Below the pieces are notes generated by a model. The model searched no databases and was not told the origin of the DNA. It worked only from the letters and a program-made list of their open reading frames with translations. Positions 1 to 64,000 of a stretch of 64,000 bases of DNA are shown here, piece after piece (the first letter of the stretch is position 1; each line of letters starts with the position of its first letter). This DNA is from Natrinema ejinorense (GTDB lineage Archaea > Halobacteriota > Halobacteria > Halobacteriales > Natrialbaceae). The stretch spans positions 1 through 64,000 of the forward strand of contig NZ_NXNI01000002.1 of assembly GCF_002494345.1 (NCBI RefSeq). Direction: 5' to 3'. Made by a program: the position numbers and the translations under genes.

Positions 1-1212
1 ATGTCCGATCACGACGATCTCATCCCGCTCGAGGACGCGGTCGACCGGACGATCGCCTGTCGCAACGCGTTTTTCGAGGACAGACCGAAGACGACCGCTC
101 CCCTCGATGCCCTCTCCGGCGAGATACTCGCCGAGGACGTGATCGCCGAGGTCGATCAACCCTCGAGCGATCGCGCCACGATGGACGGCTACGCCTTCAC
201 CGCTACGGACGAGGGCCCCCTCAAGATCGTCGACGAGCGCGTCTTCCCGGAGTCGACGCCGCCGACGCTCGAATCCGGTCAGGCGGTCGCGATCGCGACG
301 GGAGCGCCGTTGCCCGAGCGAGCGGATACCGTCTGTAAGCGCGAAGACGCGACGATCGAGGACGGCCACCTGATGCGACCGACTCTCGAGACGGGGACCT
401 ACGTCTACGAGCGCGGATCGAACGTCACGGCGGGTGAGCGGCTGTACGAGGCTGGGGAGCGTCTGTCTGCACTCGACGCGATTTTGCTCCGAGACCTGGG
501 TCGTGAAACCGTCGAAACGTACGACCCGTTCTCCGTCGGCGTCCTCGCGACCGGGACGGAAATCCACGAGGGACGACACACCGATCTCGACTCGCCGATG
601 CTCTGTAGTCTGCTCCGGTCGTGGGGCCACGAGCCGACGTACGAGGGCTCGGTCCCCGACGAGGGGCGACGAGTCGAGGAGCGAATCGACGAACTCGCGA
701 AGCGACACGACGTGGTCGTCACGACCGGTGGAACGAGCGTCGGAGCGAAAGATTACGTTCTCGATGCACTGGACGCCCTCGGCGAGGTCCGCTTCCACCG
801 CGTTCGCGTGCGGCCGGGGAAACCGATCGCCCTCGCACGGCTACCCGATCACGACGCCCTCGCCGTCGCCATTCCCGGGAAACCGATCGGTGCCTACGTT
901 ATCGCCGCCCTCGTCGCCCGGCCGTTGTTCACGGGCGATCGACCGACGGCCACGCTCGAGCGAACGACCACCCACGATGTCGGACTCGGGCCCGAGGGAT
1001 TTACGTACGCCATTCCGGTCACCCTCGAGGGGGACGACGCCACGCCGCTCGGGCACGTGGAGTCGCCACTCGCGGTGTACGAGGAGACGTTCGATCCGAG
1101 CGTTCTCTCCTCGAGTACGCGCGCGGCGGCCGCCGACGGCTTCGTCCTCACCACGGCCCCCCTCGAGGCGGGAGCGCGGGTGGACGTGATTCCGACGAGT
1201 AGCTTCGAATGA
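1..1212 (+). CDS. moeA: Molybdopterin molybdenumtransferase (MoeA-like)
   Basis: Cytosolic enzyme of molybdenum cofactor synthesis that inserts molybdate into adenylylated molybdopterin. The 403-residue product has the family length. The N-terminal half carries TMDGYAF (about residues 60-66). The MoCF-type fold starts at VGVLATGTEI (about 180) and contains VVTTGGTSVGAKDY (about 239) and two PGKPI motifs (about 273 and 291), all typical of MoeA. The ATG is the first base of the window, so an upstream in-frame start cannot be excluded, but the N-terminus looks complete. It is followed by a run of six T and then a CoA-transferase gene, so it is probably not in that operon. The family call is secure. 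Whether it is the Mo- or W-specific paralogue cannot be told. Confidence 0.9.
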   Translation: MSDHDDLIPLEDAVDRTIACRNAFFEDRPKTTAPLDALSGEILAEDVIAEVDQPSSDRATMDGYAFTATDEGPLKIVDERVFPESTPPTLESGQAVAIATGAPLPERADTVCKREDATIEDGHLMRPTLETGTYVYERGSNVTAGERLYEAGERLSALDAILLRDLGRETVETYDPFSVGVLATGTEIHEGRHTDLDSPMLCSLLRSWGHEPTYEGSVPDEGRRVEERIDELAKRHDVVVTTGGTSVGAKDYVLDALDALGEVRFHRVRVRPGKPIALARLPDHDALAVAIPGKPIGAYVIAALVARPLFTGDRPTATLERTTTHDVGLGPEGFTYAIPVTLEGDDATPLGHVESPLAVYEETFDPSVLSSSTRAAAADGFVLTTAPLEAGARVDVIPTSSFE

Positions 1213-1240
1213 GCCGGGACCGTGGCTTCCGATAGGAAGG

Positions 1241-1246
1241 TTTTTT
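1241..1246 (+). terminator. T-run, possible moeA terminator
   Basis: Six consecutive T lie 29 nt after the moeA stop and 31 nt before the next ATG. U-rich tracts without a stem terminate transcription in archaea. The assignment rests on position only. Confidence 0.3.
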
Positions 1247-1276
1247 GTCGACTGCACTAATCAGTCGTGGTACCAC

Positions 1277-2482
1277 ATGACTACCGGTGACCGAATTCTC
1301 GATGGCGTGACAGTCGTCGATCTGACTACGTTCGTGACCGGCGGCTTTTGCTCACTGATGCTCGCCAATCAGGGGGCGGAGGTAATCAAAGTCGAACGGC
1401 CCGGCGTCGGCGACGACAATCGACACTCGGGGCCGCCGTTTATCGACGGCGAGTCGCCGTACTTCTGGACGATCAACTACGGCAAGAAGAGTATCGAACT
1501 CGACCTCAAGAACGACGCCGGACGGGAGGCGCTGTACGACCTCGTCGGTGAGGCCGACGTGTTCCTCCAGAACTACCGCCCGGGGACGGCCGAGCGCCTC
1601 GACGTCGACGAGGAGACGATCCGTTCGCACAACGACGACATCGTCTACTGTGCGATTTCGGCGTTCGGGCAGACGGGGCCCTGGCGCGAACGGCCCGGCT
1701 ACGATCTGATGGTCCAGGGGATGAGCGGAATCATGAGCGTCACCGGCGAAGCGGACGGCCGGCCGGTCAAAGTCGGGCTCCCGATGACGGACCTCATCAC
1801 CGCGATGTGGGCCGCCTTCGGCATCTCGAACGCCCTCTACCGCCGCGAACGGACCGGCGACGGCGAGTATATCGATCTCGGAATGCTCGACGCCGCGCTT
1901 CCGTGGCTGTCGAAACAGGCCGGCAAGGTGTTCGCGGGCGAGTCTCCCTCGCGCATGGGAACCAAGGACCCGGTACTCGCACCCTACCAGACGTTTGAGA
2001 CCGCCGACGGCTACCTCAACGTCGCCTGTCTCAATCAGAAGCTCTGGAAGGGGCTGTGCGAGGCGATCGACCGCCCCGAACTGGCCGACGACGAGCGCTT
2101 CGAGACGAACGCCGACCGCGTCGAACACATGGACGAACTCGAGGCCGAACTCGAACGGACGTTCCAGGAGTTGACGACCGACGAGTGGATGACCCTGCTC
2201 GTCGACGAGGCGGGGCTTCCGGCAGGCCCGGTACACGACGTCGAGGACGCGCTGTACAACGAGCAGACCGAGGCCCGCGAGTCGGTCACGTCGATCGAAC
2301 ACCCCGAACACGGCGAGATTCCCGTGATCGAGCACCCGCTGAAGTACGATCGCTCGAGCAGCGGCTTCGAGTCGCCGCCCCCGAAACTGGGGGAAGATAC
2401 CCGGAGCGTCTTCCGGGATCTCGGCTACGACGAGGCGGAACTGGACGAGCTCACCGACCGCGGCGCGTTCGGAACGGAGTGA
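1277..2482 (+). CDS. CaiB/BaiF family (family III) CoA-transferase
   Basis: Predicted to move CoA between carboxylic acids, activating an organic acid for degradation in the cytosol. The 401-residue protein begins with VVDLTTFVTGGFCSLMLANQ, the typical family III N-terminus, and continues with GAEVIKVERPGVGD. It has an Asp at about 172 in LPMTDLITA, matching the nucleophilic Asp of formyl-CoA transferase. Family length is usual. It heads a three-gene run with a thiolase (16 nt gap) and a Zn-ribbon OB protein, suggesting a shared acyl-CoA pathway. The substrate cannot be deduced; mesaconyl-, succinyl- or aromatic-acid transferases share the fold. Confidence 0.9.
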   Translation: MTTGDRILDGVTVVDLTTFVTGGFCSLMLANQGAEVIKVERPGVGDDNRHSGPPFIDGESPYFWTINYGKKSIELDLKNDAGREALYDLVGEADVFLQNYRPGTAERLDVDEETIRSHNDDIVYCAISAFGQTGPWRERPGYDLMVQGMSGIMSVTGEADGRPVKVGLPMTDLITAMWAAFGISNALYRRERTGDGEYIDLGMLDAALPWLSKQAGKVFAGESPSRMGTKDPVLAPYQTFETADGYLNVACLNQKLWKGLCEAIDRPELADDERFETNADRVEHMDELEAELERTFQELTTDEWMTLLVDEAGLPAGPVHDVEDALYNEQTEARESVTSIEHPEHGEIPVIEHPLKYDRSSSGFESPPPKLGEDTRSVFRDLGYDEAELDELTDRGAFGTE

Positions 2483-2498
2483 TGGGAGGTCGATCGAA

Positions 2499-3644
2499 AT
2501 GACCGACGCGTTCGTTACCGGCGTCGGAATGACGGAGTTCGCATCCGAGCAGTCGGGATCCGCGCTTGAACTGGCCGAACGGGCGGCGTGGCGAGCCCTC
2601 ACCGACGCCGCCGTCGAGCCGGCGGACGTGACGTCCGTCCACGTCGGCAACATGGCGGCCGAGGCCTTCGAGGGGCGAACGGGACTCGAGAACGCGCTCT
2701 GTGGTACCCTCGGCATCGAGGGTGCGATCGCGGACCGGATCGAGAACACCAGCGCGAGCGGCGCGAGCGCCGTCCTTCGCGCCGTCCACGCGCTCGAGGC
2801 GGGCGCGTCGTCGCGTGCCCTCGTCGTCGGTGTCGAGACGATGACGTCAGCCGAGACGGAAGCGGCGACGGAACTCATCAGCCGCCTCGTCCACGACCGG
2901 GAGTACGCGCAGGGGGTCACCCTGCCGTCCTTTGCGGGACTCGCGGCCGATCACTACCTGCGAACGTACGACGTCGACCCGTCGGCGCTCGCAGCGGTTG
3001 CCGTCAAGAACCACCGTAATGCCGCCGGGAATCCGTACGCGCAGTTTCAGGAGCCGATCACCCTTGAGGAGGCGCGAACGTCGCCCCCCGTCGCGGAACC
3101 CCTTCGGCTGTACGACTGCTGTCCGACGAGCGACGGTGCCGCCGCGGTCGTCCTCGAGACGACCGCGGCGGCCGACGGGATCCGAGTCGCGAGCGTCGCC
3201 GGCGCGACCGGCACGCACGCGGTCGCCGAACGGCCCGATCCGCTCGAGATCGAGAGCGTCGAGCGGGCTGGTCACCGGGCGCTGACCGACGCGAACGTTA
3301 CACGGGGCGACGTCGACGTCGCTTGCATTCACGATGCGTTCACCATCCTCGAGTTGCTCGAGCTAGAGGAGCTGGGATTTTACGACCGCGGCGACGCCTG
3401 GCGGGCGACGGTAGCGGGCGAAACGGCCCTCGATGGACGGCTGCCGGTCAATCCCGGTGGCGGACTCAAGGCCCGCGGGCATCCCCTCGGCGCGACCGGC
3501 GTCGCCCAGATAATCGAACTGACCTGGCAGTTACGCGGTGACGTCCCCGAAGAGCGACGCGTCGACGATCCGCGGACGGGACTCGCCCTCAACGTCGCCG
3601 GGTTCGGAAACAACGCAGTCTGTACGATCCTCCAGGTGCCATGA
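2499..3644 (+). CDS. Thiolase-fold protein (SCP2-type), nucleophile Cys replaced by Ser
   Basis: 381 residues with the archaeal SCP2-type thiolase layout: ENTSASGASAV (82-92), HDAF near 274, GHPLGATG (327-334) and a C-terminal NVAGFGNNAVC segment. In active thiolases the first motif reads with Cys where this protein has Ser85, while the second-half His is kept. It may therefore be a non-classical or non-catalytic thiolase, or act with a partner. GGAGGT lies 8 nt before the ATG, and its last 4 bases overlap the start of the DUF35 gene (ATGA). That pairing matches archaeal thiolase-DUF35 complexes that channel acyl-CoA. It probably works with the CoA-transferase upstream. Confidence 0.85.
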   Translation: MTDAFVTGVGMTEFASEQSGSALELAERAAWRALTDAAVEPADVTSVHVGNMAAEAFEGRTGLENALCGTLGIEGAIADRIENTSASGASAVLRAVHALEAGASSRALVVGVETMTSAETEAATELISRLVHDREYAQGVTLPSFAGLAADHYLRTYDVDPSALAAVAVKNHRNAAGNPYAQFQEPITLEEARTSPPVAEPLRLYDCCPTSDGAAAVVLETTAAADGIRVASVAGATGTHAVAERPDPLEIESVERAGHRALTDANVTRGDVDVACIHDAFTILELLELEELGFYDRGDAWRATVAGETALDGRLPVNPGGGLKARGHPLGATGVAQIIELTWQLRGDVPEERRVDDPRTGLALNVAGFGNNAVCTILQVP

Positions 3645-3982
3645 CCCGAAACGTTCCGACCGATCACGCGTTCGTCTGTGAATCGTGCGACAATCGCTGG
3701 TATTACACGCGCGAGCGATGCCCGGAGTGTCGATCGACGACGGCCGACGCCTACCGGCTCCAGCAGGGAGAGGTCGTTACCGCGACGACCGTCCACGCGA
3801 CGCCCCCCGGCGTTCGCTCGCCGAATCGGATCGGGATGGTACGGTTCGAACACGACGTGACGATCGTCGCCCAGCTCGGAGACGACAGTGCGGCCGGCGA
3901 TACCGTGCAGTTCGGAGCGGTGGAGGTCCTTCGGGACGGCGATCGCTCCGTTTCCGGGGCTCGCCTCGTCGGTCTCGAGTGA
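3641..3982 (+). CDS. Zn-ribbon / OB-fold protein (DUF35 family)
   Basis: 113 residues with a rubredoxin-like zinc ribbon (Cys13, Cys16, Cys27, Cys30) followed by a beta-rich OB domain with the family's GxVxxATTVH-like strand. DUF35 proteins bind thiolases and HMG-CoA synthase in archaea and are thought to bind CoA and bridge subunits. The gene overlaps the thiolase stop by 4 nt, so the two are translationally coupled. The partner assignment is inferred from this context. Confidence 0.85.
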   Translation: MTRNVPTDHAFVCESCDNRWYYTRERCPECRSTTADAYRLQQGEVVTATTVHATPPGVRSPNRIGMVRFEHDVTIVAQLGDDSAAGDTVQFGAVEVLRDGDRSVSGARLVGLE

Positions 3983-4495
3983 GTGGGCCCGCGTTACGAG
4001 AAATCACGCACCGCGGTAACAACCCTACAAAACGGCCGGGTAGTGGCCCGGTGTCGACCCGGTATTGGTCGTGTCGGCGACGGCAGCCGCGAACCCGCCG
4101 CGGTCGGTCGCCGAGGTTCTCGACCGTGACCGGCGCCGTCGATTCCCTCGCTTCTCGTCACCGGCGCACCGTCCAGCGGCGGCTCGTCCGGAACGACTGC
4201 GCTCGTGGTTCGGAGCGAGCGTACACTCGAGGGTTGATCTCACGCGTTTCTGTCGCTGCGTCGCTCGAAACCACGAATCGGATCCAAACCCCTGTCGCCT
4301 TTCCTTCACAGTTTCGGAGGATGGGTCAGTTCCGGGTCAAATATCCGCTAATTCAGAGTACTTCTGCCAACTATTTGCTCGATTCCTGCTCATCCGACAC
4401 ATAACAATCGGACGAGTGTGGGAAATTGTGTGGATTTGGGTGCTCCTAGAGAGCGTCACCACTCCCAAGCGGCGGATCCAGCAGGAGGCAGTCGG
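3983..4495. other. Intergenic, no gene seen
   Basis: About 500 bases with no open frame that looks like a protein. The first 300 bases are GC-rich like the core genome; the part after about 4310 is A/T-richer and probably contains the end of the IS4-type element that follows. I could not match a terminal inverted repeat. Confidence 0.5.
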
Positions 4496-6112
4496 TCAGT
4501 CAGGCGGGATCAATGCCGAGGCAACAATCTCGACACACTCACCTGCGGTCAGCACGGGTGCGTAGTCCATCTCGCCGTCGACACCCACTTTCAACAAGAA
4601 GTTCGTGAGTCGCCAGATATTGTACAGCAGCACGGCAAACACGAAGTAGAATAACCGCACGCGGTAGTCCTTCGAGGACGTCTTCGCGAGGAAGTCGTGT
4701 TTGATCGACTTGTACTCGTTTTCAATCTGCCAGCGACGACTATACCGGCGGCAGAACGTTTCGGCTTCCTCCGGCCCAACTCGGAGATTCGTCGCGAACA
4801 CCGTCGTTCCCTCACCGCTCGTCGACGGGACGTACAGAAACCGCATCGGGTGTGACCCCGCCTCGACGTGCACGGACGCCGGTTCGACGGCGACCTCCTG
4901 ATCGTCCTCTTCCATCTGCTCGATCGCCTCGCGTTCTGAACTGGTGATGCACTTTGGAATGAGGTAGTTGACATCGAGGTTCGAGAGTGTCTGAAACACC
5001 CGCATGGAATCGAACTCCCGATCACAGAGCACTGTTTCGATGGGGACCTGTTCTTTCGCGCGTTGAACGAGTCGTCGCACAGTACGATGAATTTGATTCG
5101 GCGGGTTCTCGTCCCACGCTGAACTCTCACGCACGGGCTCGACAGCCAGGACGAGCGGGATATTCCATCCGACAATCGAGAGTGTGGCGAATTTGAACGC
5201 CCGCCCCTCGCCGTCTTTCGTCCCGCTCACCATTGGCATCTCCTCGACATCCCCGTAGTACGGAATGGTCGTGATGTCGATGGCGGCAGTTACGGGCCGG
5301 CGGAACGAGGCTTCCGAGGCGATGACCGAGAGCAAGCGATCAGTCGTCTCATTGAATCCATTCACGAGGTCTTCGGGATCGAACTGTTTGACAGCGCGGA
5401 GATGCGTATCACCGTGAGGGCCGTACTCTTCGCCACGCCGATACTGGAACCGGGACGCTCCCTGGGCGGTGCCACAGCCGACCATCCCCATGAACGTCTG
5501 CAACTCGAAGAATCGCGTATCTTCGTACGACGCGTTCGAAGCACGGCCAGACTCGAAGTAGCCGAACGCATGATCACGTGCGAGCCGCGTCGTCTGAAAA
5601 ATCTCATCCTGTGAGAACGATTCATCCTCTGGTGTGTCCTCCTTTACTGGAGGCTCCTCAACGATCTCTGCTTTGGGCCGAACCTCGGGCGCAGGAATGT
5701 CGAAATCGTGGACCTCTTTCACGACGAAGTGGGCTGCGGTCTGCACGTACTCCTGGACAGCGTCATCGAATCGATTCCGCCACGCCCGCGAGAACGCCGA
5801 TTCGTCGGGGATACGGCGAAACCCAAGAATTGCGGCAACCTCCGGGTTCCGGGTGAGTCGTCGCGTGAAGGAGGCGTACGAATCCCCCGTAATCTCCAGA
5901 AAGATGAACGAGAGCACCATCGCACGAAAGGAGAGTGGAGCGGGGTGCCACGCTGGATACCCATCTTCGAGTGTGTCAATTGAGCGTTCCAAATTTTCGA
6001 ATGCAGTGACGAGATAGCCCTCATGGAGGTCGTTTCGGATGTCGATGCCGAACTGATACGCCTCACAGAGAGACTGCATCCGGGATTCACTATGAGCAGT
6101 CGTATCAATCAT
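4496..6112 (-). CDS. IS4-type DDE transposase
   Basis: 538-residue cut-and-paste transposase. Catalytic residues fit the IS4 family: Asp279 in AAIDITTIPYYGD, Asp364 in VLCDREFDSM, and the signature Y-(2)-R-(3)-E-(6)-K at Tyr457, Arg460, Glu464, Lys471 (YSRRWQIENEYKSIK). The frame is intact, so it could be active. The SRPBCC gene stop is only 47 bp upstream of its start, so the element end must lie in 6113-6159 if that gene is whole. I found no convincing inverted repeat by eye. It resembles the second transposase at 13.3 kb in layout but is clearly a different element. Confidence 0.92.
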   Translation of the reverse strand: MIDTTAHSESRMQSLCEAYQFGIDIRNDLHEGYLVTAFENLERSIDTLEDGYPAWHPAPLSFRAMVLSFIFLEITGDSYASFTRRLTRNPEVAAILGFRRIPDESAFSRAWRNRFDDAVQEYVQTAAHFVVKEVHDFDIPAPEVRPKAEIVEEPPVKEDTPEDESFSQDEIFQTTRLARDHAFGYFESGRASNASYEDTRFFELQTFMGMVGCGTAQGASRFQYRRGEEYGPHGDTHLRAVKQFDPEDLVNGFNETTDRLLSVIASEASFRRPVTAAIDITTIPYYGDVEEMPMVSGTKDGEGRAFKFATLSIVGWNIPLVLAVEPVRESSAWDENPPNQIHRTVRRLVQRAKEQVPIETVLCDREFDSMRVFQTLSNLDVNYLIPKCITSSEREAIEQMEEDDQEVAVEPASVHVEAGSHPMRFLYVPSTSGEGTTVFATNLRVGPEEAETFCRRYSRRWQIENEYKSIKHDFLAKTSSKDYRVRLFYFVFAVLLYNIWRLTNFLLKVGVDGEMDYAPVLTAGECVEIVASALIPPD

Positions 6113-6159
6113 AATATTGTCTGAATACTATAACCGGAATCTACCTGTTCCGAAGCTGA

Positions 6160-6666
6160 TTAGCTCTCGGCCTCGTCCTCAATTATCTCCTTGAAATATT
6201 CCAACTCGACGAGGGTGTGTTCGTAGGCTTCCCGTTCAATGTCCCCAAAGAGAGCCAGACCCTTTTCAGCCACCTTCCCCGGTACAGTCGGTGGTATCCG
6301 GGCCCAGACGCGGTGAGAGAGGCGAGTCTGCCCGTCTGCCTGTTCGAGTTTCATCGTTCCGCCCTCTTCGACGGTAAACGCGAGGGGGAGTGGCGGCAGT
6401 GTATACGTGCAGGTACCAATCCAGCTGAATCGATCTTCAGTAACGACATCACGGAGATCTGCCTTGATCATGCCTTTGACTGGTCCGACAAATTCCCGCT
6501 GATAGAATCGGATCCCATCCCGGAGCGGTTTCTTCGGGTCCATGACGACCCACGTCCCGTCGTGATCTGGATTCGACTCTTCCCAGAGTGTTTCAAATTC
6601 CTCCAGATACGACCAGACTGTCGCCGGTGATGCATCAATCCTGATCGCTGCGCTTGCTTCGATCAT
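6160..6666 (-). CDS. SRPBCC (START/polyketide cyclase-like) protein
   Basis: 168 residues beginning with MIEASAAIRIDASPATVWSY, the usual first strand and helix of the SRPBCC ligand-binding fold, and ending in a long C-terminal helix (FGDIEREAYEHTLVELEYFK). Such proteins bind hydrophobic ligands or catalyse cyclase/dehydratase-type steps; the ligand is unknown. It is transcribed divergently from the HTH regulator, and the perfect palindrome at 6705-6718 lies 38 nt upstream of its start, so it is probably controlled by that regulator. Base composition is lower in GC than the core genes. Confidence 0.75.
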   Translation of the reverse strand: MIEASAAIRIDASPATVWSYLEEFETLWEESNPDHDGTWVVMDPKKPLRDGIRFYQREFVGPVKGMIKADLRDVVTEDRFSWIGTCTYTLPPLPLAFTVEEGGTMKLEQADGQTRLSHRVWARIPPTVPGKVAEKGLALFGDIEREAYEHTLVELEYFKEIIEDEAES

Positions 6667-6704
6667 GTACTGTCAGTCTAGGACCAGTGAGATTGTCACT
6701 ATCT

Positions 6705-6718
6705 CCGAGTATACTCGG
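6705..6718. promoter_or_regulatory. Perfect palindrome CCGAGTATACTCGG, site 1
   Basis: A 14-bp perfect palindrome between the divergent SRPBCC and HTH regulator genes, 38 and 34 nt from their start codons. It sits just upstream of where the BRE/TATA of the regulator gene falls (TTTCTTATG). The same 14-mer recurs at 7423-7436. It is probably the operator of the HTH regulator. Confidence 0.7.
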
Positions 6719-6752
6719 GGGTTTCTTATGTTCGGGATACCCATGAAACAGC

Positions 6753-7421
6753 ATGCGCTATGCCTTCGGGGTTCTCGTCTGGAACGATGCGGAACTCCAT
6801 CCGCTCGAGACTGCTATCGAAGGCTCTCCTGCCGTGACGATAGAGACGACACATCAGATCAATAGAGTTGGCGAGCAGTTCGTTGAGCTGAGTGAATTTT
6901 CAGGAGACATGGCGACGCTCGAACGACTTCTTACAGCCGAACCTTCAGTTCACGACTTTGCAGTGACACGCGAAACCGGCCTTGCGTATCTGGAGTACGA
7001 GCAATCCTCGTCGATGACGCAGCTGTTCGCCATTCTCATGGCGTATTCGCTCATCCTCGTCCCACCGGTCGAATACACCGATGAATACGAGGGGCGTGGC
7101 GTTCGCCTCACAGTCGTCGGTACGGAATCCGCAATAACACGGATCACTGCGGACCTGCCACCCGAAATTGCCCTCTATCCGGAGCGCGTTGGTGAGTATG
7201 TACCCAAGCGTGGCCACCTCGAGGACTTGCTCACCGACCGACAACAAGACGTGTTCGAGACCGCCGTCAGGCTAGGCTACTACGAGGTGCCGCGAGAAGC
7301 GACACATGAAGAAATCGCGGCGGCGGTCGAACGAGCTCCAGCGACGGTTTCGGAGCAGCTTCAGCGTATCGAAGCCAATCTGCTGCCTCGCTATCTCGAA
7401 GCGGAGTTTGGATATATGTGA
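6753..7421 (+). CDS. HTH_10 (bacterio-opsin activator-type) transcription regulator
   Basis: 222-residue haloarchaeal regulator. Residues 1-150 form an unclassified sensor-like domain with a strand pattern seen in haloarchaeal Bat-like proteins. Residues 160-210 are the C-terminal HTH_10 DNA-binding domain (LTDRQQDVFETAVRLGYYEV, then ATHEEIAAAVERAPATVSEQ). It is flanked on both sides by the same 14-bp palindrome: site 1 is 34 nt before its start, and site 2 begins 1 nt after its stop. This points to autoregulation plus control of both neighbours. The position immediately upstream of the TATA region favours activation. The signal sensed is unknown. Confidence 0.85.
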   Translation: MRYAFGVLVWNDAELHPLETAIEGSPAVTIETTHQINRVGEQFVELSEFSGDMATLERLLTAEPSVHDFAVTRETGLAYLEYEQSSSMTQLFAILMAYSLILVPPVEYTDEYEGRGVRLTVVGTESAITRITADLPPEIALYPERVGEYVPKRGHLEDLLTDRQQDVFETAVRLGYYEVPREATHEEIAAAVERAPATVSEQLQRIEANLLPRYLEAEFGYM

Positions 7422-7422
7422 T

Positions 7423-7436
7423 CCGAGTATACTCGG
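7423..7436. promoter_or_regulatory. Perfect palindrome CCGAGTATACTCGG, site 2
   Basis: Second exact copy of the 14-mer, between the regulator stop and the saccharopine-dehydrogenase-like gene. It ends 36 nt before that ATG and directly precedes a TATA-like TTCTATTATTAA. The geometry is the same as site 1. Confidence 0.7.
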
Positions 7437-7472
7437 GGTCACTTCTATTATTAACCCTCACGGAATCTCAGT

Positions 7473-8564
7473 ATGTCCCGGACTGACGCCTCTGTTCTCG
7501 TCGTCGGTGGCTACGGCACTATCGGCCGGACTGTCTGTATTGAGCTCGCCGAACGTACCCAGAGAGAGATTATTGCCGCAGGCCGATCTCCAGAGAAGGC
7601 ACGGGACTTCGCACGTTCAGTCACCGGCGTTGAACCCCGGACCCTTGATGTGAGCGACAGGGTGGGCTACGCGGATGCTCTCGACGATATAGGGTCGGTA
7701 GTCATGTGTCTAGATCAAGACACGCCACGGTTCGCGAAAACCTGTCTCGAGCACGGAATCGACTACGTCGACATCTCGCCGACGGACGCACTTCTCCAGG
7801 AAATCGAATCGTTCGACGATCTCGCTCGCGAACGAGCGGCGACTGCCGTCCTCAGTGTTGGTCTGTCGCCCGGAATGACGAACCTCTTCGTTACCGAAGC
7901 GACTGATGAACTCGACAGTGTCGACCGGGCGGATATCACCCTCTTGCTAGGTATCGGAGAGGCGTTCGGTCCAGACACGGTCAAATGGACTGTCGAGGAT
8001 GCCCTCGGATCCTTTTCGGTTCGAAGTGACGGTGAGACTCGCTCTGTAGTCGGTCTCACCGACCCTCGGGTCGTCAATATCCCTGGGTGGGGACGACGCC
8101 GAGCCTATCGTGCAAACCTCGCTGATCAACACGTCCTTGCCCGAGCGACGAACATCCCGACGATCGAAAGCAGACTGTGTTACGATTCTCGCATCGTCAC
8201 CCGCTACCTCGCGATGTTACGCCGAACCGGAGTGTACCAGCCGGTCGTTTCATTACTAGGGGTCGATAGAATCGTTAAATTGGCCGACTCCGTCCCGTTC
8301 GGCTCCAACGAGTCGGTGATCAAAGTGGAGATTCTCGGTCGACTCGACGACCGAGCAAAGCGAATCGAGCGGTGGGTTCGCGGACCCGACCAGGCCCGAG
8401 CCACTGCGATCGTGACTGCACGTGTCACCGAGGCCTTGGATTCGTCTTCCCCTGCGGGTGTCCACCACATTCAGGAGCTGTTCAGTAGCGCACCGCTCTC
8501 CGACGCACTGGTTGAGTCCGGGTACACCGTCGGCCGGACAGAACATCGCGGAGACCAGGCTTGA
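7473..8564 (+). CDS. Saccharopine dehydrogenase-like NAD(P)-binding protein
   Basis: 363 residues. The N-terminus SVLVVGGYGTIGRTVCIEL (about 8-24) is a Rossmann nucleotide-binding loop (GGYGTIG). The arrangement that follows (AGRSPEKA, then a DVSD acidic strand end) matches the saccharopine dehydrogenase NADP-binding family. Haloarchaeal members are mostly uncharacterised oxidoreductases, so lysine metabolism should not be assumed. It lies 36 nt after palindrome site 2, with a TATA-like element about 25 nt before the ATG, so the transcript is probably leaderless and controlled by the adjacent HTH regulator. Confidence 0.8.
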   Translation: MSRTDASVLVVGGYGTIGRTVCIELAERTQREIIAAGRSPEKARDFARSVTGVEPRTLDVSDRVGYADALDDIGSVVMCLDQDTPRFAKTCLEHGIDYVDISPTDALLQEIESFDDLARERAATAVLSVGLSPGMTNLFVTEATDELDSVDRADITLLLGIGEAFGPDTVKWTVEDALGSFSVRSDGETRSVVGLTDPRVVNIPGWGRRRAYRANLADQHVLARATNIPTIESRLCYDSRIVTRYLAMLRRTGVYQPVVSLLGVDRIVKLADSVPFGSNESVIKVEILGRLDDRAKRIERWVRGPDQARATAIVTARVTEALDSSSPAGVHHIQELFSSAPLSDALVESGYTVGRTEHRGDQA

Positions 8565-8617
8565 GTGGAGATGATCACAGGAAGATTCTGCTGTGGTGTC
8601 ACTGTTGCCGTCGGTGA

Positions 8618-8788
8618 ACAGCGTCAGTTCACAAACGCGAGACGATGGCCGTGTTGACTGACTTGCTCGAATCGGGGAACTTGAAGCCGGTCGTCGACCG
8701 GACCTACCCGCTCAAGTCCATTCCCGAGGCACTGGCCTACCTCGTGTCCGGACGTACCCGAGGGAAGGTCGTCATTACTGTCGCGTAG
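8618..8788 (+). pseudogene. C-terminal remnant of a zinc-type alcohol dehydrogenase/quinone reductase
   Basis: An open stretch whose only ATG (8645) would give 47 residues contains DLLESGNLKPVVDRTYPLKS followed by IPEALAYLVSGRTRGKVVIT. This is the conserved last 45 residues of medium-chain NAD(P)-dependent alcohol dehydrogenases and quinone oxidoreductases. The catalytic and Rossmann domains are absent and a stop lies at 8615-8617, so this is a fragment left by a deletion. Confidence 0.75.
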
Positions 8789-9057
8789 CAGCGGCGTGGG
8801 CGGCGTCCAACTCACCGAGCGTCTTCCAGCGATCTTCGAACCGGCGGGTGTCGGCAGTACGATCCAACTCAAAGGGCCTCGATTAGACCCAAATTATCAC
8901 CTTCCAATATTGGTCGAAATAAAGGCACACATCAAAAGCATCCTCCGAGGTTGTGTTCCTTCCGAGCCCTGGGTGTAGTTGAGACCGGCCGTCTCAATGC
9001 ATATGGCCTTCTGGCGCAGTTCATAAATAGTATGAAGACGTAGTTTGGCATAGAACG

Positions 9058-9426
9058 ATGGCACGAATCACCGGCTCCTATCCAGACGATCTCGATCTCC
9101 TCATCGAGGGTGCGGTTGAGGCTGGCGTGTTTGGAGGCAAGAGCGATGCGTTGCGAGAGTTCGTGCGTGAGTACTTCGAGGACCACGAAAACGAACGCAT
9201 CGCTGCTGCAGTCGCCCTCTACGAACGCGAACGAATTACGCTCGGTGACGCTGCGAGACTCGCTGATGTCGACCGCTGGACGATGCGGGATATTCTCCGT
9301 GAGCATGGTGTGGAACTCCGGCTCGGGCTCGTGGATGAGGAGGATGCGGCCTACGAAGCGGAGGCGGCGACGGAACTCGAATTCGATGATGAGGACTCGT
9401 CTGATGAGGAGTCACGTGCTAAATGA
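9058..9426 (+). CDS. UPF0175-type antitoxin with RHH-like N-terminus
   Basis: 122 residues: an N-terminal ribbon-helix-helix-like segment (MARITGSYPDDLDLLIEGAV), then a UPF0175 helix-turn-helix (ITLGDAARLADVDRWTMRDI, about 60-80) and a very acidic C-terminal tail. It overlaps the PIN-domain gene by 4 nt (ATGA). In this family the antitoxin binds its own promoter and neutralises the nuclease through its C-terminus. A TATA-like CATAAATAGTATG lies about 24 nt before the ATG, giving a leaderless transcript. Confidence 0.82.
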   Translation: MARITGSYPDDLDLLIEGAVEAGVFGGKSDALREFVREYFEDHENERIAAAVALYERERITLGDAARLADVDRWTMRDILREHGVELRLGLVDEEDAAYEAEAATELEFDDEDSSDEESRAK

Positions 9427-9929
9427 CAGGTAACGATCTCCCAGCGAACCCGAGCGTCTTGAACACGACTGTTCTCTCGAATTTTGCGTACATCGATCAG
9501 CTCTGGGTAGTTGCTGACCTCTCTGGAATCTGTACGGTACCAGTCGTTCGTGAGGAACTCAAACGCGGCGTTGATAACCACCCATATCTCCAGTCAGCAC
9601 TCGATACGCTTGACGACGAAATCCCAGTTGTGACAATCTCGGATACCGTCGCAAACAGAGAAACCGTTGTCGGTGAGCATCTCGATCCAGGGGAAGCACA
9701 GGCATTCGCCCTCGCCGACGCACACGACGGTCGACTACTGACAGACGACGGAGACGCCCGGTCGTTTGCGAAAGACCAGGGTGTAACCGTTGTCGGGTCG
9801 GTTGGCGTTCTGTTGGCTGCCATCGATACCGGGAGGGTTAGTGAGGAAACTGCGAATGAATGGCTCTCAACGTGGATTGATGAAATCGGATACTACGTTC
9901 CATATCGAAACATCACAGACTATCGATAA
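9423..9929 (+). CDS. PIN-like (DUF3368) toxin ribonuclease
   Basis: 168 residues with PIN-domain features: LNTTVLSNF at 13-21, Glu91 in DPGEAQAFAL, and LLTDDGDAR at 105-113 with the acidic cluster. The first metal-binding position, usually Asp in DTTVLSN, is Asn14 here, which may weaken metal binding or be tolerated in this subfamily. It is translationally coupled to the UPF0175 antitoxin. The predicted role is a VapC-like RNA endonuclease in a type II toxin-antitoxin module on a mobile island. Confidence 0.8.
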   Translation: MTGNDLPANPSVLNTTVLSNFAYIDQLWVVADLSGICTVPVVREELKRGVDNHPYLQSALDTLDDEIPVVTISDTVANRETVVGEHLDPGEAQAFALADAHDGRLLTDDGDARSFAKDQGVTVVGSVGVLLAAIDTGRVSEETANEWLSTWIDEIGYYVPYRNITDYR

Positions 9930-10261
9930 TCGATCGGCTCCATGGACAATGTCACAGCTGTAATCCCCTGATGAGCTCTCACCAGTAGTTTGTTTTCAAC
10001 CGTCTCTGAATGAATCGCCTGCTCAGTGTATCTGCGTATTAACCGGATACTTCATTTACGAATCTGAATAAAGAAACTGTTTGGCAATCACAATTAGGAC
10101 TACAGACAGCATAGAGCTACCTCGGGCTTTCAGCGTTAATCCGGTACCTCTCCGATAGCTAAGAGAAATATTTTAACAGTCTTGCTTCTATGGCCCGTGT
10201 GGCCCTCCAAAAGAACATTCTTGACCAGCAGGCGGTTCCAATCAAACCCAGGTGACTCTTC
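9930..10261. other. Intergenic, ABC-operon promoter region
   Basis: A/T-rich spacer. A strong TATA-like AAATATTTTAA lies at 10166-10176, about 90 nt before the ABC ATPase start, so that gene probably has a leader. The leader contains a 22-codon open frame starting ATG at 10190 and ending TGA at 10255, 6 nt before the ATPase ATG. Whether it is translated is unknown. Confidence 0.4.
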
Positions 10262-11164
10262 ATGTCCGTGATTAAGACAACCGGACTTACCAAGCTGTAT
10301 GGTGGTAATCCAGCTGTTTCAGACCTCAATCTCGAAGTCGAAGACGGTGAAGTGTATGGATTCCTCGGTCCGAACGGTGCAGGGAAATCCACGACGATCG
10401 ATATGCTGATGAACTATACCCGTCCATCAACAGGCACACTCACTGTTCTCGGACGTGACGCCCAGCAGGATGGGAGTGAAATTCACGCTCGGACTGGCAT
10501 CCTCCCCGACCAGTTCGGCGTCTACAGTACCCTCACCGGACGCGAACACGTCAGCTACATCCTCGACGCGAACGATGCGATCGGCGACCCCGAAGCAATC
10601 CTCAAGCGCGTTGGCCTCGCTGACGCTGTCGACCAACGTGCCGGCGGGTACTCGAAAGGAATGGAACAACGCCTCGGACTGGCGATGGCTATCGCCGGCG
10701 AACCGGAACTACTCATCCTCGACGAACCGTTCTCCGGGCTCGACCCCTACGGAGTGCGGTTGGTTCGTGAAGTTGTCGCTGCCGAACGTGACCGTGGAGC
10801 TACTGTCTTCTTCTCCAGCCACGTCCTCGACCAAGTAGAACGAGTCTGTGATCGCGTTGGGTTACTTTCTGACGGCCACCTGATTGCAGAAGGAACGCCG
10901 AAAGAACTCCGCGACATGGCTGGTGTCCGAACGCAACTCCGCATTGAGACCAACAGCAATGACCCGCCGATACAGGTAATCAGTGAGCTTGCTGACGTCG
11001 AGGACGTCTTCTATGATTCTGGTCGGGTAGTAGTGACGTGTCCGCGGACAGTCTGTTATCGTGTCCTCGAAACACTGGATGGTGCTGGTGTGAATATCCA
11101 GTCGTTCGATATCGAACAAGGGACAATCGAGGACGCTTTCGTCGAACTCGCTAGCGATAGTTAA
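10262..11164 (+). CDS. ABC transporter ATP-binding protein (exporter type)
   Basis: 300-residue ABC-2 type ATPase: Walker A GPNGAGKS at 36-43, a signature written YSKGMEQR (130-137) instead of LSGGQ as usual in this subfamily, Walker B LLILDEP (150-156) and the switch His in FFSSHVLDQ. The C-terminal 90 residues form the accessory domain common in drug/lantibiotic-type exporters. Unusually, its presumed permease partner is encoded convergently, with only 5 nt between the two stop codons. Confidence 0.9.
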   Translation: MSVIKTTGLTKLYGGNPAVSDLNLEVEDGEVYGFLGPNGAGKSTTIDMLMNYTRPSTGTLTVLGRDAQQDGSEIHARTGILPDQFGVYSTLTGREHVSYILDANDAIGDPEAILKRVGLADAVDQRAGGYSKGMEQRLGLAMAIAGEPELLILDEPFSGLDPYGVRLVREVVAAERDRGATVFFSSHVLDQVERVCDRVGLLSDGHLIAEGTPKELRDMAGVRTQLRIETNSNDPPIQVISELADVEDVFYDSGRVVVTCPRTVCYRVLETLDGAGVNIQSFDIEQGTIEDAFVELASDS

Positions 11165-11169
11165 CTCGG

Positions 11170-13044
11170 TTAATCGATGTTTCGCGTGCGATAAACCCAA
11201 AGTGCGACTCCTAGTGGAATCAGGAGCCACAGGAGGAGTTGTCCGAGTGCGACTGACGGATGGAGGAACCAGGCTGGAACGTCAGATCCATAGGGTAATC
11301 GTGGTACGACGATATTTGAGAACTGATTGGGTTGCAGCTCCTGAATCACAGACGAGGCCGGCGCTGCGGAGTTCGGAACCTCAATAATAGCATTTGTCAC
11401 GACGTTTGGGAGTCGTAGCGGAGGTATCCATCGGAGGAATAGATATAGCGGGTCACCCGGCGGATTGAGTCCATTTACACTCACTCCCGTAATTAAGCTG
11501 TAGATAGTGTTTGAAACTGTGAACCAGGCGATTTGAACGCCCACAAAGACGAGAATCGTGAATCCGGCAATGGCTTGGCTTTGGAAAATCGTCGAGATTG
11601 AGACGCCAATCCCAGCGATCACGGTCACAAAGAAGACTGCGAACACCAGAAAGCCGACGAGTATACCAAGCGGAACAATGCCATGCTGGGGTACTGCTAG
11701 CAGGCATGTCAGGACGATCCCACCGACGATCGGAACGGCGAAGGCACCTGCTCGACCGAGCGTAAACCCGATGAGTGTCCCCATTCGTGAGATAGCAGTG
11801 CCTGCGGTGAACCGAATTGCGCCCGTATCACGTTCGTGATTTACCGAACGGAACGTACCGAACAGCACTCCGATACCGCCGATGAACGTGAGCGGTCGTT
11901 GCAGGGCAGCAAGCGGCACACGAGACCCTAGTGCGTCCTGCACGTATATTGCTGGTGAGAGACTGAGGATACCAGCGACGAACACGAGTATGCCGACACC
12001 CCAGACGAGTGGGGTACGAATGAGCCGCTGAAATTCACGGCGCGCGAGCGGTTGCCACGACCCAGGAAGCGCATCAATCAGCCCACCGTTCCCGGTGAGA
12101 CGGGTAAACAATCGACTCTCAACTCGAGGAAGTGACGGAGAAACCCGTTGAAGCGTTCGGAGTATCTTGAGTTGGCTACGGGCCGCGAGATCGCTTCGCT
12201 GGAAGACTGTGATGCCACCGAGGAGGGAGAGCATCGGCCAGCTGAGCAGGAAGCCAAATCCCCACCACGCTGAGACTGGTGGCGATGTCGTCGCGAGTTC
12301 GCCTGTTTCAGTGAGGAAGTTAGATATCTGGGCGATGGCATTACCGGGGCCGACTGGAACGCCGAGCAGCCAGTTTGTGAGGACCTGAAACGCACTGAGG
12401 GGCGACAGCCAACCTGCAATCTGGAATGCTGTTTGATGGTCCATCTGCGGCCCAGGTGTTGTGCCTGTGATAAGTTGCCAGAGGACCGCCAGTGTCACAT
12501 CGTTCCAAAGCGTTAGTGCGAGTGTGACGATCGTCCCGAGAATCACTGCGCGGGTCGTCGACGAACTCGCCGCGGAAAGACCGACGATAACCCCCATCCA
12601 CGCATAGACGTATATCGTCACGAGGGCGAGAAAGCCGAGTAACAATAGTGGTGCGAATTGCCCATACTGGAGGGCATCGTAACTGACGGCCAGGAGTGTC
12701 CCGCCTATGATTGGGGCAAGGAGAGCCGTTCCGCGTCCGAGGACAACACTTAGGACGAGTTGCGGACGCGTGGTTTTGGTGCCGAGGATGAGTCGGGCGG
12801 TTCCGGATTCGCGTTCTCGAGTGATTGCACGGAAGCCGATTACTGCTACGGCAAACGGGACAACGACCGTGGTTGCGATTTGTGCGCTGACCAGGGGGGC
12901 TGCTCCGCCGAGAATTTGGAGTTCTGAAAGTCCTGGTTGAACTGCAAGACGGCTAAACAGGATGAAACAGAGTCCTACTATCCACGGTGTCTTGCCGCGA
13001 AGATAACGGCGACATTCAGTACGGGTGACTGAGGTGGAGGGCAT
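11170..13044 (-). CDS. ABC-2 type permease with two tandem membrane domains
   Basis: 624 residues, about twice the usual single ABC-2 permease. Two homologous halves each start with a cytosolic stretch and a TM helix and contain a matching signature: FRAITRERESGTARLILGTK near residue 70 and FRSVNHERDTGAIRFTAGTA near 405, each followed by five or six TM segments. A soluble linker of about 60 residues (310-360) joins them. The two halves could form the whole pore without dimerisation. It is predicted to work with the ATPase at 10262-11164 although the two genes converge tail to tail. Confidence 0.85.
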   Translation of the reverse strand: MPSTSVTRTECRRYLRGKTPWIVGLCFILFSRLAVQPGLSELQILGGAAPLVSAQIATTVVVPFAVAVIGFRAITRERESGTARLILGTKTTRPQLVLSVVLGRGTALLAPIIGGTLLAVSYDALQYGQFAPLLLLGFLALVTIYVYAWMGVIVGLSAASSSTTRAVILGTIVTLALTLWNDVTLAVLWQLITGTTPGPQMDHQTAFQIAGWLSPLSAFQVLTNWLLGVPVGPGNAIAQISNFLTETGELATTSPPVSAWWGFGFLLSWPMLSLLGGITVFQRSDLAARSQLKILRTLQRVSPSLPRVESRLFTRLTGNGGLIDALPGSWQPLARREFQRLIRTPLVWGVGILVFVAGILSLSPAIYVQDALGSRVPLAALQRPLTFIGGIGVLFGTFRSVNHERDTGAIRFTAGTAISRMGTLIGFTLGRAGAFAVPIVGGIVLTCLLAVPQHGIVPLGILVGFLVFAVFFVTVIAGIGVSISTIFQSQAIAGFTILVFVGVQIAWFTVSNTIYSLITGVSVNGLNPPGDPLYLFLRWIPPLRLPNVVTNAIIEVPNSAAPASSVIQELQPNQFSNIVVPRLPYGSDVPAWFLHPSVALGQLLLWLLIPLGVALWVYRTRNID

Positions 13045-13125
13045 CAGTGGTTGATTATCTAATGCATATCGGACTTAATAGTCTCGAAATTGGGGGATAT
13101 TGGATATATTGAACTCCTTGAGAGA

Positions 13126-13149
13126 TTATGACTGCTTTATGAGTCATAA
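13126..13149. promoter_or_regulatory. Inverted repeat TTATGAC-N10-GTCATAA
   Basis: Perfect 7-bp arms about 82 nt upstream of the ABC permease start. The stretch TGACTGCTTTATGAGTC resembles TGACTGCTTCATAGTC at 61633-61647 in front of the DMT transporter, so it may bind a shared regulator. A role as IS4 element edge sequence is also possible. Confidence 0.35.
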
Positions 13150-13278
13150 CTCGTATCAACAATCACACCCCAGAGGATGGATTTGATGCGTGCCCTTTCA
13201 TTTCTGATTGCGACTCCGCTTCTATAGACAGAACGTGTGTTTTAGAGGACTTGAGCGTGTCGTTGGTACCGTCCTTCT

Positions 13279-14955
13279 GTGGCCCCATCACGTGAGTCTC
13301 GCCGCACTGTCTTCCGTCAGATCGCCCAGCTATCCTCCGTTGACTGGCCCACGTACGAGTCCAGCCCGCTGTTCGATCGCTCATCCCTCTCAGCACTGGA
13401 ATCGGATGTTCGCCTTGTTGCGGAAACCTGGTTCCAGCATGACGATCACGAGACAGTCAAACCGTTCGTCCGCGCAGTGCCGCTCGCATACGTTCAGTTT
13501 GATGCCCACGACCGGTACGCAGGATCAACAAGCTACCAGATGGAGACACTGTTTCGCCTGTTCCTGCTGAAAGAATGCCATGGCTGGGACCACGAAACCG
13601 CGCTCGTTGAATACCTCACCCAGCATCCCGATCTCTGTGATCAACTTGGCCTAGAGTCGGTGCCGAATCAGTCGACGCTGTGGCGCAGCTGGCACCACCG
13701 CTTCACGGCTGAGCTCCAAGACACCGTCCAGACAGTAGCGCGAACGATCCTCATCAAAGCTCAAAACGCGGGTGTCTCTGTTCCACGTGAGCCAGACCGA
13801 CAGACCCCCAGACACGGTGACGAGCATACGGAATCTGACCCCGATAACCAGATCATCCTGAACCAGGCAGAGACAGTTACTGAGCGGGTCAGTGATGTTG
13901 CGTTCCCTGCGTTCTCACTGGACCGAGGCGAGGGCTGTGAGATCCACGAGAACGCCTACTGGGACCTTCAGACGTATCTTGGCCTCCGTGAAAATCTCGC
14001 CGTTAACGAAGGCGCTCGCAGCTTCATTCACGAGTCCAATCGGAAGCGGACGCCGCTCGGCCACGCCCATCGCGAGCATGTACGCAACCTCTCGATCGAA
14101 CAGATTCGGAAGATGTACCGCCAAGCCGTGAGTCGCCTCTTGGATCGAGTCGCAGAGACGGAGGAGTTCTTCCGAGCTGGCATCGTCGCGATCGACATCA
14201 CCGAGGGCGATCCCTTCACGGGCGATCGAGCCGGCCACGAAGACGAGATTATCGGGACAAAGGAGAAAACCGATGAATACGCCTACCAGTGGGCGACCGT
14301 CCAACTGGTTGGGAATGCTGTTCCAATCGTGCTAGACGCACGGCCAGTACGCAAAGGGGACACACGCAAGGAGATCGTCAAGGACCTCTTGGATTCGGCA
14401 GAGGCGGCTGTTCATGTCGATAACGTACTGATGGATAGAGAGTTCGACAGCCAGCACATCCTCGAGATGCTCAGCCAGCGCGGCCTCTCCTACGTCGTGC
14501 CCAAGCGGATGCAGACCAGTGAGAAAGCGCAAGCGAAACGGCTGCTCAAGAAGGGAAAAGATCGCTACGAGACCGATCGAAAATTGCATCTCGGCGACAA
14601 TGAGTGGCACTCAACGACGTTGATCTACCGGCGGAAAGAGGACTCCGAACACACCGATCATCAGCAGTATTCGGTGTTCATGACGAATCGGAAGAGCGGG
14701 CTCCTTACTGAGTACGGCTACCGGTGGGAGATTGAGAGTGGCTACAAATCGATCAAGCGGTTCATGGGTGCGACAACCTCGAAGGATTTTGGACTGCGAT
14801 TCTTCTATTTCGCGTTCGCCTGTCTCCTGTACTCGATCTGGCGAGCGGTCGATCTACTCGTGCAGGTACAGTTGACCGGTGAATACGAACACTCGCCGAT
14901 CGTAACAGCCGACAATACGCTGACGCTGGTGAAGAAGGAAACCGGAATCGGATAG
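13279..14955 (+). CDS. IS4-type DDE transposase (second, different element)
   Basis: 558 residues with a GTG start. Catalytic residues are Asp306 (IVAIDITEGDPF), Asp386 (NVLMDREFDSQ) and the IS4 signature Tyr479, Arg482, Glu486, Lys493 (YGYRWEIESGYKSIK). The open frame is intact. It faces away from the first IS4-type gene (4.5-6.1 kb), and the two proteins differ too much to be copies of one element, so the segment between them is not a simple composite transposon. After the stop, CTCTC/GAGAG around TCCGC (14963-14977) could be a short hairpin. Element ends were not identified. Confidence 0.92.
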   Translation: MAPSRESRRTVFRQIAQLSSVDWPTYESSPLFDRSSLSALESDVRLVAETWFQHDDHETVKPFVRAVPLAYVQFDAHDRYAGSTSYQMETLFRLFLLKECHGWDHETALVEYLTQHPDLCDQLGLESVPNQSTLWRSWHHRFTAELQDTVQTVARTILIKAQNAGVSVPREPDRQTPRHGDEHTESDPDNQIILNQAETVTERVSDVAFPAFSLDRGEGCEIHENAYWDLQTYLGLRENLAVNEGARSFIHESNRKRTPLGHAHREHVRNLSIEQIRKMYRQAVSRLLDRVAETEEFFRAGIVAIDITEGDPFTGDRAGHEDEIIGTKEKTDEYAYQWATVQLVGNAVPIVLDARPVRKGDTRKEIVKDLLDSAEAAVHVDNVLMDREFDSQHILEMLSQRGLSYVVPKRMQTSEKAQAKRLLKKGKDRYETDRKLHLGDNEWHSTTLIYRRKEDSEHTDHQQYSVFMTNRKSGLLTEYGYRWEIESGYKSIKRFMGATTSKDFGLRFFYFAFACLLYSIWRAVDLLVQVQLTGEYEHSPIVTADNTLTLVKKETGIG

Positions 14956-15360
14956 TAACGAGACTCTCTCCGCGAGAGCGGGGCGTCTGAGTGGCTACGC
15001 TGTCGAAAGTCGTCGAAATTCGCGCATATGGTTGGAAAGTCAATATAACCACCCATCTGGAGAGTAACCTGAGTCGGTTTCCGCTCACTGAATCGGCCGA
15101 AACCACGCATTGTAGACCCGCTATGCCCGCTGTAGTCTCAACTTCACACGCCCTGGCATTTCGTATAGCGAAATATAATTTATAACATCGCGATCTGCTC
15201 CATTCACAGCGTCTCCCCATCGAATTCCGACGAATCGGCCGATGTGGTATACACACTTGACTTGCTCAATAATCAAGCGTGATTTTATGTGGGTCCCCTC
15301 CCTCTGTGAATCACGAACGATGGAATCAAGCAGGTTCGCGGCTCTCGAGGCTGATCGCGC
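14956..15360. other. Intergenic between transposase and integrase
   Basis: No gene seen. It contains the inverted repeat at 15158-15174 and two A/T-rich TATA-like stretches (15174-15186 and GATTTTATG near 15280). The sequence probably includes the right end of the IS element. No tRNA or attachment-site duplication was recognised. Confidence 0.4.
15158..15174. promoter_or_regulatory. Perfect inverted repeat ATTTCG-TATAG-CGAAAT
   Basis: 17-bp operator-like repeat touching a TATA-like ATAATTTATAA. The arms TTCG/CGAA resemble the repeats upstream of the aldehyde dehydrogenase (21260-21276). No intact gene starts at the expected distance, so it may be the leftover control site of a deleted gene or act on the integrase gene from about 190 nt away. 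Confidence 0.4.
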
Positions 15361-16500
15361 GTGAATTCCGAATCGACAGCGGTCGACGAGCCCCTCGAGG
15401 CGTTCCTTCGATCGAAATCGAAAGGCGGCCAGGGAAGCGGGAACTACCGACGAAACCTCGAGCGCAGTGTCGAGGACTTCCTCGCGTGGCTCGAGGCGGA
15501 CCCCCATTCGGATGGAACGTTCGACGACGTAGACGAACGAGCGTTCCGACGGTACGCGCGCGAACTCACCGGACGAGAGCTCGCACCGGGCACGATTCGG
15601 ACCTACTACGCCCAGGTCAGCGCCTATGTCGGCTGGTGCGTTCGCGAGGGACTCCTCGAGGCGAACTACGCACAGCGCAACGTCGCGAAGGAACCGCTCC
15701 CCGAGAACGACGGGCGACGGTCCGGTGATCAGCAGGCCTGGACCGACGCCCACCGATCGCTGATTACGCGCTTCGTCGACGAACGAGCGCACGACGCTGC
15801 CGACGAGAAGGGGGTCGGTGCTATTCACGAGTTCCGCGATCGAGCGCTCGTCTACGTCCTCTGTTACTCCGGCGTCCGCGGCGGCGAGATCTTCGCGGAT
15901 CCGAAAGACGATCGACGGAACGGCCTCACGTGGGGCGACGTCTCGCTCGAGGACCGGAAGATGACCGTCCTCGCGAAAAAGCAGGATTGGTCCGATCGAT
16001 CGCTGACGAAACAAGCGATAAATCCCATGTCGCGATACAGAAGGATTCTCGATCCCGCCGGAGACGACTGGCCCGTGTTTCCGACGTTTCACCTTCCAAC
16101 GCTTTACGAGACGCTTCGAACGGGATTACGGGACGAGTACGACTGGTCGTCGGACGAGATCGAGGGGTTCGTCGACGGACTCACTGGCCAACCGGAGGTT
16201 TTCGAGGCGCTCCGAGAGTACGAGGTTGCCCCGCCTTCGATCAATACCGACGGTGCTCGGCGAATCATGCGACGGCTCTGTGCGGACGCCGAGATCGAAC
16301 TCGATGACAAACACGGCTATCTGGCACCGCATGGAGGCCGTCGCGGTGCCGGCGAGGTACTAGTCCGCCAGCGCGGTTTCACTGCTGCCGCTCGCCTCCT
16401 CGATAACAGCGAAGCGGTGGTTCGGCAGTCCTACTCACATATCGAAGCGAAAGAGATGGCCAAAGACGCCGGCGATGCGTTCGCTGAACACGATACGTGA
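15361..16500 (+). CDS. Tyrosine-type site-specific integrase
   Basis: 379-residue recombinase. Residues about 20-110 form a SAM-like core-binding domain (GNYRRNLERSVEDFLAWLEA). The catalytic domain has Arg173 (CYSGVRGGEIF), the HxxR pair His324/Arg327 (APHGGRRGAG) and Tyr358 (RQSYSHIE). All key residues are present, so it should be active. The GTG start fits a TATA-like element upstream. It sits at the end of the accessory island next to the IS elements and may have mobilised or inverted this region. The attachment site was not seen. Confidence 0.9.
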   Translation: MNSESTAVDEPLEAFLRSKSKGGQGSGNYRRNLERSVEDFLAWLEADPHSDGTFDDVDERAFRRYARELTGRELAPGTIRTYYAQVSAYVGWCVREGLLEANYAQRNVAKEPLPENDGRRSGDQQAWTDAHRSLITRFVDERAHDAADEKGVGAIHEFRDRALVYVLCYSGVRGGEIFADPKDDRRNGLTWGDVSLEDRKMTVLAKKQDWSDRSLTKQAINPMSRYRRILDPAGDDWPVFPTFHLPTLYETLRTGLRDEYDWSSDEIEGFVDGLTGQPEVFEALREYEVAPPSINTDGARRIMRRLCADAEIELDDKHGYLAPHGGRRGAGEVLVRQRGFTAAARLLDNSEAVVRQSYSHIEAKEMAKDAGDAFAEHDT

Positions 16501-16734
16501 TTACACCCGCGATTGAACTGTTCGAGCCGTAGAGCTGGTGGTGTTTCGGCAAGCATGAACAGTGAGCGGCACGATTTTATCGAGTTCTATGGCAAAAACT
16601 GGCCGCCTCAGTGGGTACCGTGACTGAATCGATTTGAGTTATGTGGTCCGAGAGCGGACACTGCGCCGGCTGACGGCGCCTGGTCTTCGATTTCTTTTGC
16701 TCAACTATCTATCTCGGATATAGTTTGTAAATTA

Positions 16735-17218
16735 TATGGGTTTGGTGTCGAACGAGCGAGATCGACAGTCTATTAGTGGGTGCAGAAAGCTGATCTACAG
16801 CCGACAGCGGGGAATCAGTCGGATCTCGTTGCGCTCGACGAAACCGTCATTCCACTCGACGAGCAACGCGACTGGCTGTACGCTGTTATCGATCCTGAAA
16901 CGAACGAATTTCTCCATTTCAAGCTCTATACAACACGTACAACTGCACTTACTGAGATGGTTTTACGCGAATTCGTCGAGAAACACGTTATCGAATACGC
17001 CGTGTTTCTCGTCGATTCAGCTCCGAGGCTCACCGCTGCACTCCACATCTCGGGCACCACTCTCGAGACGAAACACATGGAAACCGGAACGCCGTCGAAC
17101 GTCTCTTTCAAAATATATAACGACGAATCTACCGATTTCGATACTATTTAGCAACGCCGATCCGGCATCCGTCGAAACATGACTGCAGAGCGACGCATAC
17201 TGGAACCAGCTACTCTGA
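16735..17218 (+). pseudogene. Decayed IS6-type transposase, copy 1
   Basis: Reads in pieces as an IS6-type haloarchaeal transposase. GVERARSTVY then an in-frame stop then WVQKADLQP covers the HTH end; DETVIPLDEQRDWLYAVIDP and AVFLVDSAPRLTAALH carry the first two catalytic Asp regions. After a frameshift, FSNADPASVET, a stop and LQSDAYWNQLL match the family C-terminus. A second relic with the same pieces lies at 33748-34215. The element is dead. Confidence 0.75.
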
Positions 17219-17353
17219 ACGATGCCACAAGTGGGTGCAGTATTTGTATCGACGGGTCGGCGAACGAAGAGGGAACGCGTTGTTCGCGGTTCGCACCGTC
17301 CTCGGCGTGTGAGCGATCGACGAGAACGCACTCTCCCCTTCTCCTCGGGGTCG

Positions 17354-19000
17354 TCACTCCGTGCTCATCCAGTCGCTCGCCTGCGGTTCCGATGGATCGG
17401 TGGGGATCTGAACGAGAACCGGTTCGTCTGCCGCGGTTGCGGACTCGATCGTCGACCGTATCTCGGTCGGGTCTTCGGCGTACTCACCCCGCATCCCCAT
17501 ACTCTCCGCGAGCGATACGAACGAAATCGGCGCGTCGCTCCAGTTGTACTCGCCATCGGAGAGGGCATAGTCTCGCCCCGCCTGATCGCTGATAATCGCG
17601 TAGTCCTCGTTCGTGAACACGACGACCGTAATCGGAACGTTCTCGGCGACGGCCGTGTGGAGCTCGTGGATGCACATCATGAGCCCGCCGTCGCCGGTGA
17701 GCACGACGACATCGTCGTTGGGATTGGCGAACTGTGCGCCGATCCCTGCCGGCAGACCGGTTCCCATCGTCGCCCACGAACCCGGGTTAACATACGACCG
17801 TGGACCGGCGGTCGTAAAGACGTTGAGCGCCCAGACGCGAAACCCACCGGCGTCGGCGGAGACGACTGCGTCCCGTGGAACGGCTTCCCGGACGCTCTCG
17901 AGTGCGCTTACCGACGTCAGCGGTGGCGACGAGTCCCGGAGCGCGTCGAGACGGTCGCTCGTGGCTTCCCGGACCTCCTTTGCACGCTCTGCCCCGTCGC
18001 GGGCGCGGATCTCCCGATCCGCAAGTGTAGCCTCGAGTTCCGACAGCGCCACCCCGGCATCGGCGATGATGCCGACCGTCGGATCGTAGCCGTTCCCGAG
18101 ATCGTCGGCGTCGAGCGTCACGTGGACGAGATCCTCGGGCAGATCGACGCTCCAGGTCCGGGTCGCAACCGCGTCGAAATCCGTCCCGACCGCCAGTGCG
18201 GCGTCGGCAGTGGCGAGACAGTCGAGGAGTTCGGGAGACGCACTGCCGGAGAGCGTTCCAGCCACGTACCCGTCGGGGTCGTCGGGGAGAACGCCTTTGC
18301 CCTTGTACGTCGTCACGACGGGTGCCTCGAGTCGGTCGGCCATCCGTCGAAGCGAACCGCTCGCGTTCGCGGCACGGACGCCACCCCCGGCGACGATTAC
18401 CGGCTTCGTAGCCTCGGCCAGAAGCGTCGCGGCTGCCTCGATATCCGATTCGGCGACGCTCTCGATGTACTCTCGGCTGTACTCCCCGGGTGTCGCCAGA
18501 GGGACGTCCATCCTCAAGAAGTTTTTCGGGATTCCGATCCGGACCGGCCCCTTCGGCGGGGTCTCGGCGATCGCGACGGCTTCCTCGATGACCGCGGCCG
18601 TACTTTCCGGCTGCTCGACGAGGAGGTTTTCCTTCACCACGGTATCGTAGGTGTTCGGTGGCGTCTCGTGGATTCCGCCACCCCCGCGAATCTCGGGATC
18701 GGTCTCGACAGCGATGTGGATGAGCGGCGTGCAGTCGTTGAGTGCGTTCTTCAGACCGTTCATCGCGTTCATATCACCTGGCCCGGGGACGACAGCCGTC
18801 GCCGCCGGCGTCCCACTCGTCTCCGCGTATCCCCACGCTTGATGGGACACTGCGGTTTCGTGGCGTGCAACCACGAACCGGATGTCGTCGCGTGCACCGA
18901 TCGCTTCGTTCAACGGGAGCGTCTGTTTGCCCGGAATACCGAACATCGTGTCGATCCCGTTGCTCGTCAATCGTTCTATCACTGCCCGGTTGACATCCAT
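17354..19000 (-). CDS. Thiamine diphosphate-dependent enzyme (acetolactate synthase / 2-oxoacid decarboxylase family)
   Basis: 548 residues with the three-domain ThDP fold: an N-terminal Pyr domain with the catalytic Glu48 (VARHETAVSHQAWGYAE), a central Rossmann-like domain (VIVAGGGVRA, about 201-210) and a C-terminal PP domain with GDGGLMMC (436-443) and Asn464 closing the Mg-binding motif. The family includes acetolactate synthase, benzoylformate decarboxylase and 2-ketoarginine decarboxylase; sequence alone does not choose. No regulatory small subunit gene is adjacent, which argues against acetolactate synthase. It lies downstream of an NhaC antiporter on the same strand, next to an arginine catabolic cluster. 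Confidence 0.85.
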   Translation of the reverse strand: MDVNRAVIERLTSNGIDTMFGIPGKQTLPLNEAIGARDDIRFVVARHETAVSHQAWGYAETSGTPAATAVVPGPGDMNAMNGLKNALNDCTPLIHIAVETDPEIRGGGGIHETPPNTYDTVVKENLLVEQPESTAAVIEEAVAIAETPPKGPVRIGIPKNFLRMDVPLATPGEYSREYIESVAESDIEAAATLLAEATKPVIVAGGGVRAANASGSLRRMADRLEAPVVTTYKGKGVLPDDPDGYVAGTLSGSASPELLDCLATADAALAVGTDFDAVATRTWSVDLPEDLVHVTLDADDLGNGYDPTVGIIADAGVALSELEATLADREIRARDGAERAKEVREATSDRLDALRDSSPPLTSVSALESVREAVPRDAVVSADAGGFRVWALNVFTTAGPRSYVNPGSWATMGTGLPAGIGAQFANPNDDVVVLTGDGGLMMCIHELHTAVAENVPITVVVFTNEDYAIISDQAGRDYALSDGEYNWSDAPISFVSLAESMGMRGEYAEDPTEIRSTIESATAADEPVLVQIPTDPSEPQASDWMSTE

Positions 19001-19195
19001 ATTTCGTCATCGGAAACCAGGTATTTATGATCTCCCATTCCGGCTATACCGTTCGCCAGCGGAGATGGCTTTCCCCGGGCTGCTCCTATCCATTCACCCT
19101 CAGAAATAATGCGGAGGGGAGCGCCGGATTCGTCTCCCAACGCGAGTGGAGCGATACCGAGATGCGGCGGGAGATCAGGACGATCGTCGCGGGCG

Positions 19196-20878
19196 TTAGT
19201 CGGTCCTGTCCGGCGATTTTCCATGATCGGAGTCGGCGTCCTGGTCGACGAGGTCAACGTCGCGCCGTACTGACTCCGTGTCGATCCCTCTTCGATTCGC
19301 GTCGAGTTCCGACAGGCCGTATACGAGTCCGACAAGCAGGATGATCCCTACCGGCAAGAAAAGCAGCGGTGACGCGCCGAAGAACCCGTACAGTAGGTAA
19401 CAGACGATGGCCACGGTCGCAACGGTTGTCGCGTAGTACGCTTGCGTCCGGACGTGGTCGACGAGGTCAGCGCCGGTAAAGGTCGATGAGAGAACGGTCG
19501 TATCGGAGATCGGTGACGTGTGGTCCCCGAAGATCGCGCCGGAAAACACCGCACCCACGATGGCGGGAGCGAGTCCGAACCCGCCAGTGAGATCGAACGC
19601 GACGGAGAGTGCCACGGGTGTCAGCAGGCTCATGGTCGCCCACGACGACCCCATCGTGAACGAGATGAACGTCGCGGTGATGAAGACGGCAACGGGGAAC
19701 ACGGTGACTGGAATCGTGCCTTCGACCAGCGTCGCGACGAACGCCCCCGTCCCCAGCGCATCGGCGACGGTACTGATCGACCACGCGAGGATCAGAATCG
19801 TCACCGCAGTTAGCATGAGTTCGAACCCCTCGAGGACCGCATCGACGCCTTCGTCGGCGGTACACAGGTCGTATACGATGCCGATCGTGAACGCCGTTGT
19901 GACCATTGCGAACGATCCCCAGACGAGTGCAGTCGTCCAGGACCCGTTGCCGGCGATGGTCGTCGTCGTTTCGACGAACGTCGCGAACTCGCCTGCGAGC
20001 AGTGACTCGATTACCGGTTGGCCGTCGTAGCCGGTCCGGAGCGCGCTGCCGATCGTAACGGCGATCAGGACTACGATCGGGAGCAGGAACGTCCGGAGCA
20101 TGGGTCGGTCAGTGATCGGGTCACTGAGATTTCCTTCGACTTCCTGTAGTGGATCCGCATCGTCGTCGTTGACCTTTCCCGTTTGCCAGGCACGGCGCTC
20201 CGCCGTGAGCATTTCACCGTAATCCCGCTGTGTAACGACGATGATCCCGACCATGACGATCGCGAGAATCGCATAGGTGTTGTACGGTATCGACTCGAGG
20301 TAGACGGTGAAGACGTCCGGTGTCTGTACGCCCGCTTCGGCTTCGATGTTGCTGAAGGCCTCGTCGATCATCGACAACTGGAACGCGACCCATCCCGAAA
20401 TCCCGATCGTCGCGACGGGAGCGGCCGTCGAGTCGACGATATAGGAGAGCTTCTCGCGCGAGATGTTGACTCGATCGGACGTTTCACGCATCGTGTTCCC
20501 GATGATCGCAGTGTTTGCATAGTCGTCGAAGAACAGCGCGATACCCAACAGCCAGGCGACGACCCCGACTTTCCGTCTGGTTTCGAGGCGCTTACTCGTC
20601 ACCTCCTGAATGGCGATCGCACCGCCCAACCGCCAGATCAGTGCAACGCCCGATCCGAGGAGAAGTGTAAAAACCAGGATCTCCGCGTGAAACCCTTCAT
20701 CGGCGATGATGGCTTCCACGATCCAGTTAAACGTCTGTCCAACGCCGAGTCCGCCGGTATAGATGACTCCACCGACCCAGATGCTAACGAACAGTGAGAG
20801 GATTATGCGCCTCGTGGTGATTGCTAACACGATTGCCAAAAGCGGCGGTACCAGGGATAGTATCCCGAATTCACCCAT
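19196..20878 (-). CDS. NhaC-family Na+/H+ (or substrate) antiporter, copy 1
   Basis: About 560-residue membrane protein with 11-13 predicted TM helices and NhaC hallmarks such as FGDHTSPISDTTVLSSTFTG (metal/substrate site) and FTMGSSWATMSLLTPVALSV. NhaC-type proteins exchange Na+/H+ or small substrates such as malate/lactate or arginine-related solutes. I chose MGEFGILSL as the start because ACTTAACAA lies about 25 nt upstream, the right distance for a leaderless transcript; the frame stays open 20 codons further. The ThDP enzyme gene follows 195 bp downstream on the same strand. Confidence 0.85.
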   Translation of the reverse strand: MGEFGILSLVPPLLAIVLAITTRRIILSLFVSIWVGGVIYTGGLGVGQTFNWIVEAIIADEGFHAEILVFTLLLGSGVALIWRLGGAIAIQEVTSKRLETRRKVGVVAWLLGIALFFDDYANTAIIGNTMRETSDRVNISREKLSYIVDSTAAPVATIGISGWVAFQLSMIDEAFSNIEAEAGVQTPDVFTVYLESIPYNTYAILAIVMVGIIVVTQRDYGEMLTAERRAWQTGKVNDDDADPLQEVEGNLSDPITDRPMLRTFLLPIVVLIAVTIGSALRTGYDGQPVIESLLAGEFATFVETTTTIAGNGSWTTALVWGSFAMVTTAFTIGIVYDLCTADEGVDAVLEGFELMLTAVTILILAWSISTVADALGTGAFVATLVEGTIPVTVFPVAVFITATFISFTMGSSWATMSLLTPVALSVAFDLTGGFGLAPAIVGAVFSGAIFGDHTSPISDTTVLSSTFTGADLVDHVRTQAYYATTVATVAIVCYLLYGFFGASPLLFLPVGIILLVGLVYGLSELDANRRGIDTESVRRDVDLVDQDADSDHGKSPDRTD

Positions 20879-20938
20879 GGAACGAATACTACCATACCAG
20901 TTGTTAAGTCTTTCCATGGATGGGATGCTCTGACACAA

Positions 20939-21354
20939 ACTCGATGGATGCCGAATAGAACGGTTTCCACTGCCGTCTCGAGTGTGCGACCGGGTAGGCG
21001 ACTGTCGCCGAAAGACGCGCTCCCCCGACTCGAGGCGGTTGACTCTGTGTGTTTGGAGAGTCGACGGGTCCGTGAATTCCCGCCTCGCTACCGTTCTATT
21101 TCAGAATATCAAACCGCACCTATCGTTTCGTATTACGAGCATATGTCTGTAAATTCTAACAGGGTCATGTGATCGTGTAACGTCCGTAGAGTAACCGCTT
21201 ACCACGCTCTATCGTTTGCGTAAGTCGTTCTTGCAGCCGCTGTGCTCTCTCGAATATGGGTTCGATATATACGAACTATTTTTTCGGAGAGTCGCGTCAC
21301 GGCTCGCTCACTCAAAGATGAACAATTATATGCGCCATCGGAGAAGGGGCAAGC
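20939..21354. other. Divergent intergenic region (NhaC / aldehyde dehydrogenase)
   Basis: About 400 bases without a gene. It holds the promoter of the aldehyde dehydrogenase (AACAATTATATG, 21321-21332), the inverted repeat at 21260-21276, and a weaker similar sequence TTTCGTATTACGA near 21127. Confidence 0.5.
21260..21276. promoter_or_regulatory. Inverted repeat GTTCG-ATATATA-CGAAC
   Basis: Perfect 5-bp arms about 80 nt upstream of the aldehyde dehydrogenase start. The 17-mer matches GTTTGATATATGCGAAT at 22984-23000, in front of the IclR gene, at 14 of 17 positions with all differences transitions. It is probably an IclR-type operator. Confidence 0.5.
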
Positions 21355-22887
21355 GTGAGTCGATCAACAGCGAGTGGAGTTAATCTCCACTATATCAACG
21401 GCGAATGGACGAGCGGTACCGGCTCCGAAACCTTCGAGAGCGAAAGCCCCGCGACGGGCGAGTCGCTCGCGACGTTCCAGCGCGGAACCGAGGCAGATGT
21501 CGACGCAGCCCTCGAGGCGGCGGACGACGCCTTCGAGGAGTGGCGCGAGCTGTCCGCGATCGATCGCGCGGAGTACCTCTGGGAAATTTACCACGAGCTG
21601 CGGGACCGCCACGAGGAACTCGGCGAGATTGTCTCGAGGGAGTGTGGCAAGGAGATTTCGGAAGGGAAAGCCGACGTCACCGAAGCCTGGCACATGGTCG
21701 AGTGGGCGGCGGGCAACGCGCGCCATCCCCACGGCGACGTGGTTCCCTCCGAGATTCCGAGCAAGGACGCGTACATGCGTCGGAAACCGCGGGGCGTCAT
21801 CGGCTGTATCACGCCGTGGAACTTCCCGGTCGCGATCCCGTTCTGGCACATGGCCATCGCGCTGGTCGAGGGCAACACCGTCGTCTGGAAGCCCGCCGAA
21901 CAGACGCCGTGGTGTGCCCAGATCATCGCCGAGATGTTCGAGGACGCCGGGATTCCGGACGGCGTCTTCAACATGGTCCAAGGGTTCGGCGACGCCGGCG
22001 CGGCGATCACCGACGACGAGCGCGTCGATACGGTCCTGTTTACGGGATCGGCCGAAGTCGGCCACGAGATCGCCGGCAAAGTCGGCGGCGAGCCCGGGAA
22101 GCTCGCGGCCTGTGAGATGGGCGGCAAGAACGGGATCGTCGTGACCGAGGAGGCGGACCTCGATATCGCCGTCCACGCGGCCGTCATGAGTTCGTTCAAG
22201 ACGACCGGCCAACGGTGCGTCTCGAGCGAGCGCCTGATCGTCCACGAGGACGTCTACGACGAGTTCAAAGAGCGGTTCGTCGACATCGCTCAGGACGTCG
22301 CCGTCGGCGACCCCCTCGAGGAGGACACGTTCATGGGGCCGGCGATCGAGGCCGACCACGTCGAGAAGATCAGCCGGCACAACCAACTCGCGCGCGAGGA
22401 GGGCGCGAACGTGCTGGTCGACCGGTTCGAACTCGAGGCCGAGGAGATTCCGGACGATCACGAGGACGGCCACTGGGTCGGCCCCTTCGTCTACGAGATC
22501 GACTACGAGTCCGACCTGCGCTGTCTCAACGAGGAGTGTTTCGGTCCCCACGTCGCTCTCCTCGAGTACTCGGGTGATATCGAGGACGCGGTCGAGATTC
22601 ACAACGATACGCCGTACGGACTCGCCGGGGCGATCATCTCGGAGGATTACCGACAGATCAACTACTTCCGCGACCACGCCGACATCGGGCTTGCGTACGC
22701 GAACCTACCGTGTATCGGCGCGGAAGTCCAGCTACCGTTCGGTGGCGTCAAGAAATCGGGCAACGGTTATCCAAGCGCCCGCGAGGCCATCGAGGCCGTG
22801 ACCGAACGCACTGCCTGGACGATGAACAACTCCAAGGAGATCGAGATGGCCCAGGGACTGTCGGCCGACATCACGACCGACGAATAA
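21355..22887 (+). CDS. Aldehyde dehydrogenase (NAD(P)+), candidate glutamate-semialdehyde dehydrogenase
   Basis: 510 residues with all ALDH superfamily landmarks: Asn156 in TPWNF, Lys179 in VVWKPAEQ, FTGSAEVG (229-236), catalytic Glu254 in ACEMGGKNG and catalytic Cys288 in TTGQRCVSS. The GTG start lies about 26 nt after AATTATATG, as for a leaderless transcript. Context (arginase, ornithine-type aminotransferases, glutamate dehydrogenase) suggests oxidation of glutamate-5-semialdehyde/P5C. Succinate-semialdehyde or guanidinobutyraldehyde are alternatives the sequence does not exclude. Confidence 0.88.
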   Translation: MSRSTASGVNLHYINGEWTSGTGSETFESESPATGESLATFQRGTEADVDAALEAADDAFEEWRELSAIDRAEYLWEIYHELRDRHEELGEIVSRECGKEISEGKADVTEAWHMVEWAAGNARHPHGDVVPSEIPSKDAYMRRKPRGVIGCITPWNFPVAIPFWHMAIALVEGNTVVWKPAEQTPWCAQIIAEMFEDAGIPDGVFNMVQGFGDAGAAITDDERVDTVLFTGSAEVGHEIAGKVGGEPGKLAACEMGGKNGIVVTEEADLDIAVHAAVMSSFKTTGQRCVSSERLIVHEDVYDEFKERFVDIAQDVAVGDPLEEDTFMGPAIEADHVEKISRHNQLAREEGANVLVDRFELEAEEIPDDHEDGHWVGPFVYEIDYESDLRCLNEECFGPHVALLEYSGDIEDAVEIHNDTPYGLAGAIISEDYRQINYFRDHADIGLAYANLPCIGAEVQLPFGGVKKSGNGYPSAREAIEAVTERTAWTMNNSKEIEMAQGLSADITTDE

Positions 22888-22983
22888 CTGGGCTCGCGAG
22901 TCGACTCGGCTGCGAACCGGCGACGGTTTTCCTTTCGCGGTCCTGTCTCGAGATCGGACCCAGTGCCGCGCTCGAATAAACTC

Positions 22984-23000
22984 GTTTGATATATGCGAAT
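22984..23000. promoter_or_regulatory. Operator-like GTTTGATATATGCGAAT
   Basis: Seventeen bases nearly identical to the inverted repeat upstream of the aldehyde dehydrogenase. It lies directly upstream of the TATA-like GTTTAAGAAA and 31 nt before the preferred IclR start. It is probably an autoregulatory site. Confidence 0.45.
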
Positions 23001-23031
23001 GTTTAAGAAACAGCGCTATAGACAAAGGGCT

Positions 23032-23832
23032 ATGTTCGGAACCGCAAAGGAAACGAACGGTCGGCGGGAGATCAAATCAGTCCACAGGATCAATGAAATA
23101 CTAGCCGCCGTTAAACGGCTCAACGAGGGGACGATCACGGAGATCACCGAGGAGGTCGATCTGACGAAGGGGACGGTCCATACGTATCTCCGGACGCTTC
23201 ACAACTGTGGCTACCTTACGGAGGAAGACGGCGTCTACAGACTCAGCTTACAGTTTATCACGGTCGCGGAACATGTCCGAAACGAAACCAGCCTGTACAT
23301 GGCGGGCCATGACGAAATCGACGAACTCGCCGAGCGGACCGGGGAGTACGTACACCTCGTCGCTGAAGAACGCGGTCGTGAGGTCACCCTCTACGAGAGT
23401 CGCGGCGAATACGCGATCGCGACCGACTACCACCTCCGTCTACGCGAGACGCCACAGCACCTCCACCACAACGCCGCCGGCAAAGCGATGCTCGCACACT
23501 TCGATGCGGACCGTCGAGATAGGATACTCGAAGCCCAAGAACTCGAGGCACAGACGGAAAACACGATCACGGACGAGGCCGAACTTCGGGAAACGCTCGA
23601 GACGGTGCGGGAGAACGGGTATGCGATCAACGACGAAGAAGAAATCCGTGGTATGCGTGCCGTCGGTGTACCGCTCCGCGTTCCCGACGGCTCCATCTTC
23701 GGTGCAGTGAGTATGAGCGCCCCCGCCAGTCGGCTGAAAGGCGAGCGGTTTCGGTCGAAGGTCCCCGAACTCGTCATGGAGACCGCCAATCTCATCGAGG
23801 TCAACCTCGAGACCGCACAGCGTGACGGCTGA
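23032..23832 (+). CDS. IclR-family transcription regulator, copy 1
   Basis: 266 residues from the preferred ATG. An N-terminal winged HTH (KSVHRINEILAAVKRLNEGT, then EEVDLTKGTVHTYLRTLHNC) is followed by the IclR effector domain (about 90-260, with HLHHNAAGKAMLAHFD and the GMRAVGVPL strand). I chose 23032 rather than 22993 because TTTAAGAAA lies about 23 nt before it, so the transcript is leaderless. It sits between the aldehyde dehydrogenase and arginase genes and probably controls the arginine/ornithine cluster. A paralogue lies at the far end (32708-33529). The effector is unknown. Confidence 0.88.
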   Translation: MFGTAKETNGRREIKSVHRINEILAAVKRLNEGTITEITEEVDLTKGTVHTYLRTLHNCGYLTEEDGVYRLSLQFITVAEHVRNETSLYMAGHDEIDELAERTGEYVHLVAEERGREVTLYESRGEYAIATDYHLRLRETPQHLHHNAAGKAMLAHFDADRRDRILEAQELEAQTENTITDEAELRETLETVRENGYAINDEEEIRGMRAVGVPLRVPDGSIFGAVSMSAPASRLKGERFRSKVPELVMETANLIEVNLETAQRDG

Positions 23833-23863
23833 TCCGTCTCGACGTCGAGCCAGGAGTTGCAAA

Positions 23864-23877
23864 GAGTATATATACTC
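23864..23877. promoter_or_regulatory. Palindromic TATA: GAGTATATATACTC
   Basis: A perfect 14-bp palindrome whose core is a TATA box, upstream of the small zinc-finger gene. A bound repressor would block TBP directly. Outer bases match GAGTA/TACTC of the 6.7-kb palindrome, but the spacer differs. Confidence 0.45.
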
Positions 23878-23908
23878 CCGTAGAGTTACCGTGACGATAG
23901 ACGGAACG

Positions 23909-24028
23909 ATGCCTGTAACTACCAAACGACGGTGTCCAGCGTGTGGTACTGTTATTGACACCCACGAACCGGAACCGAGATGCGGGAACTGCTACTGGAG
24001 CAACGGCACGAAACAACCGAGTGACTGA
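23909..24028 (+). CDS. Small CPxCG-type zinc-finger protein
   Basis: 39-residue microprotein MPVTTKRRCPACGTVI..., with two knuckles, CPACG near residue 9 and CGNCYW near residue 26, able to bind one zinc. Haloarchaea encode many such CPxCG proteins; several affect growth or biofilm but most have no known role. A GTG at 23891, 6 codons upstream in frame, is an alternative start and fits the TATA spacing better for a leaderless message. Confidence 0.6.
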   Translation: MPVTTKRRCPACGTVIDTHEPEPRCGNCYWSNGTKQPSD

Positions 24029-24372
24029 CGCGTGTCTTCGGCAGCTGCACCGCTCGTCGCCGCCGCGAGAGTCGCGACCCATCCTCGCCGGCCGACTCCG
24101 ACACGTTCGCGAACGCGGGTGGCGTGACAGTGAGCGACGGCGAGTTGCTCGGCAGCTTATCAGTCGGAGCCGATCGCTCGAGCGCGTCCGCGACGAACGC
24201 GGGGCACTTTCGTTCGACCCCTAACAGACGATCCGGACGGCGATCGAAAAGCGAGACGCCCCGTGGCGAACTGCTGTCCGTGTCACCCAGTGGCTGCGAC
24301 GTAGCGACGCGTGGGACACGAGAGCTGACGGCCGCCGACGAGACGAAACTATCGACGAGTCTTTCCACCAAC

Positions 24373-25329
24373 ATGACGACACCAACCGATTCCAGAATCG
24401 ACCAGCCGAATCGATCGACGACTCGAACCGTTCGCCTGCTCGGCACGCCGCTCGATCTCGGAGCGGATCGGCGCGGCGTCGACATCGGACCGCGAGCCAT
24501 CCGGTATGCGGACATCGCTGGCGAACTCGAAACAGCCGGCGTTGATTGCACCGATTTCGGGGATCTGCGTGTCCCCCGACTCGAGCAGTGCGATACCCCG
24601 GATGTGGCGGACGATGCGAAGTATCTCGACGAGATCGCCGGTGTAACCGCCGAACTCGCGGACGAGGTTGCCGATACGATCGCGGACGGCGACGTGCCGA
24701 TCGCTCTCGGCGGCGATCACGCGACTGCAATGGGACCCATCCGCGGCGCAGCACGAGCGGCGGATATCGGGGTTCTCTGGTTCGACGCCCACGGGGACTA
24801 CAACACACCCGACACCTCCCCCAGTGGTAACGTCCACGGCATGCCCCTCGCAGCCCTCACTGGCTACGGCGAGTTCGACGGTCTCGACTGGACGGCGACC
24901 CCGACCGTCGATCCGTCGAATACTGTTATCGTCGGCGCACGACGCCTCGACGACGCCGAACGGCTCGCCCTCGAGGAAAGCGACGTTACCGTGTTCACGA
25001 TGCACGATATCGACCAACGGGGCATCACGGCCGTCGTCGAGGACGCCCTCGATATCGCAACCGACGACGTGGACGGGATTCACGTCAGTCTCGATCTCGA
25101 CTGGCTCGACCCGACGGTTGCACCGGGCGTTGGGACCCCCGTACGCGGCGGCGTCGACTACAGGGAGGCCCACGCTGCACTCGAGTGCATTGCCAATCGA
25201 GACCGCGACACAGGGCTGCTTCGCTCGGCCGATATCGTCGAAGTAAACCCGATTCTCGACCGGGATAACCGCACCGCGGAAGTCGCGGCTGAACTCGCCG
25301 CCAGTCTCCTCGGGAAACAAATCGCGTAA
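24373..25329 (+). CDS. rocF: Arginase
   Basis: Hydrolyses L-arginine to ornithine and urea with a binuclear Mn centre. 318 residues from the preferred ATG. All metal ligands are present: GGDH 113-116, FDAHGD 137-142 and SLDLDWLDP 239-247. SPSGNVHGMPLA (149-160) is the arginase-type substrate loop, closer to bacillus-type arginase than to agmatinase, and DIVEVNP (288-294) closes the site. The frame is open 83 codons further up, but that part has a shadow-like composition, and GAAACTATC lies about 26 nt before 24373. The gene is followed by ornithine-type aminotransferase genes, supporting an arginine degradation role. Confidence 0.88.
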   Translation: MTTPTDSRIDQPNRSTTRTVRLLGTPLDLGADRRGVDIGPRAIRYADIAGELETAGVDCTDFGDLRVPRLEQCDTPDVADDAKYLDEIAGVTAELADEVADTIADGDVPIALGGDHATAMGPIRGAARAADIGVLWFDAHGDYNTPDTSPSGNVHGMPLAALTGYGEFDGLDWTATPTVDPSNTVIVGARRLDDAERLALEESDVTVFTMHDIDQRGITAVVEDALDIATDDVDGIHVSLDLDWLDPTVAPGVGTPVRGGVDYREAHAALECIANRDRDTGLLRSADIVEVNPILDRDNRTAEVAAELAASLLGKQIA

Positions 25330-25497
25330 CGCTTCGGTAGCCGTTCGACTGGTGCACCTGTTGCTGCTAGAGATGACCGGCACAGCGTAGCGAATCCCCC
25401 TCGGAGCGGCCCACCTGCCGGTTACACGGCATCACTCACGAACCATTATTTTGTTGACACCCCGAGTTTTAAGACACTCGTCTCTGTGCGTGTGAGT

Positions 25498-26816
25498 ATG
25501 CAACGTGAAACAGCGGAGCCAGCCGTACAGCAACTGCCAGGTCCAACCGCGACGGAATGGGTCGATCTCCATCATCAGTCGGCGGCCACGAGCACGTACG
25601 TCTACGATTTCGTCTGGGACATCACCGAAGACGCCGTGGGGCCGTTCTGTACGGACGCGGACGGGAACGTGCTCCTGGATTTCACGAGCCACGTCGCCGC
25701 CGCCCCGCTCGGCTACAACAACCCGAAGATCATGGACGACCTCCGCGAGTTCGACCTCGTGGACCCGCTGAAGATCGCCGGGCAGGATTTCTACGTTAGC
25801 ACCGGTGGCACGCCCGACGACGCCGAACTCCCGGCACAGAACCACCTGATGAACAAGCTGACCGAGATCACCGCCAAATACGACATGGACACGGTCTTCC
25901 TGTCGAATCCGGGGCCGAGGCGGTCGAGAACGCGATGAAGATCTGTTACGACAACTGCGAGCAGCCCAAATACGGACTCACGTTCGAGGGCGCGTTCCAC
26001 GGACGCACGCTCGGTGCACTCTCGCTGAACCGGTCGAAGTCCGTCCACCGCCGCGACTTCCCCGAACTCAGCGGCATCCACGACGTGCCTCACAGCATGG
26101 CCGGCGTCGAACGCCTCCGCGAGAAACTGGACCCCAAACACGGTCACATCCCGCCGGAGCAGGTCGCCTTCCTCATCCTCGAGGCGGTCCAGGGCGAAGG
26201 CGGCTACCGGGTCCCCGACGCCGAGTTCATGCGTGCGGTCAACGACCTCTGTGCCGAACACGACATCCCGCTCATCGCCGACGAGATTCAGTCGGGCGTC
26301 GGCCGAACCGGGAAAATGTGGGCCTCCGACCACTACGATTTCGAACCGGATGTCATCACGAGCGCCAAAGCGCTACGTGTCGGCGCGACGATCTCGCGGT
26401 CGGAGCTGTTCCCCGACGAGAAAGCGCGCATCTCCTCGACGTGGGGGGCCGGCGACATCCTCGCCTCGATTCAGGGGTCGCTTACCCTCGCTGCGATCGA
26501 CGAACACGACTTGCTCGATCACGCCGACCGACAGGGCACGGGGCTCCTCGACCGTCTCGCATCCCTGCAGGACGAGTACCAGGCCATCGACGACGTACGC
26601 GGCCTCGGACTCATGGCCGCCGTCGAGTTCGAGACCGCCGATCAGCGTGAAGCGGTCATGGAAGCCGCGCTCGAGCGCGGCCTGTTGACGCTTGGCTGTG
26701 GGCGGAAGACGCTCCGATTGCTCCCGCCGCTGGACGTTCGCGACCGCGAACTCGACATCGCCGTGGACCTCCTCGACGAGGCGATCGCGAGCGTCAGTCG
26801 AGCCGTGACCGCCTGA
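25498..26816 (+). pseudogene. Class-III aminotransferase, first copy, broken by a 1-base deletion
   Basis: PLP-dependent, ornithine-aminotransferase-like gene, closely related over its whole length to the intact copy at 29893-31203. The first frame runs from ATG 25498 to 25938, then ends in a wrong-frame PGPRRSRTR tail. The rest continues in another frame from about 25910 to 26816 ([12 protein letters not shown]...). At 25905-25910 the sequence is G-AA-TCC where copy 2 has G-AAC-TCC, so one base of an Asn codon is missing. Another departure is LEAVQGEGGY in place of [15 protein letters not shown]-like TTTTAAGAC sits about 25 nt before the start. This is either a real recent pseudogene or an assembly error. 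Confidence 0.85.
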
Positions 26817-27239
26817 TTGGTGCCCCTAGGTCCGACAGCGGACCACACACGAGTGACTGTATTCGTCCTCGAACGCCGGATTCGCGCGAGGCATCCACGA
26901 CCTAGCTCCGGTCGCCCCACGACCTACTGAGCGATGTCTCGGTAGGCGTGTCCGACAACGGCGGGAGAAGTCGGGCCGCGATGGTCGGAGAGACGTGACC
27001 GTGAGACGCCGACGACGAATACGCCTTCCCGTTTTGGCTGAGTCCGATCGGAAACGAGTTGCAGCACTCGTTCTCGGTCGCGAGGGGAGTAACTGCTACA
27101 CACTGCCCGTCCGGGTGCCACCCGTAGTGGGGGGACAGTCGAGCGACGATCGCCGACCGAATTCTCCGGTTGCATCACGGGCGGTCATGTCCGGCTGCGA
27201 TAGCGGAATATCGAAGCGCGTCGAACGACGGAGTGAGCC
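26817..27239. other. Intergenic between convergent genes, nothing recognised
   Basis: About 420 GC-rich bases between the broken aminotransferase and the NhaC stop. Open frames on both strands have arginine-rich, non-native compositions. No repeat or hairpin stood out. Confidence 0.4.
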
Positions 27240-28706
27240 TTACTCGTCCCCGGCCGGGACAGCCTCGGCGTGTTCGACTGCGGGACCCTCCGCGTGTGCT
27301 CCTTCCTTGTGCGTGATGTTCCAGCCAGTGATACCCATCAGGATGAGTATCAGGGGCGAGAGGAAGCCGAGGAAATAGTACGGCGCGTATTCGAACGTAC
27401 TGACGCCGAGCGTTCCTGCCATGAAGACGGCACCACTGTTCCACGGGACGAGCGCGCTCGTCACCGTCCCGGAGGATTCGATGGCTCGCGACAGGTTTTC
27501 GCTCTTGAGTCCTTTTTCTTCGTAGAGGTTTCGGAGCGTGATCCCCGGAACGACGATACTGACGTATTGCTCCGCGGCGAGAACGTTCATCGACACGGCC
27601 GAGAACGCAGTCACGCCGGTCAGGCTCGCGACGCTACGGCTCAGTCGGCCGAGATGGTGTGCGAGGACGGCGATGATACCGGTGCATTCGAGCATCCCGC
27701 CGAGCGCGAGAGCGGAGATGGCGATCGTAACGGCCCACGATCCGCCAACCATGCCGCCGCTTGCCAGAAGATCGTTGACGACCTCGAGTCCGGTTTCGGG
27801 GTTCGTACCGCTCTGGGCCGCAGTCCAGATCTGCTCGAAGCCCGTTCCCTGCAGTGCGAGCGCGGTCGCTGCCCCGGCAAAGATACCCGTCCCGAGGGCC
27901 GGTATCGCGGAAATACCGTATATCGCGAGCGCAAACGTTACGACGATCGGGACGAACGCAAGCGGGGAAATCGTGTACGTACCGGCGAGTGCCGTCTGTA
28001 TCTCGGCGACCCGATCGGCCGGAATGGACCCGGAGGCACGGAGGCCGAGGGCCGCGAACAACATGACGCTGATCCCGAACGCGAGCGTCGTTCCGTTCCG
28101 CATCGCGTTGATGTGGTCGTAGAGATCGGTGTTGGTGACGGCTGCTGCGAGGTTCGTCGTGTCCGACAGCGGTGACTGCTTGTCACCCGTGTACGCCCCC
28201 GTGAGAATTGCTCCGGCCGTCATCGGTGCGGGGATGCCGAGCCCGGAACCGATGCCGATAAAGGCGACGCCGAGCGTCCCTGCCGCCGTCCACGAGGACC
28301 CGATGGCGAACGTGATAACGGCAGTGATCACCGCGGTCATCGGGAGGAACACTGTGGGAGTCAGTAGACTAAGCCCGTAGTACATCATCGCGGGTATCGT
28401 TCCCGCGTGGATCCACGTGGAGATGAGGGCATACACGATAAAGAGAATGAACACCACCTGAATCCCCATGAGGAGGCTTTGGGTGATCCCATCGTACAAC
28501 GTGTCCCACGAGATACCGAGCCAGTAGTAACTAAACAACCCGGTAAACGTAATTCCCCAGAAGAGGGGGAACTGCGGGTCGAGCCCATAGATGCCGATTC
28601 CGATACCGAGGAACGACAGCATTCCCGCGACCGGCACCAACGCCTCACCCAACGAGGGGCGGGTGTCCGGATCGAGGTCGTCGAAGAGTTGAATATCGTA
28701 TTCCAT
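27240..28706 (-). CDS. NhaC-family antiporter, copy 2
   Basis: 488-residue membrane protein with about 12 TM helices. NhaC markers include GAYTGDKQSPLSDTTNLAAA (about 170-190), FAIGSSWTAAGTLGVAF and NVLAAEQYVSIVVPG in the second half. The position between two aminotransferase copies in an arginine/ornithine cluster suggests amino acid uptake or substrate exchange driven by Na+ rather than general pH control; this is inference. It is clearly distinct in sequence from the NhaC protein at 19.2-20.9 kb. Confidence 0.85.
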   Translation of the reverse strand: MEYDIQLFDDLDPDTRPSLGEALVPVAGMLSFLGIGIGIYGLDPQFPLFWGITFTGLFSYYWLGISWDTLYDGITQSLLMGIQVVFILFIVYALISTWIHAGTIPAMMYYGLSLLTPTVFLPMTAVITAVITFAIGSSWTAAGTLGVAFIGIGSGLGIPAPMTAGAILTGAYTGDKQSPLSDTTNLAAAVTNTDLYDHINAMRNGTTLAFGISVMLFAALGLRASGSIPADRVAEIQTALAGTYTISPLAFVPIVVTFALAIYGISAIPALGTGIFAGAATALALQGTGFEQIWTAAQSGTNPETGLEVVNDLLASGGMVGGSWAVTIAISALALGGMLECTGIIAVLAHHLGRLSRSVASLTGVTAFSAVSMNVLAAEQYVSIVVPGITLRNLYEEKGLKSENLSRAIESSGTVTSALVPWNSGAVFMAGTLGVSTFEYAPYYFLGFLSPLILILMGITGWNITHKEGAHAEGPAVEHAEAVPAGDE

Positions 28707-29892
28707 CGTTTTCAGTCGCTACAGCCCAAGCGAGATTCGGACGCTTCCGCGGTCCAGACAACCATGTCTCGAGACCCAGTCGCCGGTATGTTCGCTCCGT
28801 AAGGGTAGGTTTGACAATGCATGTCGGTTCAACGATTACGATGATCATTTATGTATCTTATGCTCTTGGAGCCGGTCGAGTGTTTATATATGTGGGATAA
28901 TTGACCACAAAACGGCAGGAGATAGTTTGACTATTCCGAAATGGAGGAGTGGTGGCGGTCCACGTAGCGGTCACAGAACGCGATCGCCGGGATTGATGCC
29001 TCCCGGTCGTTCCGATGGGAGTCGGACGTGACCCGGACCGGTACCTGCGCGAGCGGACCACAGCGTTTCGCCACCGCTCCGATTCGAGTTTCGATTGCAG
29101 CGGTTCTCGAGACGACCCCGGCGAAGATCGCCTTCGACTCCATCGCATCGCTGGGGCCCCCGGGATCAGTAGACGCCTAGTTGGCGCTATTGCTAGTCCC
29201 GCTCCGAAACGGGACGACCCAGCTCATTTACACGCCGCTAGTATGGCGATATAGTTAGCTGCCCGATTCGCGGTCGAATCCGTCGGGAGACCGGCCAGTA
29301 GATTCGAGCCGCTTGTTTGAGGTACACGAACTCGAGTCCGGGACTGCCCGCCTGCGTCCACGTTCCAACCCACGTTCCGGTAGTGAGGACTTCTGAGTAC
29401 CCACGCCGCGGATCGTCGTGTGTTGAGGTCGAACACGAGACGGATCCGTCGCGGTGTAATGGGCCGGTTCGAAACGGGTGCAGTCAGCAACTAAACCGTG
29501 TGGCGATCGACGGCCAAGCGATCGATTCAATGGCCGGCACTAGACCACGGCGACCGAATACGGGGCGAACGGAATCCAGCCGTCGCCCGATTATCCGTTG
29601 GCGGCAACCCGAGAACGTGCCCGTTCGTAACTGTCAAAACATCATACCCGGTGAGCTCCGGCGTTCTCGCTCGGTTCCGTTTACGGGATGAGACGATGGG
29701 ATCGTCTGCGCAATGTATTACAGGCATACGGTCGTAATTGATTGCCGTAATTCGGCTCACGGTGATCGGCGACCGACGAGGACGCGCTCAAAGTAGTTCG
29801 ATAAAATCAAACCAGGCATTGCCGGTCCTATAGCACCGCCACACAGTCATCGTACGAAATGTTTATATCGTGGCAGTGGATGGTGTCGATGT
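28707..29892. other. 1.2-kb gap with no convincing gene
   Basis: The first 200 bases are A/T-rich with TATA-like elements (GTTTATATATGTGG near 28883, CATTTATGTATC near 28850) that may serve the NhaC gene or a lost gene. A 70-residue minus-strand frame at 28931-29143 (MESKAIFAGVVSRTAAIETR...) has a fairly native composition but no promoter or recognisable domain, so I leave it unassigned. The last 100 bases carry the promoter of the second aminotransferase (AAATGTTTATATCG, about 25 nt before its ATG). Confidence 0.4.
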
Positions 29893-31203
29893 ATGCAGCG
29901 ACAAAAAGCTGAGCCGACAGTCCAACAATTACCGGGACCAAAGGCTCGAGAATGGGTCGAGTTTCATCACGAGGCGGCGGCAACAAGCACGTACGTCTAC
30001 GATTTCGTCTGGGACATCACCGAAGACGCGGCTGGGCCGTTCTGTACCGATCCCGACGGCAACGTTCTGCTCGACTTTACGAGTCACGTCGCCGCTGCAC
30101 CGCTTGGCTACAACAATCCGAAACTGATGGACAAGCTGCGGGAGTTCGACCTCGTCGACCCGCTGAAAATCGCGGGTCAGGACTTCTACGTCAGCACCGG
30201 TGGAACGCCGGAAGACACGGAACTCCCCGGCCCCGCCCATCTAATGAACACGCTGACGGAGATCACCGATCAGTACGGAATGGACACCGTCTTCCTGTCG
30301 AACTCCGGGGCCGAGGCGGTCGAGAACGCGATGAAGATCTGTTACGATAACTGCGAGCAACCCAAATACGGGCTCACGTTCGAGGGGGCGTTCCACGGGC
30401 GCACGCTCGGGACGCTCTCGCTGAACCGGTCGAAGTCCGTCCACCGCCGCGACTTCCCCGAACTCAGTGGCATCCACGACGTTCCCCACAGTATGGCCGG
30501 CGTCGACCGCCTCCGCGAGAAACTGGACCCCGAACACGGCCACATCCCGCCGGAACAGGTCGCCTTCCTCATCCTCGAACCGGTCCAGGGCGAAGGGGGA
30601 TATCAGATTCCGGAGCCCGAGTTCATGCGCGCCGTCAACGACCTCTGTACCGAACACGACATTCCGATCATCGCCGACGAAATCCAGTCCGGGGTCGGCC
30701 GGACCGGTGAGATGTGGGCCTCGGACCACTACGACTTCGAACCGGACGTCATCACGAGCGCCAAAGCGCTTCGTGTCGGCGCAACGATCTCGTCCACGGA
30801 TATCTTTCCGGCGGAAAAGAGTCGCCTCTCCTCGACGTGGGGTGCCGGTGATATCCTCTCCTCGATTCAGGGAACGCTCACGGTCGCGGCCATACGCGAA
30901 CACGACCTCCTCAGCCACGCGACGCAGGCCGGCGAGCGGTTCGTGGGGCAACTCGAGGAGCTTCAGGCCAGTCACCCCGAGTCGGTCGTCGACGTTCGCG
31001 GACTCGGTCTGATGACCGCGATCGAGTTCGATACGAAAGACCGTCGAGAGGCGGTCGTCGACGCTGCCCTCCAGCGCGGGTTACTGACGCTGGGCTGCGG
31101 GCAGAAGACGCTTCGCTTGCTCCCGCCGCTCGACGTTCACGAGCGCGAACTCGACATCGCCGTCGACCTACTCGACGACGCGATCGACCACGTGGAATCG
31201 TAA
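29893..31203 (+). CDS. Class-III PLP aminotransferase (ornithine aminotransferase-like), intact copy
   Basis: 436 residues. Landmarks: [11 protein letters not shown] (136-146) that holds the PLP phosphate, Asp262 in [13 protein letters not shown], and Schiff-base Lys291 in [10 protein letters not shown]. Closest in style to archaeal broad-range class-III enzymes that act on the omega amino group of ornithine or related substrates. It follows arginase in the cluster, and glutamate dehydrogenase comes next, which fits ornithine + 2-oxoglutarate to glutamate-semialdehyde + glutamate. GABA or another omega-amino acid remains possible. The promoter TTTATATCG puts the start at 29893, leaderless. 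Confidence 0.87.
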
Positions 31204-31319
31204 TCGATTACCAGTTGATGATCACGGCGTTGTCGGCACGATGCAGGCACGTGCCCACGCGTTCACGACGCCCGTCGCCGGACGATCACGACTATCGACA
31301 CCACCAATCGACTTCAATA

Positions 31320-32609
31320 ATGACACAGAAGCAGACACCCCGCTCCGAATCTGACAGCGAATCGACGACCGAATCACCCCTCGAAACGGCTCGCCGGCAG
31401 CTCCGTACCGCTGCGAGCCGGACCGATGTCGACGCCGGCGTCATCGAACGCCTCAAACACCCGACCAGAGTCGTCGAGGTCTCCATTCCGCTCGAGCGGG
31501 ACGACGGAACCGTCGACGTCTTTACGGGCTATCGCGCACAGCACGATGACGTTCGCGGCCCTTACAAGGGCGGACTCCGCTATCACCCCGACGTGAACGC
31601 CGATGAGTGCGTCGGCCTCGCGATGTGGATGACATGGAAATGTGCCGTTATGGATATCCCGTTCGGCGGCGGGAAAGGGGGTATCGTCGTCGATCCGAAG
31701 GAACTCAGCGACGACGAGAAAGAACGCCTCACCCGACGGTTCGCGGAAGAAATCCGAGACGAGGTCGGTCCCAGCAGGGATATTCCCGCACCGGATATGG
31801 GTACCGACGCACAGACGATGGCCTGGTTCATGGACGCGTACAGCATGCAAGAAGGGGAAACGATCCCCGGCGTCGTCACCGGCAAACCGCCCGTCATTGG
31901 CGGGAGTTACGGTCGAGAGGAAGCCCCCGGGCGGAGCGTCGCCATCGTCGCGCGGGAAGCGATCGAGTACTACGACGAGAGCCTCGACGACGTGTCGATC
32001 GCGGTCCAAGGGTACGGGAGCGTCGGTGCGAACGCTGCTCGCCTGCTCGACGAGTGGGGTGCCGACATCGTCGCCGTCAGCGACGTCAACGGCGGTCTGT
32101 ACGACCCGGACGGACTGCAGACACAGGACGTTCCGTCCCACAAGGAGGAACCGGAAGGCGTGATGCGTTACGACAGTTCGAACACGGTTTCCAACGAGGA
32201 ACTCCTCGAACTGGACGTGGACGTTCTCATCCCGGCCGCCATCGGGAACGTCATCACGGCCGACAACGCGGATCGGATCCAGGCCGACATCGTCGTCGAG
32301 GGCGCAAACGGTCCGACGACCTCGAGCGCGGATTCGATACTTCACGAGCGTGGCAAACACGTCATTCCTGACATCCTCGCTAATGCCGGCGGTGTAACCG
32401 TCTCCTACTTCGAATGGCTCCAGGATATCAACCGACGAACGTGGTCCAAAGAGCGGGTCAACGACGAACTCGAGTCGGCGATGCTCGACGCGTGGTCCGA
32501 CGTGAAAGCGGAAGTCGATGCCCGGGGTATGAGTTGGCGAGACGCGGCGTACGTCGTGGCGCTCAACCGCATCGGCGAGGCGAAGGAGGCCCGAGGACTC
32601 TGGCCATAA
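31320..32609 (+). CDS. gdhA: Glu/Leu/Phe/Val dehydrogenase family, probable glutamate dehydrogenase
   Basis: 429 residues from the preferred [14 protein letters not shown] (80-90), substrate Lys107 (MTWKCAV), catalytic Lys119 in [16 protein letters not shown] and the dinucleotide-binding [15 protein letters not shown] are all in place. It oxidatively deaminates glutamate to 2-oxoglutarate and ammonia, or the reverse. The open frame extends to 31215 but the upstream 35 codons look non-native. Its position 100 bp after the aminotransferase suggests that it regenerates 2-oxoglutarate for transamination. Confidence 0.88.
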
Positions 32610-32707
32610 GTCGGTCGAGAGCTCCCGAATACGTCGTCTCGCGGTGTGATTGCTGACGACGGTTCGTCAGTTCGTAAGAAACCCCGTTTTCGACTCGGGT
32701 CCCGAAC

Positions 32708-33529
32708 TTAGCGTGGCTTCTGGACACCGGCCGTCTCGAGGTTCACCTCGATAATATTGGCTGTCTCCATTACTAGCTCGGGGATCTCGGATTCGAAGTA
32801 GTCCCCGGAGAGCCGACTGGTTGGTGCTGTTACGCTTATCGCCCCACAGACGGCGGCGTCGGTTCCCGTGATTGCAGTTCCGACGGAACGCATTCCTCGT
32901 ACCTCCTCTTCGTCGTTGACCGCGTACCCCTGGGTTTGGATTCGGTCGAGTTCCTCGAACAGCGTTTCGAGATCAGTGATCGTCTTTTCGGTTCGTTGGA
33001 CGAATCCCTGTCGATTGACGATCTCCCGAACCCGTTCTCGATCGAAACACGCCAGTATCGCCTTTCCAGCCGCCGTGTGGTACAGGTACTGCGGTGACTC
33101 CCGCATTCGAAGGTGGTAATCCATCGCGACCGCCCTGTCGCCGCACCTTTCGTAGAGCGTTACTTCCTGCCCTTGACACTCGACCGTGAGATGGACCCAC
33201 TCGCCCGTCTTCTCCGCGAGTTTTTCCACCTCGTCCTGCCCTGCACGGTAGATGTCGGTCTGATTTCGGACGCTCTCACCCATCGTTACCAGCCGTACGC
33301 CGAGCTGATAGTCTTTCCCTGATTTCGTGATGAACCCCTCGTTCTCCAGCGTCTCGAGATAGGTATGGACTGTCCCCTTCGAAATCTCTACTTCGTCACA
33401 GAGATCGGTAAACGTCGGCGTATCGAGATACTGTATCGCTTCCAAGATGGCACTCGCTGTCTGAATGGATTTGATGCGGCGGGGTGAACCGGTCGAATCG
33501 TCGGCGGCCATGTTATTCATGGTTTCCAT
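32708..33529 (-). CDS. IclR-family transcription regulator, copy 2
   Basis: 273 residues from the preferred ATG: wHTH (RRIKSIQTASAILEAIQYLD, then EVEISKGTVHTYLETLENEG) and effector domain (LYHTAAGKAILACFD, GMRSVGTAI). It is the paralogue of the regulator at 23.0-23.8 kb, with similar motifs throughout. The start at 33529 is supported by TCATATACAAA about 20 nt upstream; the open frame runs to 33640. The promoter overlaps a GTTTGT/ACAAAC inverted repeat, consistent with autorepression. The gene is transcribed toward glutamate dehydrogenase, closing the cluster. Confidence 0.88.
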   Translation of the reverse strand: METMNNMAADDSTGSPRRIKSIQTASAILEAIQYLDTPTFTDLCDEVEISKGTVHTYLETLENEGFITKSGKDYQLGVRLVTMGESVRNQTDIYRAGQDEVEKLAEKTGEWVHLTVECQGQEVTLYERCGDRAVAMDYHLRMRESPQYLYHTAAGKAILACFDRERVREIVNRQGFVQRTEKTITDLETLFEELDRIQTQGYAVNDEEEVRGMRSVGTAITGTDAAVCGAISVTAPTSRLSGDYFESEIPELVMETANIIEVNLETAGVQKPR

Positions 33530-33541
33530 CGCGCCATATAG

Positions 33542-33558
33542 GTTTGTATATGACAAAC
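33542..33558. promoter_or_regulatory. Inverted repeat GTTTGT-ATATG-ACAAAC
   Basis: Perfect 6-bp arms spanning the TATA region of the second iclR gene, 13 nt upstream of its preferred start. It resembles the other IclR-associated sites at 21260 and 22984 (G-T-T-T/C-G arm, A/T core). Confidence 0.5.
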
Positions 33559-33747
33559 TGGCCCGTTCGGTGAAGCTGTGCAAAGCGAGGCGGTCAGAAT
33601 TCTCCCGTAGCCACCAAAACGAATGACACACTGACCGCACCGCAGTCTGGTGTGTATTGATTTGCAGTGGTGACTATCCATTTCACGGAGCGTGAGACGA
33701 TACCGCGCGAGCCGATACGATTGAGTATCCGGATCGGTCTGCTCGAA

Positions 33748-34215
33748 ATATCACTTTTATTTACTGTATTAACATTGGAGACGTTCGGTATCGAACAGGC
33801 GAGATCGATAGTTCATAAGTGGGTGTAGAAAGCCAACCTGCGGGTGACAGCGGAAATCAGCCGGCTCCCGTTCGCTCGAGAACCGTGATCCAACTCGACG
33901 AGCAACGCGACTGGCTGTACGCTGCTGTCGATCCTGTGACGAACGAATTTCTCCATGACAAGCTCTATTCGACACGTACAACCCCACTTACCGAGTTTTC
34001 ACGCGAACTTCTCGAGAAACGCTCGAAAACGCCGTACTTCTCACCGATTCAGCCGCGGGCTACCGCTGCACTCCGTCATCTCGGGCTCCGATTTCGAGCC
34101 GACACGCGTGGAAAGCCGGAACGCTGTCGGACGTCTATTCCAAAAGATAAAAAGTCGTATCTGACAGTCTGAAAATTGTTCTAGAAACGCCGACCCAGCA
34201 ACCACTGATATGGAA
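33748..34215 (+). pseudogene. Decayed IS6-type transposase, copy 2
   Basis: Related to the relic at 16.7 kb. TFGIEQARSIVHKWV then a stop then KANL marks the HTH end; VIQLDEQRDWLYAAVDPVTN the first Asp block; FLHDKLYSTRTTPLTEF the middle; and after frameshifts FQKIKSRI and RNADPATTD mark the C-terminal part. Several stops and frameshifts make it non-functional. Terminal repeats were not found. Confidence 0.7.
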
Positions 34216-34343
34216 TTCACGCGCGACCGCGAACTCGAGTACCAGATCGTCTGTCTCTCCAATGTCGGCGACAGTCACGACCTGAACGCCAGAACCGTTT
34301 GAAACACTGCTGCCGGTCATCGAATCGCGTGCCGGAAGCCGGA

Positions 34344-34844
34344 TTACTCGACGGAACGGTCACGCAGTCGGGACAGTGGCCCCGCCGGGAACAACTGGAA
34401 GAACACGGCCCGTGACGAGACGAGGGCACCGAGTCCCCCTCCAAACAACAGCGCCCAGATCGATGGGGAAACACCGCCCGTTTCCGCCAGATAATGGACG
34501 ATCAGGGTTGCAAGGGCCCACCACAGGGTGAACACGGCGAAGGGTCCGAGCACGAGCGAGGCGAGGATCCGAGTCACCGACGTGTCACTGGGCTGGAGTC
34601 GACCGCCGGAACCGAGCACTGCCGACCCAAGTCGGATTCCGTGTGCCAGTACACCGACCAGAACGGAAAGGGCGAGGAGACCAGGAACGAGTATGATTAC
34701 TGGGACCCAAAGCGGTCCAGGGACGGTCTCGAAAAGAATCGTGGAGTCGTTGACTACCCCGTCTGCCAAGAGGAGTGCGAGGACGGCGAGGACGGGTTCG
34801 ACTACTCGTCTCCCGACCAGACCCTCGAGATAGAACGCAAACAT
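34344..34844 (-). CDS. Membrane protein of unknown function
   Basis: 166 residues with about four hydrophobic helices (PVLAVLALLLADGVV, VPVIILVPGLLALSVLVGVL, a third near 110-130, a fourth GGVSPSIWALLFGGGLGAL) and a basic C-terminal tail. I do not recognise a family. A TATA-like CGTAATAGTT lies about 20 nt upstream of the ATG. It stands alone between a dead IS element and the MsrA-like gene. Confidence 0.6.
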   Translation of the reverse strand: MFAFYLEGLVGRRVVEPVLAVLALLLADGVVNDSTILFETVPGPLWVPVIILVPGLLALSVLVGVLAHGIRLGSAVLGSGGRLQPSDTSVTRILASLVLGPFAVFTLWWALATLIVHYLAETGGVSPSIWALLFGGGLGALVSSRAVFFQLFPAGPLSRLRDRSVE

Positions 34845-35004
34845 GACGTGTGGCTAACTATTACGGTGGACGTGATAAATCTACCGTAGACCGAGGGTTA
34901 CCGCCTGTATCGAGCGAGTCGGGTCGATGTCTGCGAGGGGAGTGTCCGTGCTGCACACACGTCCTCGATTCGGCACAATTACCGAAACGCATCTCGAGGA
35001 TGTA

Positions 35005-35658
35005 CTACTCTGACCGCGGCTCGGACGTCGATTCGACGAACGGAACGTTCACATCGTGGCCTGCGGCGTTGGCGTTCAGTTTCGCCGCTGCTGGAGGCTC
35101 TCTGATCGCTCCGTCATCGTAATCTGCCTTCGCGAACGCATCGGTGATCCACCGTTTTCCGCGAAGGTGGAACGTCTGGTGGGAGTCTTCTGCGACGTGA
35201 AATCGGTCGAGGTCCTCGAGGCGCGTATTGAGTTGCTCTCGACTGCACTCACTCGCATCTAGATACGATCGCAGCTGTTCGTGTTGCTCAGCCGTCTCGG
35301 TGAAAAGTATGTTCTGGTACTGGCGTTTCCCGGATTGCTGGGAGGGGTTGTGTTCGTCGAACGTCCGATCGAGCAACTCGTCGAACGAGAGTTGTTCGGG
35401 GTCGTACTCGAACTGGACGACTTCCGTGTGATCCCCGATGACCTCGTACGATGGGTCGGGTTTCCTCCCACCGGCGTACCCGACCCGCGTCCGCACGACG
35501 CCGTCTAACGCACCGAACGTAGCATCGGGGCTCAGAAACAGCCGAGCCCGAACGTCGCCGTTGCTGTCGCTTCCGGTACCTGCCTGTCGAACGCTGTGAT
35601 GACTGTCAGTGTGAGCAGTATTGGGGGTGGTCAGCGTACTATGGGACACGTCCTGCAC
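35005..35658 (-). CDS. MsrA-like protein lacking the catalytic Cys
   Basis: 217 residues matching peptide methionine-S-sulfoxide reductase through FGALDGVVRTRVGYAGGRKP (48-67), GDHTEVVQFEYDP (75-87), the DEHNPSQQSGKRQYQNILF block and FHVAEDSHQTFHLR. The catalytic loop normally reads GGCFWG just before this; here it is LFLSPDATFG, with no Cys. It therefore cannot carry out the usual sulfenic-acid chemistry and may be a binding or regulatory paralogue. The start is uncertain (GTG at 35658); the 35 N-terminal residues are low-complexity. Confidence 0.75.
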   Translation of the reverse strand: MQDVSHSTLTTPNTAHTDSHHSVRQAGTGSDSNGDVRARLFLSPDATFGALDGVVRTRVGYAGGRKPDPSYEVIGDHTEVVQFEYDPEQLSFDELLDRTFDEHNPSQQSGKRQYQNILFTETAEQHEQLRSYLDASECSREQLNTRLEDLDRFHVAEDSHQTFHLRGKRWITDAFAKADYDDGAIREPPAAAKLNANAAGHDVNVPFVESTSEPRSE

Positions 35659-35862
35659 TCCATTAATTGTGTCTCAGTTCCCTGGTCTTAGATTGGGCGG
35701 TCCGTTTGTGGCTGCGTCCGTGATCAGCAAGATTCGGGGTGTGAACCAGTTAATAGCACGTAATGGAAGAAGTTATATTGACGCTCTCGAAACGTAAATA
35801 TATCCGCCTGGCGTTGTCGTTCTCCCAGATGGGTCGTCACCCGGGTCGGTTGTAGTGAACGC

Positions 35863-38800
35863 ATGGTATCTTCGATACAGGAAGTCAAACCCGACGAACT
35901 GATAGATGTCCTCGAGCCGGGTGATGTGGCCCTCGTTCTCGGTGCTCCCGGCGTCGGACAGTCACAGCACCTGCGGTCACTCGGCGAGATGGTCACCCAA
36001 CTGTCCGAAACTACCGCCGTCGATGACCAGGAACGCGTGATCGTCGAGGACTTCGTGTCCGCGGTGTTCGACCTCGACGACGAAGCTGTGGGGACCTACA
36101 GTGCCGAGTACGGCGAGAAATCGCTGTTTTCCAGATCGGGTGGTGCAGTGCTCGTCACCCGTCCACGGGGCTTCGACTGGCTTTGCCGGAGCGATCGTGG
36201 CGTCTCCGGAAGATTCATCGAGACGGTCGACACCGTTCTGCTGGTCCGAACACCGCCGACTGGTGCCACAGCCGCGATCGACGATGTTCGGCAGCGTCTC
36301 AACAAACGGAGCCTGGGCGGACTGCGAGACGACACGCGAGGGGCAGTGCTGGAGTGGGCCAGGTATCCGCCATACTACTTCGACACCCCCGAACTGCAGG
36401 AGAGACTGGGATGGTACGATGCGACAGTTACGCCCGCAGCGTTTCTCTCCCGCTCGAAATACGACGCTGCGGAGCTACTCCTGCCTGGCGACGCCAGGCG
36501 AGCGTTCGGGGACCGTGACGTCTCGGTCGGAGCGTTCAGCGGGGAGGTCGCGGACGTTGTTTCGCGACTCGTCCCGACTGGTGGCCTCCCCAGTCGAACC
36601 CCTAACGAACGTTCGCCAGCGGCCCTCGCTGCGGTAGCGCTGGTCGCCGTCGGACTCGCCGAGGATGCAGACTGGTTCGGAACCCTCGCTCGGTCTCGAG
36701 CACTCCCCACAACCGCCGAGGCACTGGAAATCGCCCTGGATCTTCCGCCCGGAACGATCGAGCACCTCCACGTGTTCGCCGCCGATCCCGCGCGAGCACT
36801 GATCCGCGATCGTCTCGCTGACGACGCCGACGAGGACTCAGTCGTCGACGTGGCACGTGACGTGATCGGAGAAGCGGTGGACGCGCTCCAAGCGGTGGCC
36901 CCAGCGCTCGAAACGATGTCGATGGGGCCTGAGACGTACGGCTCGTCGCCACTCGTCGGTGCCTGGCACTGGGACGGACCGCAAGCGTTGTGCGATTCCG
37001 CAGCCGAGCGTGAGATTCCCGAACTGATCCGGAAGTCGGACGGAACCGACGACGAGACGGACTCGGACTGGCGGACGTTCGTCGACGAAGCGGAATTTCT
37101 CGACGCGCTCGACGGGGGCCTAGTGGTTCTCTCCGGTCCCAAAGGGAGCGGGAAGCGACGGCTGGCCGCGTCCCTCGCATCGGAACTCTCCGACTGGGGA
37201 ACGACCGTTCGACTGCCCGCTCTCACACACCCCGACCACGTTCGGACGGGGATCGAGGCAACGCCGAACGCGGTCGTCGTCGCAACGTACGGTGCCGAGC
37301 CTGCGAGTGTCGACAGCGACGACGGCGTTCGAGCAGTCCCCGAGTGGGTCGACGACGGGAGCTGTGCGGGCGCACTGCTCATCTGTGACGACAGCAACCG
37401 TGAGCGGCTCGAGGACGTCGCCGAACGGACTGGCTGTGACGAACTCGACGCCTGGGCCGACCGCGTCGAGTTCTCGCTCGACGATCCGACCACCAATATC
37501 GATCGAGAGCCGGCGACCGTCGCTCGCGACCTGCTCGATGCGATCGGCTGGAACGAGATCCAGTCGCCGTCTCGCCGGTTAGTCGACGTCGAGTCCGTCA
37601 CGGACCAGAGCACACTGGCAGTGATTGCAGGTGTTTCGGATCACGCCCTCGATGGCGAGTTCGTCGGGACGGTCGTTGCCGAGGCCGTCGACATCATTTC
37701 GACGACGCACGGGCCAGCCGCGGCCGAGCAGTGGCTCTCGTTCATCGACGACCTCGTGGCGGATGTCGGGCGAAATCGAACCGCCGACTCCGACGAGTCC
37801 CTCCTGTACCGGGGAGAGGTCTACGAGACGGCAATCGCAGCCGTCGCCCGAGCGAACCCGAGGACCGACGAATGGGTCCACGCGGTCGCACGCGGCGTGC
37901 TCGAGGTCACGAACGAAACCGCCACCCCGCACGGACGGGAGTCGGTCGGTGGCGACGTGGAACCGTTTGCTACCGCTTTCACGGGCGCACTGGCGCGGCT
38001 CGCACAGCCGCCGGACGGCTCGAGGATGAACCACGGTGCGATCGAGTGTGTCGACCAGGCACTCCACGATATGGTCTCGGATGACGGGTGGCAGTTTCCG
38101 CTCCACGTCGTTTACGGGGGCGCGGTCGGCCGAATCGTCCGACGGGCTGACGATCCGATGGCGGCGAACGGCGGCATCACCACCATCGTCTCCCGTGTTC
38201 GCCAGCATGCAATGAGCCCCAACGATCGCTACACGATGGGCGTCCTCGGGAGCAGTTTCGCGTCTATGCTCGGGGCAGTCGCAGGTGTCGAGTGTTCACC
38301 CGAGGAACTGTCGGCCTGGGTAGCCGATATCGAGTCCCGTGCCAGGGAGGCAGTCCAGATCATCCTCGATCGGGAGACTCAACGTCTGATGCTCACGGAG
38401 TTCTACGTCGAAGGGATCGGTCTGTGGCTGTTCGAGCACGACTGTCCGGACGAGGACCTCGGCCCCTTCCTCGACGCCGTCGGCCGGAGCATGTGCCACA
38501 CAGCGACAGCGGTCGACCTCGACCACGATCCTGAAACGTTCGTCCTCGACGGGTACGGGCACGCCGTTCGGACGATCGTCCAAATGGGCGAGCTCGACCG
38601 AGCGGAACTGATGTTTTCGACGTGTCACCGGCTCGTCGATGCGATCGCGGAGTCCGGACAGTTCGAGACAGAACAGCAACTCCAAGCAGCCCTGCACGCG
38701 AAAGCGCTCGCCTCCTTTGGCGACGTCGAGCAGGACGATCCCGATGCGGTCAGCAGTTACCCGTACGGGATAGGGACGATTCCGTTCGACGACTCCCTCG

Positions 38801-40143
38801 GCTTCGAGGATTGGATGGAGCTATACGATGCCGCAGTGACGCGGGGAATCACGGTGGACGCACCCACCGAGGAGAGAACGCAATATCTGACTGAGATCTA
38901 CCGCGAGGCGCTCTCGACACACGTCCAGGGCTTCGACGCCGATTCGGACGATGGAGTGACGCCACGCGAGGAACATACCTGGTACGCCGGCCTCACGGAG
39001 CGAATCCAGGCACGGGCGACGGCGACTGATTCCGTCGACGATCCGATGCAGTTCCTCGCAGACGTGTACGGCGGTGCAGCCGTCAGGTGGGCTGCTGACG
39101 GGGACTCGAGTCGGACGCAGGAGTGGATCACGGTACTCGTCCAGTCGCTACGGACCAGTCGCGAGTCTATCGACGGGCCTGACGAGATGGACTGGTTCGA
39201 GGCGTTCGCGTCGACTGACGCCGAGATCCTGGCGGCAGTGGTGACTCGGACGGACGTCGGTGAACGGACACACGAACGGTTGGTCGAGGCGGTGCTGTCC
39301 CAGATCCAGGCGGCTGCGACGGCTCCGGACAATCCACCGCACCCGGTCACGTACGTGGCCTCCGTGTTCGGTGGTGCACTCGCACTCATTGCCGACACCG
39401 AGCCTGCGGAACGCCGATTCGGAGTGACCGAGGTCCTGACAGTCCTCGAGGAATCGTTCCCGCTCGACTGGATCGAACTCGAGCGAGCAGACGTCTTCGA
39501 GCGGATATACGCCGAGGCGCTCGCGAAGGCCGGCCGAACCCACACCGACGTCTCGGAGACGGCGGAGTGGCTCGAGATTGTCACCAGCAGAATCGAAGCG
39601 ACCGCCACGAGGGAAGCGCCGGAGCGCCCGGCCGAGTTCGTCGCCGCCGTGTACGTTCGAGCGATCTTCGACGCGGCTCAGCACGGTGCCGACGAGTGGC
39701 GTCGACGACTCAGTGCGGAGCTCCGGGAGTACGCGACGGGGCCGTACGTTGACGATCCGGCGGCGTTCCTCGAAGGCCTCTACGCCGACGTGGTCGTGAT
39801 GGGCGTAACGAACCACGGCCCCAGAATACGAATCGAAGCGTGCATCGACGCCGTCAGCGAGTCGCTCCAGGCCGCGAGCGACGCGGATCTGCTCCGCTCC
39901 GATGGTGCCCTGGAACGAACGGTTTCGCGAGCCGACGACACGCTGTCGTCGGCTAACGTCGAAAACCCCGGCGATTACGTGATCCGCATCGACCACGGTC
40001 TTCGGAGAACAGGACACGAGGCCCTCGCAAACGACCTCTTCGAACTCGAGGGGGGCGACGAACCCGATGGTCCCGGCGGCGAGACGGGCTCGAATCCCGA
40101 CGGAGGGCTCGGCAGCAACCCACCACAACGGGAGGATCGGTGA
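35863..40143 (+). CDS. Giant P-loop (STAND/AAA-like) protein with helical-repeat C-terminus
   Basis: 1426 residues, no signal peptide, very acidic, cytosolic. A degenerate P-loop GAPGVGQS (27-34, Lys replaced by Gln) opens the protein. A second NTPase-like region has LSGPKGSGKRR (423-433) and a Walker B-like ALLICDD (504-510). From about residue 600 to 1350 the protein is alpha-helical, with three related segments of about 100 residues starting near 1045, 1145 and 1241 that share I-x-A-x-A-T and P-x-x-F/Y-V/L-A-x-V-Y/F-x-x-A. The C-terminus is Gly/Asp-rich and disordered. The layout resembles STAND-type sensors. The HEAT-repeat gene follows 94 bp downstream. I do not recognise a named family. 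Confidence 0.75.
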   Translation: MVSSIQEVKPDELIDVLEPGDVALVLGAPGVGQSQHLRSLGEMVTQLSETTAVDDQERVIVEDFVSAVFDLDDEAVGTYSAEYGEKSLFSRSGGAVLVTRPRGFDWLCRSDRGVSGRFIETVDTVLLVRTPPTGATAAIDDVRQRLNKRSLGGLRDDTRGAVLEWARYPPYYFDTPELQERLGWYDATVTPAAFLSRSKYDAAELLLPGDARRAFGDRDVSVGAFSGEVADVVSRLVPTGGLPSRTPNERSPAALAAVALVAVGLAEDADWFGTLARSRALPTTAEALEIALDLPPGTIEHLHVFAADPARALIRDRLADDADEDSVVDVARDVIGEAVDALQAVAPALETMSMGPETYGSSPLVGAWHWDGPQALCDSAAEREIPELIRKSDGTDDETDSDWRTFVDEAEFLDALDGGLVVLSGPKGSGKRRLAASLASELSDWGTTVRLPALTHPDHVRTGIEATPNAVVVATYGAEPASVDSDDGVRAVPEWVDDGSCAGALLICDDSNRERLEDVAERTGCDELDAWADRVEFSLDDPTTNIDREPATVARDLLDAIGWNEIQSPSRRLVDVESVTDQSTLAVIAGVSDHALDGEFVGTVVAEAVDIISTTHGPAAAEQWLSFIDDLVADVGRNRTADSDESLLYRGEVYETAIAAVARANPRTDEWVHAVARGVLEVTNETATPHGRESVGGDVEPFATAFTGALARLAQPPDGSRMNHGAIECVDQALHDMVSDDGWQFPLHVVYGGAVGRIVRRADDPMAANGGITTIVSRVRQHAMSPNDRYTMGVLGSSFASMLGAVAGVECSPEELSAWVADIESRAREAVQIILDRETQRLMLTEFYVEGIGLWLFEHDCPDEDLGPFLDAVGRSMCHTATAVDLDHDPETFVLDGYGHAVRTIVQMGELDRAELMFSTCHRLVDAIAESGQFETEQQLQAALHAKALASFGDVEQDDPDAVSSYPYGIGTIPFDDSLGFEDWMELYDAAVTRGITVDAPTEERTQYLTEIYREALSTHVQGFDADSDDGVTPREEHTWYAGLTERIQARATATDSVDDPMQFLADVYGGAAVRWAADGDSSRTQEWITVLVQSLRTSRESIDGPDEMDWFEAFASTDAEILAAVVTRTDVGERTHERLVEAVLSQIQAAATAPDNPPHPVTYVASVFGGALALIADTEPAERRFGVTEVLTVLEESFPLDWIELERADVFERIYAEALAKAGRTHTDVSETAEWLEIVTSRIEATATREAPERPAEFVAAVYVRAIFDAAQHGADEWRRRLSAELREYATGPYVDDPAAFLEGLYADVVVMGVTNHGPRIRIEACIDAVSESLQAASDADLLRSDGALERTVSRADDTLSSANVENPGDYVIRIDHGLRRTGHEALANDLFELEGGDEPDGPGGETGSNPDGGLGSNPPQREDR

Positions 40144-40237
40144 GCACGCTGGTTCGATGTATCGTGTAAACGACCGCTCGACGGTCGTCGGAACCGAACG
40201 ATAGACAACCGATACGAGTCCGGATTCGGGAGACAGC

Positions 40238-42193
40238 ATGACCGATCACGCAGACGCACCAGACGATCCAGAACGACGAGTCGAATACCTTCGAGAAACA
40301 GTTGATCCCGCCACGGCGACCGACGACGACATCGACGCGTGGTGTGAACTGCTCGCCGAACGCGATGCACGCTCGCCGGCTTTCGATGCGCTCCGTGAAA
40401 TCTCCGCCGTCCATCGGGATGGACGGCGGGTCGCAGCGGCCATCCAACCCTACGTCGTTCACGAAAACAAACGAGTGTGGGAGAACGCGACCGAGATCCT
40501 CGTAGGGCTCGCACTGGACGATCCAGACGCGCTGGAGGCCACTATCGACTTCCTCGTGGAAACCCTCGACGCCGACGACGACCACCGGCGCGAAACCGCC
40601 TGGTCCGTCCTCGTCGAACTCGCCGAGGTCAAGCCCGTATTGGTTCACTCGCACGTGGACGAGATCATCGGCTATCTCGACCACGACGATGTCTGGCTGC
40701 GTCGCGAGGCCATCGGACTGCTGGCGGCCATCTCGGACGTCTACCCGGAAGCGATCGCTCCGGCCAGCGACGAACTGCTAACGATTTCTCGGGACGAGAG
40801 TGAGGACGTGAGCGCTCTTCCCGGGCCACTCAACCGGATCGCGTTGGTCCGCCCCGATATCGTCCGTCCCGTCGTCGAGGACGTGCGGGACATGCTCACC
40901 GACGAGGTGGTCCATCTTCGGATCGCCGCTGCGACCTCACTCGCCACTATCGCTATCGCGTATCCCGACGAACTCCCGCACGTGGTCGAGGACTTGCTTA
41001 CGCTTGCCGAGGAGGACCCCGAAACTCGGCATCTCGATCTCGCGCGAAGCACAGCGGTCCGGTCGCTCGGACGCATCGGGACCGAGCATCCCGACGCAGT
41101 CGTTCCAGAACTGGACCGTCTCGTAGCGAAACTCGACGACGAGAACGAACAAGTCCGCTCGTCCGCCGTAGACGCGCTCGGGCACATCGCCACCGTTCGG
41201 CCCGCTGCAGTCCGACCCTGTGTCGAGAACCTGGTGGCGATGCTCGAAGACAAAGCCGAAACCGTACAGTTCTCGCTCGTACGGGCACTCGGGAAGATCG
41301 CAGCTGCAGACTCCGAGGTCGCGCCGCTCGTCGTCGAGGCGTTGGACGAGTGGTTTGACCGCGTCGAGGTGGTGAACAGATACCGCGACGATTTCGAGTA
41401 CACTATGCGGTGGTCGATCATCGACGCGTTCGGACGAATCGGTGCGAGCCATCCCGACGTACTCGAGCCGGTCGTGGACGATCTGCGGGGCTTTCTCGCC
41501 GAGGACGGACTCGCTTCGAACGCCGCCGAGGCGCTCGGTGAGATCGGTGCCGTCCGTCCCGACGCCGTACGCTCCGCCGTCGCGGACCTCCATGCGTTGC
41601 TTGCCGACGATAACTGCACAAATCGGAAATCGGCCGCCGTCGCACTCGGGAAGATCGGGGCCGTCGATCCCGACGTGGCGTCACTCGTCGTCGACGACCT
41701 GCAGACGCTTCTCGACGACGATCGGCACTATGGGCGAGCGGCGGCTGCCGAGGCACTCGGAACGATCGCTACGGCGGATTCGGACGTGGCGTCACGCGTC
41801 AGCGACGACATTCAGCCGCTCGCGAACGACGACCATCACGACGTCCGGTCGGCAGCGCTCGAAGCGCTCGGGAAGACCGGGGTCTCGGATCCGGATACGG
41901 CGTCGCTCGTCTTCGACGATCTGCAGGCCGGCCTCCACGATGTCGATCCGAAAGTGCGTTCGTCAGCAGCCAACGCGCTCGGAGTGGTCGGAGCCGCTCA
42001 TCGTGAGCGGGCTCCGCTCGCCACCGACGCGCTTCGATCCCGTCTCGAGCGTGACGACGAATATCTGTCCGTACGGTCGTCGATCGCCGAGGGATTACAG
42101 TCGATCAAGCTGTCCCACCCCGGCGTAGTCCAGCGTACCAGTACGGAGCTCCAAGCCCACATCGACGCTGCCATCGACGTGGGACGTGAGTAG
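40238..42193 (+). CDS. HEAT-repeat protein
   Basis: 651 residues made almost entirely of two-helix HEAT units of about 37-38 residues, each with the pattern VRSSAVDALGHIA then P-x-x-V-x-P-x-V-x-x-L-x-x-L-L-x-D. At least a dozen units run from about residue 60 to the end. Such solenoids bind proteins or nucleic acid; no enzymatic motif is visible. The gene is 94 bp downstream of the 1426-residue P-loop protein on the same strand and is probably its partner. Near-identical units suggest recent expansion by internal duplication. Confidence 0.85.
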   Translation: MTDHADAPDDPERRVEYLRETVDPATATDDDIDAWCELLAERDARSPAFDALREISAVHRDGRRVAAAIQPYVVHENKRVWENATEILVGLALDDPDALEATIDFLVETLDADDDHRRETAWSVLVELAEVKPVLVHSHVDEIIGYLDHDDVWLRREAIGLLAAISDVYPEAIAPASDELLTISRDESEDVSALPGPLNRIALVRPDIVRPVVEDVRDMLTDEVVHLRIAAATSLATIAIAYPDELPHVVEDLLTLAEEDPETRHLDLARSTAVRSLGRIGTEHPDAVVPELDRLVAKLDDENEQVRSSAVDALGHIATVRPAAVRPCVENLVAMLEDKAETVQFSLVRALGKIAAADSEVAPLVVEALDEWFDRVEVVNRYRDDFEYTMRWSIIDAFGRIGASHPDVLEPVVDDLRGFLAEDGLASNAAEALGEIGAVRPDAVRSAVADLHALLADDNCTNRKSAAVALGKIGAVDPDVASLVVDDLQTLLDDDRHYGRAAAAEALGTIATADSDVASRVSDDIQPLANDDHHDVRSAALEALGKTGVSDPDTASLVFDDLQAGLHDVDPKVRSSAANALGVVGAAHRERAPLATDALRSRLERDDEYLSVRSSIAEGLQSIKLSHPGVVQRTSTELQAHIDAAIDVGRE

Positions 42194-42540
42194 CTGGCTA
42201 TCAGGCGCTCTCGAAGTCGAGACGCGATGCAGAGCGTGTTAGATGATCAGACAATCCGTCGAGACCAACGGTGGGTGGTTGTCGGTACATACTGCACTAT
42301 AGTAGCAACTGAAACGATTTACACACTGATCGCAACGCTGCCGTGCGATCAGGTGTGCAATGACTTTCAGTTGCTACTATAGACGTCGAGCCAAAGCGAT
42401 TCGGTATCAACAACGATCGTGTCCGTCGTTCGCTCCGCATCGTCGGCAACCCGTCGACTACGGCATCATCTCGCTGGTCTCGGGGGATCGTATTGAAACC
42501 GTGCTCCCAGTTACTGGTGAGAGATACGATAGATAATTGG
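42194..42540. other. Intergenic with a MITE-like hairpin
   Basis: The spacer between the HEAT-repeat gene and the convergent beta-propeller gene is gene-free. Its main content is the 86-bp inverted-repeat element at 42297-42382. Confidence 0.5.
42297..42382. mobile_element. 86-bp MITE-like element with 18-bp perfect terminal inverted repeats
   Basis: CTATAGTAGCAACTGAAA at the left and its exact reverse complement at the right. The inner halves also pair (ACACTGATCGCA against TGCGATCAGGTGT), so the whole unit folds into one hairpin. The outermost CTATAG is itself palindromic, so it can be read either as repeat end or as a 6-bp target duplication. It has no coding capacity and is probably mobilised by a transposase encoded elsewhere. 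Confidence 0.7.
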
Positions 42541-43539
42541 TTATGCCGCTTCGAAAGCGACGATTCCCTCGGCGGTGGCGACGAGACAGATGCCACCAGC
42601 GAGGGTTACTGATTGGACACGGTCGTCACAGTCGTGACGTTCGAGGACGGCCCCACTCGCGAGGTCAATGAGGATGAGTTCGTCCACGACGGGAAGGAAC
42701 ACCGTTTCTCCGGCTACTGCCGCCGAGTGGATGCGGAAGTCGACTGCCTCTTCGGGGTCGAACACCCACTGCTCGCTTCCCGTCGTCGGATCGACCGCGC
42801 GCAGGCTATCCGAGCGATCCGTTCCATCGGATTCGATGACCAACAACGAGTCGTTCGAGACGGCGATCGGCTCGAGCTCCGGCGGGGCGGTATTTCCGAC
42901 AATCTCCGGGTGAGTCTCCGGCGTCACCCAGTCCGTTTCGCCGGTGTGAGCGTCGACACCGATCAGGTCCGGCGAATCGTAGAACGCGAGCAGTCCAGCC
43001 TCGAGTAGCGGTACGACGTGGTCTCCGCTTACCGAACTAGTCCACCGGTCGCTCCCGTCAGCCGTGGCCACTGCTCTCGACACGCGCTCTCCGTCTTCGC
43101 GAGCGTCCCTCAGAAAGAGGGAATCGCCACCCGCCACGAGCGAGAGTCGGTATCCCGAGGTGATCCGTTTCATCCATTGCTCTTCGCCAGTGTACAGACC
43201 GTACGACCTGATGAAATCCGGCGATCGTATTCCCCCGACGAGAACGGACCCGTTGAGTACGATGGGTTGGCCAGGGTGTTGGACGTCGACGCTCCATCGT
43301 TCGGTCAGGCCGGACAGCGGTGCGCTTTCGGACGGCACTGTACGAGTGTTCGCTCCGTCGTAATTGGGGAGGGGCCAGTCGGTTGGCGAGACGTCCAACG
43401 GTGTGGGATTGCAGTCGTCATCGCGCCAGAAATTCGACCCGTACGCGAATCCACTGAGTGCACCGACTCCCACGCAGGAGCCACCGGCCACCAGCAGTTG
43501 GCGGCGAGACAGCAGACGACGTTGGTCGGTGGAGGGCAC
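42541..43539 (-). CDS. Secreted PQQ-like beta-propeller protein (Tat signal)
   Basis: 332 residues. The N-terminus RRLLSRRQLLVAGGSCVGVG (7-26) is a twin-arginine signal, so the folded protein is exported. The rest is built of repeated strands of the PQQ/YVTN type (TGEEQWMKR, ADGSDRWTS, HTGETDWV, TTGSEQWVF, SGAVLERH), each ending in a Trp-containing motif, and should form a seven- or eight-bladed propeller. Catalytic quinoprotein residues are not evident. It may be a scaffold or binding protein on the cell surface. It converges with the HEAT-repeat gene. Confidence 0.8.
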   Translation of the reverse strand: MPSTDQRRLLSRRQLLVAGGSCVGVGALSGFAYGSNFWRDDDCNPTPLDVSPTDWPLPNYDGANTRTVPSESAPLSGLTERWSVDVQHPGQPIVLNGSVLVGGIRSPDFIRSYGLYTGEEQWMKRITSGYRLSLVAGGDSLFLRDAREDGERVSRAVATADGSDRWTSSVSGDHVVPLLEAGLLAFYDSPDLIGVDAHTGETDWVTPETHPEIVGNTAPPELEPIAVSNDSLLVIESDGTDRSDSLRAVDPTTGSEQWVFDPEEAVDFRIHSAAVAGETVFLPVVDELILIDLASGAVLERHDCDDRVQSVTLAGGICLVATAEGIVAFEAA

Positions 43540-43899
43540 GTCCGTGCATTCTTCGTAGAGTTCAAAAACAGTTCTTGTTATCCTATCACGTCGTTTGATT
43601 CACGGACCTCTTCTCGGCCGGTTCATCACGGAGGGAGGGGCAGTCGATCTCGTGAGGGGAAATCTGCGCCACTTCCCAGCAAGACTCCTAACTCGCGTGA
43701 TGACTTCACCGAACGAGAAGGTTCGGAACCAAGTGCTTCGTTCTGGTCGACATATCTTGCCCTTTACGGGCTCGTTTCGGTCGCTCGGTTGGGATCCGAG
43801 AAATCGTAACTCGTCCGCAGCGCTCGTCCAGCAGGTCGTCGATGAGTGATTCGAGTCCGTGTTCGAGGAATACGAGGTGGGACACCAGCAGAACGTAGC
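43540..43899. other. Intergenic, no clear gene
   Basis: Contains the promoter side of the beta-propeller gene. A minus-strand open frame reaches in from 43966 but becomes non-native after the transposase-like part (VRELLEQFVHY), so no gene is called here. Confidence 0.4.
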
Positions 43900-44075
43900 C
43901 GTCACGTCTAACCGAGTAGTGTACAAACTGTTCAAGTAACTCTCTGACGCTTGCCCGACTGCCCACCCATGAATCATGAACGCGAAACGATCATTTTGAG
44001 CGTGTGAAAACACTGTTCGATCCGGTTCGATCAAGGTACTCGAGTTGATCGCTCACTCCTAATACTGCTGTCAAG
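43900..44075 (-). pseudogene. Fragment of an IS6-type transposase
   Basis: Read on the minus strand with two frameshifts it gives SNRIEQCFHTLKM, then HDSWVGSRASVRELLEQFVH. These match the second half of haloarchaeal IS6-type transposases (DRN-IEKWFHTLKM ... SWVGSR-SVREW-EQFVHYY). The third catalytic residue region is degraded. Confidence 0.6.
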
Positions 44076-44085
44076 AGCACTCACC

Positions 44086-44158
44086 ATAACCGTCAGAGAC
44101 CGCACCAAGCCCTCGGTGGAAAGACACCAATCGAGGAGGTGTAGAACTAGACAGTGCC
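44086..44158 (+). pseudogene. IS6-type transposase C-terminal end with terminal repeat
   Basis: Plus strand: HHNRQRPHQALGGKTPIEEV then a stop, the usual C-terminus of these transposases, followed 3 nt later by AACTAGACAGTGCC (44145-44158). The same 14-mer occurs at 44907-44920 and reads GGCACTGTCTAGTT on the other strand, so it is the element's terminal repeat. Its orientation is opposite to the fragment at 43900-44075, so the locus was rearranged. Confidence 0.6.
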
Positions 44159-44198
44159 GTTAGAACCAATGTATTTAACATAATACAGGGATTTTAAA

Positions 44199-44218
44199 TA
44201 TATATATATATATATATA
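44199..44218 (+). repeat. (TA)10 tract just upstream of a start codon
   Basis: Ten TA units run from 44199 into the A of the ATG at 44218. TTTTAAAT at 44192-44199 is a plausible TATA box, so the repeat fills the TATA-to-start spacer. Gain or loss of a unit would alter promoter spacing. Confidence 0.8.
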
Positions 44219-44403
44219 TGGATCGAAAAGAATATCATCTTGTAGTAATAATCTTTCTATTAGCATCAATAATACAGGTGGTTGGTGATCAGCATACTCC
44301 TGACATGATTGCCATAATCTCTATAGCTATAGTTTATATATCTCCAATATATTTATTAATAAATTTAGTTGGAGATTTCCAATCAATGTTGGAAAATTCA
44401 TGA
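44218..44403 (+). CDS. Small A/T-rich membrane protein
   Basis: 61 residues with two hydrophobic helices (LVVIIFLLASIIQVV and MIAIISIAIVYISPIYLLIN) and an acidic end. Base composition is strongly A/T-rich with codons such as ata and tta, unlike the GC-rich host. This marks recent transfer, probably from a virus or plasmid. It lies between two dead IS6-type ends. A TATA-like element 20-25 nt upstream supports leaderless expression. I do not recognise a family. Confidence 0.55.
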   Translation: MDRKEYHLVVIIFLLASIIQVVGDQHTPDMIAIISIAIVYISPIYLLINLVGDFQSMLENS

Positions 44404-44479
44404 GGTTTCTTATGGATATCCACTACTGCGGCACCAGCTAATTTTGAATACCCCCACTGGTACTTTTCTATCGAGAGTT

Positions 44480-44920
44480 TGATACGGTGGTTACAGTAAT
44501 ACATAAATCATTCAAGCTACTCACGGCCGTTCGACTGCCTGCCCACCCACGGGTTGTGGAAGCGGTCGATCCGCACGTTGAGCGTGTGAGACCATTTTCC
44601 GATGGGGTTTCGATCGGTCTAGTTGACCCGACCACACAATCCTACTCGAGCAAGGGCGATCCGATAGCTGAATTGGGCAACGAAAATCCTGCCTCGGTGT
44701 CTATCGCAGCATACAACCAAGACCGTCCGCCGTTGACCTTGACAGCGGTTTCGTCAACTGCGACACGCAACGGGGATGTCACCAGCGGGTCGTGTCTACT
44801 CATTCACCAACGATTCTTCCACATCCGGCGCATATCTCTCGCTGAGCAGGTCTGCGAACATTTGAACCAAGAGACGCAACGACCCACTCACGTCTCGAAC
44901 TGACGCAACTAGACAGTGCC
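44480..44920 (-). pseudogene. Decayed IS6-type element, minus strand
   Basis: Begins at the terminal repeat GGCACTGTCTAGTT (44920-44907 on the minus strand). A start at 44861 gives MFADLLSERYAPDVEESLVN then a stop. Farther on are VAVDETAVKVNGGRSWLYAA (first catalytic Asp), and after deletion of the middle, DRNPIGKWSHTLNVRIDRFH and NPWVG before further stops. This is the usual order of the haloarchaeal IS6-type transposase, so it is a dead copy missing the central region and C-terminus. Confidence 0.7.
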
Positions 44921-45040
44921 CAGAGGGGTGGTTCCCTGGTTAACAACGGTTTAGAACGAGTATATGTTGTCTACGATCAGTTAGTAGGTTTCTTACTACA
45001 TTTCTTCTCGTTTAGGTCCAGCACAGTCTGCTAAGAAAGT

Positions 45041-45934
45041 ATGAAGATACAATGGACAAACGGAAGGAAGCGTGTGGCACTACTGGGAGGGGTTCTCCTC
45101 GTCGCAGTGGCTGGGATAGGGATGATATCGCTCGCGGGCATTGTGGTTGACAATCCGTTTGCAGTGAGCGTGTCCGACAGTAGCACGGAAGCCCCCGCGC
45201 CCTCCGGAAGCGATGGCACCGTGAATGAGGGGGACACCCCAACGGACGAGGGGAACTCGGCGACATCGCCACCCACGCTAGAGCCAGGCCCCGAACCCGC
45301 GGACGACCACGTCGCGGCCAAGCCTGGGGTCAACTTCGTTCCGGGCGTCAGGAACTTCAACATTTCAATAGAATCGTTTGATGAGTCCAGCCCTGACGTT
45401 GAAGACGGTTTCGTAACCCCAGGCGAGCACCGACTCCTTCGATTTGACATGATCATCTACAATGTAGGGGACACGGATGCCGAATTGGGCAATCCGCTGG
45501 ACCGTCATGACCTGTATGAATATTCGGACTCCCATGGCCACGCACATTTGAAAGGATTCAATAAATATACCCTATTCGATGAATCAGGAAAGAAGATGGA
45601 CGTGGGGAAGAAACAGACGTTCTGTCTCCGGGACAATTTCCGAATATCGTCCCGCTCAAACGCCAGCAGTAGTCCCCAGTTCGATTGTGACTATCAAGGG
45701 ATTAGTGCCGGGTGGGCAGACATATATGACTCGTCTCTCCCGGGTCAGTATCTGGTTATTGACTCGCTCTCCGACGGCAAGTACACGCTTCGGGCCACGA
45801 CGAACGCGGAAGGCACGGTCGACGAGGCTTGCACTGGCGATAACACCGTTCGGGTTGACCTTCGCATCCACAACGGGACCGTTACGGAGACCGATACCTC
45901 ACAAAACCGCTCAGTGAGAGCGTCTGCTTGCTGA
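45041..45934 (+). CDS. Secreted or anchored lysyl oxidase-like protein
   Basis: 297 residues. An N-terminal hydrophobic segment (VALLGGVLLVAVAGIGMISL, 12-31) is a signal or membrane anchor; residues 45-95 are a Ser/Thr/Pro/Glu-rich linker. The catalytic domain shows the lysyl oxidase copper site SDSHGHAHLKGF (His165, 167, 169), KQTFCLRDNF (191-200), CDYQGISAGWADIYDSSLPG (216-235) and the terminal repeat-like LRATTNAEG...DNTVRVDL. Lys/Tyr candidates for the quinone cofactor are at 186-191 and 229. It would oxidise lysine side chains or amines outside the cell, perhaps cross-linking surface proteins. Lysyl oxidase homologues in archaea are known but little studied. Confidence 0.85.
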   Translation: MKIQWTNGRKRVALLGGVLLVAVAGIGMISLAGIVVDNPFAVSVSDSSTEAPAPSGSDGTVNEGDTPTDEGNSATSPPTLEPGPEPADDHVAAKPGVNFVPGVRNFNISIESFDESSPDVEDGFVTPGEHRLLRFDMIIYNVGDTDAELGNPLDRHDLYEYSDSHGHAHLKGFNKYTLFDESGKKMDVGKKQTFCLRDNFRISSRSNASSSPQFDCDYQGISAGWADIYDSSLPGQYLVIDSLSDGKYTLRATTNAEGTVDEACTGDNTVRVDLRIHNGTVTETDTSQNRSVRASAC

Positions 45935-46447
45935 AGACGTGCGCTCGCCTCGTTGAACGCAAGACGGCGTCGGGGAGAGAGTTACGAAGGTCCCATAGCG
46001 TGACACACGAGATTCGACAGTACCCCTCGCTGATGAGAATCGGTTTACAGCGTGAGCCGATGAGAGATCGCTCGGAAATCCGTCGGCGTCGTTCCTCTTG
46101 GTGGGTGGCAGCGTCGTCATCAGACCTCGAGGAGTTCTGATTGGTCCGAAAATTGTCGGGCGAGTTTCGGACGGCGTGGCTGTCCCGTGGGACGGTCAAA
46201 CGTCTCCTATCCGCAGCCGAGTCATCGCCACCCGTGTGTTTTCGAGGGACGGACACGGTCGGGAGGTGAGTGCGTCCTCCCGGGCCCGAATACGCGAGGG
46301 GTCTCGTCGAAACGGTGCCGGTGAGTCGAGACGTGTCGCGGTCGGAACACCCCCTCGAGAACCCTACTCTTTAGGACGGGTGGAGAGTAGAACCGTCCAA
46401 CCGGCGTGTGCGATCACCAGACACAGGCTACGTAACCGGTGGAGTCC
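45935..46447. other. Intergenic, no gene seen
   Basis: About 510 GC-rich bases between the lysyl oxidase-like gene and the UbiD block. Plus-strand open frames are Arg/Ser-rich and look like shadows. Confidence 0.4.
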
Positions 46448-46942
46448 ATGTCGAACCACTACATCACAGCAGAGGAACATCTGCCCGACGAGGTCCAGAC
46501 GGAGACGACGCTCCAGATCACCGACGCCGAGACGAAGCGGATCTTCGAGGCGCGGGTTCGAATCGCCCGCGACCCCGACGAACTCACCGATCCGCGGCCG
46601 TTACGGGTCGTCACCGGACCGCACGAGGACGTCAGCGAGGAACGGTACGTCGAACTCATCGACGAGATCGACTCGGAGGGAATCAACGAGGACCGCCTCC
46701 GTCGACTCGCGCGCGAGCAGGAAACGACCTCGAACATCGTCAACACCCGATCGGACGACCTCAAAGTGGTGCTCCGCTATCTCGTCGAATCGGGCCAGTA
46801 CGAATCGACGGCCGAGGCGCTCCGAGAGCTCTCGTTTCAGCACCTCGCTGAGAATCGACCCGCACTGCTGGAAGCGTACGCGGACGTCCGAACCGAGTTC
46901 GAGGCCGACCCGCTCCGTCGTGTCCTCACGGACGGGGAATAG
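46448..46942 (+). CDS. Hypothetical protein upstream of UbiD
   Basis: 164 residues, acidic and soluble. The second half (VVLRYLVESGQYESTAEALR, then ELSFQHLAENRPALLEAYAD) has a helix pattern like ribbon-helix-helix proteins with an extended tail, but no clear family is recognised. The gene ends 2 nt before the UbiD start and is probably co-transcribed. An ATG 9 nt upstream is an alternative start. Confidence 0.65.
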   Translation: MSNHYITAEEHLPDEVQTETTLQITDAETKRIFEARVRIARDPDELTDPRPLRVVTGPHEDVSEERYVELIDEIDSEGINEDRLRRLAREQETTSNIVNTRSDDLKVVLRYLVESGQYESTAEALRELSFQHLAENRPALLEAYADVRTEFEADPLRRVLTDGE

Positions 46943-46944
46943 TC

Positions 46945-48450
46945 ATGTCGGCCGATTCGTTTCGGGCGTATCTCCGGCGTCTCGAGGGCGAGGACGCCCT
47001 CGTTTCGTTCGCCGAGTCGGTGTCGTGGGACCTCGAGGCGAGCGCGATCACGACCCTCGCCAACCGGACCGACGGTGAGATCCCGATCTTCGAGTCGGTC
47101 GAGGAAACTCCGATCGACGCGGCGCTCGTTGGCGACCCGTACCGCGGTCCGCGGCGTCGACCGTGGGAACGCCTCGCCCGGGCGTTCGAACTGCCGGCCG
47201 GTCTGTCCGGAGCGGCGTACTACGAAGCGGTCATCGACCGGCTCCGGTCGCCCCGCGAGCCCCGGATCGTCGACCGCGACGGGGCCCCCTGCAAGGACGT
47301 CGTCCATACCGGGACGGACGTCGACCTCCTGTCGATTCCCTGGCCGTACATCCACCGGGGCGACGGCGGGCGGTACTCGAACCTCCATACCGTCGTCGGA
47401 CCGGACCCGGAGACGCGGTGGGGACACTGGTCGAGCCACCGAATGATGATCCACGACGACGACCTCGCGAGCCTCCTCTTTCTGGCGGGCGAGCAGGCGC
47501 CGAACCTGTACTATTACGAGTACGAACCGCGCGAGGAGCCGATGCCGGTCGCGGTCGTCCTCGGTGCCGAACCGGCCGTCCAGTGCAGTACGGAGATGTG
47601 GATTCCGACCGGCCGAAGCGAGGCTGCCTTCGCGGGCGGACTGAAAGACGGGCCGGTCGAGCTCGTCCCGTGCGAGACGAACGACCTTTACGTCCCGGCG
47701 ACGGCTGAGCTGGTGCTCGAGGGCCGCGTGCTTCCCGACGAGCGCCTCGACGAGGGGCCGTTCGGCGATTACTTCGGCTATATGAACGGCCCGCGACGGT
47801 CCATGCCAGTGTTCGCGGTCGACGCGATAACCCACCGGAGTGAACCGCGGGTACCGTTTTGCGTCGAGGGCACCGGCGTCGGCTACGGCCAGAACTCGAG
47901 CAGCACGCTCCAGACGGCCGCGGCCGGTCCCGACGCGACCCTCGGGTTGCAGGCGGCCGGCTTCGACGTCGCGCTGGCCGTCCCGTGGCGGTTTACCTCC
48001 CGGACCGTCTGGGTCATCGCGACGGATCGCCCCTATCCCGGCTCCCTCCACGAGTTGGCGAACTTCATCTTCACGACCTGGGGGATGCTCCACATCGATT
48101 TCTTCGTGTTCGTCGACGCCGATGTCGACCCGCTCGATCCGCGGGCCGTACTGACGGCGATCGCGCTCGAGGCCGACCCGGACGCCGACTTCCACCAGTT
48201 CGGCGTCGAGCGCATGCCGAAGGTACCGCTCAATATCTATCAGACCCCCGACGAGAAGGGCAGCGCCGACGTCGGCACTTCGAAGGCCAAGACCGCGAAA
48301 GCGTATATCGACGCGACCACCGACCGTTCGACGGGAGACGAACCCGAAGACGAAGAGCTACGACAGCGAGCGCAGGAACTCCTCGTCGATGCGGGCGTCT
48401 CGTCGGCGGCGTTCGATCTCCTCGAGCGGGGAGGTGATCGGTCGCGATGA
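46945..48450 (+). CDS. UbiD-family decarboxylase
   Basis: 501 residues, prenylated-FMN-dependent (de)carboxylase of unsaturated or aromatic acids. Typical UbiD features: SNLHTVVGPDPETRWGHW (about 145-162), EMWIPTGRSEAAFAGG, and the acid-bearing loop DEGPFGDYFGY (269-279) with the conserved Glu/Asp pair, followed by MPVFAVDAITHR. Family length and order are normal. It overlaps the next gene by 4 nt (ATGA). UbiD needs a prenyltransferase (UbiX) for its cofactor, not seen here. Confidence 0.88.
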   Translation: MSADSFRAYLRRLEGEDALVSFAESVSWDLEASAITTLANRTDGEIPIFESVEETPIDAALVGDPYRGPRRRPWERLARAFELPAGLSGAAYYEAVIDRLRSPREPRIVDRDGAPCKDVVHTGTDVDLLSIPWPYIHRGDGGRYSNLHTVVGPDPETRWGHWSSHRMMIHDDDLASLLFLAGEQAPNLYYYEYEPREEPMPVAVVLGAEPAVQCSTEMWIPTGRSEAAFAGGLKDGPVELVPCETNDLYVPATAELVLEGRVLPDERLDEGPFGDYFGYMNGPRRSMPVFAVDAITHRSEPRVPFCVEGTGVGYGQNSSSTLQTAAAGPDATLGLQAAGFDVALAVPWRFTSRTVWVIATDRPYPGSLHELANFIFTTWGMLHIDFFVFVDADVDPLDPRAVLTAIALEADPDADFHQFGVERMPKVPLNIYQTPDEKGSADVGTSKAKTAKAYIDATTDRSTGDEPEDEELRQRAQELLVDAGVSSAAFDLLERGGDRSR

Positions 48451-49847
48451 TCCCGTTCGCACAGTACCTGCGAGGGTTGGCGAGCGACGGTGAGTTGGTC
48501 CCCATCGACGGCTCCGCCGGCGTCCCTCCGGACGTCGTCGCGGCGGAAGCGCTTCGCGCGAACGGGCCGGCGCTCCGATACCGACGAGCCGACGGCGTCG
48601 ATCTCGCAAGCGGGACGTTCAGCGGCCCGGATCAGATGCAACGTCGGGAATCGAAGCCGTGGTCGCGGCTGGCGCTGGGTGTCGGCCTGAATCCCGACGC
48701 ATCGTTCGTCGCCGTACTCGAGACGATTACGGGGCTCGGCCCGTCCAGCGGCGACGCTGACCCGACGTACGCCGGCCAGGCGGCGTCGCGCACGGTCGAC
48801 AGCGTCCGAGACCTGAGCCTGCCGCGGGGAACCGACGACGTCTGGCCCTCGGTGACGCTGGGCGTCGCGTCGGTATCGACGTCGGAGGGGTCACACTGGG
48901 CACCGATCCACGGCTCCGTCGTCAGCGACGATACCCTCAGAGTGCGGACGCCCGACGCACTGTCGTCGCTGCTGGACGACGACGGGACGCTCTCCATTGC
49001 CCTCGGTGTGCCACCGGCGGCCGTCGCGACCGCCTACCTGCTCGCCGTGACGGGGTGTGTCGACGTGCCCGTACAGGCCTGCGGCGTCGCGGACGATGTC
49101 CCGTTCGTCCCGACGAACGGCGGCCTCGTCCCGAGCGCGACGGAACTGGTCGTCGAGACGACGGTCGAGGACCGACACCCCGACTTCCAGTCCGACCGGC
49201 GCGAGGCGTGGGAACACGGCGTCGCGAGTACGCCGTTGGCCCTGTCCGTCGAGCGGATAATCGCAACCGACGATCCGGTGATCCCGTTCTCGCCCGTCGG
49301 ACGGCCGCTCGCGGACGATTTGCAACTCGCGGGACTGGCGACGGCGGCGACGTTGTACCGTCGCGTCAACGATTACTGGGGGATCTCGCCCGTCGAGTGG
49401 GTCCTGTTGCCGGCGGAGGCCGAACTCGGGATCTGCTTCGTCGCCACGGACGTCCTCTACGCCGGCTTCGAGTGGCAACTCGCCAACCTCCTCTTTACGT
49501 TCTCGTCGCTGTTCGATACCGTCGTCATCGTCGACGAGGACGTCTCGCCGCGCGATCTCGGACGCGTCCTCGGCGATATCTGGGTGAAGGCGCATCCGTC
49601 TCGAGACTGGGTCTTCAGCGAACCGTCCGCGCCGGCCGCGAAACGACCCCGGTATCGCCAGGACGGGACGACCGGCGCTCGGCTGTACGTGAACGCGGCC
49701 TGGGACCCTCGCTGGGAGGACTCCTACATCGCCCCGCGGGTCTCGTTCGACCAGTCGTTCCCGAAGTCCGTCCGCGATAGCGCCCGGCAGACGTGGAACG
49801 CACGATACGACGCAGTGGCTGGCGACGACGACCGAGACGGGAATTGA
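48447..49847 (+). CDS. UbiD-like protein, catalytically degenerate paralogue
   Basis: 466 residues, aligned to UbiD in order and length: WSRLALGVGLNPDASFVAVL, WPSVTLGVASVSTSEGSHW, FVPTNGGLVPSATELVVET, WGISPVEWVLLP and ASHP-like C-terminal parts. The cofactor-binding Asn-containing strand of the upstream UbiD is changed, and its EGPFG-type loop is replaced by DFQSDRREAWEHGV. The active-site carboxylates are therefore missing, and it is probably a non-catalytic partner of the upstream UbiD, with which it is translationally coupled. A heteromeric enzyme is inferred. Confidence 0.75.
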   Translation: MIPFAQYLRGLASDGELVPIDGSAGVPPDVVAAEALRANGPALRYRRADGVDLASGTFSGPDQMQRRESKPWSRLALGVGLNPDASFVAVLETITGLGPSSGDADPTYAGQAASRTVDSVRDLSLPRGTDDVWPSVTLGVASVSTSEGSHWAPIHGSVVSDDTLRVRTPDALSSLLDDDGTLSIALGVPPAAVATAYLLAVTGCVDVPVQACGVADDVPFVPTNGGLVPSATELVVETTVEDRHPDFQSDRREAWEHGVASTPLALSVERIIATDDPVIPFSPVGRPLADDLQLAGLATAATLYRRVNDYWGISPVEWVLLPAEAELGICFVATDVLYAGFEWQLANLLFTFSSLFDTVVIVDEDVSPRDLGRVLGDIWVKAHPSRDWVFSEPSAPAAKRPRYRQDGTTGARLYVNAAWDPRWEDSYIAPRVSFDQSFPKSVRDSARQTWNARYDAVAGDDDRDGN

Positions 49848-50037
49848 GGGGTGGAGACCGAGGCGTCACATTCGTTTCGAACACATTTGCTCTCTTACTG
49901 GTCGTAAACGTCTCCGTTTACGCACGACTGCAAAGGATCAATACTCAATCTATCTATAGTTGTATTCAGTATGTGTCTTTTTCCAGCGCAGAATTTACCG
50001 GCACCGTTATATGGAGGAACGGAATCCGGAGCCGTGT

Positions 50038-51720
50038 ATGGTGTCCAGCCACAACCTGTCCGACTACGAGACCGAACGGGAGCAGTTCTCGTGGGACGAC
50101 ATCTACGCGGAAGCCGACTGGGACGCACCGGCGGACCTGAACATCGCACACGAGGTCGCCGACCGACACGCGACCGAGCGCGAGTCGGTCGCACTCTATC
50201 AGGTCGACACCGACGGCGAACTCACGAAGCTGACCTTCTGGGAACTGGCCGACCGCTCGAGCCAGTTCGCGAACGTTCTCGAGGACCTCGGCGTCGAGCG
50301 GGGCGATCGGGTGTTCTCGTACATGCCGCGGATCCCGGAACACTACGTGGCCCTGATCGGGACGCTCAAACGGGGCGCCGTCTGGGGTAGCGTCAACGAG
50401 CGGTTCGGACCGGACGGGATCTCCTACCGACTCGACGACTGCGACGCGACGGTCGTCGTGACCACGACCGACAACCGTGACACCGTCGAAGACGCGCTCG
50501 ACGATGCGCCGTCGGTCGAACACGTCATCACCGTCGACCGTGGCGGCGGCGCACCGGCCGACGACGTCGTGTTCGATCCGGCGCTCGACGGTGCGAGCAC
50601 GTCGTACGACGCCGCCGAAACCGGCGGCGAAGACGACGCCTTGCTGTACTACACGTCGGGGACGACGGGGCTGGCGAAAGGCGTCTTGCACAAACACCGC
50701 TGGGTGGCCGGGGTCGCCGCGACCCAGAAGTACGCCGTCGACCTCCAGCCCGGCGACCTCTACTGGAGCACCGGCGATCTGGGCTGGTTGACGGGCGCGA
50801 TCAACACGCTCGGAGCCTGGTTCTGGGGTGCCTCGCTGTTCACCTACGAGGGCGAGTTCGATCCGGAGGAGTGGGCCGACCTGCTCGACGAGTACCCGAT
50901 CAACGTCCTGTTCTCGGTCCCGACGGCCTACCGGATGCTCCGTGAGAAAGCGGACGTCCTGGCGGACGTCGACCTCGACCTTCGCCACGCGCTCTCGATC
51001 GGCGAGCCGCTCAGCGCCGGCGTCGTGGAGTGGGGCGAGGACGAACTCGGCGTCACGATCCTCGACACGTACGGACAGACGGAGACGGGCAACATGATCA
51101 TCAACAACTACCCGACGATGGCGGTCCGGCCCGGCTCGATGGGGAAGCCCCTCCCCGGCATCGAGGCCGACATCGTCGACCCCGAAACGGGCGACGTGCT
51201 CGAGCCCGGCGAGACCGGCGAGATCGCCCAACGAGGGGACTACCCCTGCTTCTTCGCCGAGTACTGGAACAAGCCCGAGAAGACCGCGTCCTGTTTCGTC
51301 GACGGTCCCGACGGCGAGTGGTACCTCTCGGGCGACCTCGCCCACAAGGACGAGGACGGCTACGTCTGGTTCGAGGGTCGGGCCGACGACGTCATCCTCT
51401 CGTCGGGGTACCGGATCGGCCCGTTCGAGGTCGAGAGTTCGCTGGGCGAGCACGAGGCCGTCGCCGAGGCCGCCGTCGTCCCCAAACCCCACTCGGAGCG
51501 GGGGAACATCGTGAAGGCCTACATCGTCCCCAGCGAGGGCGCGACGCCCTCCGAGGAGCTCGCGGAAGAAGTCAAGAACCACGTCCGGGACGAGTTGTCG
51601 GCCCACGAGTACCCCCGCGAGATCGAGTTCCGCGACGAGTTGCCGAAGACGGTCACCGGGAAAATCCGCCGGACGGAGCTCCAGGACGAGGCGGAAGCGG
51701 AGACCGGGGCGTCGCCGTAA
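50038..51720 (+). CDS. Acyl-CoA synthetase (AMP-forming, acetate/medium-chain type)
   Basis: 560 residues from ATG 50038, chosen because CGTTATATGG lies about 26 nt before it. ANL superfamily motifs: [13 protein letters not shown] (about 203-215), [33 protein letters not shown] (in pieces) and the acylation Lys in KTVTGKIRR near the C-terminus. It activates a carboxylic acid with ATP and CoA. It leads an operon with acyl-CoA dehydrogenase and a biotin carboxylase, so the acid is probably a branched or short chain. Confidence 0.88.
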
Positions 51721-51774
51721 GCGACCGCCGCTCGAGACGAACCGTCTACGAACACCGATTCGACACACCACACG

Positions 51775-52941
51775 ATGAATTTCGAGTCTACGGACGAACG
51801 TGCGATGATCCGGTCGACCGCGGAGTCGGTCGCGGCCGAATACGGACCGGAGTACTGGCGAGAGAAAGAGGAGAACGGCGAGTTCGCCCAGGGGTTCTGG
51901 GACGAGCTCGCGGAGGCCGGTTTCCACGGCCTGCTGGTCCCCGAGGAGTACGACGGCGCCGGCATGGGGATGCAGGAGATGGGGCTGGCGATGGAGACGC
52001 TCTGTGCCGAGGGCTGTGGCATGGCCGGGACCTGGTATCTCGTGCTCACGGCGGGGATGGCCGCCGTCGGCATTCGCGAGAACGGGACCGAGGCCCAGAA
52101 GGAAACTTACCTTCCCGACATCGCGACCGGCGAGCGGAACTTCTCGATCGGTATCACCGAGCCCGAAGCGGGAACGAACACGCTGAACGTCGCGACGCGC
52201 GCCGAGAAGGATGGAGCGGAGTACGTCCTCAACGGCCAGAAGGCGTGGATCACGTTCTCGGACCGGGCGGACAACATGATCATCGTCACGCGCACGACCC
52301 CGCTGGAGGCGGTCGACCGCGGCACCGACGGCATCAGTCTCTTCATCGTCGACATGGACGATCCCGGGATCGACGTCTCGCCGATCCCCAAACACGGCAT
52401 CAACTACTCGAAGTCCTGCGAGGTGTTCCTCGAGGACGTTCGGGTCCCCGAGGAGAACCTGCTGGGCGCGGAAGACGAGGGCTGGTGGGTGCTCGTCGAC
52501 ATGCTGAACCCCGAGCGAATCGGCTTCGCCGCCGCCGGGACGGGGATCGGGAAACTGGCCGCCGACACCGCAATCGAGTACGCCAACGACCGCGACGTCT
52601 TCGGTGCCCCGATCGGGAGCCACCAGGCCGTCTCGTTCCCCATCACGAAGGCCTACGCGCGGATGGAGACGGCCGCGCTGATGCGCGAGAAGGCCGCCTG
52701 GCTCTACGACCACGACGAGGAGTGTGGCTACGAGACCAACGTCGCGAAGGCGACGGCCGTCAGCGCCGGCATCGAAGCGGTCAAACAGTCGATGCAGGCC
52801 TTCGGCGGCTGGGGGTACGCCACGGAGTACGACGTCGAGCGCTGGTGGCGCGAGATCAACCTCACGCGGTTGGCCCCCGTCTCCCAGCAGATGGCGTACA
52901 ACCACATCAGCCAGCAGCTCGGCTTCCCCAAGTCCTACTGA
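51775..52941 (+). CDS. Acyl-CoA dehydrogenase
   Basis: 388-residue flavoprotein with an N-terminal helical domain, the FAD-binding [20 protein letters not shown]-type segment (about 124-143) and the C-terminal helix bundle ([20 protein letters not shown]). It transfers electrons from acyl-CoA to ETF. The usual YEGT catalytic motif near the end is replaced by [10 protein letters not shown], as in some FadE-like branches, so the base must lie elsewhere. It sits between the CoA ligase (54 nt gap) and the carboxylase genes. Isovaleryl-CoA is a possible substrate by context only. Confidence 0.87.
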
Positions 52942-52943
52942 TC

Positions 52944-54761
52944 ATGTTCGAGAAAGTCCTCGTCGCCAATCGCGGCGAGATCGCGGTCCGCGTGATGGCA
53001 GCGTGCGAAGAACTCGGTATCGGGACGGTCGCCGTCTACAGCGACGCCGACCGCGACGCCGGCCACGTCGAGTACGCCGACGAGGCGTACAACGTCGGCC
53101 CGGCACCGGCCAGCGAGTCGTACCTCGATCAGGAGGCGATCGTCGACGTCGCCGAGCGAGCCGGCGCGGACGCGATCCACCCCGGCTACGGCTTCCTCGC
53201 GGAGAACGCCGAGTTCGCTCGTCACGTCGAATCGACGGACGGGGTCGCGTGGGTCGGCCCGCCAAGCGACGCCATGGAGACGCTCGGCGAGAAGACGAAC
53301 GCCCGAACCGTCATGCAGGCGGCCGGCGTTCCGGTCGTCCCCGGGACGACCGAGCCGGTCGCCGACGCCGACGAGGTGCGGGCGCTGGGCGAGGAGTACG
53401 GCTACCCCATCGCGATCAAAGCCGAAGGCGGTGGCGGCGGCCGGGGCATGAAAATCGTCCGCAGCGAGGCCGAAGTAGCGGACGCTCTCGAGAGCGCCAA
53501 ACGCGAGGGCGAGGCGTACTTCGGCAACGACTCGGTCTACGTCGAGAAGTACCTCGAGTCGCCCAAACACATCGAGGTACAGGTCCTCGCCGATCGGCAC
53601 GGCAACGTCCGGCACCTCGGCGAGCGCGACTGTTCGCTCCAGCGGCGACACCAGAAGGTCATCGAGGAGGCCCCGAGCCCGGCGCTCGACGACGACCTGC
53701 GCGCGGAGATCGGCGAAGCGGCCCGCCGGGGCGTCAGCGAGGCCGGCTACACGAACGCCGGGACGGTCGAGTTCCTCGTGGAAGACACCGTTGCGTCGAA
53801 GACGCAACGAGCAGACGGCGAAGCCGTCGACGGCGAGTTCTACTTCATGGAGGTGAACACGCGCATCCAGGTCGAACACACCGTCAGCGAGGAAGTGACC
53901 GGCATCGACATCGTCCGGTGGCAGCTGCGGGTCGCCGCCGGCGAGAAGCTCGCATTCGACCAAGACGATGTCGAAATCGACGGCCACGCGATCGAGTACC
54001 GCATCAACGCCGAGAACCCAGCCGCGGACTTCGCACCCACACCCGGTCAGCTGACGACGTACAGGCCGCCAGCGAGCATCGGCGTTCGTCTCGACCACGC
54101 AGTCGCGCAGGGTGACGAAATCGGCGGCGACTACGACTCGATGATCGCGAAGCTAATCGTCAGCGGCGACGACCGCGACCACTGCCTCGAGCGCTCGAAG
54201 CGCGCGCTCGAGCACTTCGCCGTCGAGGGCGTCCACACGACGATCCCGTTCCACCGGCTGCTGCTCGACGACGAGACCTTCGTCGCCGGGGAGCACACCA
54301 CGACGTATCTCGATCGAGAACTGGACGACGACGTGCTCGAGGCGGCCGTCGATCGCTGGGGGCCAACGGAGGCGACCGCCGGCGACGGCACGCAGGCGGA
54401 GACCGCAGCAGTCACCGTCGAAGTCGACGGCCGTCGATTCGATGTCGTCATCGAGGACGGCGTCCCGCGGGCGGCAGCCGGCGGCGGCGACGCTGAAACC
54501 GGTTCCGGCGGCGGGGCCGGCGCGGACGCAACTCCCGAAGCCACCACCGCCGACGCCATCACCGCCGAGATGCAGGGAACCATCCTCTCGGTCGCCGTCG
54601 AACCGGGCGACGAGGTCGCGGCGGGCGACGTCGTCTGCGTGCTCGAGGCGATGAAGATGGAGAACGACGTGGTCGCCGCCAGCGGCGGGACGGTCGAATC
54701 GGTCCCGGTCTCTGACGGCGACTCCGTCGACATGGGGGATACCCTCGTTACGCTGGAGTAG
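52944..54761 (+). CDS. Acyl-CoA carboxylase, biotin carboxylase-BCCP fusion
   Basis: 605 residues starting [23 protein letters not shown]-grasp biotin carboxylase with [34 protein letters not shown] and the C-terminal RINAENP strand, a linker (Gly-rich, about 510-530) and a biotinyl domain with Lys571 in EAMKMEN. It starts 2 nt after the dehydrogenase stop and ends 5 nt before the carboxyltransferase gene, so the three are one operon. It carboxylates biotin for propionyl-, methylcrotonyl- or acetyl-CoA carboxylation. Confidence 0.9.
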
Positions 54762-54766
54762 ATACG

Positions 54767-56521
54767 ATGCGAGTCAGAATTTCCGACGACGCGACCGACG
54801 CACAGGCACGGGCGATCGCCGAGGCGATGGCGTCGCAGTACCGGGACGACGTGACCGTCGTCACCGACGGCGGCGACGAACTCGGGAGCGCGTCCTACGA
54901 CGGTGGGTCCGACGCGGCGACAGGGACCGAACCGGACGCGGACCTCGGACCGACGGCCCGCGAGGAGGCGCTCCTCGAGGAGATCGACGAGATCCTCGAG
55001 GGCGGCCCGGAGAAGTACCGCGACCAGCTCCCCGAGCAGGGGAAGCTGTTCGTCCGCGATCGGCTCGACCTCTGGTTCGGCGACGACTTCCTCTTCGAGG
55101 ACGGGAAGTTCGCGGCGTTCGACGACTGGCATCCGAACGGCGCGAACGCCGACGGAGACACTGACGACCGGCTCCCGGCCGACGGCCTGCTTACGGGCGC
55201 CGCCGAGTTCGAGGGCCGAGACGTCCACTTCATGGCCAACGATTACACGGTCAAGCGCGGCAGCATGGCTGCGAAGGGCGTCGAGAAGTTCCTCCGGATG
55301 CAGCAACGCGCCCTGAAGACGGGGAAACCGGTGCTGTACCTGATGGACTCCTCGGGCGGCCGGATCGACCAACAGACCGGCTTCTTCGCGAACCGCGAAG
55401 GCATCGGGAAGTACTACTACAACCACTCGATGCTCTCCGGACGGGTACCCCAGATCTGCGTCCTCTATGGGCCCTGTATCGCCGGGGCGGCCTACACACC
55501 TGTCTTCGCGGACTTCACGGTCATGGTCCGGGACGTGAGCGCGATGGCCATCGCCAGTCCGCGCATGGTCGAGATGGTCACCGGCGAGCAGATCGACCTG
55601 CAGGAACTCGGCGGTCCGGACGTGCACGCCAAGTACTCCGGCAGCGCGGACCTCATCGCCGAGGACGAGGAGCACGCCCGAGAACTGGTCGCGCAACTCA
55701 TCGGCTACCTGCCCAACAACAGCGACGAGACGCCGCCGCGGACGGACGGTCAGGAGCCCGCGGGTTCCCCGTCGGAGATAGACGCGATCGTCCCGCAAGC
55801 GCCCAACAAGGGGTACGACATGTTTGACGTCATCGACCGGGTCGTCGACGCGGGGTCGACGCTCGAGTTGCGGCCGCAGTTCGGGAAGGAGATCATCACC
55901 GCCTTCGCCCGGATCGACGGCCGCCCGGTCGGGATCGTCGCCAACCAGCCCGCTCACCGCGCGGGGGCGATCTTCCCCGACGCCGCCGAGAAGGCGGCCC
56001 AGTTCGTCTGGACCTGTGACGCTTACGACGTCCCCTTGCTCTACCTCTGTGATACGCCCGGCTTCATGGCCGGCTCGCAGGTCGAGCAAGAGGGTATTCT
56101 CGAGCAGGGCAAGAAGCTGATCTACGCCACCTCCTCGGCGACGGTCCCCAAACAGTCGGTCGTCGTTCGGAAGGCCTACGGCGCGGGCATCTACGCGATG
56201 TCCGGCCCGGCCTACGATCCGGAGAGCGTCATCGGCCTCCCCTCCGGCGAGATCGCCATCATGGGGCCCGAAGCGGCGATCAACGCCGTCTACGCGCGCA
56301 AGCTCTCCGAGATCAACGATCCAGACGAACGCGAACGGATGGAACAGGAACTCCGCGAGGAGTACCGCGAGGACATCGACGTTCATCGAATGGCCAGCGA
56401 GGTCGTCATCGACGAGATCGTCCCGCCGAGCAGTCTGCGGGCGGAGCTCACCAACCGTTTCGCGTTCTACGAGAGCGTCGAGAAGGACCTGCCCGACAAG
56501 AAACACGGGACGATCCTCTGA
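54767..56521 (+). CDS. Acyl-CoA carboxylase, carboxyltransferase subunit with N-terminal extension
   Basis: 584 residues with the two crotonase-like halves of the carboxyltransferase: MDSSGGRIDQQTGFFANREG (about 188-207), GPCIAGAAYTPVFAD, then AHRAGAIFPDAAEKAAQFVW and TPGFMAGSQVEQ. The first 60 residues (MRVRISDDATDAQARAIAEA then an acidic linker) precede the family's usual start and resemble the small epsilon/PccX-like subunit of actinobacterial and haloarchaeal carboxylases, here fused; that resemblance is by eye only. Substrate class (propionyl versus methylcrotonyl) is undecided. Confidence 0.88.
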   Translation: MRVRISDDATDAQARAIAEAMASQYRDDVTVVTDGGDELGSASYDGGSDAATGTEPDADLGPTAREEALLEEIDEILEGGPEKYRDQLPEQGKLFVRDRLDLWFGDDFLFEDGKFAAFDDWHPNGANADGDTDDRLPADGLLTGAAEFEGRDVHFMANDYTVKRGSMAAKGVEKFLRMQQRALKTGKPVLYLMDSSGGRIDQQTGFFANREGIGKYYYNHSMLSGRVPQICVLYGPCIAGAAYTPVFADFTVMVRDVSAMAIASPRMVEMVTGEQIDLQELGGPDVHAKYSGSADLIAEDEEHARELVAQLIGYLPNNSDETPPRTDGQEPAGSPSEIDAIVPQAPNKGYDMFDVIDRVVDAGSTLELRPQFGKEIITAFARIDGRPVGIVANQPAHRAGAIFPDAAEKAAQFVWTCDAYDVPLLYLCDTPGFMAGSQVEQEGILEQGKKLIYATSSATVPKQSVVVRKAYGAGIYAMSGPAYDPESVIGLPSGEIAIMGPEAAINAVYARKLSEINDPDERERMEQELREEYREDIDVHRMASEVVIDEIVPPSSLRAELTNRFAFYESVEKDLPDKKHGTIL

Positions 56522-56551
56522 TCGCCCGCGACAATTACCTACATTCCACAG

Positions 56552-57016
56552 ATGACCGGCCGCTACTACGAGGAGTTCGAGGTCGGCGAGACCATCGAAC
56601 ACGAGAAGCGACGGACGATCAGCGAGCGCGACAACCAACAGTTCTGTGATATGACGATGAACCAGCAGCCGTTGCACCTCGACGCCGCGTTCGCCGGCGA
56701 CACGGAGTTCGGCGAGCGACTCGTCAATGGCCTCTATACGATGAGCCTGGCCGTCGGGATCGCGATCCCCGACACCACCGACGGAACCATCGTCGCGAAC
56801 CTCTCCTACGACAACGTCGAGCATCCGAATCCCGTCTATCACGGGGACACGATCCGGGTCCAGTCGACGGTCACCGACAAGCGCGAGACCAGCGACGGCG
56901 AGCGCGGGGTCGTCACCATGCACGTCGAAGTGTTCAAAGTGAACCATCCCGAGGAACCGCTGGTCTGTGAGTTCGACCGGACGGCGCTCTCGCTGAAACG
57001 CGAGCACGACGACTGA
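56552..57016 (+). CDS. MaoC-like hydratase (hot-dog fold)
   Basis: 154 residues. The N-terminus GRYYEEFEVGETIEHEKRRT and the R-hydratase motif region DMTMNQQPLHLDAAFA (with the Asp/His pair) are typical, followed by GLYTMSLAVGI. It adds water to an enoyl-CoA. It is the last gene of the carboxylase operon (30 nt gap). By context it could hydrate methylglutaconyl-CoA or mesaconyl-CoA. MaoC enzymes vary widely, so only the class is firm. Confidence 0.85.
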   Translation: MTGRYYEEFEVGETIEHEKRRTISERDNQQFCDMTMNQQPLHLDAAFAGDTEFGERLVNGLYTMSLAVGIAIPDTTDGTIVANLSYDNVEHPNPVYHGDTIRVQSTVTDKRETSDGERGVVTMHVEVFKVNHPEEPLVCEFDRTALSLKREHDD

Positions 57017-57019
57017 CAT

Positions 57020-57041
57020 CCCCACGGCGTGAACGCCGGGG
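57020..57041. terminator. Hairpin between convergent genes
   Basis: CCCC-A-CGGCG-TGAA-CGCCG-GGGG forms a near-perfect stem with a 4-base loop and one bulge, between the maoC stop and the methyltransferase stop. It may terminate both. The sequence also resembles REP-like ends of IS200/IS605 elements. Confidence 0.5.
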
Positions 57042-57046
57042 CGACA

Positions 57047-57769
57047 TCATTCGGCGACGCCGACGATCCATCGCCACCGCTGTTCGACGGTCCCCTCGAG
57101 ATCCGCAAGCAACTCCTCCGCCTTCGCGACGCGCTCCTCGGCGGCGAGGTTCGGGTAGAGGCGCGCCGCCATCGCCGGGATGGCGTGGAAGCGCCGGACG
57201 TCCGCAGCCGTCGTCGCGAAGCGCCAGGTGCCCGCGGTGACGGTGAACGCGTCGTCGAGCGCCGCCTCGACCTCGTCGGCCCCCACCGGCGACCGCGACT
57301 CCCGCTCGAGGGTGGCGAAGACGTCCTCCCCGTCGGCATCGACCCAGCCGAGCGGCGCGACGGCACCGACGACCCCCTCTGGCCGAAGGACGCGGGCGGC
57401 CTCCCGCGCCGCGACCGCTGGATCGGGAACGAGAAAGAGCGACGCGGTAAACGCGACCCCGTCGAACGTGTCGTCGACGAACGGCAAGTGGTCGAAATCC
57501 GCCGCCACGCGCGGCGCGGACTCGAGTTCGCGCAACATCTCGCGACTGATGTCCAGCGCGACCGTCCGCTGGGTCCGGTCGGCGAAGACGCGCGTGCTCA
57601 CGCCCGTGCCGGCCCCGGCGTCGAGGACGGCCGCGAAGGGGCCGTCCGCTCGAGCCGCCATCTCGGCGGCCAGCAGCCGCGCGAGCGCCGTGAATCGGCC
57701 GGTTTGGCGCTCGTAGGCGTCGTAGGCGGAGACGCTGTCGTCGAAGTTGGTCCGGACGACGGCCTTCAT
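57047..57769 (-). CDS. Class I SAM-dependent methyltransferase
   Basis: 240 residues from the internal Met ([20 protein letters not shown]); the open frame extends 18 codons up to 57823 but that part looks non-native. The SAM-binding motif is [12 protein letters not shown] (48-59), then [16 protein letters not shown] and the post-I region [20 protein letters not shown], as in UbiE/COQ5-type enzymes. The methyl acceptor is unknown. It converges with the carboxylase operon and shares the hairpin at 57020. Confidence 0.82.
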
Positions 57770-58119
57770 ACGCCCCGAAACGACCGGTGGCGAAATAGGC
57801 GTTCCCATCGAACAGTCGGGCACGTTCGTCCGTCTCGCACTCGAGCCGACGGACGATCATGGCGCAGCCGACGAGCGCACACATCGGGCACGAGGCTTCG
57901 CTTCCGCTCGAGCCCGGCCCTGCAGTGCCGGCCGTTACAGCGGTAACGAGGCGAAAGCCCACCCCTTCAGGGGGGATGAAGCCGACAACTGGGAACCAAA
58001 CCACGGGCGACGACCGGCCAGATATTCCCACGTTTTAAGACGTTCCAGAGACATATTTTACACTTGTAATCGTGGTCACGACGACCGTCACCACGACGTT
58101 CCACAACCCATCCCGAGAA

Positions 58120-58614
58120 CGGCGAGTCGATGCTGGTGGCCGGTCGTGAGGCGAAATACGTCCGGCGCAAATATCGTTCCCTGCGCGATTCGCTCCAAGA
58201 AGCGGGTTGCGCTTCGCGCACGCAACCGCGTGGGTAACAAAGAAAAGCGCCGGATTCGGGACCTCAACCACAAGGCCTCCCGTCGCCTCATCGACTGGGC
58301 ACAACAGTTCGAGAATCCCGTGCTGAAAATCGAAGACTTGGAAGGTATCAGAGAGGGGGAGTGACTGGCGTGGCGTCCACTCGTGGCACTTCCACCAGTT
58401 GCAGGAGTTCATCGTCTACAAAGCCGAGCAATCCGGGATTCGCGTCGAAGAAGTTGACCCGTTCGAGACGAGCCAACGCTGTTCGGCCTGTGGTGCGAAG
58501 GGCACACGAGACGGCGACCACTTTTCGTGTCCCGAGTGCGACCGTGGCCGTCACGCCGACCTGAACGCCGCCGAGAACATTCGTCAACGGGAGGGTGAAC
58601 CATGCACGGCCTAA
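58120..58614 (+). pseudogene. TnpB (OrfB) RNA-guided nuclease remnant
   Basis: Only the C-terminal half survives, in three frames. [16 protein letters not shown], then [20 protein letters not shown] and [10 protein letters not shown] (catalytic Glu region), then after an extra G at about 58355-58359 [40 protein letters not shown] (zinc finger) and DLNAAENI (last catalytic Asp). The N-terminal lobe and first RuvC Asp are gone, so it is inactive. Confidence 0.75.
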
Positions 58615-58798
58615 CAGTTCGGCTGAGGCGAACCGTGCAGCCTCGTGGACTGAACACTCCACCGGCTGCTTCGCAGACGCCCGGCGTGACCGGGGAGGAA
58701 GGCCGCTTTGACCCGGCTGTACGTGCTGGAAAGCACGCTCGGGGTCGTAACCGAGCGGCGACCGCTGACGCGGGACGCGAAAGCGTACCTCACCGTCA

Positions 58799-58889
58799 TC
58801 AGAACGCGCAGCGTTCTGATCGACACGTAAGACGCGGAGCGTCTTGCGAATGCCGAGGAAACGCGCAACCTGAATATCCCCTTCGGGGA
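58799..58889 (+). other. Three consecutive hairpins in the TnpB element tail
   Basis: Perfect stems TCAGAACGC/GCGTTCTGA (loop GCA), AAGACGC/GCGTCTT (loop GGA) and TCCCC/GGGGA (loop TTC). In active elements this right-end region is part of the omega-RNA (reRNA) scaffold used as TnpB guide. Stems are intact though the nuclease gene is dead. Confidence 0.45.
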
Positions 58890-58917
58890 ATCCCACGCCT
58901 TTAGGGGTGGGAGGAGG

Positions 58918-59745
58918 TCAATCCGCCTGTCGGGCGCGTTCTACGATGCGTTCGGCCTGTGCGATGAGCGGAGCGTCGATCATCTCGCCGTCGACCTCGA
59001 ACACGCCCGCGTCCGTCCGATCGCGGGCGTCCAGCACGCGTTCGGCCCACTCGATGTCCTCGACGTCGGGCGTGAACGCGTCGTTGATGACCGGGACCTG
59101 ATCGGGATGGATCGCCATCTTCCCGTCGTAGCCGAGCCCTGCGGCGACCGTCGTTTCCTCGCGGAGGCCGTCCATGTCCGTGTAGTCGGTGTAGACGATG
59201 TCGATCGCGTCGACGCCGGCGGCGCTTGCCGCGATCACGGTCCGCTCGCGGGCGTACAACACCTCCGTCCCCTCGCTCGTGCGGGTCGCGCCGATGTCTG
59301 CCGCGAGGTCCTCGGCCCCGAACAGGAGCGCGTCGGTCGCGTCCGTCGCCGCGATTTCGTCGGCCCGGAGGACGCCCGCCGCGGACTCGATGAGGGACAG
59401 CACGGGGAGTTCGGCGTTCCGTTCCGCGAGCAGTCGGTCAACCGTTCGGACGTCCTCGGCCGCCTCCGTCTTCGGGAGCATCACGCTGTCCGGGCGAGGC
59501 CCCCCAAGGACCGTCTCGATGTCGGTCGCGGCCGAGATACCGATCGGGTTCACGCGAACGCAGACTTCGCACTCGGACTCAAGGTCGTCGAGCACCTCGC
59601 GGACGGCCTCGCGTGCGTCTTGCTTGTCGGCCGGGGCGACCGCGTCCTCGAGGTCGAAGACGACGACATCGGCGTCGCTCTCTGCCGCTTTCCGCATCAG
59701 TTCGGGTTTGTCGCCAGGGGCGAACAGAACGCTTCGACGAACCAT
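58918..59745 (-). CDS. CitE-family (HpcH/HpaI) CoA-ester lyase
   Basis: 275 residues of the TIM-barrel citrate-lyase-beta type: RSVLFAPGDKPELMRKAAES N-terminus, DVVVFDLEDAV with the Mg-binding Glu, CVRVNPIG, LPVLSLIESAAGV and GKMAIHPDQVPVIN. Haloarchaeal members cleave malyl-CoA or beta-methylmalyl-CoA; related proteins act on citramalyl-CoA or HMG-CoA. It lies near a carboxylase-MaoC operon, though on the other strand and separated by a methyltransferase and an IS relic. The IS element ends exactly at its stop codon and does not disrupt it. Confidence 0.85.
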   Translation of the reverse strand: MVRRSVLFAPGDKPELMRKAAESDADVVVFDLEDAVAPADKQDAREAVREVLDDLESECEVCVRVNPIGISAATDIETVLGGPRPDSVMLPKTEAAEDVRTVDRLLAERNAELPVLSLIESAAGVLRADEIAATDATDALLFGAEDLAADIGATRTSEGTEVLYARERTVIAASAAGVDAIDIVYTDYTDMDGLREETTVAAGLGYDGKMAIHPDQVPVINDAFTPDVEDIEWAERVLDARDRTDAGVFEVDGEMIDAPLIAQAERIVERARQAD

Positions 59746-59827
59746 ATCAGTAGCTAGTACGCATTTCGATTAAGTCGTACTGGTCTCCATGATACGTCCG
59801 CTTCAACGGAGCAGCCAGTACGGACAA

Positions 59828-60434
59828 CTACGCCTGATCTAGTTCGGTCGCATCGCTCGAAACGTCACGTTCGGGCGCGGTCGTTTCGCGGGCGGCAAGT
59901 TCACTGGTGGCTGGTCGGACAATCTCGACGGTCGGCGGTTTTTGCCCGTCATCCGTCACCGTCGCCTCCCAGCGTGAAGCAGTGTTCCCGTCGTCGCTGG
60001 TAACGGCCGCGTCCACGAGAGACGTGCCTGCAGTCGTCGAACGTGTGCGCGAAGAACTCGCTACAGACGGAGGTCACGGCCGACAGCGGCGAAATACGTT
60101 GCAGACCGCGGCCCGACTGGTGTCGTGACGTACTCGCCGTCACCATCCCAGTGCGTGGAGCCCTGTTGATCCAACATCTCGGCATCAATCTCGAAGAGAA
60201 CCGTCTCCCTGGTTGAACCGTTCGCTCTTGATTCCGGTCAGGATAAACGCACTGGGGGTCACACGGGTCCACACCGGCGATGTCAACCATCGTCTCGACT
60301 CCACCGCTCTCGGTTTCGAGCCGGACCGGGAACGTCTCATCGACGCGTACCGGATACGTCCGAAATTGCAGAAACTCAACGGTCCGCGTCTCGCCGACCC
60401 CGACTGGAACCGTTCGCCCACCAAGTACGTACAT
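59828..60434 (-). pseudogene. Decayed gene for an unidentified protein
   Basis: Minus-strand pieces in shifted frames look native: GGRTVPVGVGETRTVEFLQF and TYPVRVDETFPVRLETESGG (from 60434), then STRETVLFEIDAEMLDQQGS and THWDGDGEYVTT in another frame near 60190-60120, then NTASRWEATVTDDGQKPPTV to the stop at 59828. At least two frameshifts separate them. The beta-rich composition suggests a secreted or binding protein, but no family is recognised. Confidence 0.45.
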
Positions 60435-60604
60435 CCGTCCGATTTCACAACAGGGCAGGGTTCACGTCAACGAAGTGCCGGCTGAGGGACGCTCATGCCC
60501 CTTTTCCAGTTTCCGTTATGTGTCAAGTATTATAGTGTCACCGGCCGAACCCTTGCAAACCGTTCTGAAAAGCAGCGGTGCTGCCAATGGTTACGTAGAG
60601 GCAG

Positions 60605-61612
60605 TTAATCACCTGGCTGTAAAGAGTGCTGTGAGTCGGTTTCTGTCTTGTACACGTTCCCTCGGATGCGGACTTCATCGCGTTCAAGCAACCGCTCACG
60701 TTCGGCTTCGTTCCAAGTAGACTGGGTCAGCTGCCAGAGCGGTCGGATATTGCAAAGCACGAATCCGACGACGATGAGCGCGAACCCAGCGACGGTCGCC
60801 GTAGTGATTTGCTCCCCGAGCAGGACTGCACCGAAGATCGTCGCGACGACGGGTGTTGCGTAGTTGATGAGGCTAATATTCGTTGCACCCGTTCTGTTCA
60901 ACAACCTGAAATAAAGGAGGAAACCGCCTGCTGTCGCGAAAATCCCGAGGTATGTGAGCGCGGCGACCGCGGACGGAGTCCACGTCACGTCTCGGAGCGT
61001 CGCTCCCGAATAGGCGTACGCTGTCGCGTGTAGGAACACCGCACCGGTAACCATCGACCACGCGTGGAGTGCCATCGTTGGGAGACCCGCTTCCCAGCGT
61101 TCTGTCAGAACGGACCCGAGCGCAAAGACGACTGCGGACGCCAAGAGAAGCCCAATTCCGAGGAGTTGTCCATCGAAGGACCCACCGGCAACTGCGATAG
61201 CGATGACGCCAGCGAGTCCAGCACAGAGCCCAATGACATCCGTACTGTAGATTCGTTCCGTTGAGAGGACACGGATGGCGATGACCGGTGTGATAATCGG
61301 TGTGAAACTGAGGACGATCGCAGCGACACCACTTGTGACATAGCTCTGGCCGATGAAAGAGAACGCAAAGTGCGCTCCAATGACGAGAATGCCGTTCGAG
61401 AGGATGAGAGCGAGGTCTGCCTTCGTCCGGGGACGCCACCGGAGCCGGCTGAGCAGCACCGCTCCGATAAAAATGACCGCGGCAATATCTAGCCGGGCCG
61501 CTGCGAAGAGGAGCGGTGGCAGAGTTTCTAGCCCGATCTCGATCGCTGTGAAGGCTGTTCCCCAGACGAGCGCAAGCGCGCCAAACAACAGCACGTCTTC
61601 TACCTTTGTCAT
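60605..61612 (-). CDS. DMT-superfamily (EamA) transporter
   Basis: 335 residues, about ten TM helices in two EamA repeats (LFGALALVWGTAFTAIEIGL at the start; LLLASAVVFALGSVLTERWE begins the second). Such proteins export amino acids or other small metabolites. The C-terminal 45 residues are a charged cytosolic tail. A TATA-like CATAGTATGC about 20 nt upstream overlaps the inverted repeat at 61626-61646. It stands alone in a decayed region. Confidence 0.88.
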   Translation of the reverse strand: MTKVEDVLLFGALALVWGTAFTAIEIGLETLPPLLFAAARLDIAAVIFIGAVLLSRLRWRPRTKADLALILSNGILVIGAHFAFSFIGQSYVTSGVAAIVLSFTPIITPVIAIRVLSTERIYSTDVIGLCAGLAGVIAIAVAGGSFDGQLLGIGLLLASAVVFALGSVLTERWEAGLPTMALHAWSMVTGAVFLHATAYAYSGATLRDVTWTPSAVAALTYLGIFATAGGFLLYFRLLNRTGATNISLINYATPVVATIFGAVLLGEQITTATVAGFALIVVGFVLCNIRPLWQLTQSTWNEAERERLLERDEVRIRGNVYKTETDSQHSLQPGD

Positions 61613-61625
61613 GTTATCATTGCAT

Positions 61626-61646
61626 ACTATGTGACTGCTTCATAGT
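61626..61646. promoter_or_regulatory. Inverted repeat ACTATG-N9-CATAGT over the DMT promoter
   Basis: Perfect 6-bp arms 14-34 nt upstream of the transporter start, overlapping its TATA region; probably a repressor site. The core TGACTGCTTCATAGTC resembles the inverted repeat near the ABC permease (13126-13149). Confidence 0.45.
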
Positions 61647-62895
61647 CGATGTAGCGTCTATGAGTGGCTGAACTAAACGATTTGCGGGGACTATGATAAC
61701 ACAGTTCAACGGCAACGTAGCAATGTTAATAATTCACAAGACATGTCTCTCTGGCACGAACGAGTGGGGGATGGTTTCTCCCAACAGACGGCTCGATCTA
61801 GTGGGCAAAAGTACGTGAAGAACACCAGAATTGTTTTCGTCTCCGGGGGAATACGCTGGCCGACTCTGTGCGGACAGTTGTGAGGTCCAGACCACCTGCA
61901 GGCGGACGCTCGAGACGCTGCCGCCGCGAACCTTTTCGTCTCTAACGAGGCGGAACCGGCCGGCGATGACTCCACACTGCTCTACGATCTCGACGAGACG
62001 CCGTCGCCCCATCCGGCCGACCACTGGCCCCTCGCTCCCCGCCGCGGTACAAGTTGCCGCAGTAACGGGAAAACAACTTCTCGCAGCAGCTTGCAACCGA
62101 ACGAGGCGGAGGTGACGAGCGACGTCGAACACCACCAGCCGGCCCCAACGAGCCTCTATGACCAGCGTGGGAACGGCATCGGCGACGAGGTGTGGTCAGT
62201 CTCACCGATGGGCCTCGCCGAAACGACTGGCGAGAGGGATTCGGATAGCCAGCGTCCAGTGGTCCCGACGACGAAGCATCTCGACCGTCAGAACTGCGGG
62301 AAAGTAACCGACCATCAGTTCAAGACCTGCGAATCGATGACAAAAATGCCCGGCATAGTCGGAGCGACGACATCTGCCGGACACCACGGTAGGTATGCCA
62401 ACAGGCGCTGATTGGATCGATCGGGGTGTCACGCACGGCGGGGGTGCGCGACAACAAAGATGTCCGGTCCGACTAGTATCAATTCCTGCCCGATTCCCAG
62501 TCGCTCGAAATCGTCCAGTCCGTTCAACCAAGGGACCTCACATGCCACTGCCAATACGAAGGACACTGTTCCAATCCCCGACCGACGAACCGGGATGAAA
62601 GAAGGAAGGCTGGTGAATGACTGAGCCGCCACGACGGACGAGACGTGGAGGCGTTCCGCTGCATTCTGTGGCATTGTTCGTTGGGTTCGTTCTCAGATGG
62701 CCACTACATTCATGCGATACGGTACCTCTTACTCAGACGGCGGGGAAAGGTTCAGTCGTTCCACTAACCCGACCTGTCCACCACGACAGGCCAATCCTGC
62801 CTTCGAGATCGTCCCAACAGGGGGTCAATAGCCCTATTGTCACACGATCTCGGGACCACCCAGATCGGATTCCCACTATCAGGTTGGGAAGCTTC

Positions 62896-62918
62896 AACGC
62901 TGGCCTTTGGCTGGCGTT
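62896..62918. repeat. REP-like stem-loop, copy 1
   Basis: AACGCTGGCC-TTT-GGCTGGCGTT folds with G-U wobbles. The same unit occurs at 63326-63348, in both cases preceded by GGGAAG and followed by a short T-run. Confidence 0.5.
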
Positions 62919-63325
62919 TTCTCTCGAGGATGCTTCACTGCGAGAAGCCTGACGATCTCGGGAACCTTGTTGATTGCAACAGCGGCCTCGCGAGACCGCC
63001 GACGGACCTTTTGATGCCCTCAAAACGGTAAGTGGGGTGGAATAGTCTCCGGATAGGGGGGGGAAGGGAGCCGGAGACATGCTATTGTTTTTGGACATCA
63101 CCATTAATACTTTCGTATAGTTTCAGACGGCCAACAAATTGATGGTGTATCAATCCCAAGCCGGAGATGGCGAGGAAACTGACTCAGTCGTTGCCTCTGA
63201 TCGAACCTGTCCGTCCGAGACAGACGGTCCTCGCCATCCCGAGATCGCTACGGCACCGCCTGATCCAAACGGTGTCTTTGATCTCGGCCCTCCCTACGAT
63301 TGACACATTGTGGGAAGGGGGCTCC

Positions 63326-63348
63326 AACGCTGGCCTCTGGCCGGCGCT
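63326..63348. repeat. REP-like stem-loop, copy 2
   Basis: AACGCTGGCC-TCT-GGCCGGCGCT, differing from copy 1 at a few positions that keep most pairing. It is in the same orientation, 430 bp away. Confidence 0.5.
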
Positions 63349-63790
63349 TTTCGTTGCGCCTAATCGTATAGGGTACAATTGTCGGAGTACAGTGACTGAC
63401 GGTCTCCTACTACCGGTCCCGTTCCGTGTTCTCCATGATCTACAGCCCTTCGACCTCGGTAAGGCTGCTCTCACTGACCTCCTCAATGCACAGATCTTCG
63501 ACGTATTCCATCAGCCGATCGAGGCCGCCCTATCGAGATTTTCGCGAACGGCAGTTGAAGCGAGTGTATCCACGGTGTTTCACGCAGTGGCCGCGTCTCG
63601 CTCCGAAATTCATCGATACGTAGCCTCACTGTGCTGAGCGAGTGACGGTCAGAACCTGTGAGCGGCGAAGGATTTTCAGCAGGGCAGCCCGACAGAATAG
63701 ACCCAAGCTTCGGTAGGGCCAATTGGGCAGCTGTCCTGGGTTGCTCGACTGTTTCGACACCCCCAATACAACCGGTAAAAACAACGACAT

Positions 63791-64000
63791 ATGGGTCTCA
63801 TCGCTGAGTTCGATATCGACTGTAAGGCGTTACCGCTCGCCGGAATGGCAGCAAGCGTCCCCGAAGCGACACTGACGCTCGATCTGCAGTTCAATCACGG
63901 GGACGGACCATTGTTCATCGTTACCGTACAGAATGGCTCTCGGTTGGACATTGAAAGCGCTTTCACGGAGGCATACGACGTCGAGGAGTGGGCGCTCATT
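63791..64000 (+). CDS. Bacterio-opsin-activator-like regulator, truncated by window end
   Basis: The first 70 codons of an open frame running off the window: MGLIAEFDIDCKALPLAGMA, then AASVPEATLTLDLQFNHGDG, FIVTVQNGSRLDIESAFTEA and YDVEEWALI. This matches the N-terminal domain of haloarchaeal Bat-like HTH_10 regulators. The C-terminal HTH would lie outside. A TATA-like CAATACAACC sits about 25 nt upstream, so the start is probably leaderless. Confidence 0.75.
   Translation, partial: MGLIAEFDIDCKALPLAGMAASVPEATLTLDLQFNHGDGPLFIVTVQNGSRLDIESAFTEAYDVEEWALI

Follow-up and report, generated by a model that had tools for sequence, protein, structure and literature searches.

We found that a stretch of DNA from the haloarchaeon Natrinema ejinorense encodes a giant STAND-derived, probably ATPase-dead solenoid protein next to a clade-specific HEAT-repeat partner, and that the two belong to an undescribed haloarchaeal island. 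The whole stretch analysed, hereafter the window, spans 64,000 nucleotides of contig NZ_NXNI01000002.1 (assembly GCF_002494345.1). Both open reading frames proposed in the initial annotation, and the 94-bp gap between them, proved exact. The genes and the elements preceding them are as follows.

35765..35780, forward strand: BRE/TATA-type promoter GGAAGAAGTTATATTG, its TATA at -90 from the large-gene ATG
35812..35824, forward strand: leader or operator-like element CGTTGTCGTTCTC, at -51 of the large gene
35863..40143, forward strand: large gene, 1426 aa, with tandem P-loop-derived regions and an alpha-solenoid (from the ORF, homologues and alignment)
40238..42193, forward strand: 651-aa HEAT-repeat partner, separated from the preceding large gene by 94 bp (HEAT_2, E 2.8e-35)

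Both frames are real genes rather than chance ORFs of G+C-rich DNA, since full-length homologues are known from more than one family and from several genera of the order (47-89% identity for the large gene), the large-gene dN/dS is 0.32-0.36, and the promoter is conserved and of archaeal type. The HEAT gene gave a dN/dS of 0.48-0.78, and selection on the pair is purifying but relaxed. The TATA element lies at -89 to -91 in 12 of the 13 clade A genes, the exception (G157) being due to its called start. The leader element has the core [CT]GTTGTC at a fixed distance of 39 bp from the TATA, likewise in 12/13 clade A genes, and its 13-mer occurs only once within the window. No RNA family or tRNA was found in the window. 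The contig itself (416 kb) carries its own full-length Orc1/Cdc6 gene and is therefore plausibly an extrachromosomal replicon.

Within the large protein, we located the following features; the P-loops, the strands and the two short motifs are taken from a motif table. N1 denotes the first, N-terminal P-loop-derived domain and N2 the second P-loop domain.

35941..35964, forward strand: N1 P-loop GAPGVGQS, residues 27-34, Walker A lysine gone
36037..36054, forward strand: N1 Walker B-like strand VIVEDF, residues 59-64
36160..36183, forward strand: RPxxxDWL-type motif, residues 100-107, its DW invariant even in remote relatives
36613..36660, forward strand: conserved hydrophobic segment, residues 251-266, among the most hydrophobic stretches of most members
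36742..36756, forward strand: LPPGT motif, residues 294-298, LPPxT in all family members, remote ones included
37114..37482, forward strand: N2, an nSTAND3/AAA_16-like P-loop domain, residues 418-540, from sub-threshold Pfam matches
37135..37158, forward strand: N2 P-loop GPKGSGKR, residues 425-432, Arg in place of Ser/Thr
37273..37293, forward strand: N2 strand 3 VVVATYG, residues 471-477, Walker B position without an acid
37375..37392, forward strand: N2 strand 4 LLICDD, residues 505-510
37495..40002, forward strand: alpha-solenoid, residues 545-1380, about 17 helix pairs of ~48 residues, from AlphaFold, Foldseek and self-similarity

The degenerate first P-loop and the second P-loop described in the initial annotation are both present, and neither fits the Walker A consensus GxxxxGK[ST]. 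The Walker B-like strand that it reported corresponds to LLICDD; the strand exists, but it occupies the strand-4/sensor-1 position, and the true Walker B position is that of VVVATYG, where none of the 28 aligned family members carries an acid. In the window protein, an acidic Walker B-like strand is confined to N1. The nSTAND3 profile (PF20720) scored 18.9 bits against a gathering threshold of 27.2, below the cut-off, and a remote relative (L124) scored 28.3 bits, above it. A winged-helix segment was recognised by eye in remote relatives only, and the window's clade aligns there as gaps or diverged sequence. The large protein thus resembles nSTAND3/AAA_16 STAND NTPases in the P-loop at the N2 position, the strands that follow it and the long repeat C-terminus. 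It differs from them in its sub-threshold score, the Walker A arginine, the missing acidic Walker B, the lack of a detected winged helix and the extra P-loop-derived domain upstream. Of the STAND assignment made earlier, the general outline with a repeat C-terminus held up, but an active NTPase core did not, both P-loops being degenerate and the winged-helix domain not found. We conclude that the large protein, with its nSTAND3-like N2, P-loop-derived N1 and long solenoid, descends from STAND-type ATPases, and the motifs suggest that ATP-driven switching has probably been lost in the window's clade. Because both nucleotide sites are degenerate, a binding scaffold is likelier than an ATP-switched assembly. 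A STAND descendant without working nucleotide sites would also be of evolutionary interest as a test case.

A P-loop-derived region spans residues 1-135; its strands are of Walker A-like, Walker B-like and sensor-like type. Clade B keeps an intact N1 Walker A (GAPSVGKS), whose lysine is replaced by T, Q, G or M in clade A and its nearest sisters. The RPxxxDWL-type and LPPxT motifs persist even in remote relatives that lack any N1 P-loop signature. An AlphaFold model of residues 1-700 built from three close sequences reached a pLDDT of only 33 and was left unused, so our reading of the N-terminal part rests on motifs. Profile comparison gave no support for homology between N1 and N2. The hydrophobic segment is possibly a buried helix or a membrane contact; a membrane pore was considered and rejected, as a Kyte-Doolittle value of only about 1.5 does not make this segment a confident transmembrane helix.

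The long alpha-helical C-terminus that had been noticed at the outset was borne out, residues 545-1380 being all-helical. AlphaFold modelled residues 545-1426 at a mean pLDDT of 67 with 36 helices, and Foldseek returned HEAT/ARM-type matches including importins, with low TM-scores. The solenoid is similar to itself at the profile level (E 5.7e-13). Together, the model and the internal repeats give the large protein the C-terminal superstructure-forming repeats by which STAND proteins are recognised. Profile comparison did not support kinship of the solenoid with either the HEAT partner or c9, a giant repeat protein of related islands.

We then assessed the pairing with the HEAT gene across 392 genomes of the order. 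The HEAT family (E 1e-30 or better) occurs in nine of them; eight of the nine also carry the large gene (hypergeometric p about 5e-10, uncorrected for shared ancestry), and in seven the two are adjacent. The proposed pairing is therefore genuine, with the HEAT family near-confined to large-gene genomes, and with the large gene present in 8/9 HEAT genomes, HEAT depends more strongly on the large gene than the large gene does on HEAT. In the tree, 7 of the 12 members of a single clade have the HEAT gene about 90-210 bp downstream of the large gene, and the large-protein family outside this clade has no such neighbour. Rare adjacency of the homologues had been named as evidence that would count against the pair; adjacency holds in the window's clade, but most of the whole large-protein family is without a HEAT neighbour. 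In G018, the HEAT gene adjoins the large gene but has an internal stop. HEAT remnants are found in G016 (N-terminus) and G019 (C-terminus), with none in the clade's other non-adjacent members, a pattern of repeated HEAT loss within the 12-member clade. One standalone HEAT gene, in G272, lies on a short contig whose 0.8 kb upstream does not encode the large protein, and it adjoins two island genes, c21 and c7. Alignment of the intergenic region revealed no conserved element comparable to the large-gene promoter. This is compatible with co-transcription without proving it, and the pair is probably an operon.

Counting fragments, the large gene has matches in 24 of the order's 392 genomes, from ten genera, and in 11 of the 29 genomes available for its own genus. 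Relatives are carried on haloarchaeal plasmids, copies are often decayed, and the annotated plasmid homologues are all labelled 'hypothetical protein'. The patchy occurrence in unrelated genera and on plasmids suggests that the pair spread by horizontal transfer. A viral origin was rejected, as no relative was found among viral contigs. The large-protein family is not described in the literature searched, which lay mostly outside subscription journals.

The pair in the window is a reduced form of a larger modular island of haloarchaea. About nine families recur in it, namely the large gene, HEAT, c4, c5, c6, c7, c9, c19 and c21, and the island families tested were absent from all 17 control loci of the same genomes. 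In most clade B loci, c5 (about 105 aa) and c4 (86 aa) adjoin the large gene. These two are near-exclusive to large-gene genomes: c5 occurs in 12/392 genomes, 11 of them with the large gene, and all ten strong c4 matches in 313 genomes accompany the large gene or its relic. Searches of Pfam, NCBIfam and PDB gave no match that would indicate a function for c4 or c5. The remaining families (c6, c7, c9, c19 and c21) also recur, in combinations that differ from locus to locus. No c-family or immunity-type gene lies close to the pair in the window, and several other intact large-gene members also lack c4 and c5. Related islands have mixed strands and large gaps, and only the large gene and HEAT are co-oriented and close. 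In Haloferax mediterranei ATCC 33500, plasmid pHME505 carries the large gene E6P09_RS15215 with c4, c6, c7 and c9. Its plasmid pHME132 carries the HEAT homologue E6P09_RS19245 near a PGAP-annotated Imm5 as well as c19 and c21, with c5, c7 and c9 present there as remnants. Further loci contain SUKH-1 (G240), SUFU with ankyrin and further HEAT proteins (G004), or HEAT with DUF7716 (G001).

Several side observations concern the island genes. G004 (L043, L044) and G240 (L073, L074) each carry a convergent pair of large genes, one from either clade, about 10 kb apart with small immunity-type and island genes between them; of the two copies in G004, one is a relic. The c9 protein (L073:303-5570) has 1755 aa with helical repeats of about 40 residues and a DUF6584 match, and in several genomes its gene and the large gene are divergently oriented. 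The c6 protein (L046:12374-12778, 134 aa) is 80-100% identical across haloarchaeal islands, which is unusually conserved for the island, and has homologues on bacterial plasmids at 25-33% identity. A place for c6 in bacterial toxin loci was considered and dropped, as it does not stand beside toxin genes in three annotated records.

Zhang et al. 2012 counted SUKH, SuFu, ankyrin, HEAT and Imm5 among the immunity families of polymorphic toxin systems and also defined polyimmunity loci (PMC3482391). The islands resemble such loci and Imm-HEAT in the SUKH, SUFU-ankyrin, HEAT and Imm5 genes that some of them carry and in varying between relatives. They differ in having both orientations, large gaps and a giant STAND-derived protein, and in being haloarchaeal with no toxin seen; none of the loci yielded a toxin or an effector. 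In a de-duplicated Pfam census of neighbours, immunity-type families were slightly enriched over the control, some members having been added by hand. Since this census is weakly enriched and partly hand-picked, we treat immunity as the leading reading and not as demonstrated.

Our best explanation, which we favour tentatively and at somewhat below an even chance, is that the genes are a transferred binding or immunity-type pair, probably working as a binding scaffold in conflict between cells or with mobile elements. The solenoid and the HEAT partner would recognise a protein ligand, which may be a toxin from a rival cell or the product of a mobile element. Binding would then either neutralise the ligand or pass a signal to another factor. 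A more far-reaching proposal, which we consider unlikely, is that the pair is central to a haloarchaeal conflict system not described before, where a pseudo-ATPase of STAND descent would serve as a pure recognition scaffold with interchangeable partners (HEAT plus c4-c7, c9, c19 and c21). If true, the island would be a modular immunity unit centred on a giant pseudo-NLR. Archaeal conflict systems are little known, and members of several haloarchaeal families share this unnamed island; as Haloferax mediterranei carries island genes, the idea can be tested directly.

The strongest competitor, doubtful but with a real share of the probability, is a divergent antiviral STAND sensor of the Avs/NLR-like kind, whose solenoid and HEAT partner would sense a viral protein and whose effector would be the N-terminal 400 residues or act in trans. 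Avs and bacterial NLR-like antiviral STAND proteins combine an N-terminal module, a central NTPase-like domain and C-terminal repeats, and the large protein has the same order of parts. The winged-helix-like segment and the above-threshold nSTAND3 match of remote relatives also point this way, as do the patchy, plasmid-borne distribution and the defence-type matches near some members (UvrD-like helicase, methyltransferase and others), which were counted without a control set. Unlike Avs and its relatives, however, the large protein has no recognised effector domain and a separate HEAT partner, and its nucleotide sites are degenerate, the first without the Walker A lysine and the second without the Mg-binding Ser/Thr and the Walker B acid. 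The immunity-type neighbours also speak against such a sensor. PADLOC returned only one match for the large protein, a weak one to the mad8 P-loop (0.0069); with this and with no relative in viral contigs, the antiviral role suggested at the outset is unsupported. For the HEAT partner, PADLOC gave generic HEAT matches including Olokun OloA at 1e-15, a likeness in HEAT repeats that is generic and covers part of the model.

That the pair serves the cell as a scaffold or chaperone-like assembly unit, outside any conflict, is improbable. HEAT and solenoid proteins have many known assembly roles, and the solenoid model is matched by importins and other HEAT/ARM proteins, if at low TM-scores, but rare, horizontally spread and often decayed copies under relaxed dN/dS misfit a housekeeping function. 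About equally improbable is a toxin-antitoxin-like maintenance or regulatory system of the plasmid or island, with c4/c5 or HEAT controlling the large protein: the near-exclusive c4 and c5, the plasmid location in named records, the Orc1/Cdc6 gene on the contig and the conserved promoter with its operator-like element would suit it, but c4/c5 are missing from the window and from several intact members and so are no obligatory antitoxins, and intact large genes occur where HEAT has been lost.

The surroundings of the pair had been described as a zone of dead mobile elements. This was correct for the region just downstream, where a MITE-like hairpin and fragments present in many copies are found, but genes of ordinary metabolism make up the close flanks. 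The hairpin (window 42297-42382) is an 86-bp near-perfect palindrome with terminal inverted repeats (ACTATAGTAGCAACTGAAA...), and copies at about 90-99% identity are found in many Natrinema genomes. Short stretches at 43915-44063 and 44456-44697 are multi-copy across the genus and are probably insertion-element remnants. On the upstream side, positions 34344-34844 encode a 166-aa predicted hydrophobic protein without a Pfam match, which in G019 likewise lies upstream of the large gene.
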